Source: Dehalococcoidia bacterium (lineage in GTDB: Bacteria; Chloroflexota; Dehalococcoidia; JAUSIH01). From it: 52,055 nt of DNA. Position 1 is the stretch's first letter, and each line of letters opens with the position of its first letter. The stretch is from contig JAUSIH010000093.1 of NCBI GenBank assembly GCA_030648205.1, positions 1 through 52,055 of the forward strand. Reading direction: 5' to 3'. The notes beneath the pieces were generated by a model. It did not search any database, was not told the origin of the DNA, and saw only the letters and a list, made by a program, of their open reading frames with translations. The position numbers were made by a program, and so were the translations under genes. Of the stretch, positions 1 through 52,055 are shown piece after piece.

Positions 1-1658
1 CTACCGTCGCGGCGCCCCGTCCCGCGCCTGCGGCCCCGACGGCGGCGCCCGCGCCTGCCCAGCCGCCGACTCCCACGCCCGCGGCCCGCGCGCCCGCGCT
101 CACGCCCGCCCCCGCGGGGGCTGCGCCCAGGCGCGGCGGCACGCTCAGCGTCCTCAAGTTCCAGGACGCGACGCACTGGGACGCCCATCGCTCGCCGCCC
201 ATCGTCGGCCTGTGGGACTTCCTCAGCGAGACGCTCGTCAACTTCGATGGCAAGGACGGGCGCCCCGTCCCGCAGCTCGTCGAGTCGTGGGAGTACCCCA
301 ACGACAGGACCCTGGTGCTGCACGTGCGCAAGGGCGTGCGGTTCGTGAACCAGCCGCCCGTCAACGGCCGCGAGTTCACCGCCGACGACGTGGTGTGGAA
401 CCTCGACCGCATACGGCGTCCGGGGGCCACGTACCTGTGGAGGGACAACCTGCTGGCCGTGAGTTCCATCACCGCGACGGACAAGTACATGGTCAAGCTG
501 GACCTCAAATACCCGTTCGCCCCCATGCTTGCCTACCTGCGCGGCAACACGTCCACGACGCAGCCCATGTACGCGAAGGAGGTGGAGGAGAAGCTGGGCG
601 AGGAGGCCTACAAGGATATGAACAACGCCCGCGGCGTGGGCGCGTTCATGGTCAAGGACTACAATCCGTCCGCGCAGGCCACGCTCGTGCGGAACCCCGA
701 CTACTATCGGCAGGGAATGCCGTACATAGACGCCATCCGCGTCTCGTTCCTGTCCGACCAGGTGACGATGGCGGCCGCCCTCCGCACCGGGCGCGGCGAC
801 ATGCTCGTCGGCGGCCTCGCCGACTTCCTGACCGCCGACCTGAAGAACGACATCGAGAGGACAAACAAGGTCATTACGTGGTCGTCCACGCCGGACGCCT
901 TCATCGTCGGCCTCGTCCCCAATCTGCAGCGCAAGCCCTTCGACGACATCCGCCTGCGCAAGGCGATCTTCCTGGCGATGGACCGCCAGGAGACGCTCAA
1001 GGTCATCCTGGGCGCGGGAGGCCACATCAGCGGCCCGCTGTCGTGGAAGCTATTCCCCGGCTGGACCTGGTCCGAGCAGGACCTGTTGAAGCGGGAGGGC
1101 TACCGCCAGCCCAAGGACCCGGACATCGCGGAGGCGCAGCGGCTCATGAAGGAGCTGGGCTATGGGCCGGACAAGCTGCTGGAGATTCAGGCCGAGGGGA
1201 CGACCTTCGTGCCGTGGCTCAACATCACCCCCATGGAGGTGGCCAAGTCCCAGCTCAGAAAGATTTGGATTAACATCACCATCAAGGTGGAGGACGGCGC
1301 TCAGTACCTGGCGAACGACCCCAAGGGCGATTTCCTGTTCCGCTCCCGCGGCTACACCACGCCGCCGGAAGTGGACGCGCAGCTCTACACGCGCCACCAC
1401 ACGGGCGCGGGCCGCAACTTCCAGAAGCTGAGCGACGACGCGCTGGACAAACTCCTGGACACGCAGCGGCAGGAACTGGACGTGACGAAGCGGAGGCAGC
1501 TCATCCTCCAAGCCCAGGAAAAGCTCTGGAGCCTGTACCCCGCCACGTGGCTCTTCACGCGGGAGGCCTTCATCCCCCGACAGCCGTGGGTGAAAGGCCC
1601 GGACTTCACCGCGTGGCGCTTCTGGGGCGAGCCCGCCGAGCTCTGGCTGGACAGGTAG
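1..1658 (+). CDS. ABC transporter substrate-binding protein, family 5 (5'-truncated)
   Basis: The reading frame is open from base 3, so the gene begins upstream of the window; about 551 codons are visible. The first ~45 residues are an Ala/Pro-rich linker like those that follow the lipobox in Gram-positive-type binding lipoproteins. After it comes the family-5 (peptide/nickel/oligosaccharide binding) fold: R-R-G-G-T-L-S-V-L start, 'PQLVESWEY' and 'YPFAPMLAYLR' regions, and a C-terminal 'ERLW/EKLWSLYPATWLF' type helix. It is a paralog of the binding protein at 24336-26114; both share the motif 'RQPKDxDIAEAxRLM'. No permease or ATPase follows it; the next 700 bases are repeats. The role is inferred as extracytoplasmic capture of a small peptide-like or organic solute. 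The substrate cannot be read from the sequence. Confidence 0.92.
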   Translation, partial: TVAAPRPAPAAPTAAPAPAQPPTPTPAARAPALTPAPAGAAPRRGGTLSVLKFQDATHWDAHRSPPIVGLWDFLSETLVNFDGKDGRPVPQLVESWEYPNDRTLVLHVRKGVRFVNQPPVNGREFTADDVVWNLDRIRRPGATYLWRDNLLAVSSITATDKYMVKLDLKYPFAPMLAYLRGNTSTTQPMYAKEVEEKLGEEAYKDMNNARGVGAFMVKDYNPSAQATLVRNPDYYRQGMPYIDAIRVSFLSDQVTMAAALRTGRGDMLVGGLADFLTADLKNDIERTNKVITWSSTPDAFIVGLVPNLQRKPFDDIRLRKAIFLAMDRQETLKVILGAGGHISGPLSWKLFPGWTWSEQDLLKREGYRQPKDPDIAEAQRLMKELGYGPDKLLEIQAEGTTFVPWLNITPMEVAKSQLRKIWINITIKVEDGAQYLANDPKGDFLFRSRGYTTPPEVDAQLYTRHHTGAGRNFQKLSDDALDKLLDTQRQELDVTKRRQLILQAQEKLWSLYPATWLFTREAFIPRQPWVKGPDFTAWRFWGEPAELWLDR

Positions 1659-1734
1659 CCGCCAGTCGTCCGTCCCCGTTCACGGCGCGCGTGCGCCCCG
1701 CCGAAAGCGGACGGTTCGGGACAAGCCTGCCGAG

Positions 1735-1956
1735 CGCGGGCCCTCGCTTTCGACGGGCAAGGGTGCAGGGAACGACAGGCGCTCCCCTGTCACCCCGAGT
1801 GAAGCGAGGGGTCTCCCTCGGGAGGCCCCATGTGGGAGATTCCTCGCCCTTCCTCGGAAGGACTCGGAATGACAGAGGGTGCATGGGCGCAGCCCCGCCG
1901 GGCTTGCGGAGCCTGCCTTATGCGCGGCCCTCGCTTTCGACGGGCAAGGGTGCAGT
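1735..1956. repeat. Direct repeat pair, ~34 bp
   Basis: The segment starting GCGCGGGCCCTCGCTTTCG at 1735 recurs at 1922 with one base missing, and both copies run on through ACGGGCAAGGGTGCAG. The bases between hold a degenerate repeat of the 'CACCCCGAGTGAAGCGAGG ... CGGAATGACAG' type that also occurs elsewhere in the window. Confidence 0.8.
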
Positions 1957-2011
1957 CCTTCCGCGGAAGGACTGCCGGAGGGCGCGGGAGGTGTCCTCCC
2001 GCATCCGTCCT

Positions 2012-2057
2012 ATCTCTTCCCCCTCTCCTGCCAGGAGAGGGGGTCAGGGGGTGAGGC
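2012..2057. repeat. Family B palindromic repeat (copy 1)
   Basis: CCCCCTCTCCTG (2019-2030) pairs with CAGGAGAGGGGG (2032-2043) and is followed by CAGGGGGTGAGG. The same C-rich/G-rich hairpin plus GGGGTGAGG tail occurs near 3637, 11424, 33696 and 51414. Confidence 0.75.
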
Positions 2058-2388
2058 CGCCCGCCCTCTACCCGTGCGGGTCCTGGAGATTGCCGAAGAA
2101 GTCCGTGACCGTGACCCGATTGCCCGCCGTGCTTCTTCCGTGGAAGGACGGGGCGTGACCTCCGCGCTGGAAACAGCTCGCGCCATGCTGCACCTCCCCG
2201 TGTAGCTGGTGTGTCCATGCGCCGCTCCGCCTTGCGGAGGACCGCCTGCGCGTCCCTCCCCCGAAGGACGGGCGTGGTGAGAGTGTTATGGCACAGAAGG
2301 CGGGGGCGAGTCAAGGGGGAGGGGTCTATACAAAGGAGATTCTTTCAATGGTATACTCCATACGAAATCCCTTTGAGGATTGGCGTGT

Positions 2389-3612
2389 ATGGCTATTTGC
2401 AAATACCACATGTGGTCTCCGACCATATGCGAAGAGCAGGCAATTGACAGCTATTCAGGGTTCTGCATTTTGCACTATCCTGACGCAAACAAGGATGTGG
2501 AGTTATTCACAGAAACACTCAGGTCTTCTATAAGCAAGGCTGAGAAGAACAAGAAAGAGAAGGACATCTGGATCAGAGGCGTCGTATTTCCCCCTAGGTT
2601 CAATTGTCTCGGATTTGAAGCTTTTGGCAAGCATGTCATTTTTGTTGACGCCTGCTTTCTCGGCGAAGCTTGGTTCAATGGGGTCAAATTTGCGAACGGA
2701 GTGGGTTTCTCTAGTACGAGATTTGAAGGCCCCGCCTACTTTTTCCTCGAATTCTCCAATGCCGCAAGTAGCTGGTTTATAACTACAGTATTCCGAGAAA
2801 GCGTGAGGTTTAAACGCGCCGTATTTCCGGGTGCTGAAAGCAAGGGAACAGTCCGTTTCGAAAGCACCGTCTTCGAGAAACCGCATGAAGTGTTTTTCGA
2901 AAGTGTCGATCTAAGTAAGACGTCTTTCTATGGCACAAATCTGTTAGGCGTGCATTTTGTGGACGTAACTTGGCCGAAGGTGATAGAGCATCCGTGGAAT
3001 TGGTTAGGCGTGCATAGGTCAGCGAAACTGATTTACGATGACCCGAGAATTCATTCAAAGTATGAAGACGATACATACAATACAGAGTCTTTGCAAAACC
3101 GTTATCAAGTCGCTGGAGAACTCTACCGCCAGCTACGTATCAACATGGAGCAAAGCAAACAGGAGATCGAGGCCGGAGATTTCTATATAGCACAGATGGA
3201 CATGCGTCAACATGACCCCAGTCTTTATCGGTTATTATCCCGTGTGTTTTTGCCCGTCTATAGATTTGTTGCTTTGTATGGGGAAAGTATTTCGCGCCCC
3301 TTTACGTTGTATATCTTGTTGGCCAGCCTGCTATTTGCACCGCTTTATCTATGGGGTGGTTTTGGTATGGGAGACATCGCGGATCCTCCGTATCATAGAA
3401 CGATTCTGCAACCGTCAGCAATCTTGCAGGACGGGTTTTGGCGAGATTATGTACATGCGTGGTTTCTGGCCATCACTGCTGGATTACCGTATAGTCCGCC
3501 GAACGATCTCCTTTCTTGGTTTCTCTACCCGCTGCGTTATATCAATATTCTCGTCAACATTTTGCTTGTGTCTCTCATCGCTGTCGCCCTGCGCCGCCAG
3601 TTCAAGCGCTAG
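2389..3612 (+). CDS. Pentapeptide-repeat protein with C-terminal membrane domain
   Basis: About 407 residues. The N-terminus carries a small Cys/His cluster ('CKYHMW...C', 'FCILHYPD') often seen at the start of pentapeptide-repeat proteins. Residues ~65-190 contain repeats with Phe at the central position ('FDACFLGEAWFNGVKFANG'-like), which fold as a right-handed beta helix. The C-terminus has two or three hydrophobic segments ('LLASLLFAPLYLWGGFG', 'ILVNILLVSLIAVALRR') around a pore-like 'ITAGLPYSPPND' loop, suggesting a membrane anchor or channel-like module; this is inference. I chose ATG 2389; an in-frame TTG at 2380 is possible. A strong ribosome site (AAAGGAG) lies instead before an ATG at 2348 in another frame, which runs 61 codons into this gene. 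Base composition is clearly more AT-rich than the neighbours, suggesting transfer. Confidence 0.85.
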   Translation: MAICKYHMWSPTICEEQAIDSYSGFCILHYPDANKDVELFTETLRSSISKAEKNKKEKDIWIRGVVFPPRFNCLGFEAFGKHVIFVDACFLGEAWFNGVKFANGVGFSSTRFEGPAYFFLEFSNAASSWFITTVFRESVRFKRAVFPGAESKGTVRFESTVFEKPHEVFFESVDLSKTSFYGTNLLGVHFVDVTWPKVIEHPWNWLGVHRSAKLIYDDPRIHSKYEDDTYNTESLQNRYQVAGELYRQLRINMEQSKQEIEAGDFYIAQMDMRQHDPSLYRLLSRVFLPVYRFVALYGESISRPFTLYILLASLLFAPLYLWGGFGMGDIADPPYHRTILQPSAILQDGFWRDYVHAWFLAITAGLPYSPPNDLLSWFLYPLRYINILVNILLVSLIAVALRRQFKR

Positions 3613-3636
3613 GCCGTCTCTCTGCTGCGTCTCCCT

Positions 3637-3718
3637 AACCTCACCCCCAACATGCGCCGTCGCGTCCAGAGCCGGCCCTCCCCCTCTCCGCATGCGGAGA
3701 GGGGCTAGGGGTGAGGTT
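3637..3718. repeat. Family B element with terminal inverted repeats (copy 2)
   Basis: The outer ends AACCTCACCCC and GGGGTGAGGTT are inverted. The core CCCCTCTCCGCA/TGCGGAGAGGGG (3681-3704) is a perfect 24-base palindrome. The element lies between convergent genes and could act as a bidirectional terminator. Confidence 0.8.
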
Positions 3719-3725
3719 AAACCCC

Positions 3726-5186
3726 CTATCCCTTCACCACGCCCATCGGGCGCAGACGGCACACGCGCTTGCTCAGCCCCGCCGCGTGTGCCACCTCCAC
3801 CACGTCCGCCACGTCCTTGTACGCCTCGGACACCTCCTCCGCCAGGCCCGACCAGCTCGCCGCCTTCACCACGATCCCCTGCTTCGCCAGCTCCTTCGTG
3901 ATGTCCACCCCGCGCATCGCCTTCTTGGCCGCATGGCGGCTCTGCCGTCGTCCCGCGCCGTGGCACGTCGAGCCGAAGCTCCGCTCCATCGCCTCCGGCA
4001 CCCCCGCGCACAGGAACGAGTAGCGCCCCATGTCGCCGGGAATCATCACGGGCTGGCCGACCTCGCGGTACTGCTCCGGCACGTCCGGGTGCCCTGGCGG
4101 GAACGCCCGCGTCGCGCCCTTGCGGTGCACGCACACCTCCGTCTCTTTGCCCTCGACGACGTGCCGCTCCATCTTCGCGATGTTGTGGCACACGTCGTAC
4201 ACCTGCCGGATGCCCATCGAGCGCCAGCTCCGCTTGAACACGTTCTGGAACGACTCCCGCACGAAGTGGGCGATGCACTGCCGGTTCGCCCACGCGTAGT
4301 TGCCCGCGCACGCCATCGCCGCCAGGTAGTCGCGGCCCTCCGGCGACGACAGCGGCGCGCACGCGAGCTGCCTGTCCGGCACGCTGATGCCGTACCGACG
4401 CATCGCCTGGTCCATCACCTTCAGGTAGTCCTCGCACACCTGGTGGCCGAACCCGCGCGACCCGCAGTGAATCATCACCGTCACCTGGCCGACGTCGTGG
4501 ATGCCGAAGGCCGCCGCCGTCACGGGGTCGAATATCTCGTCCACCACCTGCACTTCGAGGAAGTGGTTGCCGGAGCCGAGCGTGCCGAGCTGGCCGCCGC
4601 CGCGCTCCCTCGGCTTCGGGCCGACCGTCGAGGGGTCCGCGCCCGGCAGGCAGCCGCCGCCCTCCGTCGCCAGCAGGTCGTCGGCGTCGCCGTAGCCGTG
4701 GTCAACCGCCCAGCGTGCGCCCTGGCGCATCACCTGGTCGCTCTCGTTGCCGCGCAGGTGTATCTTGCCCGACGACCCCACGCCGGAGGGCACGTTGCGG
4801 AATAGCTCCAGCGTCAGCTCCTCCAGCGCGGGCCGCACTTCTTGCTCCGACAGGTCGGTGCGCAGCAGCCGCACGCCGCAATTGATGTCGAAGCCGACGC
4901 CGCCCGGCGAGATGACGCCGTCGCTGGCGCGCATCGCCGCCACGCCGCCGATGGGGAAGCCGTAGCCCCAGTGGATGTCCGGCATCGCCAGCGACGCCAT
5001 GACGATTCCCGGCAGCGTGGCTACGTTCGCCACCTGCTCAAGCGACTGGTCCCGCCGGATGTCGCGCATCATGCGCTCGTCCGAGAACACGACGCCGGGG
5101 ACGCGCATGCCGGGCTTGTAGTCGCGCGGTATCTCCCAGCGGTGCTCGTCTATCTGGCGGAGCCTGCCCTGCCACTCGGAAGTCAT
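3726..5186 (-). CDS. rtcB: RtcB RNA ligase (3'-phosphate/5'-OH)
   Basis: 486 residues, the usual RtcB length. RtcB joins RNA 2',3'-cyclic phosphate or 3'-phosphate ends to 5'-OH ends using GTP and Mn2+. Visible hallmarks are the metal-binding Cys in 'DINCGVRLL' (about residue 103), 'HDVGQVTVMIHCGSRGFGH', 'KGATRAFPPGH', and the histidine that is guanylylated in 'GSTCHGAGRRQSR' (about residue 409). The last part reads GRRQSR where many homologs have GRxMSR. The start ATG 5186 gives the canonical N-terminus 'MTSEWQGRLRQID'. It is the last gene of a minus-strand run of four, 29 bases after the hydratase gene. RtcB normally works with archease; the archease gene of this window (10909-11279) is broken. 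Confidence 0.96.
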   Translation of the reverse strand: MTSEWQGRLRQIDEHRWEIPRDYKPGMRVPGVVFSDERMMRDIRRDQSLEQVANVATLPGIVMASLAMPDIHWGYGFPIGGVAAMRASDGVISPGGVGFDINCGVRLLRTDLSEQEVRPALEELTLELFRNVPSGVGSSGKIHLRGNESDQVMRQGARWAVDHGYGDADDLLATEGGGCLPGADPSTVGPKPRERGGGQLGTLGSGNHFLEVQVVDEIFDPVTAAAFGIHDVGQVTVMIHCGSRGFGHQVCEDYLKVMDQAMRRYGISVPDRQLACAPLSSPEGRDYLAAMACAGNYAWANRQCIAHFVRESFQNVFKRSWRSMGIRQVYDVCHNIAKMERHVVEGKETEVCVHRKGATRAFPPGHPDVPEQYREVGQPVMIPGDMGRYSFLCAGVPEAMERSFGSTCHGAGRRQSRHAAKKAMRGVDITKELAKQGIVVKAASWSGLAEEVSEAYKDVADVVEVAHAAGLSKRVCRLRPMGVVKG

Positions 5187-5215
5187 TGTCGCGCCCCCTT
5201 CAGCCGCCGAAAGCT

Positions 5216-5986
5216 CTACCGCCCCTTCCACTGGGGCGGGCGCTTCTCCAGGAAGGCCCGCACGCCCTCCTCCGCGTCCTCCGTCAGGCGGGCGAGGACG
5301 CGCTGGTCCCGCGCCACCAGCAGCGCCTTGTTGAACTCCACGTCCTGCACCATCAGAATGGTCTCCTTGCACAGGCGCAGCGCCTCCGGGCTGAGGCTCG
5401 CGATGTGCAGCGCCATCTCGCGGGTGGCCCGCGGCAGCTCGTCGTGCGGCACGACGCGGTTCACCAGCCCCAGGCGCCACGCCTCCTGCGCGTCAATCAG
5501 CTTGCCCGTCAGCGCCATCTCGAAGGCGTGCTTGCGCGGCACCGTGCGGAGAAGGCTGACCATGGTCACGCCTACGGTCAGGCCGCGCAGAATCTCCGGA
5601 TAGCCGAACCGCGCTTTGTCGGAGGAAATCGCCATGTCGGAGAACGACACGACTCCCGCGCCCACGGCGTCCCCGTTCACGGAGGCGATGACGGGCCGCG
5701 GGTGGTGCATGATCGTCTTGTACACCGCGATGACGTGGTTGTACGCCGCCCTGTCGTCCAGCGCCTTCACCTGCTGCAAGCCCTTCAGGTCGGCGCCCGC
5801 GCAGAACGCCTTGCCCACTCCCGTGACGACGACAACCCGGCACGCCGCGTCCGCCGCGAGCGCGTTCAGCGCGTGGACCACCTCGGATGTGACCGGTTCG
5901 CCCAGCGGATTGCGCCGCTCCGGCACGTTCAGCGTGACCGTGCCGATGCCGTCGCTGACGTCCATCAGGATGCTGGTGTAGGACAT
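5216..5986 (-). CDS. Enoyl-CoA hydratase/isomerase (crotonase family)
   Basis: 256 residues, normal for the family. The first oxyanion-hole loop is clear ('FCAGADLKGL'). The second reads 'VNGDAVGAGVVSFSDMAI'. The residue corresponding to the second catalytic Glu of classical hydratases is present in 'FGYPEILRGL', but the position of the first (the Glu after GGGC in crotonase) is not a Glu here. This leaves open isomerase or another crotonase-type reaction rather than simple hydration. It starts 9 bases after the partner protein (5996-7048) and precedes rtcB, so it is probably co-transcribed with the selenoprotein pair and may act on an acyl-CoA formed in the same pathway. That link is inference from position. 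Confidence 0.9.
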   Translation of the reverse strand: MSYTSILMDVSDGIGTVTLNVPERRNPLGEPVTSEVVHALNALAADAACRVVVVTGVGKAFCAGADLKGLQQVKALDDRAAYNHVIAVYKTIMHHPRPVIASVNGDAVGAGVVSFSDMAISSDKARFGYPEILRGLTVGVTMVSLLRTVPRKHAFEMALTGKLIDAQEAWRLGLVNRVVPHDELPRATREMALHIASLSPEALRLCKETILMVQDVEFNKALLVARDQRVLARLTEDAEEGVRAFLEKRPPQWKGR

Positions 5987-5995
5987 CGCTCTCCT

Positions 5996-7048
5996 CTACT
6001 TCTTCCCGCGTATGGGCCGCGACACGAAGTACGAGTCGCCGAACGTGGGCACGAACACGGAGTGCAGGCCCGAGTCGCCGCCCGCGACGATGATCTGGAA
6101 CTGCTCCGGCCTGTTCGCCAGCGGCGTGAAGCCGTCTTTCGCCCTGCCGGTGCGGATGTAGTCGGCGTGGAAGTCCTTGGGCCAGTGCTCCAGCGGCACC
6201 CGGCTCGTCCGCTCCAGCAGCGCATTCTGCACGTCCCGCCTGGACATGCCCTCGCGGGCCAGCAGGGCGGCGTGGTCCGGGTTCAGCACGACCAGCATTT
6301 CGCCCAGGCCGAAGAACGGCCACATGTTGATGCTGCCGACCGCCTCCATGGAGTGCGAGAAGGTGCGCAGCAGGCCGTCCGCGTCCTTGCTCTGCGAGTT
6401 CGTCATATTCGTCGTGCCCGTCGCCGCCACCAGCGTCACCGTGCTCTCCTCCGCGCGGAAGCCGCGCTCCACGTGCCACGGCTGCCACGGGGAGCGCTCC
6501 TCCCACTCGCCGAAGCAGAACGTATAGCGCCCGGGCTGCCCCTGCGTGGACTTGCTCACGTCGCCCGGGACAGCTCCGCCCACGTTGAGCTGGATGAGGC
6601 GCACCGCCCGGCCGATGGTGGCGTTGGCGCGCCATCCCGGCCCCATGCACCCGTACGCGCAGTTGATGTCCAGCGCCTTCCGGATGGGGCCGTTCACGAC
6701 GGTGAGCAGGCAGACCGGGTTGGTGGTGGTCTGGATGCCCGCCAGCTCGAACTTCAGGTCGGTCATCGCCTCGACGACGGCGATGAGCACGGGCAGGTAC
6801 TCCGGCTTGCACCCGGCCATCACCGCGTTGACGGCAATGCGCTCCACCGTCGCGTCGCCGTTCCGCGGCGCCACGCGCGCCACCACGTGGTCCGGCTTCA
6901 TGTCCACCGCGGCGAGCATCGCGGCCAGCCGCGTCTCCGTCGGCGGGACGATGGGCAGACCGTCTGTCCAGCCCTGCTCGCAGGCGTGCTCGTAGGCCGC
7001 GTAGGCCCCCTCCAGGGAGTCGTCTATCTGCGTTCTGTCTTTTATCAT
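5996..7048 (-). CDS. Selenoprotein-associated partner protein (copy A), unknown function
   Basis: 350 residues, no signal peptide or membrane segment. I do not recognise a characterised family. It is clearly homologous to the protein at 21407-22498 and to the C-terminal two thirds of the fusion at 22563-24311. Shared motifs are W-[ST]-D-G-[LF]-P near residue 27, 'RIAVNAVMAGCKPEYLPVL' with an invariant Cys (residue 80), a [NS]-G-P segment, and 'GRAVRLIxxNxGG'. Its ATG overlaps the TGA stop of the upstream selenoprotein gene (ATGA at 7048-7045), indicating translational coupling. The invariant Cys next to a Sec-containing partner suggests thiol chemistry or mixed selenyl-sulfide formation. This is inference; the substrate is unknown. 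Confidence 0.85.
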   Translation of the reverse strand: MIKDRTQIDDSLEGAYAAYEHACEQGWTDGLPIVPPTETRLAAMLAAVDMKPDHVVARVAPRNGDATVERIAVNAVMAGCKPEYLPVLIAVVEAMTDLKFELAGIQTTTNPVCLLTVVNGPIRKALDINCAYGCMGPGWRANATIGRAVRLIQLNVGGAVPGDVSKSTQGQPGRYTFCFGEWEERSPWQPWHVERGFRAEESTVTLVAATGTTNMTNSQSKDADGLLRTFSHSMEAVGSINMWPFFGLGEMLVVLNPDHAALLAREGMSRRDVQNALLERTSRVPLEHWPKDFHADYIRTGRAKDGFTPLANRPEQFQIIVAGGDSGLHSVFVPTFGDSYFVSRPIRGKK

Positions 7049-7671
7049 CGTGACCCCGCCGCGGGCTTCGGTTTCGCGCTCTTCGTGACCTGCGCCAGAA
7101 TCTGGGGAAAGGCCTTGTCCGCTATGGCGCGGATCTCCTCGCGGGTGCGCGTCTCGAACGGGTGCGGCACCACGACCATCGGCAGGTCGGGGTAGCCGTG
7201 CGACGCCGCGTAGGACTTCGCCAGCGAGACGAACACCTCGTCAACAATGGACACCGTGGGGACGCCGCGCTTCTGAAGCTCAACCGAGTCGTAGATACAC
7301 CACGACGTGCAGGAGCCTCAGCCCGCCAGTCCCACGATGGCCCAGTCCACCTGCCCGGCGAAGTCGTCGATCGCCTTCTGGACCTGCGCCTCGCGTCCGG
7401 CGCGGCCAATGCGCCCCGCGTGGTCGCGCGTCTTGAAGATGTCGCCGACGCCGTACGTGGCCGCGACCCTGTTCAGCGTCCGCGACCCGGCGGGCTTCGC
7501 GTGCTGCTCCAGCAGCTCCTGGATGCGCTCCACGAAGTCCTCGAAGTTCCACCAGTCAATGCGGTACCCGACGGTCTTGCCGTCCACGGACGTCAGCCGC
7601 GGCGCCAGCGGGCGGTCCGCCTTCGGCGGCGGCGCCACCGGGCTGAGCATGTCAACTCTGGCTGTGGGCAT
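7045..7671 (-). CDS. UGSC-type selenoprotein (in-frame TGA = Sec)
   Basis: Read through the TGA at 7318-7320 this is a 208-residue protein with Sec at residue 118 in the motif A-G-U-G-S-C (Cys 121), a CxxC-like redox pair. The UGSC motif is known from bacterial selenoproteome surveys. Both halves are in one frame. The second half ('SVELQKRGVPTVSIVDE', 'LPMVVVPHPF') matches the same region in the proteins at 20820 and 22563, so this is not a chance downstream ORF. A hairpin follows the TGA (7288-7306). The start ATG 7671 has GGAGG eight bases upstream. Translation ends at a second TGA (7045-7047) that overlaps the start of the partner gene, so TGA has two meanings in one gene. A gene caller would report only a 117-residue fragment. 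Confidence 0.88.
7288..7306 (-). promoter_or_regulatory. Putative bacterial SECIS hairpin 1
   Basis: On the coding strand, GTCGT (nt 12-16 after the TGA) pairs with ACGAC (nt 26-30) around the loop GGTGTATCT; one more G-U pair can form. An outer helix GCTC/GAGC can form beneath it. The loop starts with G, and the distance from TGA fits the usual 16-37 nt window for bacterial SECIS elements. The paired positions covary with the hairpins at 21124 and 22898. Confidence 0.6.
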
Positions 7672-7716
7672 AGGCCGTGCCTCCTTGTTAGAACGGTGCG
7701 GATACCTCTTCGACCT

Positions 7717-7722
7717 ATTCTA
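7717..7722 (-). promoter_or_regulatory. Possible -10 box of the selenoprotein operon
   Basis: On the minus strand TAGAAT lies about 46 bases before the ATG at 7671. No good -35 is visible at normal spacing, so this is weak. Confidence 0.3.
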
Positions 7723-7768
7723 CCAGCGCGTGCGCCGCCATGTGCCGCTTGTGAACGCAGTATTTAAC

Positions 7769-7815
7769 TTGACAACGCCAGCACGGTTGATTAATATTCC
7801 CCAGTCCTGTATAGT
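7769..7815 (+). promoter_or_regulatory. Tandem sigma-70-type promoters
   Basis: TTGACA (7769-7774), 17-base spacer, TAATAT (7792-7797). A second overlapping set is TTGATT (7787-7792), 17 bases, TATAGT (7810-7815). Both point to the secreted protein at 7944 and leave a leader of roughly 125-140 bases. Confidence 0.7.
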
Positions 7816-7860
7816 GCATAAGTACTACTAGGTAATGCAACAGCACTATTCCCACGCTTC

Positions 7861-7881
7861 AGCCCGCCACAATGGCGGGCT
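7861..7881 (+). promoter_or_regulatory. Leader hairpin
   Basis: AGCCCGCC and GGCGGGCT form a perfect 8-bp stem around ACAAT in the 5' leader of the 7944 gene. I could not match the leader to a riboswitch class that I know. Confidence 0.45.
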
Positions 7882-7943
7882 GGTCATAGCCGGAAACTCG
7901 AGGCGCCAACCCCAGTTCGTTAGTTATGGAAAAGGAGTCACCC

Positions 7944-10814
7944 GTGAAAAGAGCGACCATAAAGGCATTCTCTGTCTCTCTGGCCCTCATCTTTGTCATC
8001 GGTCTGCTTATGGCGGGCGTTGTCCCCGCCAGCGCGCAGGACCTGGTCATCGACGACTTCGCGTCCGGGACTGTGACGCTGTCGGCCTGCGGCAATTCAA
8101 CGTTCAACTATTACCAGAGTCCTACCATAGTCGGCGGCGCTCGCGAGTTGCAGCTGCGCGATGGACACAGCTGCGCCCTCGGGGGGAGCGCGCGCATGAG
8201 AGTCGATGCGACAGCGGGGATCGCGGAGTGGTACGGGGCCACCGCTCCCGAGGGGAGCTTTCAGTACGGCACCGAGATTGGAACCATCGATTATCCTTGG
8301 AGCCTAAGCCCCAACAAAAATAAGGGCACTCCGCTGAATCTCTCCCTGACCCTGGGCGATAAGATTCGCATCGAGATGGTGCAAGTCCAAAACCCCTTCA
8401 TTCAGATCCGGCTGCGTGACGGGGCGGGCGCGACCTATGTACAGAATTTCTCGCTGGCCGTGGGGACCAACCTTTTGCCGCTGTCCAGCTTCCCGGGTCT
8501 CACCCCGGCGGCGGCCGCCGACATCGACGGCATCAGCTTCCGAGGCTCGGCGAGCTCCGGCAACACCCCTGGCAGCGGCGATATCGTTGGCCTGTTTGCC
8601 ATCGCAGCACCAGCCAATACCCCACCCACCGTCGCGGCCACTAACGCGAGCGTCACCACTCCTGCAGGAATGCCAGCCACCAACTCGGGCACCTACAGTG
8701 ATACGGACGCCGGTCAGACCGTCGCCATCACAGCGTCGGTCGGCACCGTGACCAAGACGGGCACCAACAGCGGCACTTGGTCGTGGAGCAATCCGTCAAC
8801 GATCCCGACCTCTTACAACGTGACTGTTACGGCCAACGACGGCAACGGCGGGATCGCCACTACCAGCTTTGCCGTGACCGTTACCTCCGTCGTGTACACC
8901 AGTGGAGCTCAGGTCCAAACCTGGAATCCGATCTTCCCGAGCTCTGCATACTCGGATTGGCCTAACCAGGCTTGTGTGCCAATGCCAGCGGTCGGCCTTG
9001 GCGCCAACTGGGTGAATCCGCATAACGCCTTTTCCTTTGGAACGAACGCACACCCGTGGCAACCCACCGCTGGGTTCATAGCCGACTGGATCAACGCGTG
9101 GAGCAATTTGGGTTCCCAGGGCCCCAGCGGGCAGAGCTGGACGAAATATCAGACACAAGTCAGCGGCAACGGCAGTTTCGTGCTCAACCTGCTTGCGGAT
9201 AACTGCTCCTGGGTCTACCTCGACGGGACGCTGGTGGGCTTCCAGAATGCTAACCTGCAGCCGAGGACGTACCCTGTGACCCTGTCCGGGGCCTCCACCC
9301 TTACGTTCATCATCTTCGATGGCGGCGGTTTGGCCGGCGGCATGTATCGCCTGGAGACAAACTCCGGAAACGTTACCTTCCCGGTCATCGCAGCCGATAA
9401 CGCCTCGGTCACGACGAACCAGGGGACGCCGGCGACCAACACCGGCACCTACAGCTACGCCAACGGCGGCGGCAACGTGCCCGTCACGGCTTCCGTCGGC
9501 ACGGTCACCAAGACCGGCACCAACAGCGGTACGTGGTCATGGAGCAACCCGTCCAACGCCGCTCCGTTCGACTACGACGTGACTATCACGGCGGGCAGCG
9601 GTCCCGCTGCCTTCACGCAGTTCCATGTGCATGTGGTCACGAACGCGCCGCCCACGGTGTCCGCCGCCAGCGCTTCCGTCAGCGTCAACGAAGGCTTAAC
9701 GGCAGCCAACACCGGCTCCTACAACGACTCTGATGCTATTCAGACCGTCGCCATCACAGCGTCGGTCGGCACCGTCACCAAGACGGGCACCAACAGCGGC
9801 ACATGGAGCTGGAGCAATCCCGCGCCAGACGGCCCTTCTAACTACAACGTGACCATCACGGCCAACGACGGCAACGGCGGCGTGACTACGACGACCTTTG
9901 CCATCGCCGTCACCAACGTGAACCCGACGGCGAACGCCGGACCGGACGTCACCCAGTTCTGGGGCCTGTTGGTGACGCTCACCGGCGCCGGCGCGGACGT
10001 CAGCCCGATTGACGTGGCTGCGGGCCTCATCGCCACGTGGATCTTCGGCGACGGCCCGGGCACGGCCTCCGGATTCAGCGTCACGCACACCTACGCCGCT
10101 CCAGGCGGCTACACCGCCACGCTGACCGTCAAGGACAAGGACGGCGGCACGGGCTCGGACACGGCGCTGGCCACCATCAAGAAGCGCGGGACCAGCGTGG
10201 CCTACACCGGCGCCACGACGTCCACCTTTGGCTTCGGCGCGACCCTCTCCGCGAAGCTGACGGACGTGGTGGACGCGGGCACGGCCCTGCTGGGCGGCCG
10301 CGCGATCACCTTCACGGTGAACGGCAACACCATCACGGCGACCACGAACGCGAGCGGCGTGGCCACGGCGACGGCGCCGGCGCTGCTGATGCCGGGGACG
10401 TACCCGGTGGCGGTGGCCTTCGCCGAGGACGGCTACTATCTCGCCTCGACGGCGCAGGGGACCCTGACCGTCCAGAACACGGTGGGCGGCAAGGTCACGG
10501 CGGGCACGCTGCGGTCGGCCAACAATGGCCGGGGCGGGTTCAACGTCCAGGCGGACGGCACGGGCGTGAAGGGTGAACTGGAGTTCCAGAACAACACAGT
10601 GAACTTCCACGCGCCGACGATGACCGCGCTGGGCGTCTCGCCGGACAAGAAGAAGGCGTGGTTCGCAGGCGTGGGCAAGGACGGCGCGCCGTTCGTAGCC
10701 TACGTGGAGGACAACGGCGAGCCGGGCCGCAACGACAAGTACCAGATCTGGATAGGGGGCACGTCGCAGAACGGCGACGGATCGCTGACGGGAGGCAACG
10801 TCCAGATACACTAG
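7944..10814 (+). CDS. Secreted multi-domain Ig-like/PKD protein
   Basis: 956 residues from GTG 7944, chosen because AAAGGAG sits six bases before it; an in-frame ATG at 7926 has no such site. The N-terminus is a typical signal peptide (KR..., hydrophobic core, A-S-A-Q cleavage). Then follow: a ~180-residue beta-rich region; three Ig-like repeats sharing 'VGTVTKTGTNSGTWSWSNP'; an inserted lectin/PA14-like stretch between repeats 1 and 2; a PKD domain ('WIFGDGPG', 'FSVTHTYAAPGGYTATL'); a bacterial Ig-like domain ('VTVNGNTITATTNASGVA'-like); and a C-terminal beta domain with 'KKAWFAGVGKDG'. No sorting signal is seen, so it is probably secreted or cell-surface associated. Role unknown; adhesion or matrix is plausible. 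Strong promoters and a terminator frame it as a single-gene unit. Confidence 0.9.
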   Translation: MKRATIKAFSVSLALIFVIGLLMAGVVPASAQDLVIDDFASGTVTLSACGNSTFNYYQSPTIVGGARELQLRDGHSCALGGSARMRVDATAGIAEWYGATAPEGSFQYGTEIGTIDYPWSLSPNKNKGTPLNLSLTLGDKIRIEMVQVQNPFIQIRLRDGAGATYVQNFSLAVGTNLLPLSSFPGLTPAAAADIDGISFRGSASSGNTPGSGDIVGLFAIAAPANTPPTVAATNASVTTPAGMPATNSGTYSDTDAGQTVAITASVGTVTKTGTNSGTWSWSNPSTIPTSYNVTVTANDGNGGIATTSFAVTVTSVVYTSGAQVQTWNPIFPSSAYSDWPNQACVPMPAVGLGANWVNPHNAFSFGTNAHPWQPTAGFIADWINAWSNLGSQGPSGQSWTKYQTQVSGNGSFVLNLLADNCSWVYLDGTLVGFQNANLQPRTYPVTLSGASTLTFIIFDGGGLAGGMYRLETNSGNVTFPVIAADNASVTTNQGTPATNTGTYSYANGGGNVPVTASVGTVTKTGTNSGTWSWSNPSNAAPFDYDVTITAGSGPAAFTQFHVHVVTNAPPTVSAASASVSVNEGLTAANTGSYNDSDAIQTVAITASVGTVTKTGTNSGTWSWSNPAPDGPSNYNVTITANDGNGGVTTTTFAIAVTNVNPTANAGPDVTQFWGLLVTLTGAGADVSPIDVAAGLIATWIFGDGPGTASGFSVTHTYAAPGGYTATLTVKDKDGGTGSDTALATIKKRGTSVAYTGATTSTFGFGATLSAKLTDVVDAGTALLGGRAITFTVNGNTITATTNASGVATATAPALLMPGTYPVAVAFAEDGYYLASTAQGTLTVQNTVGGKVTAGTLRSANNGRGGFNVQADGTGVKGELEFQNNTVNFHAPTMTALGVSPDKKKAWFAGVGKDGAPFVAYVEDNGEPGRNDKYQIWIGGTSQNGDGSLTGGNVQIH
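8715..9884 (+). repeat. Three internal coding repeats
   Basis: Copies lie at about 8715-8856, 9482-9553 and 9741-9884. The first and third are nearly identical in DNA over ~80 bases, beginning CAGACCGTCGCCATCACAGC in both, which points to recent duplication or gene conversion. The middle copy is more diverged at third positions. Confidence 0.85.
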
Positions 10815-10843
10815 GCGAGTAGGCAAAAACAGCGCCTGACGTA

Positions 10844-10878
10844 GAGACGGGCCTGGTCATCATGACCAGGCCCGTCTC
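10844..10878 (+). terminator. Hairpin terminator
   Basis: GAGACGGGCCTGGTCAT and its reverse complement ATGACCAGGCCCGTCTC flank one base, giving a very stable stem 30 bases after the stop of the secreted-protein gene. No T-run follows, so it may work without one or act in both directions for the converging gene remnant. Confidence 0.7.
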
Positions 10879-10908
10879 ATTGCGTCGCTGAAGCGTTGGC
10901 GCGGCGGC

Positions 10909-11279
10909 CTACACGTCGAAGATGACGCGGACGCGCGCGGGCGGGCCGTCCTCCACCAGCAGCATGTGGTACGTCGCCGCCTTCACTGCGGCGCGGATAT
11001 CGTGGCGGGCGCGGAGGTGCGCGCCGTCCATCTCCAGCACCTCCGCGCGGCGCACGAGAAACCCCTGCGTGTCGAACAGGAACACCAGTTCGTTCAGGAA
11101 TTCGACGAGCAGCGCCTCGCGGTCCGGCGCCTCCGCGGCACCTCGCGCGTCTCGCGCTCGCGCACCGCGTCCAGGTCGGTCATCGTGGCCGTCAGGCCCT
11201 GCGCCGCGTTGGCGAACGCCTCCGCGAGCGTGGCCCCGTGCGCGTGGCCCCGTGCGCGACGATGCCCCCTCGCGGCCAT
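10909..11279 (-). pseudogene. Archease pseudogene (RtcB cofactor), frameshifted
   Basis: The C-terminal 60 residues are clear archease: 'LVEFLNELVFLFDTQGFL', 'IRAAVKAATYHMLLV', 'VIFDV'. The N-terminal half ('HGATLAEAFANAAQGL', 'MTDLDAVRERETREV') lies in a different frame. About one base is missing near 11130. Further upstream a 14-bp tandem duplication (11229-11242 and 11243-11256) shifts the frame again, and the usual start (H-T-A-D-x-G) is absent. Archease activates RtcB and widens its cofactor use; the intact rtcB is at 3726-5186. Several independent lesions favour true decay, though assembly error should be excluded. Confidence 0.8.
11229..11256. repeat. 14-bp tandem duplication
   Basis: CGTGGCCCCGTGCG occurs twice head to tail. 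It lies inside the archease remnant and changes its frame by two bases. Removing one copy restores an 'IVAHGATLAEAF' reading typical of the family. Confidence 0.85.
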
Positions 11280-11423
11280 TATAGCAAGAGCGGACCACGT
11301 CCCCCATCCGGAAGGCAGGCGTGTTCTGTCACAACGCATGGTGCAGGCGCGCGGCCCCTCGAAAGGTGCTGGGAACCCTCGGTTCCCAGCCGGGGGCACG
11401 GGGGTGTCCCCCGTCGTTCTCTT

Positions 11424-11469
11424 CCTCCCCCTCTCCAAAATTTGGTGTGGGGGACCGTGGGGGTGAGGT
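11424..11469. repeat. Family B repeat, degenerate (copy 3)
   Basis: CCTCCCCCTCTCC is followed by a disrupted loop and GGGGGACCGTGGGGGTGAGG. A small perfect hairpin (GGGAACC CTC GGTTCCC, near 11369) and GGGGGTGTCCCCC lie just upstream. Otherwise the gap 11280-11555 holds only the promoter below. Confidence 0.6.
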
Positions 11470-11479
11470 CGGAAAGCGG

Positions 11480-11508
11480 TTGCGGGCCGTATCTCGGCAG
11501 GGTAAGAT
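11480..11508 (+). promoter_or_regulatory. Probable promoter of the M1 peptidase gene
   Basis: TTGCGG (11480-11485), 17-base spacer, TAAGAT (11503-11508), about 48 bases before the ATG at 11556. Confidence 0.5.
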
Positions 11509-11555
11509 GGACAGCTAGACCCTCGAAATACATCAATTTCGCCCTGGAGGCCCGC

Positions 11556-14198
11556 ATGTTGCTGCGACCCTTTCCCTGGGACGACCTGCCCAATCTCTAC
11601 GACAGCTTCCGCTGCGGACGCTCGACGGAGTGGGCCGCCCGCGGCAAGCCCTTCGCCATGCCCGGCGTGGACAAGCCGCACTATGCGCCCGACCGCCTGT
11701 GCGACGTCCGGCACATCAAGCTGGAGGTCGCCTTGGACTTCAAGCGCAAGCGCATCTCCGGCGTCGCGTCGCACACGCTGGCCGCCGTCAACGACGGCCT
11801 CACCGCGCTAGACTTGGACAGCATTGACCTGGACATCAAGGCGGTGCGCCTGGGCGGCAAGCCGCTGGCGTTCGATGTGCGGCAGGACAAGCTCCACGTG
11901 GAGCTAGGCCGGCCCTGCAAGGCGGGCGAGGAGTTCGTCCTTGCCGTCCAGTACGAGGGCAGCCCCCGGCGCGGCCTCTACTTCAACGCGCCGGACAAGC
12001 ACTACCCCAAGAGGCCGCTCCAGGCCTGGACCCAGGGCGAGGACATGGACTCCCGCTTCTGGTATCCCTGCTTCGACTTCCCGAACCAGAAGGCCACCAG
12101 CGAGGTCATCGCCACGGTGCCGGAGCCATTCGTCGCGCTCTCCAACGGACGCCTGGTCAAGACCACCAGGAACGCCAAAGGCAAAACCCGGACATACCGC
12201 TGGCTCCAGGACAAGCCCCACGCCAACTACCTGATAACGCTCGTGGCGGGCGACTACGCCCAGGTGAAGGGCAAGGCGGGCAGGGTGCCGCTTGATTACT
12301 ACGTGCCACGAGGCAGGGAGAAGGACGTGGAGCGCGCCTTTGGCCGGACGCCGGAGATGGTCCGGTTTTTCGCCTCCAAGATCGGCGTGCCGTACCCGTG
12401 GGACAAGTACGCCCAGATCGTCGTGGCGGACTTCATCTTCGGCGGCATGGAGAACACCAGCGCCACGACCCTGACGGACAACGCGCTGTTCGACAAGCGC
12501 GCGGCCATTGACTACGACGTGGACGGTCTCATCGCCCACGAGCTGGCCCACCAGTGGTGGGGCGATCTGCTCACCTGCCACGACTGGTCCCACGCCTGGC
12601 TCAACGAGGGCTTCGCCACCTACTTCGACGCCCTGTTCAAGGAGCACCACCGGGGCCAGGACGAGTTCCGCTACCAGATGCTCATGAACGCGCGGGGCTA
12701 CATGATGGAGGACGCGAGCCGCTATCGCAGGCCCATCGTCACCAACGTGTACGCCGAGCCTATAGACATCTTCGACCGGCACCTGTACGAGAAGGGCTCC
12801 CTCGTGCTGCACATGCTGCGCTACGTCCTGGGAGACGACCTGTTCTGGAAGGCGCTGGGCCACTACTGCCGCACGTTCCGGGGCAAGACGGTCGTGACCA
12901 AAGACCTGGAACGCAGCATCGAGGAGACGACCGGGCGCAATCTGAGCTGGTTCTTCGACGAGTGGGTCTACAAGGGCGGCCATCCCAACTTCAAGGTGGC
13001 CTATGCCTGGGACGACGCCACGAAGAGCGCCTCCCTGTCCGTCTCCCAGACCCAGGAGGTGGACAGCCTCACGTCGCTCTTCCGCATGCCCGTGGACATC
13101 TCCTTCGCCACGTCGCAGGGCGAGCGCGTCACGCGCGTGCAGATTGAGCAGAAGGAGCACACCTTCTACTTTCCCCTGCCGGAGAAGCCCCTCATGGTGC
13201 GCTTCGACCCCGGCAACTGGGTGCTGAAGACGGTGGACTTCTCGCCGCCGAAGGAGATGCTGCTGCACCAGCTCAAGAACGACGACGACGTCACGGGCCG
13301 TATCGCCGCGGCGCAGGCGCTCGCCAAGCTGGGTGGACAGGACGTCATCGCGGCGCTCAAGGAGGCGGTGGTCAAGGACGGCTTCTGGGGCGTGCAGGCG
13401 GAGGCCGCCCGCGCGCTGGGCCAGATGAAGAGCGAGGCGGCCATGCAGGCGCTCATCGAGGCGCTGCCGCGGGTGTCGCGCCCCCGGGCGCGGCGCGGCG
13501 TCGTGGGCGCGCTGGGCGAATACAAGGACGAGGCGGCGGCGTCCGCGCTGCTCCCATTCGCGGCGCGCGACAAGAGCTACTTCGTGGAGGCGGAGGCGGC
13601 GCGCGCCCTGGGCAGGACGCGGGACAAGCGCGCCTATGAGGCGCTGGAGAAGGCGCTGTCCAGGGAGTCGTACGCGGAGGTCATCCGCGCGGGCGCCCTC
13701 GACGGCCTCGCCGAGCTGCGCGAGGAGAAGGCCATTCCGCTGCTGACCGAGTGGACGCGGCAGGGCAAGCCGCAGCAGGCCCGCTCGCCCGCCGTCCTCG
13801 CACTGGGCAAGCTCGGCGAGGGCAAGAAAGAGGTGCTGGAGCGCCTGGTGGACATGGTGAACGACCCCTGGCTGCGCGTGCGCCTCTCGACGATTGAGGC
13901 GCTGGCCATCTTGAAGGACGTGAAGGCCATCCCCGCGCTGGACGCGCAGGTGACGCGCGACCTGGATGGCAGGGTCAAGCGCGCCGGGCGGGAGGCCATC
14001 GCGCGGATCCGCGAGGGCAAGGACCGCACGGACGACGTGAAGAAGCTGCGCGACGACTTCGATAAGATGGCGGAGGAGAACAAGAAGCTGCGCGACCGCC
14101 TGGACAAGCTGGAGGCGAAACCATCCGAGCAGCCGAAGCCCAGGGCAGAGGAGAAGCCGGCGCGCAGGCCGAAGCCCGCCGCCAAGAAAAAGGGCTAG
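11556..14198 (+). CDS. M1 family metallo-aminopeptidase with C-terminal HEAT repeats
   Basis: 880 residues. M1 zinc aminopeptidases remove N-terminal residues from peptides. The exopeptidase motif GGMEN is at about residue 296. The zinc site HELAH is at about 328 with the distal Glu in 'NEGFATY' near 350. Residues ~570-815 are HEAT-like helical repeats ('AAAQALAKLGG', 'AEAARALG...'), then a short coiled coil (~825-850) and a Lys/Pro-rich tail. No signal peptide is visible, so it is probably cytoplasmic. The start ATG 11556 has CTGGAGG five bases upstream; an earlier in-frame start would add a repeat-derived extension. The TAG stop lies within the first bases of a family A element (14195-14296), so the end of the reading frame may have been set or preserved by that insertion. 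Confidence 0.95.
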   Translation: MLLRPFPWDDLPNLYDSFRCGRSTEWAARGKPFAMPGVDKPHYAPDRLCDVRHIKLEVALDFKRKRISGVASHTLAAVNDGLTALDLDSIDLDIKAVRLGGKPLAFDVRQDKLHVELGRPCKAGEEFVLAVQYEGSPRRGLYFNAPDKHYPKRPLQAWTQGEDMDSRFWYPCFDFPNQKATSEVIATVPEPFVALSNGRLVKTTRNAKGKTRTYRWLQDKPHANYLITLVAGDYAQVKGKAGRVPLDYYVPRGREKDVERAFGRTPEMVRFFASKIGVPYPWDKYAQIVVADFIFGGMENTSATTLTDNALFDKRAAIDYDVDGLIAHELAHQWWGDLLTCHDWSHAWLNEGFATYFDALFKEHHRGQDEFRYQMLMNARGYMMEDASRYRRPIVTNVYAEPIDIFDRHLYEKGSLVLHMLRYVLGDDLFWKALGHYCRTFRGKTVVTKDLERSIEETTGRNLSWFFDEWVYKGGHPNFKVAYAWDDATKSASLSVSQTQEVDSLTSLFRMPVDISFATSQGERVTRVQIEQKEHTFYFPLPEKPLMVRFDPGNWVLKTVDFSPPKEMLLHQLKNDDDVTGRIAAAQALAKLGGQDVIAALKEAVVKDGFWGVQAEAARALGQMKSEAAMQALIEALPRVSRPRARRGVVGALGEYKDEAAASALLPFAARDKSYFVEAEAARALGRTRDKRAYEALEKALSRESYAEVIRAGALDGLAELREEKAIPLLTEWTRQGKPQQARSPAVLALGKLGEGKKEVLERLVDMVNDPWLRVRLSTIEALAILKDVKAIPALDAQVTRDLDGRVKRAGREAIARIREGKDRTDDVKKLRDDFDKMAEENKKLRDRLDKLEAKPSEQPKPRAEEKPARRPKPAAKKKG

Positions 14199-14296
14199 CG
14201 TGGTGTCCCCGAAGTTCGCGACCAGTGTCATTGCGAGAAGGCGCAGCCGACGAAGCAATGACACTTTGTACACAGATTTCAGGGACGGAACACTAG
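14195..14296. repeat. Family A miniature inverted-repeat element (copy 1)
   Basis: The left end reads CTAGCGTGGTGTCCCCGAAG and the right end, read inverted, CTAGTGTTCCGTCCCTGAA. Inside lies the inverted pair GTGTCATTGCGAG / GCAATGACAC. It carries no coding sequence. It begins at the TAG stop of the peptidase gene. Confidence 0.75.
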
Positions 14297-14505
14297 CGGG
14301 GAAGGGGCGGGAACCCGCGGTTTCCCCGCCCTGCTTCTGCCGCGACCGCGAGTGCGCTACAATAGTGCCCGCGGGACGCCCCTGAAGGAGAGATCCCTCG
14401 TCCTTTCGGCGAAGGGCTCGAAATGACAGCGATAAGCGCTCATCCTGAGCCTGTCGAAAGGTGCGCGGACAACTACAGAGCCTATCACTCAAGGGAGGAA
14501 GCGCC
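14297..14505. other. Gene-free gap upstream of the molybdoenzyme
   Basis: Holds a possible -10 box (TACAAT, 14358-14363, no good -35) and further degenerate repeat pieces (CGTCCTTTCGGCGAAGGGCTCG; CTCATCCTGAGCCTGTCGAAAG). No gene is seen. Confidence 0.5.
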
Positions 14506-16815
14506 ATGACCACCACAGTCGAGAAGAAGACCGAGGGGAAGGCTCCCCTGAAGGTCGTTGGCACGCGGCCCATCCGCCACGACAGCCTGGACAAGGTCAC
14601 CGGCCGCGCCAGGTTCGGCGCCGACATTGACATGGCCGGGATGCTGCACGGCAAAGTCCTCCGCAGCCCCCACGCGCATGCCCGCATCCGCTCCATTGAC
14701 GTCCGCAAGGCGCTGGCCCTGCCCGGCGTCAAGGCCGTCGTCACCGCCAGGGACCTGCCCATCATAAAGGACGCGGTCGTTGACTTCGGCGAGACGCAGG
14801 GCAACGCCCGGATGCTGGCGGAGAACGTGCTGGCGCACGCCAAGGCGCTGTACGTCGGGCACGCCGTCGCGGCGGTGGCCGCCACCAGCCCGCACATCGC
14901 GGAGGAGGCCCTGAAGCTCATCGAGGTGGACTACGAGGTGCTGCCTCCCGTCATGAACGTCCGCGACGCGATGAAGGACGGAGCGCCCCTTCTGCACGAC
15001 GACATGACTCTCAGGAACGTCGCTGAGCGGTTCGCGCGCGGGACGGACACGGGCATCAAGAGCAACATAGCGAGCCACATTCAGTTCAAGCGCGGCGACC
15101 TGGAGAAGGGGTTCCAGGAGGCCGCCGTCGTCGTGGAGCGCGAGTTCAACACGCGCACCGTCCACCAGGGCTACATTGAGCCGCACGTCTCCACGGCCTA
15201 CTGGGCGCCGGACGGCCACATCACCGTCTGGACCAGCACACAGGGAGCCTTCGGCATCCGCGACCAGACCGCCGCGATGCTTGACGTTCCGCCGTCCACG
15301 GTCAAGGTCGTGCCAATGGAGATAGGCGGCGGCTTCGGCGGCAAGATCAACACCTACCTTGACCCGGTGGCCGCCCTCCTGTCGCGCAAGAGCGGCCAGC
15401 CCGTCAAAATGGTGATGACGCGGAAGGAGGTCTTCGAGGCCACGGGCCCGACCTCCGCCTCGTACATGCGCGCTAAAATAGGCGCGGCGAAGGACGGCCG
15501 CATCACGGCGGCCCAGCTTTACCTGGCCTTCGAGGCGGGCGCGTTCCCCGGCTCGCCGGTGGGCGCGGGCGCGGGCACCGGCCTGGCCCCCTACAAGATT
15601 GACAACCTGCTGGTGGACGGCTACGACGTGGTGGTCAACAAGCCCAAAGTCGCAGCCTACCGCGCACCCGGCTCGCCGCAGGCCGCCTTCGCCGTCGAGA
15701 CCGTCGTGGACGAGCTGGCCGAGAAGCTGGGCATGGACCCCCTGGAGTTCCGGCTGAAGAACGCGACCAAAGAGGGCGACCGGCTCCCCAGCGGCGTGCA
15801 GATGCCGCCCGTGGGATACATCGAAATGTTGCAGGCGATGAAGCAGCACCCGCACTACAGCGCGCCGCTCTCCGGGCCGAACCGGGGCCGTGGCGTCGCG
15901 GTGGGCTACTGGCACAACGCCGGCTTCTCGTCGTCCGCCACGCTCAGTGTCAACGCCGACGGCAAGGTCAGCCTCGTCACCGGCTCCGTGGACATCGGCG
16001 GGACGCGCACCGCCGTCGCCATGCAGGCCGCCGAGGTGCTTGGCATCCGCGCCGAGGACGTGATGCCCACTGTGGGCGACACCGACTCCGTCGGCTGGAC
16101 GGGCGTCACCGGCGGCAGCCGGACCGCCTTCTCGACGGGACTGGCCGCCATCGCCGCGGCGGAGGACGTCAAGCGCCAGATGATCGCCCGCGCGGCGCTC
16201 CTGTGGGAGACGCAGCCCCAGGACGTGGCGGTCAGGGACGGCGTGTTCGTCTCGACGAAGAACCCTCAGAGCAGGCTGACCTTCAAGGAGCTGGCGGGCA
16301 AGCTCATGCGCACCGGCGGGCCGGTGTCTGCCTCCGCCTCCTCCAACCCACGGAAGGTCAGCCCCGCCGTCGCGGGACTCATCGTGGACGTGGAGGTGGA
16401 CACGGACACGGGCAAGACCACTCTGCTGCGCTGCACCGCCTTCCAGGAGGTGGGCAAGGCCGCGCATCCCACCTACGTCGAGGGCCAGACGCAGGGCGGC
16501 ACGGCGCAGGCCCTCGGCTGGGCGCTGAACGAGGAGTACGTCTGGAGCAAGGACGGCGTCATGCTCAACTCCACGTGGCTCGACTACCGCATGCCCACCA
16601 GCCTTGACCTTCCCATGATCGAGGCGGTGCTTGTCGAGGTGGGGAACCCGGCCCATCCCTTCGGCATACGTGGCGTCGGCGAGGTCTCCATCGTCCCGCC
16701 CCTGGCCGCCGTTGCCAACGCCGTCCACAAGGCCATCGGCGTCCGCATGCGCGACCTGCCCATGTCGCCGGAGGCCGTCCGCCGCGCCATCGAGGCGAAA
16801 AGCGCCACGGGGTAG
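14506..16815 (+). CDS. Xanthine dehydrogenase-family molybdopterin-binding subunit
   Basis: 769 residues. This is the molybdenum-cofactor subunit of xanthine oxidase-type hydroxylases, which insert oxygen from water into a C-H bond of heterocycles or aldehydes. Hallmarks are 'DKVTGRARFGADI' at the start, the cofactor loop GGGFGGK at about residue 275, 'AYRAPGSPQAAFA' near 385, 'GSVDIGGTRT', and the catalytic Glu in 'GVGEVS' (about 726). The AYxCSFR loop of form I CO dehydrogenase is absent. FAD- and Fe-S-subunit genes, usually adjacent, are not here, so electron transfer partners must be encoded elsewhere. ATG 14506 follows AAGGGAGGAA. A MoaD-like gene follows after seven bases. The substrate cannot be told from sequence. 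Confidence 0.93.
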   Translation: MTTTVEKKTEGKAPLKVVGTRPIRHDSLDKVTGRARFGADIDMAGMLHGKVLRSPHAHARIRSIDVRKALALPGVKAVVTARDLPIIKDAVVDFGETQGNARMLAENVLAHAKALYVGHAVAAVAATSPHIAEEALKLIEVDYEVLPPVMNVRDAMKDGAPLLHDDMTLRNVAERFARGTDTGIKSNIASHIQFKRGDLEKGFQEAAVVVEREFNTRTVHQGYIEPHVSTAYWAPDGHITVWTSTQGAFGIRDQTAAMLDVPPSTVKVVPMEIGGGFGGKINTYLDPVAALLSRKSGQPVKMVMTRKEVFEATGPTSASYMRAKIGAAKDGRITAAQLYLAFEAGAFPGSPVGAGAGTGLAPYKIDNLLVDGYDVVVNKPKVAAYRAPGSPQAAFAVETVVDELAEKLGMDPLEFRLKNATKEGDRLPSGVQMPPVGYIEMLQAMKQHPHYSAPLSGPNRGRGVAVGYWHNAGFSSSATLSVNADGKVSLVTGSVDIGGTRTAVAMQAAEVLGIRAEDVMPTVGDTDSVGWTGVTGGSRTAFSTGLAAIAAAEDVKRQMIARAALLWETQPQDVAVRDGVFVSTKNPQSRLTFKELAGKLMRTGGPVSASASSNPRKVSPAVAGLIVDVEVDTDTGKTTLLRCTAFQEVGKAAHPTYVEGQTQGGTAQALGWALNEEYVWSKDGVMLNSTWLDYRMPTSLDLPMIEAVLVEVGNPAHPFGIRGVGEVSIVPPLAAVANAVHKAIGVRMRDLPMSPEAVRRAIEAKSATG

Positions 16816-16822
16816 GCCGGTT

Positions 16823-17089
16823 ATGGCTGTCGTGTGGATACCGTCCCTGCTGCGGAAGCACACGGGCGGCGCGGAGCGGGTGAGGGTGGAGGGCGCGACG
16901 CTGCGTCAGGTCGTCGCCAACCTGTGTGCGCGCTACCCGGGCGTCAGGCCGCGGCTGCTGACCGAGGACGGACAGTTGCAGTCGGGCATGGCCGTTGCCA
17001 TTGACGGCGAGACGAACCACCTGGGCCTGCTGGAGCCTGTGCGCGAGGACTCAGAGGTCCACTTCATCCCCGCCGTCTCCGGCGGGTAG
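16823..17089 (+). CDS. MoaD/ThiS-family ubiquitin-like sulfur carrier
   Basis: 88 residues: 'MAVVWIPSLLRK' beta-strand start, 'GATLRQVVANL', 'EVHFIPAVSGG' end. The C-terminal Gly-Gly is the site where MoaD- and ThiS-type carriers are adenylated and thiocarboxylated. It lies seven bases downstream of the molybdoenzyme gene, which suggests a role in supplying sulfur for molybdopterin or for the sulfido ligand of that enzyme, or a specific tagging function. A MoaD role is known for the family; the link to this enzyme is inference from context. Confidence 0.85.
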   Translation: MAVVWIPSLLRKHTGGAERVRVEGATLRQVVANLCARYPGVRPRLLTEDGQLQSGMAVAIDGETNHLGLLEPVREDSEVHFIPAVSGG

Positions 17090-17103
17090 CGTAGCGCGAG
17101 CGG

Positions 17104-17211
17104 CGCATCAGGGTCGGTCCCTACCGGGTCGTGTACGACATCCACGACGACCGCGCGCTGGTGGTGGTCCTCAAGGTGGCCCGTCGCAGCGAAACTACCT
17201 ACAGGCGATAG
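17104..17211 (+). pseudogene. RelE/ParE toxin C-terminal remnant
   Basis: 35 in-frame codons ('RIRVGPYRVVYDIHDD', 'VVVLKVARRSETTYRR', TAG) match the last part of RelE-type mRNA interferases, including the region seen in the intact toxin at 40035-40298 ('RIRAGRYRVIYAI'). There is no start or N-terminal half, and a stop lies just upstream at 17092. The remaining bases to 17333 hold nothing recognisable. Confidence 0.75.
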
Positions 17212-17333
17212 TGGCTTTCCACGGCCCGACCTGGCGCCACGGCTGAGGCAACTCGTTACATCCTCTCATCAGAACAGCCTCGAACCCTCGCGACGGATAC
17301 GCCGAAGGTGTGCTCAGACTCGATTGGAATCTC

Positions 17334-19019
17334 TTAATCCACCCACTCCTTTAGCGCCCATTCCAGCAGAGCGTTTTCTCGGTCCTCAATTGCGCGTCGT
17401 CCCCAACGAGGGAGCCTACCCCCCACCTCTCGGGCGACCAAAAGGCCTGTTTTGGTGTATTCGTCGGCCTTCTCCCTCGGAGGCTTCGCGCCCAGCTTAG
17501 AGTTCAGCTTCGGTGGAAGTACCAGCAGGTTGCCAAGCCAATGGACCCAGTCCGCGCTCTCCGAACTTTGGGGAAGAATGTGCTCGATGGAATCGGCTGC
17601 GCTAGCCTCCCAGATACGGTTCCACTGTTCGTTGTCGAAGTTTTGCCCAGCTTTCCGAGCAAGATACTCTTCGTACCTGTAGAAGAAGTAGCGGAGTTCT
17701 TCCTGCCATCCTTCATAGCAGTTGGTTTTGCTCAGATGCTGGACGGCCTTAGCAATGGGGAACTCCGCACCAATGTCGGATAACTTCGCCAGGATCGTGG
17801 TAGCAGGCAGCTTTTCTCTAGTAATGCTCCACGCGAGCCGAACGTAGTTGCCCACAGCCCATCGAGCGTCCTTGTCAGACATTCCGTAGATGCGAAATGT
17901 GACGTTCTCCCAGCGGCGCAGGACTCGCTCCTTTTCAGCTTCGCTGAGGTCCCGGCGAAGATTCACTGCTGTGGCAGCCAATCTTGCCTGCGCGATTTGT
18001 GTAACGGCGTTTCTTCTCCGGTCGGCAGCCAGTTGGTTTACCGCCTCGGTCACTGCCTTTAGCCATGTCGTCGTTTCAATCACCTTCGCGGTGCCAGTCT
18101 TCGACTGATCGCGAAGCAGTTCTGCGGCCTCAGCCTCGCCTACCGGGCGGCTAGGAGGCCATCCTTTATCCAGCCGCAGGGTTGCAGCGAAGCGGAGCGC
18201 TTCGCTGCTCGAGCCCAACCGTAGCCCTACACACCTGTAGATATCCGCCCAAAGTTGATGAACCACCCCAATATTCTCGCTCTTGTTCCCTGTATCGGCC
18301 TCGAAGACGATAGCCATCAGCATGCTCTTGAGACGGTCGAACCACGAGACATCCAGGCCGCGGCTATTAAGGACCTCAAACACCGTATAGACCATCGCCT
18401 CGTCACCAATTTCATAGAAAACAAATGTTAGCCTGTTCTTGAGCAAGCCTACCAAATCCGTGAGGGAATCGCCCCTACCTTGCCAATCACCAACAAACTT
18501 CTCACAGTCCTCCATAGCTGTCAAAAGCTCCCGGTCTGCCAGAGTCTTAGCGGACCCTGAAGGTGGAGGGTTTCCTGTTCTTCTTCGAAGATAGTCGGCG
18601 AAGTAGTTACTGGTGTCGTGGTTCGTCTGAAGAAGCAACAGGGAGGCCTTATCCTGTTTGACCAGAGTCTCGTCGATCTCCCGACCAATTCTTTCCCCAA
18701 CGGGATCTGAACGGTCAAGGGCTTTGGCGATCGCTTTGAGAATCAGGATGAGGGTTGTAATCCGCTGTTGCCCGTCTACCACCTCTACGACCTGATGTTC
18801 AGTGGTAATGATAGTCCGTTTTTCCCGGCGAAGGCCCACGATCGTGGCCATGAAGTGATGTCGGTCATTCCCTGCGGCCCAGGTGCGATCGATATCCTCA
18901 AACAGGTCTTTCCGCTCTTTCGACCGCCAGCTATAGGCTCGCTGATACTGAGGAATCCTGAAAAGTCGCCCGTGAAGCAACCTGTCCAGAGTGACATGCT
19001 GTGGCTGGATGTCGATCAT
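17334..19019 (-). CDS. GmrSD-like DUF262/DUF1524 restriction protein
   Basis: 561 residues. The N-terminal DUF262 domain has 'FRIPQYQRAYSW' (about residues 21-31) and the NTP-binding motif 'VVDGQQRITTL' (about 76-86). The C-terminal DUF1524 nuclease-like domain has 'SIEHILPQS' (about 480) and a later 'LGNLLVLPPKLNSKLG'. Proteins with this order are type IV modification-dependent restriction enzymes (GmrSD/BrxU type) that cut DNA with modified bases, or related phage-defence proteins. ATG 19019 has GGGAG seven bases upstream. It is a lone gene, lower in GC than its surroundings, with no adjacent modification gene, consistent with a transferred defence gene. Cleavage specificity is unknown. Confidence 0.9.
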   Translation of the reverse strand: MIDIQPQHVTLDRLLHGRLFRIPQYQRAYSWRSKERKDLFEDIDRTWAAGNDRHHFMATIVGLRREKRTIITTEHQVVEVVDGQQRITTLILILKAIAKALDRSDPVGERIGREIDETLVKQDKASLLLLQTNHDTSNYFADYLRRRTGNPPPSGSAKTLADRELLTAMEDCEKFVGDWQGRGDSLTDLVGLLKNRLTFVFYEIGDEAMVYTVFEVLNSRGLDVSWFDRLKSMLMAIVFEADTGNKSENIGVVHQLWADIYRCVGLRLGSSSEALRFAATLRLDKGWPPSRPVGEAEAAELLRDQSKTGTAKVIETTTWLKAVTEAVNQLAADRRRNAVTQIAQARLAATAVNLRRDLSEAEKERVLRRWENVTFRIYGMSDKDARWAVGNYVRLAWSITREKLPATTILAKLSDIGAEFPIAKAVQHLSKTNCYEGWQEELRYFFYRYEEYLARKAGQNFDNEQWNRIWEASAADSIEHILPQSSESADWVHWLGNLLVLPPKLNSKLGAKPPREKADEYTKTGLLVAREVGGRLPRWGRRAIEDRENALLEWALKEWVD

Positions 19020-19191
19020 GGTTGCACTCCCTCGACCTGTGGCAACTTGGGATCTGATTTGCCGGAGGCGTCCTTTGGACAAATAAGCTGCGGCGGTTCG
19101 AATTTGCCTGATGGGCCTCCCCGGCATCGCACCGGCAGGCATGGCCCTACGTCGTCACTATACCCCGCGCCCGCGGCGTGTCAAGCGCACC

Positions 19192-19216
19192 GAGGGGGCG
19201 GCCTGGCCGCCCCCTC
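19192..19216 (-). terminator. Hairpin terminator of the MFS operon
   Basis: GAGGGGGCGGC and GCCGCCCCCTC form a perfect 11-bp stem around CTG, a few bases after the stop of the small gene 19222-19350. No T-run. Confidence 0.6.
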
Positions 19217-19221
19217 TCCCC

Positions 19222-19350
19222 CTACGCCTTCCGGTAAATCCTCCCGCCGGACTCGCGGAACTCGCGCGCCTTCTCCTCCACCCCCACCGCCGCCATCCTT
19301 CCGTTGAAGGACTGTGCAGCCCCGCGCGCCAGCGCCTCCTCGTCGCTCAC
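19222..19350 (-). CDS. Small 42-residue protein coupled to the MFS gene
   Basis: GTG 19350 overlaps the TGA stop of the transporter (GTGA), the usual form of translational coupling. The peptide begins M-S-D-E-E-A-L-A-R-G and ends 'EFRESGGRIYRKA'. It is hydrophilic and mostly helical in appearance. A terminator hairpin follows directly, which supports this as the last gene of the unit. A CCTTCCGTTGAAGG palindrome lies inside it. I do not recognise the family. Confidence 0.55.
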   Translation of the reverse strand: MSDEEALARGAAQSFNGRMAAVGVEEKAREFRESGGRIYRKA

Positions 19351-20582
19351 GAGCCGCCCTCGGTCTTGCGGCGCGTTGCGTCAGGCCCCCGCGCCCGGAG
19401 CACCCGCAACGTCGCCACGCCCAGCACGAAGAACAGCGCCGCGTCGGCGACGAAGACCGACCTGATCCCCAGCGCCACGGTCATCGTCCCCCCAAACAGG
19501 GCCGCCATCCCCACGGAGAGCGCGTTGGCGCTCTGGACAACGCCGAACACCGCGCCCTGGTGCTCGCGCGGGACCGACGTGCTCAGCAGGGAGTTAATCG
19601 CCGTGACCAGCGTCCCCTGGCACAGCCCGATCACGCCGAACAGAAGGGCGGACGCCATGCTTGACTGCACCCAGACCAGGGGAACGTAGAAGACCGACGC
19701 GGCGAAGGCGGCGACCACGACGGCCCGCAGCAGGGTATTCGACTGCCCCCAGCGGCCCACGACCAGCGACGCCACCGAGCTCGTCAGCCCGATGACCGAC
19801 AGCGCCACGCCCGCGGCGGTCGCGGCCCCCTCCGCAACCATGCCTTGCATGAAGACCGCCATGATGGGCTGGAGCATGAACGGGCCGAAGCCTATGGCAA
19901 GCAGCACCCACAGCAGAGGCACAACGTGCGGCAGGCCCAGCACCAGCCGGACATCGCGGATGGGGTGAATCCTCTTGTCGGCTCTCGCGACGGGACTGAA
20001 CCTCTCGTGCACGTACCGCACGACAATGAGGAGCGCCACGCCCTGCAGGCCGGCCATCACGAAGAACGGGACGCGATGCCCGAATGCGTCCGCCAGGACG
20101 CCGCCCACGAGCGGCCCGACCATCAACCCCAGGAAGAACGACACTTGCAAGAGTCCCAGCGCGAATGCCAGACGCCCCCGCGGGACCTCGGACGCGACCA
20201 GCGCGGACGCCGCCGAGGCGACGCCGGTAAACGCCCCGTACGCCGCGCGCGTCAGGATCAGGATGAGCACACTGGGCGCCAGACCCGAAAGCGCCACCAG
20301 CACGATGCCGGCCGCGGACGCGCGCACCACCATCGGCTTGCGTCCGTAGCGGTCGGCCAGCGCGCCCCACAGCGGGCCCGCCAGGAAGGCGCAGAAGCCG
20401 CTGGAGAACTGCGATACGCCCGCCCAGAACGCCGCTTCCTCGAGGTTTTTCACCCCGAGCTCTTGCATGAACAGGGGAAAGATGGGAGTGACCGCGCTGA
20501 AGGAGAGAAGGGACAGGAACTGCACCAGCGCCAGCGCGTAGAGGTTCTTCTGCCAGCGGGGGTCGGAGTGGTCAACAGTCAC
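19347..20582 (-). CDS. Major facilitator superfamily transporter
   Basis: About 411 residues with roughly twelve hydrophobic segments. The MFS signature between helices 2 and 3 is present ('GALADRYGRKPMVV'), and the second half has 'GVVQSANALSVGMAALFGG'. This resembles the drug-H+ antiporter (DHA1) group. I took GTG 20582 as start because it gives an N-terminus close to the first helix. On the minus strand TATAAT lies only ~7 bases before it, so the transcript may be leaderless. An upstream in-frame ATG at 20624 is the alternative. It is divergent from the selenoprotein operon at 20820. Substrate unknown. Confidence 0.9.
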   Translation of the reverse strand: MTVDHSDPRWQKNLYALALVQFLSLLSFSAVTPIFPLFMQELGVKNLEEAAFWAGVSQFSSGFCAFLAGPLWGALADRYGRKPMVVRASAAGIVLVALSGLAPSVLILILTRAAYGAFTGVASAASALVASEVPRGRLAFALGLLQVSFFLGLMVGPLVGGVLADAFGHRVPFFVMAGLQGVALLIVVRYVHERFSPVARADKRIHPIRDVRLVLGLPHVVPLLWVLLAIGFGPFMLQPIMAVFMQGMVAEGAATAAGVALSVIGLTSSVASLVVGRWGQSNTLLRAVVVAAFAASVFYVPLVWVQSSMASALLFGVIGLCQGTLVTAINSLLSTSVPREHQGAVFGVVQSANALSVGMAALFGGTMTVALGIRSVFVADAALFFVLGVATLRVLRARGPDATRRKTEGGS

Positions 20583-20655
20583 TAGGGGATTATAGCGCTG
20601 GCGACCCCCATGCGCTATCCGCAAGTTACCGAGGGGAACCCACGAAGGCGTACCC

Positions 20656-20683
20656 TTGACTTCCCCAGCGCCAAATGTATACT
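20656..20683 (+). promoter_or_regulatory. Promoter of the selenoprotein-transporter operon
   Basis: TTGACT (20656-20661), 16-base spacer, TATACT (20678-20683). The predicted leader to ATG 20820 is about 130 bases and AT-rich compared with the coding DNA, leaving room for regulation; a small CGGC/GCCG hairpin is seen near 20752. No known riboswitch was recognised. Confidence 0.65.
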
Positions 20684-20819
20684 AGGCCGCAATACATGCG
20701 CCATATGTTTAAAGTAATGACGTAGTCGTGCATGATTGTTATGAAAATTGTCGGCCCCAAAGCCGTGGTATTTAGAGCACGGATGACGCGTTCTGGCGAA
20801 GACCACAGAGAGGCAGTTT

Positions 20820-21374
20820 ATGACAGACTACGTCCTGAATCCGGTCGGTGAACCAGCTCAGTCCGTCAAGCGCGCGAACCTGGCCCCGCGTCCAGGCAGC
20901 CTCGAAGGCAAGCGCATCGGTATTCTCGACGATCGGGTTACTCGCAGCATTGGCAACGTCACGGAAGTTCTCGGGCCTCTGGTAGAACAGAGATTCGCCC
21001 CCGGAGAAGTCAGGATATGGCTTAAACCAAACACCGGCGCGCCTTCCCCTCGGGCCCTGCTGGAAGACGTCATGCGCAACTCGGACGTCGTCATCCTCGC
21101 CTGCTGCGCCTGAGGGTCCTGTACGTCGGGCCTTGTGCACGACGCGGCGTTCCTGGAGAAGCAGGGAATTCCTACCGTGACTATCGCGGAAGACGCCTTC
21201 ATCACAGCCGCTCGCAAAGGCGCGACATTCCTTGGCGTACCTGATCTGCCCTTCGTGGTCATTGCACAGTCGCGGTCATGGGAAACAGCCGAAGGCACAA
21301 AGAAGAAGGTCTCCGACGCCCTTGAGGAAGCAAAGCAGAAGCTGTTGTCCACGGCTCGCCCCGTGCCAGCGTAG
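20820..21374 (+). CDS. UGSC-type selenoprotein (in-frame TGA = Sec)
   Basis: 184 residues when the TGA at 21111-21113 is read as Sec (residue 98), giving C-C-A-U-G-S-C with Cys 101. The Sec and following Cys form a UxxC redox pair. Two more cysteines stand directly before it (95-96). The downstream half ('AAFLEKQGIPTVTIAEDAF', 'FLGVPDLPFVVIA') is in the same frame and aligns with the proteins at 7045 and 22563. A hairpin sits at 21124-21144. ATG 20820 follows AGAGAGG. It is the first gene of a plus-strand operon; the partner gene starts 32 bases after its TAG stop. The UGSC family is known as a selenoprotein family. Its reaction is, as far as I know, uncharacterised. Confidence 0.88.
21124..21144 (+). 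promoter_or_regulatory. Putative bacterial SECIS hairpin 2
   Basis: CGTCG (nt 11-15 after TGA) pairs with CGACG (nt 27-31) around GGCCTTGTGCA, in which G starts the loop. Same position as the hairpins at 7288 and 22898. Confidence 0.6.
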
Positions 21375-21406
21375 CTTGTGGACGGTCGCCCGGACGAAGG
21401 AGAGTC

Positions 21407-22498
21407 ATGACCAACCTCAGCTTGAAGTCTGAGCGCATTCCCATCCGGGACTACTTCGAATGGCAGGAGATGGCGTTTGACAAGGGCTGGTCCGACGGCT
21501 TTCCCGTCGCGCCGCCCCTGGAGAGTAAGGTAGCTGAGGTTGTGGAGTACCTGGGCCGGGAACCTGGAGAGCTTATAGGCGTGATACCTCCCGCTCACCG
21601 GCTCGCCACCATCGAAAAAATCGCGATCAACAGCGTGATGGGTGGGTGCAAACCTGAATACGTGCCCGTCATCATCGCCGCGGTCCAGGCAATGCTGGAG
21701 GAGCGCTTCAATCTGAACGGCGTGCAGGTGACCGCTCATAGCGCCCGTCCGCTTGTCATTGTAAGCGGACCGCTCGTCAAGCAGCTCGGTTTCAATGCGA
21801 AAATAGGGGTCTTCGCTGGCGGCTCCCGGGCCAACACCACCGTGGGACGGGCCGTGCGCCTCATTCTGTGGAACATTGGCGGCGCGTACACGGGCGACCC
21901 GGACCGCGCCAGCTTTGGGCATCCGGGACGATTCAGCTTTTGCATAGCGGAAGACCAGGATATTAATCCCTGGGAACCGTTGCACGTGGAGCGGGGCCTT
22001 GCTCCGGAAGACAGCGCCGTGACGGTCATAGCCGCGGAATCACCTCGGTGGATAAAGTACGGGCTTCGCATTCCTGGCAAGGAGAACCTCGAGAACATCG
22101 CGGACGCCATGTCCAACCTTGGGAACAACGCTGTCTACATCGGTGGCTATTTTCTGGTCGTCATCGGCGCCGGAGTCGTCCCTACCCTTGCCAGGGAGGG
22201 CTGGACAAAGCAGACGGTCAGGCAGTTCCTGTACGAGAAAGCTCGCCAGCCGCTTGGCCGCATTCGTCGCCACGCGGACTGGGCTTATGAAGACCGCTTC
22301 AAGAGCCGCCAACACTGGCATCCCGTGTGGGTGGACATGTCCGACGACAATTGCATGATTCCCTGCGTGGGCAAGCCTGACGACATTACGGTGATGACGG
22401 CGGGCGGGACCCACGGCAACGTGCTGTGCCCTGGCTGGCATGCCGGCGGCGGATGGCCTGTGACACGCCGGATTGAACTTCCGCGGCGGACGGCATAA
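21407..22498 (+). CDS. Selenoprotein-associated partner protein (copy B), unknown function
   Basis: 363 residues, paralog of 5996-7048 and of the C-terminal part of 22563-24311. It keeps 'GWSDGFPVAPP' near residue 28, 'KIAINSVMGGCKPEYVPVI' with the invariant Cys (residue 81), 'VSGPLVKQLG', and 'GRAVRLILWNIGGAY'. The segment 'PWEPLHVERGL' is also shared with copy A ('PWQPWHVERGF') and the fusion ('DWEPFSADRGF'). It is soluble by sequence. It follows the selenoprotein gene, as copy A does in the other locus, and precedes the fused gene. Function is unknown; conserved pairing with a Sec protein suggests the two act together, which the natural fusion supports. Confidence 0.86.
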   Translation: MTNLSLKSERIPIRDYFEWQEMAFDKGWSDGFPVAPPLESKVAEVVEYLGREPGELIGVIPPAHRLATIEKIAINSVMGGCKPEYVPVIIAAVQAMLEERFNLNGVQVTAHSARPLVIVSGPLVKQLGFNAKIGVFAGGSRANTTVGRAVRLILWNIGGAYTGDPDRASFGHPGRFSFCIAEDQDINPWEPLHVERGLAPEDSAVTVIAAESPRWIKYGLRIPGKENLENIADAMSNLGNNAVYIGGYFLVVIGAGVVPTLAREGWTKQTVRQFLYEKARQPLGRIRRHADWAYEDRFKSRQHWHPVWVDMSDDNCMIPCVGKPDDITVMTAGGTHGNVLCPGWHAGGGWPVTRRIELPRRTA

Positions 22499-22562
22499 TC
22501 GTTTGTTTCCGCCGAACGCCTTCACATCTTCGTTCGATGCCCAGGGAGGATAGGGACACTCC

Positions 22563-24311
22563 ATGAGTCAAGCTTCTTCAGAGCCGAAGTACGCCGTCGT
22601 ATGGCCCCTGGGTCGACAAGAGCACAAGCCGCTCCGGGTACGAGGGCCCATTGCCGATTTGCGCGGAAAGACGGTGGGCCAGCTATGGGACAGACTCTTC
22701 AGAGGCAACGAGATTTTTGCGATCATTCGAGAAAAACTGCAAGAGAGATATCCTGATATCAAGTTCGTCAGCTACGATGTCTTTGGCAATATTCAGGGCC
22801 CGGACGAGCCGGAAGTCATTGCCGCGTTGCCTGAGCTGCTGCGCAAACACGGGTGTGATGTCGTCATATCGGGCATTGGCGCCTGAGGTGTCTGCACGCC
22901 CGCGGTCATACGGGCCAGCCTGGTAGCCGAAACGGCAGGTGTCCGCAGCGTTTCGATCGTGTCCAGCGGCTTCGCGAAGCTGGCGCACAGGTCGGCGGAC
23001 ATATTCGGTGTGCCCAACTTGCCGATCGCGGAATATCCTGGCGTCATCATGGTTGACGGCGCTGCTGATTTGCACCGCAAGGCGGAGATGCTGGTCGCCC
23101 AGATCGTCGAGGGACTGGCGACTCCGCTGCGGACCGTGGTGAAGTCTTCCGAGCCGAAAACAACAGACATCGTGTGCGAAGGCACGCTCGACGAGGTCCA
23201 GGAGTTCTTCACGAAAAAGCTGTGGACGGACGGGCTTCCCATTCGGCCGCCGACTATAACAAAAGTCGAAGAGTTCCTGCAGTGCACCGATCGGCATCGA
23301 GACGAAGTCATCGGTGTGATTGGACTTGAGAACCGTGAAGCCACCATATGGAATATCGCAGTCAACGGCGTCATGGCGGGATGCCGTCCTGAGTACATGC
23401 CGATCCTCATAGCAGTGGTAGAAGCCATCGCGGACGCGGACTTTCGTGTCCACGAGTCCGGAGGCACGCCCGGATGGGAGCCGCTCATCGTGCTGAACGG
23501 ACCAATTGTCAAGGAGTTGGACTTCAACTATGATTGCGGCGTGATGCGGGTGGGAAGGCAGGCGAACTCAAGCATCGGGCGGTTCCTCAAGCTCTACATG
23601 AGAAATGTCGCGGGGCTGCTCACTCCGCCGGAGTCAACGGACAAGGGGACGATAGGATACACGTTCAACGTCGTCCTGCCGGAGAACGAGGATGTCATAA
23701 TGGCTCTCGATTGGGAACCCTTCAGCGCGGACAGGGGTTTTCCGCGAGGAGAGAACGTTGTGACCGTCCAGAGCGCCAGAGCGATCACCCCGCCTATTTA
23801 TTGCGGCGGGAACACGGCTAAAGAGGCGATGGAAGCCCTGGTTGAGATTTTCGGCACGACGTGCTCCTACACGGCCTACCTTGGACTGCGCCACAGGAAC
23901 TATCACCCGCTGCTGCTCATCAGCCCCAGCATTGCGCAGGTGCTGGCCAAGGATGGGTGGAGCAAGAACGATGTCAGGGCTTATCTGTACGAGCACTGCC
24001 GGATGTCCGTCAGGGACTTGGAGAAATGGGCTTGGAGGACGGGACACACGGACTTCAGTGTCTCCGGGCTTGTTGCGGCAGGCAAAATACCGAAGAGCTA
24101 CGGTGAGTCGGAAGATCCGGAGAGACTGGTCCCCGTGTTTTTCCGCGCTGATTCAATAGGTATCGTTGTGGCGGGCGACCCGGGAAGAAACCAGGCCAAA
24201 GGCTATGTGCACAATCACCGGCCGCCAGTCAGCAGGAAGGTCAACCTGCCGGCGAATTGGTCGAGCCTCGTAAGAGCATCACAGGCTGGCACAACGACGG
24301 GCTTGCGGTAA
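22563..24311 (+). CDS. Fusion of UGSC-type selenoprotein and partner protein (UGVC motif)
   Basis: 582 residues if the TGA at 22884-22886 is Sec (residue 108). The motif reads G-A-U-G-V-C, so Ser of UGSC is Val here. Residues 1-~195 match the selenoproteins at 7045 and 20820. Residues ~205-582 match the partner family ('LWTDGLPIRPP', 'NIAVNGVMAGCRPEYMPIL', 'GRFLKLYMRNVAG'). The frame stays open for 475 codons after the TGA, and no ribosome site with a start lies just after it. A hairpin with GGTC in its loop follows the TGA (22898-22915). ATG 22563 follows GGGAGGATAGGG. The gene sits between partner copy B and a binding lipoprotein gene 24 bases downstream. Routine annotation would give a 107-residue fragment and a separate ~450-residue protein. 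Confidence 0.87.
22898..22915 (+). promoter_or_regulatory. Putative bacterial SECIS hairpin 3
   Basis: GCCCG (nt 12-16 after TGA) pairs with CGGGC (nt 25-29) around CGGTCATA. The loop contains GGTC, as in the E. coli fdhF SECIS apical loop. The stem sequence differs from hairpins 1 and 2 at paired positions while pairing is kept. Confidence 0.65.
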
Positions 24312-24335
24312 CCTAAACATTTGAGGAGGGGAACC

Positions 24336-26114
24336 ATGGGTAATCGGATATCTCAGAGCGTAGTTGGTCGGCCGCTTGTTCGGCTGGGCAGTCTCCTGGT
24401 GGCTGGAGTCCTTGTCCTGTCCGCCTGCGCTCCCAGCGCCGCGCCGGCGCCTCAGCCCGCGTCATCAGCGCAGCAGTCCGCGACTCCAGCGCCGCCCCCC
24501 GCGACTCCGACCTTGGCTCCCCCAACGCCCAGGCCGTCCGCGCCGGCAACGCCATCTCCAGCCTCAGCACCGGCCGCCGCGCGGACTCCGTCCGGGGCGA
24601 CTGAACAGCCGAAATACGGGGGAGTGCTCGCGGTCCGAAACCCTGACCCCGTATCCACATTTGACATGCATCAGGCGACCCGCATTGACGTCTCAATCCC
24701 CTTCAGTAACGTTTACATCGGTCTCCTTCGGAAGGACCCTGTTGATGGTGAAACAGTCATCCCCTCCATGGCAAAAGCATGGACGATCAGCCCCGATGGG
24801 ACTGAATACATACTCACGTTGCAGCCCGGCATCAAGTGGCACGACGGACAGGCGTTGACGACAGAGGCAGTGGCGTGGAGCCTGAACCGGATGGCGCGCC
24901 CGCCGAGGGGGGTCATCAGCCCGAGGGCGAGCGGCCTCCTCGTCGGGATGGTGCAGGCCGAAGCTCTGGACGCTGCGCGCGTTCGTATCACCCTGGACGC
25001 CCCGAGCGGCTCCTTCCTCGACAGGCTGGCGAACGACTGGATCACCGTCTTGCCCAAACACATCCTGGACAAAAAACAGGGTGACGCGCTGGATGTCGTT
25101 GTAGGCACCGGAGCATTCAAATTTGTGCGGTACAACGCCAACGTCAGCGTCGAGCTGACGAAGAACAAGGAGTACTTTGTACCAGCGCGGCCTTACCTGG
25201 ATGGCATCACCTTCTTCATCATCCCGGAAGACCGCACAGCGTTTGCCGCCCTGCGGACAGGGCGGGTGCAGCTCACCACCGTTGCGTCCCGCGCCATCAG
25301 CGCCACTGAAGCCGAGCTCGTCGAAAGCGATCCGGACCTGAGTAAGAAGATCCTGGTGGAGCGCTATGCGTCTCCCTCCAAGAACGGCTTCATGCCCAAC
25401 AATGAAATCGCACCCTGGAAGGATGTCCGCGTCCGGCGTGCGGCGAGCCTGGCGATGGACCGTCAGGCCGCGGTGACAATAGCCAAGGACGCAGTCATCG
25501 GAGGCTATTTGAGCCCCCGCACCAAGTGGGGCATACCTGTTGAAGAGCTTGTCAAGCGGCCCGGATTCCGGCAGCCGAAGGACCAGGACATCGCGGAGGC
25601 CAAGCGGCTGATGGCTGACGCCGGCTATGCGAATGGAATCGATATCCCCCTCCTCTGCCGCCTGGGTTTCGACTGCGAGCAAATGGCTCCCCTGCTGGGG
25701 TCTGATCTTGCCAGGATCGGCATTCGAGCGAAAATCGTTCCAACGGCGACCAATGTCCTTACAGAGATATTCAACAAGGGTCAGTACAGCGCTGCCCTTT
25801 ACTCCGCGACCGCGCCGCTGGCCGACCCGGACAGCCTCCTGACGTCGTATCTGACCGGCGATGGGCGCAACTGGAGCCGGTTCGGCGACGCGCAGGTTGA
25901 CGCATGGTTCAAGGAGCAAAGCCGCACGCTTGACCAGAGCAAGCGTCTTGAGATCGTACGCAAGATTGAGGAACGGCTGCTGGAACTGGAGCCACTGCCG
26001 AGCCTGTACTTCCGTGACTACCTCCGCGCGCGCTGGAGGACTGTGAAGGGCTTTAGAAGCGGCCCTGACCTTTTCCAGGACGAGAATCTGGAGTATGCGT
26101 GGCTGGACAAATAG
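24336..26114 (+). CDS. ABC transporter substrate-binding lipoprotein, family 5
   Basis: 592 residues. It has a lipoprotein signal with lipobox L-S-A-C (about residue 31), then a long Pro/Ala/Ser/Thr linker, then the family-5 domain ('TFDMHQATRIDVSIPFSN', 'IPSMAKAWTISPDG', 'LTLQPGIKWHDGQ'). ATG 24336 follows GAGGAGGGG. It is 24 bases downstream of the fused selenoprotein gene and is followed by two permease genes, so it is part of the same operon. Family-5 proteins bind peptides, nickel complexes, opines or other organic solutes. The neighbouring Sec proteins suggest the imported compound is processed by thiol/selenol chemistry, but this is inference. It is a paralog of the partial gene at 1-1658. 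Confidence 0.94.
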   Translation: MGNRISQSVVGRPLVRLGSLLVAGVLVLSACAPSAAPAPQPASSAQQSATPAPPPATPTLAPPTPRPSAPATPSPASAPAAARTPSGATEQPKYGGVLAVRNPDPVSTFDMHQATRIDVSIPFSNVYIGLLRKDPVDGETVIPSMAKAWTISPDGTEYILTLQPGIKWHDGQALTTEAVAWSLNRMARPPRGVISPRASGLLVGMVQAEALDAARVRITLDAPSGSFLDRLANDWITVLPKHILDKKQGDALDVVVGTGAFKFVRYNANVSVELTKNKEYFVPARPYLDGITFFIIPEDRTAFAALRTGRVQLTTVASRAISATEAELVESDPDLSKKILVERYASPSKNGFMPNNEIAPWKDVRVRRAASLAMDRQAAVTIAKDAVIGGYLSPRTKWGIPVEELVKRPGFRQPKDQDIAEAKRLMADAGYANGIDIPLLCRLGFDCEQMAPLLGSDLARIGIRAKIVPTATNVLTEIFNKGQYSAALYSATAPLADPDSLLTSYLTGDGRNWSRFGDAQVDAWFKEQSRTLDQSKRLEIVRKIEERLLELEPLPSLYFRDYLRARWRTVKGFRSGPDLFQDENLEYAWLDK

Positions 26115-26206
26115 GCACTGCGTTTTGATCCGCCTGTAGCCACACGTATTCCGTGGGGTTTAGCGACGCGTCAATTATGGCGTTGCCCGTGTTTTGAGGG
26201 ACGGCG

Positions 26207-27172
26207 ATGTTTGCCTATGTGATTCGCAGACTGATCCTGTTTATCCCTGTTCTGCTGGGCGTATCCTTGATCATCTTCCTTGTGATGCGCATAGTCCCCG
26301 GAGACGCGGCCTACGCGACGCTGGCCGGACGCGGAGGTGAGGGAATTGTCACAGAGGAAGCCCTTGCCACAATGCGGCAGCGCCTCGGGCTAAACAAGCC
26401 TTATCCGCAGCAATATCTCGACTGGGTCTGGGGGATGGCCCGGCTCGACTTTGGCACGTCGCTGACCACACGCGTACCCGTGTGGAAGGAGGTGACGCAG
26501 CGGTTGCCTATCACCATTGAGTTGGCGGTCCTTACAGCGCTCATTGCCACCGCGGTCGCGGTGCCCGTGGGCACATTTTCAGCGTTGCATCAAGATACGC
26601 CGCTTGATTACATACTCCGAATCGTCACAATCATCGGCCTGGCCGCACCCACGTTCTGGATAGGGACACTTACAATCATGGCGTTGGTACGCTACTTTGA
26701 CTGGATCCCGCCGCTGGGATTCTCCAGCGTGCTGGACGATCCCTGGACAAACTTCCAGCAAATCATCTGGCCCGCCGTCGGCCTGGGTTACCACCACGTC
26801 GCGGTTATCGCACGGATGACGCGCTCCTCCATGTTGGAGGTGTTGCGGCAAGAGTACGTGCGCACGGCGTGGGCCAAGGGCCTGCGCCAGCGGGTGGTGA
26901 TCAACCGTCACGCGCTGAAGAATGCCATGATGCCGGTCGTCACGCTCATTGGTGTGCAGTTTGCCGTGCTTCTGGGTGGTACGGTCATCATGGAAAGCAT
27001 CTTCTCCATTCCGGGCATGGGCAGGGCTCTCATAGAGGGGATTCAGCTTCGCGACTACACGGTGGTCCAGGGTTGTGTCGTCATCTTTGCGCTTCTCATT
27101 CTCATTGTGAACCTTCTGGTAGACCTGTTGTATGCGTGGCTTGATCCGAGGATCGGCTATGGAGCCTCCTGA
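26207..27172 (+). CDS. ABC transporter permease (DppB/OppB type)
   Basis: 321 residues with six predicted membrane helices. The N-terminus 'MFAYVIRRLILFIPVLLGVS' is typical of DppB-type permeases, and the coupling-helix motif 'EYVRTAWAKGLRQR' (EAA loop) contacts the ATPase. ATG 26207 follows GAGGGACGGCG. It lies 92 bases after the binding-protein gene with no terminator seen between. It should pair with the 27205 permease to form the membrane channel. No ATPase genes follow, so the energising subunits must be shared or encoded elsewhere. Confidence 0.95.
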   Translation: MFAYVIRRLILFIPVLLGVSLIIFLVMRIVPGDAAYATLAGRGGEGIVTEEALATMRQRLGLNKPYPQQYLDWVWGMARLDFGTSLTTRVPVWKEVTQRLPITIELAVLTALIATAVAVPVGTFSALHQDTPLDYILRIVTIIGLAAPTFWIGTLTIMALVRYFDWIPPLGFSSVLDDPWTNFQQIIWPAVGLGYHHVAVIARMTRSSMLEVLRQEYVRTAWAKGLRQRVVINRHALKNAMMPVVTLIGVQFAVLLGGTVIMESIFSIPGMGRALIEGIQLRDYTVVQGCVVIFALLILIVNLLVDLLYAWLDPRIGYGAS

Positions 27173-27204
27173 AAACGGCAATCCGTCTGTGCGCGAGGCG
27201 AAGA

Positions 27205-28104
27205 GTGCAATCTGAGCAAATGTCTCTGTTGAGAAAGTCCTCACCACCCGTCCTGCTCATTCGATGGGTTCGCGTTATCCTGCGCTTCGCTCAAGCTAAA
27301 CCGATGGCGGCGGTTGGCGCACTGATTATAGTTGCCGCGCTCGGGGCTGCGATTTTCGCGCCCATCATTGCCTTGAGTGACCCGCTCAAAGTGGACACCA
27401 GCCGTATCCTGGTCCCGCCGGGCCGGGCTGCTCCACTGGGGACTGACTTCCTAGGAAGAGATGTGCTGAGCCGCATTATTTATGGCGCTCGGATATCGCT
27501 GTACGTGGCGGTTTCATCAATAACGGTTTCCCTGATAGCTGGAGCACTGCTGGGAGGCGTCGGAGCATACTTTGGCTCCAGGATTGACATGCCGATCCAG
27601 CGGGTCATGGATGCGATGATGGCTTTCCCGAGCCTGGTCCTTGCCCTGGCGCTTATGGCATCCCTGGGACCAAATCTGAACAATGTCGTTGCCGCAATAG
27701 CAATCGTTTACACGCCGAGAACGGCGAGAATCATACGTTCAGCAGTGTTGGCTGTCAAAGCTAACCAGTACACCGAGGCGGCGCGCGCGGTGGGTTGCTC
27801 GCATGTCCGGATTTTATGGCGGCATATCGCCCCCAACTGCGTTGCCCCGGTCATCGTCATCGCAACCGTGAACCTGGGCGTCGCCATCTCGATAGAAGGG
27901 TCTCTCAGCTTTATCGGTGTCGGCGTTCCACCTCCAACGCCATCCTGGGGTAATATGGTCGCCGGCGCCGCCATCGAGATGGCCCAGAAAGCTCCGTACC
28001 TGCCGCTGTTCCCGGGGATCGCCCTGACTCTGACAGTCCTCGGCTTTAACCTCCTTGGCGACGCGCTGCGGGACATGCTGGACCCTCGCCTGCGGACGCG
28101 GTAA
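27205..28104 (+). CDS. ABC transporter permease (DppC/OppC type)
   Basis: 299 residues with an N-terminal helix of the OppC_N type and a periplasmic segment leading to 'PLGTDFLGRDVLSRIIYG', a strong DppC signature. The EAA coupling loop reads 'QYTEAARAVGCSHVRI'. The end 'FNLLGDALRDMLDPRLRTR' is typical. I used GTG 27205 (AGG eight bases upstream); ATG 27220 is possible and would drop five residues. It is the last gene of the operon that starts at 20820. The opposite-strand proA follows, so transcription should stop in the gap at 28105-28336. Confidence 0.95.
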   Translation: MQSEQMSLLRKSSPPVLLIRWVRVILRFAQAKPMAAVGALIIVAALGAAIFAPIIALSDPLKVDTSRILVPPGRAAPLGTDFLGRDVLSRIIYGARISLYVAVSSITVSLIAGALLGGVGAYFGSRIDMPIQRVMDAMMAFPSLVLALALMASLGPNLNNVVAAIAIVYTPRTARIIRSAVLAVKANQYTEAARAVGCSHVRILWRHIAPNCVAPVIVIATVNLGVAISIEGSLSFIGVGVPPPTPSWGNMVAGAAIEMAQKAPYLPLFPGIALTLTVLGFNLLGDALRDMLDPRLRTR

Positions 28105-28336
28105 GGAGCGCACGAGCGACTACGGAGGGAGACTCATTCTGTCTGAGTGGATTACCTGCGCTCTTGCGGCGGGTAGGCCTTTGCAGCCGGTGCAAAGGGG
28201 CGCCATAATCGCGGCCCCATAATCCGCTTCCTCCGCGGACCAGCCGGGCAACTCCATCGCCCGCCCCGTTCGCGCTGTCACGCCGAGTCCTGTGGAGAAG
28301 GACGAGGAATCTCCCTCGCGACCGAGCGGCAGGGTG
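28105..28336. other. Gap with repeat fragments and a doubtful short ORF
   Basis: A degenerate repeat (CACGCCGAGTCCTGTGG ... GAGGAATCTCCC) occupies about 28280-28320. On the minus strand a 45-codon frame (28257-28120) contains a CxxC ('CTGCKG'), but it has no good ribosome site or recognisable homology; I do not call it a gene. Confidence 0.4.
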
Positions 28337-29617
28337 TTACGGGCGCACCTGCCCGTTCCCGTAAATGACCCATTTGTAGCTGGTCAGCTCGCGCAGGCCC
28401 ATCGGCCCGCGGGCGTGCATCTTCTGCGTGCTGATGCCCACCTCCGCGCCGAGGCCGAACTGCCCGCCGTCCGTGAATCGCGTGCTGGCGTTCACGTACA
28501 CGCAGGCGGCGTCCACGTCGTCCAGGAAGCGCATCGCCGCCGAGTAGTCCTCGGTGATGATGGCCTCCGAATGGCCGGAGCCGTACTTTTCGATGTGCTG
28601 AAGCGCCTCCTCCTCGCTGTCCACCACCTTAATGGCGGCCACCAGGCTCAGGAACTCCTTGCCCCAGTCCTGCTCGGTGGCGGGGACAGCCCGCAGGCCC
28701 TTGTCGCCCGCCAGCAGCGCCAGCGCGCGGCCGTCGCAGCGCAGCTCCACGCCCGCCTTCGCCATCTCCTTCGCGATGAGCGGCAGCCCCTTCGCGGCGG
28801 CGTCCTTGTGGATGAGGACGCAGTCGAGCGCGTTGCAGACGGTGGGTCGCTGCACCTTGGCGTTGAAGACGATGCGCACGGCCTTCTCCAGGTCCGCGCT
28901 CTTGTCCACGTACGCGTGGCAGACGCCGACGCCGCCGGTGATGACGGGGATGGCGGCGTGCTCCGCCACGTAGCGGATGAGTCCGTCGCCGCCGCGCGGG
29001 ATGAGCAGGTCAATGACACCCTTCATCTGGAGCATCCTGTCCACCAGCGCGCGGTCGGTGCTCTCGATGAACTGGACGGCGTCGGCGGGCGCGCCCGCCT
29101 GGGCGATGGCGTCGCGCACGACGCGGGCCAGCGCGGCGTTCGAGTGGATGGCCTCCTTGCCGCCGCGCAAAATGCAGGCGTTGCCGGACTTGAGGCAGAG
29201 GACGGAGATGTCCACGGTCACGTTGGGGCGGCTCTCGTACACGGTGGCGATGACCCCCAGGGGCACGCGCCGCTTGCCGATGACCAGGCCGTTGGGCAAC
29301 GTGCGCATGTCCGCGACCTCGCCGATGGGGTCGGGCAGCGCGGCGACGCCGCGCACGTCCGCGGCCATGCCCGCGAGCCGCTTCGGGTCGAGCAGCAGCC
29401 TGTCCAGCAGGGCGTCGGTCAGCCCGTCCTTCCGGCCCTGGGCGCAGTCCTTCTGATTGGCGGCGAGGATTTCCTCCTCGCGCGACTTCAGGGCGTCCGC
29501 TATTGTGAGCAGCGCCCTGTTCTTAACGTCGGTGGAGAGCCGGGCGAGCTGCCGGGCGGCCTGCCGGGCGCGCTTGCCTTTGGTCTCCAGCTCCTGCTGT
29601 GCGCTTGCGAGGGTCAT
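28337..29617 (-). CDS. proA: Gamma-glutamyl phosphate reductase
   Basis: 426 residues. ProA reduces gamma-glutamyl phosphate to glutamate semialdehyde with NADPH, the second step of proline synthesis, in the cytoplasm. The aldehyde dehydrogenase-like catalytic Cys lies in 'QRPTVCNALDCVL' (about residue 261). Other signatures are 'VPLGVIATVYESRPNVT', 'GNACILRGGKEA' and 'DGGQFGLGAEVGIST' near the C-terminus. It is separated from proB (32056-33234, same strand) by a hypothetical gene and a DNA methyltransferase fusion, although proB and proA are normally adjacent. The interruption is probably due to insertion. Confidence 0.97.
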   Translation of the reverse strand: MTLASAQQELETKGKRARQAARQLARLSTDVKNRALLTIADALKSREEEILAANQKDCAQGRKDGLTDALLDRLLLDPKRLAGMAADVRGVAALPDPIGEVADMRTLPNGLVIGKRRVPLGVIATVYESRPNVTVDISVLCLKSGNACILRGGKEAIHSNAALARVVRDAIAQAGAPADAVQFIESTDRALVDRMLQMKGVIDLLIPRGGDGLIRYVAEHAAIPVITGGVGVCHAYVDKSADLEKAVRIVFNAKVQRPTVCNALDCVLIHKDAAAKGLPLIAKEMAKAGVELRCDGRALALLAGDKGLRAVPATEQDWGKEFLSLVAAIKVVDSEEEALQHIEKYGSGHSEAIITEDYSAAMRFLDDVDAACVYVNASTRFTDGGQFGLGAEVGISTQKMHARGPMGLRELTSYKWVIYGNGQVRP

Positions 29618-29658
29618 GGTGTCCTCCCCTGGGGGTAGGCGTGATCATCTCCGAAAGG

Positions 29659-29868
29659 CTAGTGTCCCGTTTTTGAAATACGTTCCCTATTCCATGTCAT
29701 ACCGGCTTCCGCCGGTATCCAGAGAAGCACCGGGGAACGCTGGATTCCGGCCTCGTATCGGGTACGGGGCAAGCTTTTCGCCGGAAAGACGGTAAGTGTC
29801 CGGGGGCGTTTCCTCGAACAACTTCTCATGCATGAAACAGTATGCGTACTCCGGGAACACCACACTAG
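29659..29868. repeat. Family A miniature inverted-repeat element (copy 2)
   Basis: The left end is CTAGTGTCCCGTTTTTGAAA. The right end, read inverted, is CTAGTGTGGTGTTCCCGGAG. Inner hairpins include ACCGGCTTCCGCCGGT. The right end contains the TAG stop of the methyltransferase gene. Confidence 0.75.
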
Positions 29869-31502
29869 GACATCAGCTCCCCTTGTTCCGCCTGCTCCTG
29901 CTCCGTGGGCGCCTTCGCGAAAGGTGACTTTTGCGCGCCAGGCGATTTGGCCTGCGGCGTCTGTGGCCGCTTCCCCGCCAGTATTTCCTCGATGGTCAAT
30001 ATCTGAACGCGCGGGTAATTCTTCTTCCAGAAATCATTATGATAGATCCCCGCAGCGGCAGCCTCTGTAATCATTGGCTGAGTCGGGGGTTCCAACGTCA
30101 GAAGAACGCCAACAGGCTCTTTTTCCCGATCCAGCACGCCTACAAGGTCACGCACCATGCCCACGTTGACCTTCTCGCCGCCCTTGACCGAGACAATGAC
30201 CCGTTTGTAGTCCTCTTTCGATCCGGCGAAGAAGGGAATGACACCGTCAATACCTTTGTCCGCCCCTTTCTTCTTGCCCGCAACGGGCTGCGCGCCCAGC
30301 CTGTCCAGCGCCCACCACTGGAACTGGTACTTGTCCCGTTTAGCTAGCTCTTGCGCGCCAGCCAGATCAACAGGTTCACCAATGACCTCAATAGCGATGC
30401 TTGGGAAAGCGTCCTGCATGCGGCGGCGCACGAGGCCGATAGCCAGATGCGTGACGTCTATGCCAATCCAACGGCGGTCCAGTTTGTGCGCGGCGTGGAC
30501 GGCGGTACCGCACCCGCAGAACGGGTCGAGGACAACGTCACTTGGGTTGGATGAGGCTGCGATAATTCGCTCAAGGAGCGCTAATGGCTTCTGGGTGGCG
30601 TAGCCCAAGCGCTCTTTTGGACGGTTGTGCACCGGCAGCAAATCGAACCATAGGTCCTGTGCCGATGCACCTGAAGACTCGTCAAGATATATCTTGTACC
30701 GCGGCACACCGGTCTTGCTATAGACGATTCGTCCTTCTCGCTCTAGGCGCTCCATATTCTCCTTTGAGAACGCCCAGTAACGCCCAGCAGGGGGTTTCTT
30801 GCCTTTCCACTCATATAAAGTGTCGCCACCCGGTTTAGCTGCATGCAGAGGCTGTGTCTGATAACGACGCCCGCCTGCATCCACGTAACGATAGATATTG
30901 TCAACATATTCGGGCTCATATGGCGTGTAGATGGTTTTCCAGGTTCGCTCGTCGCCCTTACTGTAGAATAGAATTGTGTCGTGAATGCGCCCAAAATGCT
31001 TCGCACCTTGCACAACATCACTATGTGCAGAGGAGCGTTTCCATACGATCTCATTAACAAAGTTCCTCGGCTCGAACACTGAGTCCATTAGAACACGCAA
31101 GTAGGGCCCTGCCGTGGGGTCACAGTGAAGGTAGATGGAGCCGTTATCCTTTAGCACGCGGTGCAACTCCACCAGCCGCACGGCCATCATGGTAAGGTAG
31201 GCAGTCACATCGTTGTGTCCTAGCCCCTCTACCATCGCCTTCAACATCCGCGCCACTTGCTGATGCGGGCCGGTCACAATTTCCTCGTAGATTTGGGCCG
31301 TCTTTGGCGCCCACTGCCACGTATCCTCAAACGCCTCTAGCTGGGCCTCGCTGGCCGCTCCGGTGGACTCGCGGAAGAGGACGTTATACGAGCGGCTGGA
31401 GTTGAAGGGCGGATCAAGATAGATGAGGTCAACGGAAGCATCGGGAATATGGCGGCGCAGAACGTCCAGATTGTCGCCGTAGTACAGGACGTTTGTTTTC
31501 AT
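29865..31502 (-). CDS. DNA methyltransferase fused to a Mrr-like nuclease domain
   Basis: 545 residues. The order of motifs, catalytic 'YLDPPFN' first (residues ~28-34) and the SAM-binding 'DPFCGCGTAVHAAHK' later (~325), marks a beta-class amino-methyltransferase (N6-adenine or N4-cytosine). After ~residue 400 comes 'KKGADKGIDG', 'VIVSVKGGEKV' and 'MVRDLVGVLDREK', which resembles a PD-(D/E)XK fold of the Mrr kind. The protein could thus modify and cut DNA. ATG 31502 follows GGGGAGAGG; an upstream ATG at 31520 is less likely. It is lower in GC than proA/proB and is flanked by family A elements at 29659-29868 and 31525-31667. A homologous C-terminal part is at 51558-52055. Confidence 0.88.
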   Translation of the reverse strand: MKTNVLYYGDNLDVLRRHIPDASVDLIYLDPPFNSSRSYNVLFRESTGAASEAQLEAFEDTWQWAPKTAQIYEEIVTGPHQQVARMLKAMVEGLGHNDVTAYLTMMAVRLVELHRVLKDNGSIYLHCDPTAGPYLRVLMDSVFEPRNFVNEIVWKRSSAHSDVVQGAKHFGRIHDTILFYSKGDERTWKTIYTPYEPEYVDNIYRYVDAGGRRYQTQPLHAAKPGGDTLYEWKGKKPPAGRYWAFSKENMERLEREGRIVYSKTGVPRYKIYLDESSGASAQDLWFDLLPVHNRPKERLGYATQKPLALLERIIAASSNPSDVVLDPFCGCGTAVHAAHKLDRRWIGIDVTHLAIGLVRRRMQDAFPSIAIEVIGEPVDLAGAQELAKRDKYQFQWWALDRLGAQPVAGKKKGADKGIDGVIPFFAGSKEDYKRVIVSVKGGEKVNVGMVRDLVGVLDREKEPVGVLLTLEPPTQPMITEAAAAGIYHNDFWKKNYPRVQILTIEEILAGKRPQTPQAKSPGAQKSPFAKAPTEQEQAEQGELMS

Positions 31503-31524
31503 CGCGCCTCTCCCCGCCATAGCT

Positions 31525-31667
31525 CTGGTGCAGTGTCCCCGAAGGTTGTTGACGAATCGTCATTCCGGCGAAAGCCGGAATCCAAGTTCCACAGGCTCCC
31601 CGACTGGATTCCGGATCAGGTCCGGAATGACGGGTATCGAGCTGCCTTTTTCGGGGCACCGCACTAG
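31525..31667. repeat. Family A miniature inverted-repeat element (copy 3)
   Basis: The left end is CTGGTGCAGTGTCCCCGAAG. The right end, read inverted, is CTAGTGCGGTGCCCCGAAAA. Inside are TCATTCCGGCGAAAGCCGGA and its inverted partner near 31620. Confidence 0.8.
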
Positions 31668-31709
31668 CGACGGCTAAAGGTTATCAGCAAAGCCCGCGCG
31701 CCCGCCAGT

Positions 31710-32045
31710 TTACCAGTCGGCGAAGGGGACCGCCTTCACCGCGCCTAGCTCTCCGTAGCCTATGAACGTGTAGCCCGGATAGTCCTTGAGGGTCTCGCCG
31801 CGGGCGTCCAGCCGTATCTGGCCCCGCGTCTTGTCCTCTATCTCCAGGATGAAGATGCGGACGCCGGACTCGACGAGCTTCCGGACCTCCTCGGCGTGGT
31901 CGAGCGGCTTGACAGCGCCGCCCCAGCGCGCGTAGCTCACCGTCTGGCTGGGCGTGTTCCAGTACGCATAGGTGACGCTCGCCACTTTTTCGCTCGTGCG
32001 GCCGTGGTACAGCGTGCCCTTGCCGATTGTCGCGCCGGTGTTCAT
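31710..32045 (-). CDS. Conserved-looking hypothetical protein, 111 residues
   Basis: Starts 'MNTGATIGKGTLYHGRTSE' and ends 'GELGAVKAVPFADW'. It is soluble, with no Cys clusters or membrane segments. ATG 32045 has AGAGGT seven bases upstream and lies 10 bases after the proB stop, so it is co-transcribed with proB. I do not recognise the family. It contains alternating short strands and one amphipathic helix ('PLDHAEEVRKLVESGVRIF'). Confidence 0.7.
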   Translation of the reverse strand: MNTGATIGKGTLYHGRTSEKVASVTYAYWNTPSQTVSYARWGGAVKPLDHAEEVRKLVESGVRIFILEIEDKTRGQIRLDARGETLKDYPGYTFIGYGELGAVKAVPFADW

Positions 32046-32055
32046 TGCAGTACCT

Positions 32056-33234
32056 CTACAGCACAACCAGGTTGTTGCGGTGCACGACCTCGTCGCCGAA
32101 GCTGTGCCCCAGAAGCTCCGAGATGCGGCTGGACTTCGCGCCCTTGATCGCCTGGACCTCCGCCGCGTCGTAGTTCACGATGCCGTAGCCGACCTGCCTG
32201 CCGGATGCGTCAAGGATGGTGACGATATCGCCGCGCTGGAAGTCGCCGCGCGCGTCCCGCACGCCTGCGGGCAACAGGCTCTTCCCGCCGGTGCGCAGCG
32301 CCCCCGCGGCGCCGTTGTCCACGACAAGCTCACCTCTTGCGGACAGCCCGCTCAGGAGCCAGCGTTTACGACTGTCAATCTTGGAGTGGCAGGGCGGGAA
32401 GAAGGTGCCGACGCTCTCGCCGGCCACCAGGCGCAGCAGCACGTTCGGGGTGCGCCCTCCCGCGATGGCGACGGCCACGCCCCAGGACGTGGCGAGCTTC
32501 GCCGCCCGCACCTTGGTCGCCATGCCGCCTCTGCCGCGCTCGCTCGCGCTGGCGCCCGCCTGCTTCTCGATGGCGTCGTCCACCCGCTCCACGCGCGGAA
32601 TGAGCTTCGCGGACGGGTCAACGCGCGGGTCGGCGGTGTACAGCCCGTCTAGGTCCGTCAGGATGACGAGCATGTCCGCGTCCACCAGGTTGGCGACCAT
32701 CGCGGAGAGGAGATCGTTGTCGCCGAACGAGTCGTCCATGATCTCGTCCAGGGACACCAGGTCGTTCTCGTTGATGACGGTCACGACCCGCAGCTCGGCC
32801 AGCGACAGGAGGGTGTTGCGCACGTTCAGATAGCCGCCGCGGTCGGTGAGGTCGCCGCGGGTCAGAAGGGCCTGAGCGACGGTGATGCCGTGCCAGCGGA
32901 AGAGGTCTTCATACGCCTGCACAAGGCGGCCCTGGCCGACGGCGGCGAGAGCGGGCTTGGAGGGGCTGGTCTTGCTGTCCTTCGTCACGCCCAGCGAGTG
33001 CCGCCCCGCGGCGATGGCGCCCGACGAGACGAGCAGCACCTCGACGTTCTGGTGGACAAGCCGGCTGATCTGGCTGACCAGCGCCGCCATGACCTCCAGG
33101 TCCAGGCGGTCCGTGCCCGCGGTCAGCAGGTTGGTGCCCGCCTTGACGACGACGCGTCTGTATGCGGCGGAGCCGTCGCCGCCGTCGGTGGGAGGAGATG
33201 CGCCGGAAGCCGTGGGGTCCTGTTTCGCGCTCAT
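32056..33234 (-). CDS. proB: Glutamate 5-kinase
   Basis: 392 residues. ProB phosphorylates glutamate to gamma-glutamyl phosphate, the first and feedback-controlled step of proline synthesis. The amino-acid kinase domain shows 'VVVKAGTNLLTAG', 'LLVSSGAIAAGR', 'VINENDLVS', 'FGDNDLLSAMVANLVDAD' and 'MATKVRAAKLATSWGV'. A C-terminal PUA domain follows (~290-392), as in E. coli ProB. The first ~27 residues are a low-complexity extension rich in Ser/Gly/Asp; a later start is possible but no strong ribosome site was seen for it. It is upstream of 31710-32045 and separated from proA by ~2.4 kb. Confidence 0.96.
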   Translation of the reverse strand: MSAKQDPTASGASPPTDGGDGSAAYRRVVVKAGTNLLTAGTDRLDLEVMAALVSQISRLVHQNVEVLLVSSGAIAAGRHSLGVTKDSKTSPSKPALAAVGQGRLVQAYEDLFRWHGITVAQALLTRGDLTDRGGYLNVRNTLLSLAELRVVTVINENDLVSLDEIMDDSFGDNDLLSAMVANLVDADMLVILTDLDGLYTADPRVDPSAKLIPRVERVDDAIEKQAGASASERGRGGMATKVRAAKLATSWGVAVAIAGGRTPNVLLRLVAGESVGTFFPPCHSKIDSRKRWLLSGLSARGELVVDNGAAGALRTGGKSLLPAGVRDARGDFQRGDIVTILDASGRQVGYGIVNYDAAEVQAIKGAKSSRISELLGHSFGDEVVHRNNLVVL

Positions 33235-33283
33235 AATGCACTATCTGCCGGATTCGCCGCGCCAGGTTCGGAAAAACGAGTTT

Positions 33284-33289
33284 ATTATA
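33284..33289 (-). promoter_or_regulatory. Probable -10 box of proB
   Basis: Minus-strand TATAAT in an AT-rich patch, ~50 bases before the proB start at 33234. The -35 region is weak. Confidence 0.45.
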
Positions 33290-33415
33290 GCATACGACGG
33301 ATAGGGAAAGGCGCGGGTTATAGCTCCGCCGCCCGTCCCGCGGGAGCGTCACGGGGCTGGACGCGCGGCGCGGACGGTGTAGAATGATGCGCGACTGACC
33401 GACAGGGAGAATAAC

Positions 33416-33556
33416 GTGAAAGCGTACTGTTTCAAGTGCCGCGCGTCCAAGCAGATGGCAAGCGCGAAGCAGATTACCATGCGGAACGGGCGGCCCGGCA
33501 CCCAGGGCGCGTGCCCGACCTGTGGCGGGAAGATGTTCCGGCTGGGCAAGGCCTAA
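33416..33556 (+). CDS. Small zinc-ribbon protein (DUF5679-like)
   Basis: 46 residues from GTG 33416, preceded by AGGGAGA. 'AYCFKCRASKQM' and 'GACPTCGGKMFRLG' provide two CxxC knuckles, giving a single zinc ribbon. The pattern 'KCRAxxxM ... NGRPGTQGxCPxCGxKMFRxG' matches the DUF5679 family, widespread in Chloroflexota and Actinobacteria. Function is not established; nucleic-acid or ribosome association is a common guess. It stands alone between divergent proB and the repeat-rich gap before thyX. A possible -10 (TAGAAT) lies near 33380. Confidence 0.85.
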   Translation: MKAYCFKCRASKQMASAKQITMRNGRPGTQGACPTCGGKMFRLGKA

Positions 33557-33695
33557 CTCTGCCCGGCAACGGGCGGTGGTCACACGAGCTTGGTCACTGA
33601 CACGGAAGCTGCTGGAGATACTTCCTCCGTCGCTTCCGGCTGGCGTCAGCGTTGCGTTCGCTTCCCCGTAACTCCTCGCCTGAGGCCTCCAGAAC

Positions 33696-33803
33696 AGGGA
33701 GTTCAGAGGGGCTAGGCCCCTTTGACGGGGGTCTGGGGGTGTCCCCCAACGCTATTTATCTCCCCCTTCCGGACAGGAAGGGGGATCAAGGGGGATGGCC
33801 TAC
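33696..33803. repeat. Family B repeat (copy 4) in the gap before thyX
   Basis: Contains GAGGGGCTAGGCCCC, GGGGGTGTCCCCC and CCCCCTTCC...GGAAGGGGG in tandem, followed by CAAGGGGGATGG. The gap 33557-33874 holds no gene. Confidence 0.6.
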
Positions 33804-33815
33804 CCTCTCATCTCC

Positions 33816-33845
33816 TTGACGCTGGACAAAAACGGGCAGCATAAT
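33816..33845 (+). promoter_or_regulatory. Promoter of thyX
   Basis: TTGACG (33816-33821), 18-base spacer, CATAAT (33840-33845), about 30 bases before GTG 33875. Confidence 0.6.
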
Positions 33846-33874
33846 AGGCGCAGCCCCCAACGAGAGGTCTGTCC

Positions 33875-34594
33875 GTGCAAAACCAGCCCCCCGCTCAGCC
33901 CGCCGACGCCCTGAAGGGCCGTACCTTCCCCGTGTTGGACAAGGGCCATATCGTCCTGCTCGACTGCATCGGCTCCGACCTGCGCGTCGTCGAGGCGGCG
34001 CGCGTCTCCACCGGCAGCAAGGCGGGAGACATCGAGAAAGACCGCAAGCTCATCTCCTTCCTGATGGAGAACCACCACGAGACGCCGTTCGAGCACGTGG
34101 TCTTTCAGTTCATGGTCAAGTGCCCCATCTTCGTGGCGCGCCAGTGGTTCCGCCACCGCATCGCCAGCTACAACGAGCGCTCCGCCCGCTACCGCGTCTT
34201 CGCCGAGGAGTTCTACGTGCCGAGCAAGAACGACCTGCCCGGCGGCCTCTTCGACGAGCGCGACTTCGACGAGTACGCGAAGCTGATGCAGCAGGAGCAC
34301 GCCTTCTACGAGCGCATGATCGAGAAGGGGAACCGGCTCAAGGGGCCGGAGAACCTGCTGCTGCGGCGCCGCGTCCGCGAGGTGTTCCGTGGAGTGCTGG
34401 GCACCGCCTACTACACGGAGTTCTACTGGACCATCAACTTCCGCTCCCTCATGAACTTCGTCAGGCTGCGCACGGATGAGGGCGCGCAGCTTGAGATACG
34501 GCGCTACGCCGACGTGCTCGCGTCCATCGCGAAGCAGACGGTGCCGCTCTGCTACGAGGCGTTCGAGAAGTACACGATGCGAAAGGCTCAGTAA
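33875..34594 (+). CDS. thyX: FAD-dependent thymidylate synthase
   Basis: 239 residues. ThyX methylates dUMP to dTMP using methylene-tetrahydrofolate, with FAD and NADPH as reductant. The ThyX motif RHRx7S is present as 'RHRIASYNERS' (from residue 93), followed by 'ARYRVF'. Also typical are 'ETPFEHVVFQFMVKCPIFV' near residue 70 and the C-terminal 'TDEGAQLEIRRYADVL'. The GTG start follows GAGAGG and the -10 above. The next gene, folD, produces and consumes the folate used by ThyX, so the pairing is functionally sensible, though 196 bases of repeat DNA lie between them. Confidence 0.97.
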   Translation: MQNQPPAQPADALKGRTFPVLDKGHIVLLDCIGSDLRVVEAARVSTGSKAGDIEKDRKLISFLMENHHETPFEHVVFQFMVKCPIFVARQWFRHRIASYNERSARYRVFAEEFYVPSKNDLPGGLFDERDFDEYAKLMQQEHAFYERMIEKGNRLKGPENLLLRRRVREVFRGVLGTAYYTEFYWTINFRSLMNFVRLRTDEGAQLEIRRYADVLASIAKQTVPLCYEAFEKYTMRKAQ

Positions 34595-34790
34595 GAGGCC
34601 TCATCCTCGGCCCTCTCCGACATACGAAGGAGCGCGAGCGTTCTGGACGAGAGGTAGATTCTTCGCTGCGCTCAGAATGACACAGGCACAGAAGTCACCC
34701 TGAGCGGAGCGAAGGGTCTACGCTGGCGAATACAGACGTAAAGCCTTCGCCTCCCGCAGGACTGGACAAGCCATTTTGGAGAGCAAGAAC
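34595..34790. other. Gap with degenerate repeats between thyX and folD
   Basis: Shows fragments of the dispersed type 'GATTCTTCGCTGCGCTCAGA' and 'CACCCTGAGCGGAGCGAAGG'. No gene or clear promoter is seen. Confidence 0.5.
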
Positions 34791-35675
34791 GTGACAGCGA
34801 GAATCATTGACGGCTTAGCCATTGCCCAGCAGGTCCGCGCCGAGGTCGCCGCGGACGTCGTGAAGCTCCAGCAGTCGCACAAGGTCACGCCCGGCCTCGC
34901 CGCCGTGCTCGTCGGCGACGACCCCGCGTCGGCGGTGTACGTGCGCAACAAGGCGAAGGCCTGCGCCGAGGCAGGCATCTTCGCGGAGACCGTCCGCCTG
35001 CCGCACAACACCACGGAGGCGGAGCTGCTCGGCGTCGTGGACAGGCTGAACTTCGACAGCCGCTTCCACGGCATTCTTGTCCAGCTCCCGTTGCCCCGGC
35101 ACATCCACGAGGCCACCGTCCTCAACGCCATCTCGCCTGCGAAGGACGCGGATGGCATCCATCCCGTGAACATGGGCCGCCTGGCGCTCGGCCAGCCGAA
35201 CGTCGTGTCCTGCACGCCGGCGGGCGTCCAGCAGATGCTCCTGCGCAGCGGCTACGACCCCGCGGGCAAGCACGTCGTCGTGTGCGGGCGCAGCAACATC
35301 GTGGGCAAGCCGGCGGCGCTGCTGCTCATGCAGAAGGCCCCCGGCGCCAACGCGACCGTGACCATCTGCCACACCGGCACTCGCAACCTGCCGGACATCG
35401 TCCGACAGGCGGACATCCTCATCGCCGCCGCGGGCAGCGCGCGCATGATCACGGCGGACATGGTCAAGCCCGGCGTCGTGGTCATTGACGTGGGCACGAA
35501 CCGCGTCGAGGACTCCACGAAGAAGTCGGGCTACCGGCTCGTCGGTGACGTGGACTTCGACGCGGTGAAAGAGGTGGCGGCGGCCATCTCGCCTGTCCCC
35601 GGCGGCGTCGGGCCGATGACCATCGCTATGCTGCTCGTGAACACGGTCAAACTCGCGAAGGCGGCGGCCGGATAA
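34791..35675 (+). CDS. folD: Methylene-tetrahydrofolate dehydrogenase/cyclohydrolase
   Basis: 294 residues. FolD interconverts 5,10-methylene- and 10-formyl-tetrahydrofolate in one-carbon metabolism. The catalytic Lys lies in 'YVRNKAKACAEAGI'. 'GILVQLPLP', 'VCGRSNIVGKPAALLL' (NADP site) and 'SPVPGGVGPMTIAML' are diagnostic. I chose GTG 34791, giving the standard 'MTARIIDG' start with GGAG nine bases upstream; TTG 34776 in frame would add five residues. The stop is followed directly by a family A element (35682-35901). Confidence 0.97.
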   Translation: MTARIIDGLAIAQQVRAEVAADVVKLQQSHKVTPGLAAVLVGDDPASAVYVRNKAKACAEAGIFAETVRLPHNTTEAELLGVVDRLNFDSRFHGILVQLPLPRHIHEATVLNAISPAKDADGIHPVNMGRLALGQPNVVSCTPAGVQQMLLRSGYDPAGKHVVVCGRSNIVGKPAALLLMQKAPGANATVTICHTGTRNLPDIVRQADILIAAAGSARMITADMVKPGVVVIDVGTNRVEDSTKKSGYRLVGDVDFDAVKEVAAAISPVPGGVGPMTIAMLLVNTVKLAKAAAG

Positions 35676-35681
35676 GGCCGT

Positions 35682-35901
35682 CCGAGTGTCCTTTACCTAC
35701 AATACGCTTACGAAGTCGTCATTGCGAGGAGTCCTTCCGTGGAAGGACGACGAAGCAATCTGGTGGAGGTGTGCGGACCCCGCCGCCAGATTGCCACGCC
35801 GTGCGCGCGCGCTGCGGCGGCCCTCCGGAGCCTGTGGTGAGGAACTCGAACCAGCGGGCCTCGCAATGACACTACGGCTAGCTTCGTGGACGCCACACTA
35901 G
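35682..35901. repeat. Family A miniature inverted-repeat element (copy 4)
   Basis: The left end is CCGAGTGTCCTTTACC. The right end, read inverted, is CTAGTGTGGCGTCCACGAAG. Inside, TCATTGCGAGG near both ends is inverted, and AGTCCTTCCGTGGAAGGAC forms an internal palindrome. About 220 bases, no coding. Confidence 0.75.
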
Positions 35902-35925
35902 CGATATCGAACGGAGAAGGATACG

Positions 35926-37014
35926 ATGAAGATTCAGTCCGTTACCACCACCGTCGCCGAGGTGCCTCTGGAGCGCGCATTCAGCGGCCCCCGCGACGTC
36001 AAGTACGTCTCGCTGGGGTACATCATCACGCAGATGCGGACTGACAGTGGGTTGCAGGGCGTCGGCATGGCCTGGTCGGCGAACAGCCGCCAGCTCAAGG
36101 CGCTGCGCATGTTCACCGACGAGCTTGGCGCCTTTCTGGTGGGCGACGACCCGCTCATGGTGGAGCGCGCGTGGGAGAAGATGCGGACGCACAGCGGCCT
36201 CGGCCCTGTGGGTGTGGCCGCCCACACGATGGCGATGATTGACACCGCGCTGTGGGACATCGCGGCGAAGGCGGCGGGCATGCCGCTGTGGAAGATGCTG
36301 GGCGGCTTCCGCGACAAGGTGTACGTCTATTCCAGCGACGGCCTCTGGCGCTCCATGACGCCCGACGAGCTGGCGCGCTCCGCCGCCGACTACGTGAAGC
36401 GCGGCTTCCGCGCCATGAAGATGCGCCTGGGCGGCGACCGCACCGTCGCGCAGGAGCTGGAGCGGGTGAGGGCGGTGCGCGAGGCCATCGGCGACGGCAT
36501 CGAGCTTATGGTGGACATAAACGAGGCGTGGACGCCCCAGCGCGCGGTGCAAGTGGGCCATCTTTTGGAGGAGTTCAACCTGTACTGGCTGGAGGACCCC
36601 GTGACGCGGGACGACGTTGCGGGCATGGCGCACGTATCGGCCTCGCTGCGGACGCCCGTCGCCGCGGGCGAGTACCGCTACGGCACCGCGCCGCTCCGCG
36701 AGTTCATCGAACATAAGGCCGTGGACATTCTGATGGTGGACATCCACCGCGTCGGCGGGCTGACGCCCTGGCGCAAGATGGCGGGCTACTGCGAGGTGAT
36801 GAACATCCCTCTCGCCACGCACGTTATGCCGGAGGTGCTCGGCCACATGGGCGCCGCGTACCCGGGCGTCATCATCGTGGAGCACATGCCGTGGTCGTTC
36901 CCGCTGCTGAAGGAGCAGCCGCAGGTGGTGGACGGCTACATGCTCATGTCGCAGAAGCCGGGCCTGGGCTGGGAGCTGGACGAAAAGGCGCTGGCGAAGT
37001 ACAAGGTGGGGTAA
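35926..37014 (+). CDS. Enolase-superfamily enzyme, mandelate racemase subgroup
   Basis: 362 residues. Active-site residues are all visible: Lys 165 in 'AMKMRLGG', metal ligands Asp 197 ('MVDINEAW'), Glu 223 ('YWLEDPV') and Glu 249 ('AAGEYRYG'), the Asp 272-His 299 dyad ('MVDIHRVGG', 'ATHVMPEVL') and Glu ~319 ('VEHMPW'). This set defines the mandelate racemase group, which racemises or dehydrates hydroxy- and sugar acids through an enolate with Mg2+. The exact substrate is not readable. ATG 35926 follows GGAGAAGG. Six bases separate it from the small membrane gene downstream, so these genes and queA may form one transcript. Confidence 0.94.
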   Translation: MKIQSVTTTVAEVPLERAFSGPRDVKYVSLGYIITQMRTDSGLQGVGMAWSANSRQLKALRMFTDELGAFLVGDDPLMVERAWEKMRTHSGLGPVGVAAHTMAMIDTALWDIAAKAAGMPLWKMLGGFRDKVYVYSSDGLWRSMTPDELARSAADYVKRGFRAMKMRLGGDRTVAQELERVRAVREAIGDGIELMVDINEAWTPQRAVQVGHLLEEFNLYWLEDPVTRDDVAGMAHVSASLRTPVAAGEYRYGTAPLREFIEHKAVDILMVDIHRVGGLTPWRKMAGYCEVMNIPLATHVMPEVLGHMGAAYPGVIIVEHMPWSFPLLKEQPQVVDGYMLMSQKPGLGWELDEKALAKYKVG

Positions 37015-37019
37015 GCGGC

Positions 37020-37253
37020 ATGGCGGGTCTGGAGGGCGTCGGGCGGCTGCTGCTCATCGCGGGCGCGGTCATGGCCGCGCTGGGCGGCGTGCTGCTGCTG
37101 GCGGGCCGCGGCATCCCGTGGCTGGGCCGCCTGCCGGGCGACATCGTCGTCCAGCGCGAGGGGTTCACCCTCTACGTTCCCATCGTGACGATGGCCCTCG
37201 TGAGCGTCGTCCTCACCGTCCTGCTGAACGTCGTCTTCCGCCTCTTCCGCTGA
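37020..37253 (+). CDS. DUF2905 small membrane protein
   Basis: 77 residues with two membrane helices ('LLLIAGAVMAALGGVLLLAG' and 'FTLYVPIVTMALVSVVLTVL'). The link 'IPWLGRLPGDIVVQREG' is the signature of DUF2905. Function is unknown. Members often lie near queA or ruvB; here queA starts six bases later, matching that pattern. Confidence 0.88.
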   Translation: MAGLEGVGRLLLIAGAVMAALGGVLLLAGRGIPWLGRLPGDIVVQREGFTLYVPIVTMALVSVVLTVLLNVVFRLFR

Positions 37254-37259
37254 CCCCGC

Positions 37260-38294
37260 ATGCGCACCAGCGACTTCGACTACCCGCTGCCGGAACGCCT
37301 CATCGCCCAGACGCCCGTCGAGCCGCGCGACCACAGCCGCCTGCTCGTCCTCCACCGCGACACCGGCGCCATCGAGCACCGGCGTTTCTTCGAGGTCGGC
37401 GACTACCTGCGGCGCGGCGACCTGCTGGTGTTCAACGACTCGCGCGTCATCCCCGCGCGGCTGTTCGGGCGCAGGCCCGGCACCGGCGGCAAGGTGGAGC
37501 TGCTGCTGCTGCGCCGCATGCCGGATGGCGCGTGGGAGGCGCTTGGGAAGCCGGGACGTCGCGTGCAGCCGGGCGCGCGCGTGCGGCTCGGCGGCGAGGA
37601 CGGCGCGCCGACGGTCGAGGCCGAGGTCGTCGGCGTCGGCGAGGGCGGCGTGCGCACCGTGCGCTTTTCCGACGAGTCGGCGCTCGACAGGCTCGGCGTG
37701 GTCCCGCTGCCGCCGTACATCCGCGCGCCGCTGGCCGACCCGGAGCGCTACCAGACGGTCTATGCGCGGGTGAAGGGGAGCGCCGCGGCCCCGACGGCGG
37801 GCCTGCACTTCACGCCCGACCTGCTGCGGCGACTGCAAGAGCAGGGCGTCGATTTCGCGTTCGTCACGCTGCACATCGGGCTGGACACCTTCCGGCCCGT
37901 GACCGAGGATGACCCGCGCCAGCACAAGCTCCACCGCGAGCACTGCGAGGTTCCGGACGCGACCGCCGAGGCGCTGACCTGCGCGCGGCGTGAGGGACGG
38001 CGCATCGTCGCCGTGGGCACGACGGCGGTGCGGGCGCTGGAGACCGTCGGGCAGCGCATGCGCGAGGATGGCGTCGTGCCGCCGTACGCGGGGGAGACGG
38101 ACACGTTCATCCTGCCCGGGCACCGCTTCCGGCTGGTGGACGCGCTGCTGACGAACTTCCACCTGCCGAGGTCGAGCCTGCTGATGCTGGTGGCGGCGTT
38201 CGCGGGCACGGAGCGGGTGCTGGCGGCGTACCGCGAGGCGGCGGCGCGCGAGTACCGCTTCTACAGCTTCGGGGATGCGATGGTGGTGCTATAG
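37260..38294 (+). CDS. queA: S-adenosylmethionine:tRNA ribosyltransferase-isomerase
   Basis: 344 residues. QueA transfers the ribosyl part of SAM to preQ1-modified tRNA, giving epoxyqueuosine at wobble position 34. 'MRTSDFDYPLPERLIAQTP' is the classic N-terminus. Also clear are 'GDLLVFNDSRVIPARLFG', 'AAPTAGLHFTPDLL', 'THIGLDTFRPV'-like 'HIGLDTFRPVTED', and 'LLTNFHLPRSSLLMLVAAF'. Tgt is not in the window. The ATG is six bases after the DUF2905 stop. Confidence 0.97.
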   Translation: MRTSDFDYPLPERLIAQTPVEPRDHSRLLVLHRDTGAIEHRRFFEVGDYLRRGDLLVFNDSRVIPARLFGRRPGTGGKVELLLLRRMPDGAWEALGKPGRRVQPGARVRLGGEDGAPTVEAEVVGVGEGGVRTVRFSDESALDRLGVVPLPPYIRAPLADPERYQTVYARVKGSAAAPTAGLHFTPDLLRRLQEQGVDFAFVTLHIGLDTFRPVTEDDPRQHKLHREHCEVPDATAEALTCARREGRRIVAVGTTAVRALETVGQRMREDGVVPPYAGETDTFILPGHRFRLVDALLTNFHLPRSSLLMLVAAFAGTERVLAAYREAAAREYRFYSFGDAMVVL

Positions 38295-38403
38295 CACGAA
38301 ACCCGTCCCTGTCGACCGACCATGCTGTCAAGTGTGCACTCCTTATTGAGTGTATGCTGCAATAATGCAACCTGACCAAGTGGCATGTGCGAAAGGACGA
38401 GTC

Positions 38404-39228
38404 ATGGCTGACGAACGGAGCGACGTTAGTATCGTGAAGCCGGTTCCGAAGCTGCCGTCCTTTCGTCTTTTCTCGCCGGAAGTGGTTCGCGTACTGGACC
38501 GGATTAGATTTCACCTGCATAACGTCAGTGCTCTGAACCAGGGTTACAAGTATGCTGAGTTCTTCTGGTTTGCTCGCGAGTATCCGCGCTGCTATCGCTA
38601 TCACCTTGATTGCGCCGACTTCCGGCTGAGAACAATTAGCGATCTCTACCAAGAGATTCGCGCTGAACTCACTCCAACAATTCGCCGGAGCCAGTCATGC
38701 GGTGGCGTGTCTGTTAGCAACGAGAAGGTGCAGAGGGTCTACTGGGATTTCGAGTCGTTTCTGTCCGAAATCAACATTGCGCTTGACCTTCTGGCTCGTG
38801 TCGCAGGCACGGCGTATAAAGAGGAAATGCCCGCGAACTTCAATCGATTCTGCAAAAAGGAAGGAGATGCGGGGCCTCTGGGGGTCATGCAAAAGGCCCA
38901 ACTAAGGTGGGTCAACAAGCTAAAGAACTATCGAGATTGTTTCGTGCACTACACACCCGTCGACACCCTATTAACAATCTCTCTTGTACGGTGTGCGGAC
39001 GGCTTCGAGGTTCGTGGCAAGCTCCCGATAAACCCAAATGTACGCGATATACTTGGATTCAGGTTCTCTAGACGGGTAGAGCTATTTAGGTACGCATGTG
39101 CTGTCCAAAGGAACATGGCCGCTCTCGACAAGGCTGTAGCGAAGGAAATCGCCCGCGCATTTGCCAGAGGCGAGTATCCAAGAAGGATTACGAATTTATT
39201 CTTCGTAGGGCGGCGCGAGCGACAGTAG
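38404..39228 (+). CDS. Hypothetical protein with a HEPN-like motif
   Basis: 274 residues, clearly lower in GC than queA and the rpo genes. ATG 38404 follows AAAGGA at six bases; two in-frame starts (38350, 38365) lack such a site. It is helical with no membrane segment. 'LKNYRDCFVHYTP' contains R-D-x3-H (Arg 177, His 182), the pattern of HEPN-type RNases, which are common in toxin and phage-defence proteins. The rest is not recognised. It lies directly before a group of toxin-antitoxin genes, which fits a defence or mobile-gene context. The HEPN assignment is tentative because it rests on one motif. Confidence 0.6.
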   Translation: MADERSDVSIVKPVPKLPSFRLFSPEVVRVLDRIRFHLHNVSALNQGYKYAEFFWFAREYPRCYRYHLDCADFRLRTISDLYQEIRAELTPTIRRSQSCGGVSVSNEKVQRVYWDFESFLSEINIALDLLARVAGTAYKEEMPANFNRFCKKEGDAGPLGVMQKAQLRWVNKLKNYRDCFVHYTPVDTLLTISLVRCADGFEVRGKLPINPNVRDILGFRFSRRVELFRYACAVQRNMAALDKAVAKEIARAFARGEYPRRITNLFFVGRRERQ

Positions 39229-39347
39229 GAACGTATAACAGGCCGCTCAGCCCGAACCGTTAAGCCTCACAACAGCCAAGAACGGGCGCTGAACGAACCC
39301 TTCTCGTGTCATTGCCGCAGCACTGCGAACGCGATGGTGGTGGTGTG

Positions 39348-39618
39348 ATGGCTGGGAAACCCAGGAAGCCAATCCGATTCACTCGCCACGCCCTGGAGAG
39401 CATGGCGCGACGCGGCACGTTCCGCGACGAAGTGGCCGAGGCGATCCGGCGGGCCGCGTGGACGCCCGCCAGGTCCGGCAGATTTGAGTGCGCCCTGGAT
39501 TTCCCTTACATATGGACTCTGGAATGGAAAGCGGTATACGACCAAACAGGTTGCACCGATGTTCATCGAGGAAGAGGATGCGATAGTGGGCATTACGGCC
39601 TACGTGTTCTACTTCTAG
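39348..39618 (+). pseudogene. DUF4258 toxin-like gene, frameshifted
   Basis: The first ~50 codons read 'IRFTRHALESMARRG', 'EVAEAIRRAAW', typical of DUF4258 (a RelE-like toxin fold). After 'DFPY' (near 39508) the family continuation ('LWNGKRYTTKQVAPMF', 'DAIVGITAYVFYF', TAG 39616-39618) is one base out of frame. One extra base around 39510 explains this. The DUF2283 antitoxin-like gene ten bases downstream is intact. In the unshifted frame translation would run on over the DUF2283 start. Confidence 0.75.
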
Positions 39619-39627
39619 GAGGCTGTC

Positions 39628-39837
39628 ATGAAGATGAGGTACGACCCCAAAGCGGACGCGCTGTACATCGAGAGCAGGAAGACGACCGTGACCACGAAGC
39701 GCCTGGATGAGGACATTGCCATTGACTATGACGCGGAAGGCCGCATAGCCGGGATTGAGATACTGTCGGCGAAAGAGCGGGTCTTCGGAAAAGGCAAGCG
39801 GCGACTCATTCAGTTGGAGAACGTGGAAGCCGCCTGA
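39628..39837 (+). CDS. DUF2283 family protein (probable antitoxin)
   Basis: 69 residues: 'MRYDPKADALYIESRK', 'IAIDYDAEGRIAGIEIL'. This is the DUF2283 pattern, a small beta-rich protein often encoded beside DUF4258 proteins. ATG 39628 follows AGGAGG. Its DUF4258 neighbour is frameshifted, so the pair is probably decaying with the antitoxin side still intact. The antitoxin role is inferred from this known pairing. Confidence 0.85.
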   Translation: MKMRYDPKADALYIESRKTTVTTKRLDEDIAIDYDAEGRIAGIEILSAKERVFGKGKRRLIQLENVEAA

Positions 39838-39897
39838 TAAGGCCGTGGGGGTGAGCAGCGCCCTGCTGTGCTAAGCTATTCCAGGGTCATTCGTTCA

Positions 39898-39945
39898 CCC
39901 CGCAATTCATTGCGGGGCGTCAACGCCCCCGAATTTATTCGGGGG
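39898..39945. repeat. Two adjacent perfect hairpins
   Basis: CCCCGCAAT TC ATTGCGGGG (39898-39917) and CCCCCGAAT TT ATTCGGGGG (39926-39945). They could terminate transcription from the left-hand genes. Confidence 0.75.
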
Positions 39946-39970
39946 TAGCAAGCTGGTTTTGGAACAAGCG

Positions 39971-40038
39971 CTGGTGCGGAGTCCCCGAAGTCTGTCGCAA
40001 TGACAATTTCGTATGCGTATTTCAGTTACGGGCGCTAG
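39971..40038. repeat. Family A miniature inverted-repeat element, short (copy 5)
   Basis: The left end is CTGGTGCGGAGTCCCCGAAG. The right end, read inverted, is CTAGCGCCCGTAACTGAA. Only 68 bases long. The right end supplies the TAG stop of the RelE toxin gene. Confidence 0.65.
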
Positions 40039-40298
40039 AGGCCGCGGTACGTCCCCTCGCTACGGCGGGCCACGCGAACGACGGTGACCTCCTGCTCGGA
40101 GTCGTTGATGGCGTAGATGACGCGGTAGCGTCCGGCGCGGATGCGCCAGAGGTCGGCGCTTGCCAGCTTCAAGGCTCCCGGCGGACGGGGGTCCTCCCCG
40201 AGCCCAACCATCCTCCGCCAGACCGTTGAATAGACCCCGTCCGGCAATTCTTCAAGCTGCTTTTGAGCGGCTTTACGCAGTTTGACGCTGTATTGCAC
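40035..40298 (-). CDS. RelE/ParE-family toxin
   Basis: 87 residues: 'YSVKLRKAAQKQLEELP', 'LWRIRAGRYRVIYAI', 'VVRVARRSEGTYRGL'. This is a RelE-type mRNA interferase or a ParE-type gyrase inhibitor; the basic C-terminal Arg and Tyr residues favour RelE. The ATG at 40298 overlaps the antitoxin gene by 26 bases, the usual coupled order antitoxin-toxin. Its TAG stop lies in the end of a family A element. Confidence 0.9.
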   Translation of the reverse strand: MQYSVKLRKAAQKQLEELPDGVYSTVWRRMVGLGEDPRPPGALKLASADLWRIRAGRYRVIYAINDSEQEVTVVRVARRSEGTYRGL

Positions 40299-40524
40299 GC
40301 CGCGCCATTCTTTCCCTATGGAACTGCTCCAGAGTCACGGTGCCTTCAGCGTCCGCCAGCGCCTTCGTTCCCTCCCGTATGTCCTCCTTGTCCTCCATGA
40401 TCTCCATCGCCGCGTCGCGCAGCAGCCTCGCCATGGACGTCCGCCGCTCGAAGGCGATGCTCCGCAGCCGCTCGTGCTGCTCCGGCGTCAGAAAGATCGT
40501 CGTGCGTTTCAGCGTTGTCGTCAT
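40273..40524 (-). CDS. Ribbon-helix-helix antitoxin
   Basis: 83 residues. 'KRTTIFLTPEQHERLRSIAF' is a typical ribbon-helix-helix start that binds DNA as a dimer; the rest is a helical toxin-binding tail. ATG 40524 has GGAGGTG upstream. It precedes and overlaps the toxin gene. It probably represses its own promoter through the palindrome at 40548-40571. Confidence 0.88.
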   Translation of the reverse strand: MTTTLKRTTIFLTPEQHERLRSIAFERRTSMARLLRDAAMEIMEDKEDIREGTKALADAEGTVTLEQFHRERMARRAIQRQTA

Positions 40525-40543
40525 GAAAGTCACCTCCACGAGC

Positions 40544-40572
40544 ACTATGACATACATATGCTTATGTGTCAA
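40544..40572 (-). promoter_or_regulatory. Toxin-antitoxin promoter with embedded operator
   Basis: On the minus strand TTGACA (40572-40567), 17-base spacer, CATAGT (40549-40544). An imperfect palindrome with TGACA/TGTCA ends covers 40548-40571, so a bound antitoxin would block both promoter boxes. Confidence 0.7.
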
Positions 40573-40736
40573 TATGTTCTCGCGGAAGCGCCGATTGGCG
40601 GAGAGGCCATGCCGGTTGGCGTGTGGGCGTCCCTCGGAGTCGCCGCTGGCCCGTCCGCCATCGGCGGCGCGGGAGTCCCGCTTCTACACTTCGGCGATTG
40701 CATGAGTGATGTCGAGAAATATGCCCGGCCCAGCTA

Positions 40737-40765
40737 TTGACAATAGGGCAATCGGGTGCTACCAT
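40737..40765 (+). promoter_or_regulatory. Promoter of rpoBC
   Basis: TTGACA (40737-40742), 17-base spacer, TACCAT (40760-40765). It gives a leader of about 115 bases before ATG 40890. The bases 40573-40736 hold no gene. Confidence 0.65.
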
Positions 40766-40889
40766 TGAAATTTGCCAAATGATGACCTCTCCGAGCTGCC
40801 ATCCGTTTTCCCCATTCTGGCTGCGCTTGCGTCGGTAGGCGCCGGGCCGCGCGTTGCGGCCCACCTGTCACTTTGAGGAGCGTGGACTC

Positions 40890-43800
40890 ATGACGACGAT
40901 TGTCCCCGTACCGCGCAATGGCCTTCGCCTCCAGGAGAAGAGCTATGCGCACATCCCGGAGGTCCTGCCTATCCCCAGCCTGATCGAGACGCAGATAAAC
41001 TCCTTCGAGTGGTTCAAGCGCGAAGGGCTGCGTGAGCTTCTCGACGAAATCTCGCCGGTCCAGGACTTCACCGGCGGGCGCTTCGAGCTGCACTTCGAGG
41101 GCTACGAATTCGGGTCGCCCAAGTACACCGAGGCGGAATGCCGGGAGCAGGACATGACCTACGCCGCTCCCCTGTCGGTGCAGGTCAAACTCGTGAAGAA
41201 GCACACGGGGGAAGTGGCCGAGCAGCGCCTCTACTTCGGCGACATCCCCATGATGAACAGCAAAGGCACGTTCATCATCAACGGCGCCGAGCGGGTCGTG
41301 GTCAGCCAGTTGGTCCGCTCGCCTGGCGTTTACTTCACCCTGGAGGAGGACGTCGCCACCGGGCGCAACCTGTGCTCCGCCAAGGTCATCCCCAATCGAG
41401 GCGCCTGGCTGGAGTTCGAGACCTCCAACAAGGACATCATGTCGGTCAAGGTGGACCGCAAGCGCAAGATCTACGTGACCACGCTCCTGCGCGCCATGGG
41501 CTTCGGCACGGACGAGAAAATACTGGACCTCTTCAAGAAGGTGGACGACAACCCGGAGCACCGGTACATCAAGACCACCATCGAGAAGGACTCGAGTGTC
41601 ACGAACGAGGAGCAGGCCCTTATAGACTTCTACAAACGCCTGCGTCCCGGGGAGCCTCCCAGCGTCCAGAACGCCCGGGACCTCCTTAAGTCCCTGTTCT
41701 TCCAGTTCCGCCGATATGACCTGGGCAAGGTGGGCCGCTACAAGCTGTGCTCCCGCCTGGACCTGTCTTTGCCCAAGGATATCAAGCCGGAGCATCGGGT
41801 GCTCACGCCTGACGACATGGTCGCCATCGTGCGGCAGACGATCCGGATAAACAACGGCCTGGACGAAGGCGACGATATTGACCACCTGGGCAACCGGCGC
41901 GTCCGGGCCGTGGGTGAGCTTATCCAGAACCAGCTCCGCGTCGGCTTGCTCCGTATGGAGCGCGTCGTCAAGGAGCGCATGACCCTGATTGACCCCGACG
42001 CGGCGGTCCCTTCCGCGCTTATCAATATCCGGCCCGTCGTGGCGGCCATCAAGGAATTCTTCGGTGGCTCTCAACTCAGCCAGTTCATGGACCAGACCAA
42101 CCCTCTGGCGGAGCTGACGCACAAGCGCCGCCTTTCGGCCCTGGGCCCCGGCGGCCTCTCCCGCGAGCGCGCGGGCTTCGACGTGCGGGATATTCACCAC
42201 TCCCACTATGGCCGCATCTGCCCCATTGAGACGCCGGAAGGCCCGAACATCGGACTGCTGGGATCCCTGGCCACCTACGCCCGCATCAATGCGTACGGAT
42301 TCGTGGAGACACCGTATCGTCGCGTCGTGCGCGAGGTGGTTTCCAGCCAGATTGGCAACTATGCGGGCAGGACGCTCCAGGAGGACGTGAAGGACAAGGC
42401 CCATAAGACCGTCGCAAAGGCGGGCCAGTCCATCACGCCTGAGCTGGCCAAGAGCCTCCAGCGCCTTGACGGAGTGATGGTCAAGTTGCGCCCCTTCGTG
42501 TCCAGCGATATTGTCTATCTCTCCGCGGACCGAGAGGACAGGTTCATCATCGCCCAGGCCAGCTCGCGCCTGGACGGCAAGAACGAGTTCATCGAATCCA
42601 AGGTCGAGGCGCGCCATGGCGCCACATTCCTGACCAGCGCGCCGGACAACGTAGACTTCATGGACGTCTCGCCCAAGCAGATTGTGAGCGTTTCCACGGG
42701 CATGATTCCATTCCTGGAGCACGATGACGCCAACCGCGCGCTGATGGGATCCAACATGCAGCGCCAGGCTGTGCCCCTCGTGCGGCCTGAGGCTCCTCTG
42801 GTGGGCACCGGCATGGAGGTCCAGGTGGCGCGCGACAGCGGTCAGGTGCTCCTCTCCACCGTGGAGGGGACTGTCGTGAAGTCCAACGGCAGGGAGATAG
42901 TGGTCCGGGACAAGAAGGGCCAGGAGCATGCCTATCCGCTGCTGAAGTTCCTGCGGTCCAACCAGGGCACGTGCATCAACCAGCGCGCCATCGTGGAGGT
43001 CGGGGACAAGGCCGTGCCCGGCACGCCGCTTGCGGACAGCTCGTCCACCGACAAGGGAGAGTTGGCCCTGGGCCAGAACGTCCTCTGTGCGTTCATGATG
43101 TGGGAGGGCTACAACTTCGAGGACGCCATCATCCTCAGCGAAACCATGGTCCGGGACGATAAGTTCACGTCCATTCACATCGAGAAGCACGAGGTGGAAG
43201 CCCGCGAGACCAAGCTCGGCCCGGAAGAGATCACGCGGGACATCCCCAACGTCGGAGAAGAGAGCCTGCGCGACCTGGACGAGGAAGGCATCATCCGGGT
43301 GGGCGCGGAGGTAGGCCCCGGCGACATCCTGGTCGGCAAGATCACTCCCAAGGGAGAGACCGAGTTGACTGCGGAGGAGAAGCTGCTGCGCGCCGTCTTC
43401 GGCGAGAAGGCCCGCGAGGTCAAGGACACCTCCCTGCGGGTTCCGCACGGCGAAAGGGGCAAGATCATACTGGTCAAGGTGTTCTCCCGCGAGTCTCACC
43501 CCGAGCTGCCGCCGGGCGTCAACAAGCTGGTGCGCGTATGGATAGCCCAGACGCGCAAGATATCCGTGGGCGATAAGATGGCGGGCCGGCACGGCAACAA
43601 GGGAGTCATCTCCCGCATCATGCCCGTGGAAGACATGCCTGTCCTGGCGGACGGGACGCCGGTGGACATCATCCTCAACCCCATCGGCGTGCCGAGCCGC
43701 ATGAACCTGGGCCAAGTGCTGGAGACGCACTTGGGATGGGCCGCGCGGGCGCTGGGATTCAGGGCCGTCACGCCCGTCTTTGACGGGGCGCGGGACGTGG

Positions 43801-44618
43801 ACATAGAAGACGCCCTGGGGCGCGCCTGGATTGTGGCGGAGTCAGGCAGCGTGCCGCGGGGATCGCTGACCGGGGACGTAGTAATTGACTGGGCGAAAGC
43901 CCGCGCCTGGGTCGCCGAGCGCGGTTACAACGCCGACAAGATATTCAGCGACAAGCACCAGGGAGACGCGCGCCGCGCAGGCCTGGAGATATGGCTGAAG
44001 GAGAAAGCGGAGCCTTTCCTGGGCGCCGAGTTCAAGTCCTACCTCAAGGACTTTCGCGTTCAGGACGTGAAGCAGCTCCCCAACGATCAGTTGGTCGCCT
44101 TGGCGCTGCGGCTCCACCGGGAGAAGCAGATGGCGCCTCCGGTGTTCGGGAAAGTCGTCCTGTACGACGGGCGCACGGGTGAGCCGTTTGATCAACCCAT
44201 CACGGTGGGCTACATCTACATGATGAAGCTCATCCACCTGGTGGAGGACAAGGTTCACGCCCGTTCCACGGGCCCTTACTCGCTCATCACGCAGCAGCCC
44301 CTGGGCGGCAAGGCCCAGTTCGGCGGGCAGCGGTTCGGTGAGATGGAGGTCTGGGCGCTCGAGGCCTACTCGGCGGCCTACAACCTCCAGGAGATTCTCA
44401 CGGTCAAGTCCGACGACGTGGTCGGACGTGTGAAGACCTATGAGGCCATTGTGAAGGGGGAGGATACCACTCCATCCGGCGTTCCGGAGTCCTTCCACGT
44501 GCTGTTGAAGGAGCTTCAGGCGCTTGGCCTGGCTGTGGAGCTGCTCAACGAAGAGGAGCCAGTCAAGCTGCCGGAGACATCCTCTCTGGACATGCCGGAG
44601 ATGGAGAAGGGCCTTTAG
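40890..44618 (+). CDS. rpoB: RNA polymerase beta subunit
   Basis: 1242 residues. Recognised by '[11 protein letters not shown]', the rifampicin region '[22 protein letters not shown]'-type sequence, '[17 protein letters not shown]', '[19 protein letters not shown]', '[17 protein letters not shown]' and '[19 protein letters not shown]' near the C-terminus. The rifampicin-binding positions look wild type as far as I can judge. ATG 40890 follows GAGGAG and begins '[14 protein letters not shown]'. It has its own promoter instead of being read from rplJL, which is not upstream here. rpoC follows after 68 bases. Confidence 0.99.
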
Positions 44619-44686
44619 CGGACGCCTGGGCAAACAGACTTGAGGGGCTCAGCCCCGTAATGCACACCGCAGGAGCGTGAGCGAAC

Positions 44687-49258
<4,572 letters not shown>

Positions 49259-49273
49259 TCCGTTTGCGTCGCT

Positions 49274-49317
49274 AAAAGAGAGAGAGGGCCAGGAGACATC
49301 CTGGCCCTCTCTCTCTT
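49274..49317 (+). terminator. rpoBC terminator
   Basis: AAGAGAGAGAGGGCCAGGA pairs with TCCTGGCCCTCTCTCTCTT around GACA, 16 bases after the rpoC stop. It is a nearly perfect 19-bp stem. It is followed by TCTCG rather than a clear T-run. Confidence 0.8.
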
Positions 49318-49334
49318 CTCGTGCGGTGTGCTTC

Positions 49335-49348
49335 TAACGCCACACTAG
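49335..49348 (-). repeat. Solo family A end
   Basis: Read on the minus strand as CTAGTGTGGCGTTA, the same terminal sequence as copies 2 and 4, but no opposite end was found. It provides the TAG stop of the LLM oxidoreductase gene. Confidence 0.5.
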
Positions 49349-50358
49349 CTCAGGTGTGACATAACGCGCTCCCGCCACGTCCGGAAGAAGCGCGCCTTGT
49401 CCGCCACCTGGGGCCGCAGACAAATCTGGTTCGCGCCGGCGGCGGCCGCCCGCTTCACCTGCTCCGCGCACTCCTCCGGCGTCCCCACAATGGCGAACCG
49501 CTCCGCCAGGTAGTCCACCAGCCCCAGCTCCTCCACCACCCGCGCGTTGTCCCGCTCGTCGCCGAGCATGCCGTGCTCGTCCACGCGGTAGCGCTGCACC
49601 AACCGGGCCACGCGCTCCCGCAGCTCAGGCGGCACGTGCGGGTCATCCTGGCCGAAGCGGAACACGCTCTTGCCCGGCGTCGCGATGGCGGCGCGGATCT
49701 CCCGCAGAGCGTCCTGCCGCCGGTCCGCCACGCAGCAGCGGGCCAGCCACCAGACGTCAACGCTGGAGGGGTCCCGCCCCGCGTCCAGAGCGCCCTGGCG
49801 TATCTGGGCCAGGGAGTCGCGCACCACGCCCGGCAGAAGTCCGCTTCCCACAATGACGCCGTCGGCGACCTGTCCCGCCAGGCGCAGGATTTTCGGCCCG
49901 GCGCCCGCGATATAGACGGGCACGGGCCGCGAGGGCCAGGTCAGCCGCACGGTCCGGCCCTGGTACTGGGTCTCTTTCTTCGCAAACAGCTCTTTGACCG
50001 CCAGCACGTACTCCCGGAGCGACTCCAGGCTGGCGGGCTTCAGGCCCAGCATGTCCGTGGCGCTGTGCCCCGTGCCAAGGCCCAGCATGGCGCGACCGCC
50101 GGACACCTCGTCAATCGTCGCGATGGCGCTCGCCTGGACGGCCGGGTGCCGCGTCAGCGGGTTGGCGACCCATGGCCCGATGATGGCCCGCCGGGTGCGC
50201 AGGGCGGCCAGGGCGCAGGTCACGTACAGCTCCCGGTACACCGACTGGCTGTCCGGCACCCCCACCATCTCGAATCCGGCCTCTTCGGACATCTCCGCCC
50301 ACGTGACCCACTCACGGATGTCGCTCTGCAGGAACAGGGAGCCGAGTCGGACGCGCAT
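49345..50358 (-). CDS. LLM-class flavin/F420-dependent oxidoreductase
   Basis: 337 residues. 'MRVRLGSLFLQSDIREWV' start, 'AEMSEEAGFEMVGVPDS', 'SGGRAMLGLGTGHSA' and 'PVYIAGAGPKILRLAGQVADGV' define the luciferase-like monooxygenase superfamily; these use FMN or F420. The glycine-rich turn 'GLGTGHS' and the 'VADGVIVGSG' strand resemble the F420-dependent methylene-H4MPT-reductase-like group. F420 versus FMN cannot be decided here. ATG 50358 follows a perfect AAAGGAGG. It is 23 bases downstream of the nitrilase gene, so both are probably co-transcribed and act in one catabolic route. Confidence 0.93.
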   Translation of the reverse strand: MRVRLGSLFLQSDIREWVTWAEMSEEAGFEMVGVPDSQSVYRELYVTCALAALRTRRAIIGPWVANPLTRHPAVQASAIATIDEVSGGRAMLGLGTGHSATDMLGLKPASLESLREYVLAVKELFAKKETQYQGRTVRLTWPSRPVPVYIAGAGPKILRLAGQVADGVIVGSGLLPGVVRDSLAQIRQGALDAGRDPSSVDVWWLARCCVADRRQDALREIRAAIATPGKSVFRFGQDDPHVPPELRERVARLVQRYRVDEHGMLGDERDNARVVEELGLVDYLAERFAIVGTPEECAEQVKRAAAAGANQICLRPQVADKARFFRTWRERVMSHLS

Positions 50359-50381
50359 GGCGCAGCCTCCTTTTGCGTTAT

Positions 50382-51413
50382 CTACACGGCGCGTTTGGCG
50401 CTGCGGCGACTGCCCCGACCGCGCTTGGGCGGCGTGGCGCTCTCCGGCGCGTCCCCGGCGACGGCCTCCGTCGAGATCATCGGTCGCGGGTCCCTGCGGA
50501 CGGTCAACTGGAACACGTCCGGACGGGCGTAGTGCCCCGCCACGTCCAGCATCCATTTGGGCCCGCGCATCTGGACCGGGTCAAGCTCCGCGTAGAGTAT
50601 CTCCTCTTTCTTATGGACCGGCCCGGCGATGAACTCCCCATTGGGGTTGACGATGGCGCTGTCGCCCACGTTGATCCACTCCCGCGCGCCAGAGTAGAAC
50701 TTCTGCTTGAAATCGTACCGGTCTGGGATGTCGTCCCGGCGCAGCGGCATGCAGCAGCCGATGACGTACACGCGCCCCTCTTTGGCGATGTGCCGCAGCG
50801 TGGAGAGCCACGGCTCGCCGCGGTCCCACGTGGCGGCGACGTGGATTTGCGTGCCCCACGCGTACATCGCGTACCGCGCCAGGGGCATGTAGTTCTCCCA
50901 GCAGATGAGCCCGCCGAGCTTGCCCAGGGGCGTGTCGTACACATCCAGCGTGCTCCCGTCGCCCTGCCCCCAGACCAGGCGCTCGCCGCCCGTCGGCACG
51001 AGCTTGCGGTGCTTTCCCATGATGTTCCCCTGCGCGTCAAGGTACAGCAGGGTGTTGTACAGCGTGCCGCCGCTCGCCTCGGTATTGCGTTCGGTCACGC
51101 CCATGACCACGTACGTCCTGGCGCGCCGGGCGGCGTCGCATAGGCGCTGCGTCGCCGCGCCGGGTATCTCCACGGCGTTGGCGAGGAACTCCGCGTACAG
51201 GGCGTTGAGCGTCCCTTCGTCGCCAGGCGGGATGGCCCACACCCAGTCGGGATAGGTGGGGATGAACGATTCGGGGAAGACGACCAGCCGCGCGCCGTTG
51301 CGTCCCGCCTCCGCGATGACGGCGCAGGCCTTGTCCGCCGTGGCCTCCCTGTCCAGGAACACGGGTGTCACCTGCGCCGCCGCGACCTTGAAGCGCTCTT
51401 TTCCTGCTTTCAC
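50382..51413 (-). CDS. Nitrilase/carbon-nitrogen hydrolase
   Basis: 343 residues. The catalytic triad is visible: Glu 48 ('VFPESFIPTYP'), Lys 137 ('KHRKLVPT') and Cys 171 ('LICWENYMP'). The CWEN surrounding and 'FIPTYPDWVW' place it with true nitrilases, which hydrolyse nitriles to acids and ammonia, rather than with aliphatic amidases. The tail ends in Lys/Arg-rich sequence. I chose GTG 51413 because the homologous start ('FKVAAAQVTPV') is close. The G-rich ribosome-site-like GGGGGTGAGGG just upstream belongs to a family B repeat (51414-51465). Longer in-frame starts would translate that repeat. Confidence 0.93.
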   Translation of the reverse strand: MKAGKERFKVAAAQVTPVFLDREATADKACAVIAEAGRNGARLVVFPESFIPTYPDWVWAIPPGDEGTLNALYAEFLANAVEIPGAATQRLCDAARRARTYVVMGVTERNTEASGGTLYNTLLYLDAQGNIMGKHRKLVPTGGERLVWGQGDGSTLDVYDTPLGKLGGLICWENYMPLARYAMYAWGTQIHVAATWDRGEPWLSTLRHIAKEGRVYVIGCCMPLRRDDIPDRYDFKQKFYSGAREWINVGDSAIVNPNGEFIAGPVHKKEEILYAELDPVQMRGPKWMLDVAGHYARPDVFQLTVRRDPRPMISTEAVAGDAPESATPPKRGRGSRRSAKRAV

Positions 51414-51465
51414 GCCCTCACCCCCTTGGTCCCCCTCTCCAACGGAGAGGGGGAGATATAGGTGA
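51414..51465. repeat. Family B repeat (copy 5) abutting the nitrilase start
   Basis: CCCCCTCTCC (51431-51440), AAC, GGAGAGGGGG (51444-51453), preceded by CCCTCACCCCC. On the minus strand the GGGGGTGAGGG end sits where the nitrilase ribosome-binding site should be. Confidence 0.75.
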
Positions 51466-51484
51466 ATCTGGGGGACACCAGCTT

Positions 51485-51543
51485 TGCACAAAAACCCCGT
51501 CTGAGCGCCTACTTTTTGTGCAACTGCCAATCCTGCACAAAAA
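51485..51543. repeat. TGCACAAAAA repeats, direct and inverted
   Basis: TGCACAAAAA at 51485-51494 and 51534-51543, and its inverse TTTTTGTGCA at 51513-51522. A hairpin can form between the middle and either outer copy. The rest of the gap before 51558 is featureless. Confidence 0.7.
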
Positions 51544-51557
51544 GCCTTCCACTCAAT

Positions 51558-52055
51558 CTACTCGCTATTATCCTCCGTTTGACCGATTGGCATGACTAAA
51601 GTTTCGGCTTGCTCACCCTTTGCCTTTGGCGCTTTCTTAAAGGTCACGTTGACTTGACCTATGGGCGGCATTGCCACGGATCGGCCACCTAGCAAGTCCG
51701 CTACCGTGAGAAGCTGGACACGCGGATAGTCCTTGTCCCATACGTCCGAGTGGTAGAAACCCGCGCTAGCGGCTTCGGACTGCATCGGCTGTGTTGGCTC
51801 CTGCATAGAGATAAGGACGCCAATATCCGCCTTCTCCCTCTGTAGCACGCCCACCAAATCTCGGACATGCGGCACGCTGGTATGCCCCGCCTTCACTGAG
51901 AAAATGGCTTGGTGCGTTTTGCCAATAGCTTGAGAGTTTGGCCGCTCATCATGGAAGTAGAGACGACCGTCTATCCCCTTATCTGCGCCCTTCTTCTGGT
52001 CCGCTGGCCTGGCCCCCACAAGCCCTAACGCCCACCACTGGAATTGATAGGGGTC
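51558..52055 (-). CDS. C-terminal part of a second methyltransferase-nuclease fusion (truncated by window end)
   Basis: The frame is open through the window edge, so the gene starts beyond 52055; about 165 codons are visible. 'PYQFQWWALGLVG', 'KKGADKGIDGRLYF', 'AIFSVKAGHTSVPHVRDLVG' and 'YPRVQLLTVADLL' align with the C-terminal Mrr-like domain of the protein at 29865-31502 ('YQFQWWALDRLG', 'KKGADKGIDG', 'VIVSVKGG', 'YPRVQILTIEEIL'). The N-terminal methyltransferase domain is presumably outside the window. It is lower in GC than the nitrilase gene. The catalytic Asp of GIDG and Lys of SVK are kept. Confidence 0.85.
   Translation of the reverse strand, partial: DPYQFQWWALGLVGARPADQKKGADKGIDGRLYFHDERPNSQAIGKTHQAIFSVKAGHTSVPHVRDLVGVLQREKADIGVLISMQEPTQPMQSEAASAGFYHSDVWDKDYPRVQLLTVADLLGGRSVAMPPIGQVNVTFKKAPKAKGEQAETLVMPIGQTEDNSE

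Follow-up and report, generated by a model that had tools for sequence, protein, structure and literature searches.

Does the TGA at codon 108 of a gene in a Dehalococcoidia draft genome end translation or encode selenocysteine (Sec), and what could the protein do that results from reading through it? The gene lies in a window of 52,055 nucleotides, which is the whole stretch of DNA that was analysed, and joins a UGSC-type selenoprotein domain to a partner domain, here called P. The features that bear on this question are the following:

5996..7048, minus strand: P partner of the second stand-alone UGSC, 350 aa
7045..7671, minus strand: second stand-alone UGSC selenoprotein, predicted Sec TGA at 7320-7318
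20820..21374, plus strand: stand-alone UGSC selenoprotein, predicted Sec TGA at 21111-21113
21407..22498, plus strand: stand-alone P, 363 aa, adjoining the preceding UGSC gene, with 64 nt between it and the fusion
22563..24311, plus strand: fused UGSC-P selenoprotein gene, 582 aa, Sec predicted at residue 108
22596..23117, plus strand: UGSC (PF24696) domain, residues 12-185
22884..22886, plus strand: in-frame TGA, read as Sec108 of U-G-V-C
22898..22915, plus strand: bSECIS-like hairpin GCCCG-(CGGTCATA)-CGGGC, 5 bp
23187..24242, plus strand: P domain, about residues 209-560, no sequence match in Pfam, NCBIfam or PDB
23382..23384, plus strand: codon of Cys274, the invariant Cys of the P family (motif VMAGC)
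24336..26114, plus strand: SBP_bac_5 solute-binding lipoprotein of an ABC importer, 24 nt downstream of the fusion
26207..27172, plus strand: ABC permease (BPD_transp_1)
27205..28104, plus strand: ABC permease (BPD_transp_1)

Reading of the in-frame TGA

The frame of the fusion gene starts with ATG and comprises 107 codons, the TGA, 474 sense codons and a TAA. The first-pass annotation had this layout right, except that its 475 codons behind the TGA included the stop. It had also likened the N-terminus to the two stand-alone selenoproteins of the window and the remainder to their partner proteins, and both likenesses were recovered: the N-terminus is 29% (E 2e-11) and 33% (E 8e-11) identical to the two other UGSC proteins, and the C-terminal ∼390 residues share 30% (E 3e-51) and 34% (E 1e-44) identity with the two stand-alone P proteins. 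Profile PF24696 matches the N-terminus with E 5e-27 (95.5 bits at a cut-off of 25, profile positions 2-170 of 172), and the NCBIfam model NF041046 reaches 57.4 bits, below its cut-off of 125. Since the latter score is far under the cut-off, the UGSC domain of the fusion is a divergent member of its family. Members of this family mostly contain Sec and share the U-G-x-C motif with the fusion, which differs from them in its divergence, in being joined to P and in the signature UG[S/A..]CTPAV-RAS of an all-fused clade.

The source genome (2.69 Mb, 120 contigs, 95% complete, draft assembly) contains selA, selB, a selD gene that itself carries an in-frame TGA, and a tRNA-Sec with anticodon TCA that was confirmed by ARAGORN. 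Among 88 aligned fusions residue 108 is encoded by TGA in 78 and is Cys in 4 (Chelativorans alearense, Nocardioides sediminis, Novosphingobium flavum and a Lachnospiraceae MAG), the remainder being degenerate or gapped. Within the source genome, TGA occupies the identical motif position in 41 of 41 Sec-UGSC genes. According to the first-pass annotation, the selenoprotein would have been refuted by a genome lacking selA, selB, selC and selD, or by the absence of homologues with Cys or Sec at residue 108, and neither is the case. As far as sequence can tell, the TGA of the fusion encodes selenocysteine. That it is a true stop, leaving a fragment of 107 aa and a separate protein of 450 aa that begins at the GTG at 22959, or that a sequencing error broke the frame, is already refuted on these grounds and can practically be dismissed: although a TGA normally ends translation, the genome is available only as a draft and the hairpin of the window is unremarkable, homology is continuous across the TGA, the aligned fusions carry TGA or Cys at this codon in the numbers given above, and the Sec machinery is complete. 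A standard gene caller would nevertheless yield just these two pieces, the 107-aa stub and the GTG-started ORF, as the first-pass annotation had anticipated. On plasmids, Sec-UGSC genes were seen to be misannotated, being split at the TGA into two short hypotheticals or a stub, namely in Paracoccus (L187:5387-5956, with a selB gene nearby) and on an Acidovorax IncP plasmid (L180 near 7058). In the source genome, one Sec-UGSC gene lies directly beside selA (G000:C1:28985-31084).

The motif U-G-V-C does differ from UGSC, as had been pointed out, but this is a trivial variant. Of the 78 Sec fusions, 56 have S directly behind U-G, 10 have A and 8 have G, and L, N, T and V are each found in a single one; with V occurring only once at so variable a position, we do not regard UGVC as a special motif. 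Taken alone, the bSECIS-like hairpin of the window is no stronger than those of shuffled sequences. Over the 41 genes of the genome, however, such hairpins average -6.4 compared to -3.7 for shuffles, and at 98 other motif sites they are also much stronger than shuffles on average.

Relatives of the UGSC domain and of P

In the AlphaFold model of the fusion, which is confident (pLDDT 94.6, pTM 0.93), the UGSC domain has an alternating alpha/beta fold, with Sec108 in the loop that connects the strand of residues 100-106 to the helix of residues 111-124. A thioredoxin-like fold and a redox role had been guessed for UGSC proteins (Zhang and Gladyshev 2008, PMC2398784). Such a fold is not supported and was rejected: profile comparison with TrxA revealed no similarity (4 aligned columns, probability 0.8%), and no thioredoxin fold was among the matches listed in a fold search of the fusion against the PDB. 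Profile comparison instead shows a distant homology between UGSC and the Sec domain of GrdB/PrdB from glycine and proline reductase, a placement that is new and stands against the guess of 2008. Aligned with hhalign to three GrdB sequences, all from a single genome (Geosporobacter), UGSC scored 57.6 with a probability of 94.5% over 96 columns and with Sec on Sec, whereas the best of 220 unrelated proteins scored 22.9. Column-shuffled GrdB gave at most 22.3 versus 52.1 for the unshuffled profile, in a comparison that contained one of the three GrdB rows in a wrong frame. Reciprocally, the top 12 matches of a GrdB profile among the ORFs of these loci all came from UGSC loci (best E 1.7e-5). The GrdB/PrdB family profile PF07355 had no match anywhere in the source genome, and the fold search matched no GrdB structure.

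The two families are alike in the homologous Sec domain and in a Cys at +3 of Sec, while the third motif Cys of GrdB/PrdB (UxxCxxC) is usually absent from UGSC. They differ also in their partners, since GrdB and PrdB work with the pyruvoyl proteins GrdE and PrdA, and UGSC has the unrelated P and no pyruvoyl subunit. Homology of P to GrdE/PrdA was rejected at a profile probability of at most 0.18%, and the pyruvoyl part of the glycine and proline reductase mechanism is therefore without a counterpart here. Thioredoxin is the electron donor of glycine reductase; for UGSC-P a role as donor is only inferred from operons.

For P itself, searches by sequence against Pfam, NCBIfam and the PDB returned nothing credible. 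The model of the stand-alone P at 21407..22498 is confident (pLDDT 92.1). A fold search of the fusion against the PDB and viral models gave no match with E < 0.001; with P alone, the best match was class I fumarase at E 9.6e-5 but a TM of only 0.22, and neither this nor the weaker barbiturase/cyanuric acid hydrolase matches were accepted. Residues D223, G224, P226, P230, C274 (within VMAGC), G313-P314, N335, R340, E374 and G538 are kept across Chloroflexi, Arthrobacter, haloarchaea, Vibrio and Sporomusa, with Cys274 as the one invariant Cys of the family.

Pairing, fusion history and copy number

The claim that the two proteins act together, made before from the fusion alone, gains strong support from the source genome, where 34 of 36 stand-alone UGSC genes have a P gene in the same orientation at a distance of up to 600 nt (after the UGSC gene in 23 cases, before it in 9 and on both sides in 2). 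The P-domain tree requires at least five changes between the fused and the split state, two of them forced by well-supported branches, and groups the fusion of the window with exclusively fused proteins from many phyla, in a clade of 30-31 rows that has strong support. Because of this pairing and this tree we consider it very probable that UGSC and P act together, and we infer an old origin of the fused form. Searched with the fusions, GTDB genomes yielded 80 fusion loci, which come from Chloroflexi, Alpha-, Beta- and Gammaproteobacteria, Acidobacteria, Actinobacteria, Clostridia, Nitrospinota and Rokubacteria. In five loci (L108, L122, L130, L132 and L133) a second, stand-alone P gene lies directly downstream of the fusion, a hint that part of the fused clade could form a hetero-oligomer with two P subunits.

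Fusions of this type have been reported before. A fusion of UGSC with a domain named Unknown_1 is shown in Fig. S1A of Zhang and Gladyshev (2008, PMC2398784), and domains fused to UGSC-type proteins have a conserved Cys as a rule, as stated in the same source. Very probably this is the architecture of UGSC-P, though identity of Unknown_1 with P is unproven, and in the available part of that account neither genomic context nor copy-number expansion is given. The protein of the window is thus a genuine selenoprotein that adds a member to a fusion type described earlier; new are the GrdB placement of the family, its link to thioredoxin genes and how far it has expanded.

The expansion is considerable. 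The source genome carries 41 Sec-UGSC genes with one Sec TGA each, and a 5.0 Mb genome of the same class (JACPQD, NC_groundwater_644 Chloroflexi MAG, contamination 7%) carries at least 146 (e.g. in L159-L178). The latter number is a lower bound, as 150 matches resulted from the 150 scored of 208 candidates, and 146 of these have the TGA. All of the 73 UGSC domains checked in 334 kb of JACPQD contain U, and 51 of them are fused to P. Co-assembly of strains was rejected as the source of these numbers, since the nearest paralogue is at most 62% identical in the source genome and none of the checked JACPQD domains is more than 90% identical to another. In a sample of the class, most genomes with the family hold 1-8 copies (at most 11 candidates per genome scored). 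The largest prokaryotic selenoproteomes that we found in print comprise 57 and 63 genes, the latter in a MAG (PMC13188914), and are exceeded by the UGSC genes of JACPQD alone. With standard gene calling, a large number of genes of these bacteria would be overlooked.

Proposed function and competing explanations

In aquatic metagenomes, UGSC proteins rank with the most abundant selenoproteins (PMC2398784), and neither the available part of that paper nor the reviews, as far as available, give a function for them. In other organisms, UGSC-P genes share operons with trxB or trxA and with carboxylate importers, a genomic context that we report here as new. Ten of 80 fusion loci encode TrxB-like flavoproteins with a CAxC motif (Pyr_redox_2 is among the neighbour families). 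Further neighbours in other genomes are TctC (25/108), CoA-transferase III, MmgE/PrpD, 2HCT, CitMHS/MatC, HpcH/HpaI and CaiB. An Arthrobacter plasmid carries an operon trxB-trxA-P-UGSC in which trxA and P overlap by 4 nt, a Roseovarius plasmid carries P-UGSC-trxB with TRAP and CaiB, and a Variovorax gene cluster reads trxB-TctC-SDR-P-UGSC. Haloarchaea combine a CoA-transferase, a CoA-ester lyase, P-UGSC-P and TAXI-TRAP. The members at these annotated loci are Cys forms, so the association is independent of Sec. In the Arthrobacter case a phosphosulfolactate synthase gene (L179:3722-4510) lies upstream of the operon, and sulfonates or phosphoenolpyruvate derivatives are a possible reading of this as a clue to the substrate.

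Since relatives adjoin thioredoxin genes and organic-acid importers, UGSC-P is probably a thioredoxin-powered organic-acid reductase. More precisely, we propose a GrdB-like Sec reductase that acts on imported organic acids and in which P serves as the substrate domain, and give this reading a probability of about 0.5. Electrons would pass from NADPH via thioredoxin reductase and thioredoxin to the Se–S bond of U-G-V-C, and the selenolate formed by its reduction would then attack a substrate held by P, in an active site putatively lined by Cys274, D223-G-x-P, N335, R340 and E374. The substrates would be carboxylic acids, here taken up through the ABC importer whose genes directly follow the fusion, and the reaction would be a reductive cleavage or reduction of the GrdB type, with the exact substrate unidentified. 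Many diverged UGSC-P paralogues may then correspond to many substrate specificities. The electron path, the chemistry between Sec and substrate, the role of Cys274 and the substrate class are inferred without any experiment, the last from the TctC, 2HCT, CitMHS/MatC, TRAP, CaiB and HpcH/HpaI neighbours. The UGSC genes of the source genome lie most often near genes for SBP_bac_5, ABC permeases, MFS and CoA-transferase III, and trxB is not among the 25 commonest neighbour families listed, so that a thioredoxin system would act in trans.

Our confidence in the reductase is only moderate, mainly because some fusions lack the Sec or Cys of the motif. Three fusions of the source genome and those of Sporomusa and Vibrio (L043:614-2269, L056:3734-5356, L057:3772-5520, L183:6323-8047 and L186:5434-7119) are without it and keep P and its Cys, and P may therefore also act without redox chemistry. 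It is conceivable, albeit unlikely, that P catalyses a mainly non-redox reaction, as a hydroxy-acid lyase, hydratase or isomerase, and that UGSC only activates or protects the Cys of P by redox switching. The retention of all P residues in the motif-less fusions would fit such an enzyme, as would the aconitase X/DUF126 genes next to those of Sporomusa and Vibrio, whereas the weak resemblance of P to class I fumarase is not a credible match and lends little weight. Moreover, Sec would be costly if merely regulatory, and it is kept in 78 of the 88 aligned fusions. We likewise doubt that UGSC-P is a general thiol-disulfide or peroxide-detoxifying protein of the thioredoxin-fold type in which P has a regulatory or docking role. 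The UxxC motif and the redox role guessed in 2008 point in this direction and trxA/trxB neighbours would suit a peroxidase equally, but the domain is strongly similar to GrdB and not to TrxA, and dozens of diverged paralogues beside substrate-binding proteins, CoA-transferases and lyases argue for substrate specificity and against a housekeeping redox role.

Among thioredoxin-driven Sec reductases, UGSC-P might even form a class of its own, the third after glycine reductase and proline reductase and so far unrecognised. P would then be a new substrate-binding fold, and some Chloroflexota, among them the genome with at least 146 Sec proteins of this family, would use UGSC-P as a large toolbox for the catabolism of dissolved organic acids; we put this forward tentatively, with somewhat less than even confidence. 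With its relation to GrdB, its thioredoxin operons and its neighbouring carboxylate importers, the 'unknown' UGSC becomes a testable enzyme class.

Within the window, the permease genes behind the fusion are followed by a 448-aa ORF without Pfam match (28292-29638, plus strand), which a 426-aa ORF on the minus strand overlaps. The region is flanked on the minus strand by genes for a GmrSD-type restriction endonuclease and an N6/N4 DNA methylase-restriction-like fusion (17334-19142 and 29865-31520, respectively).
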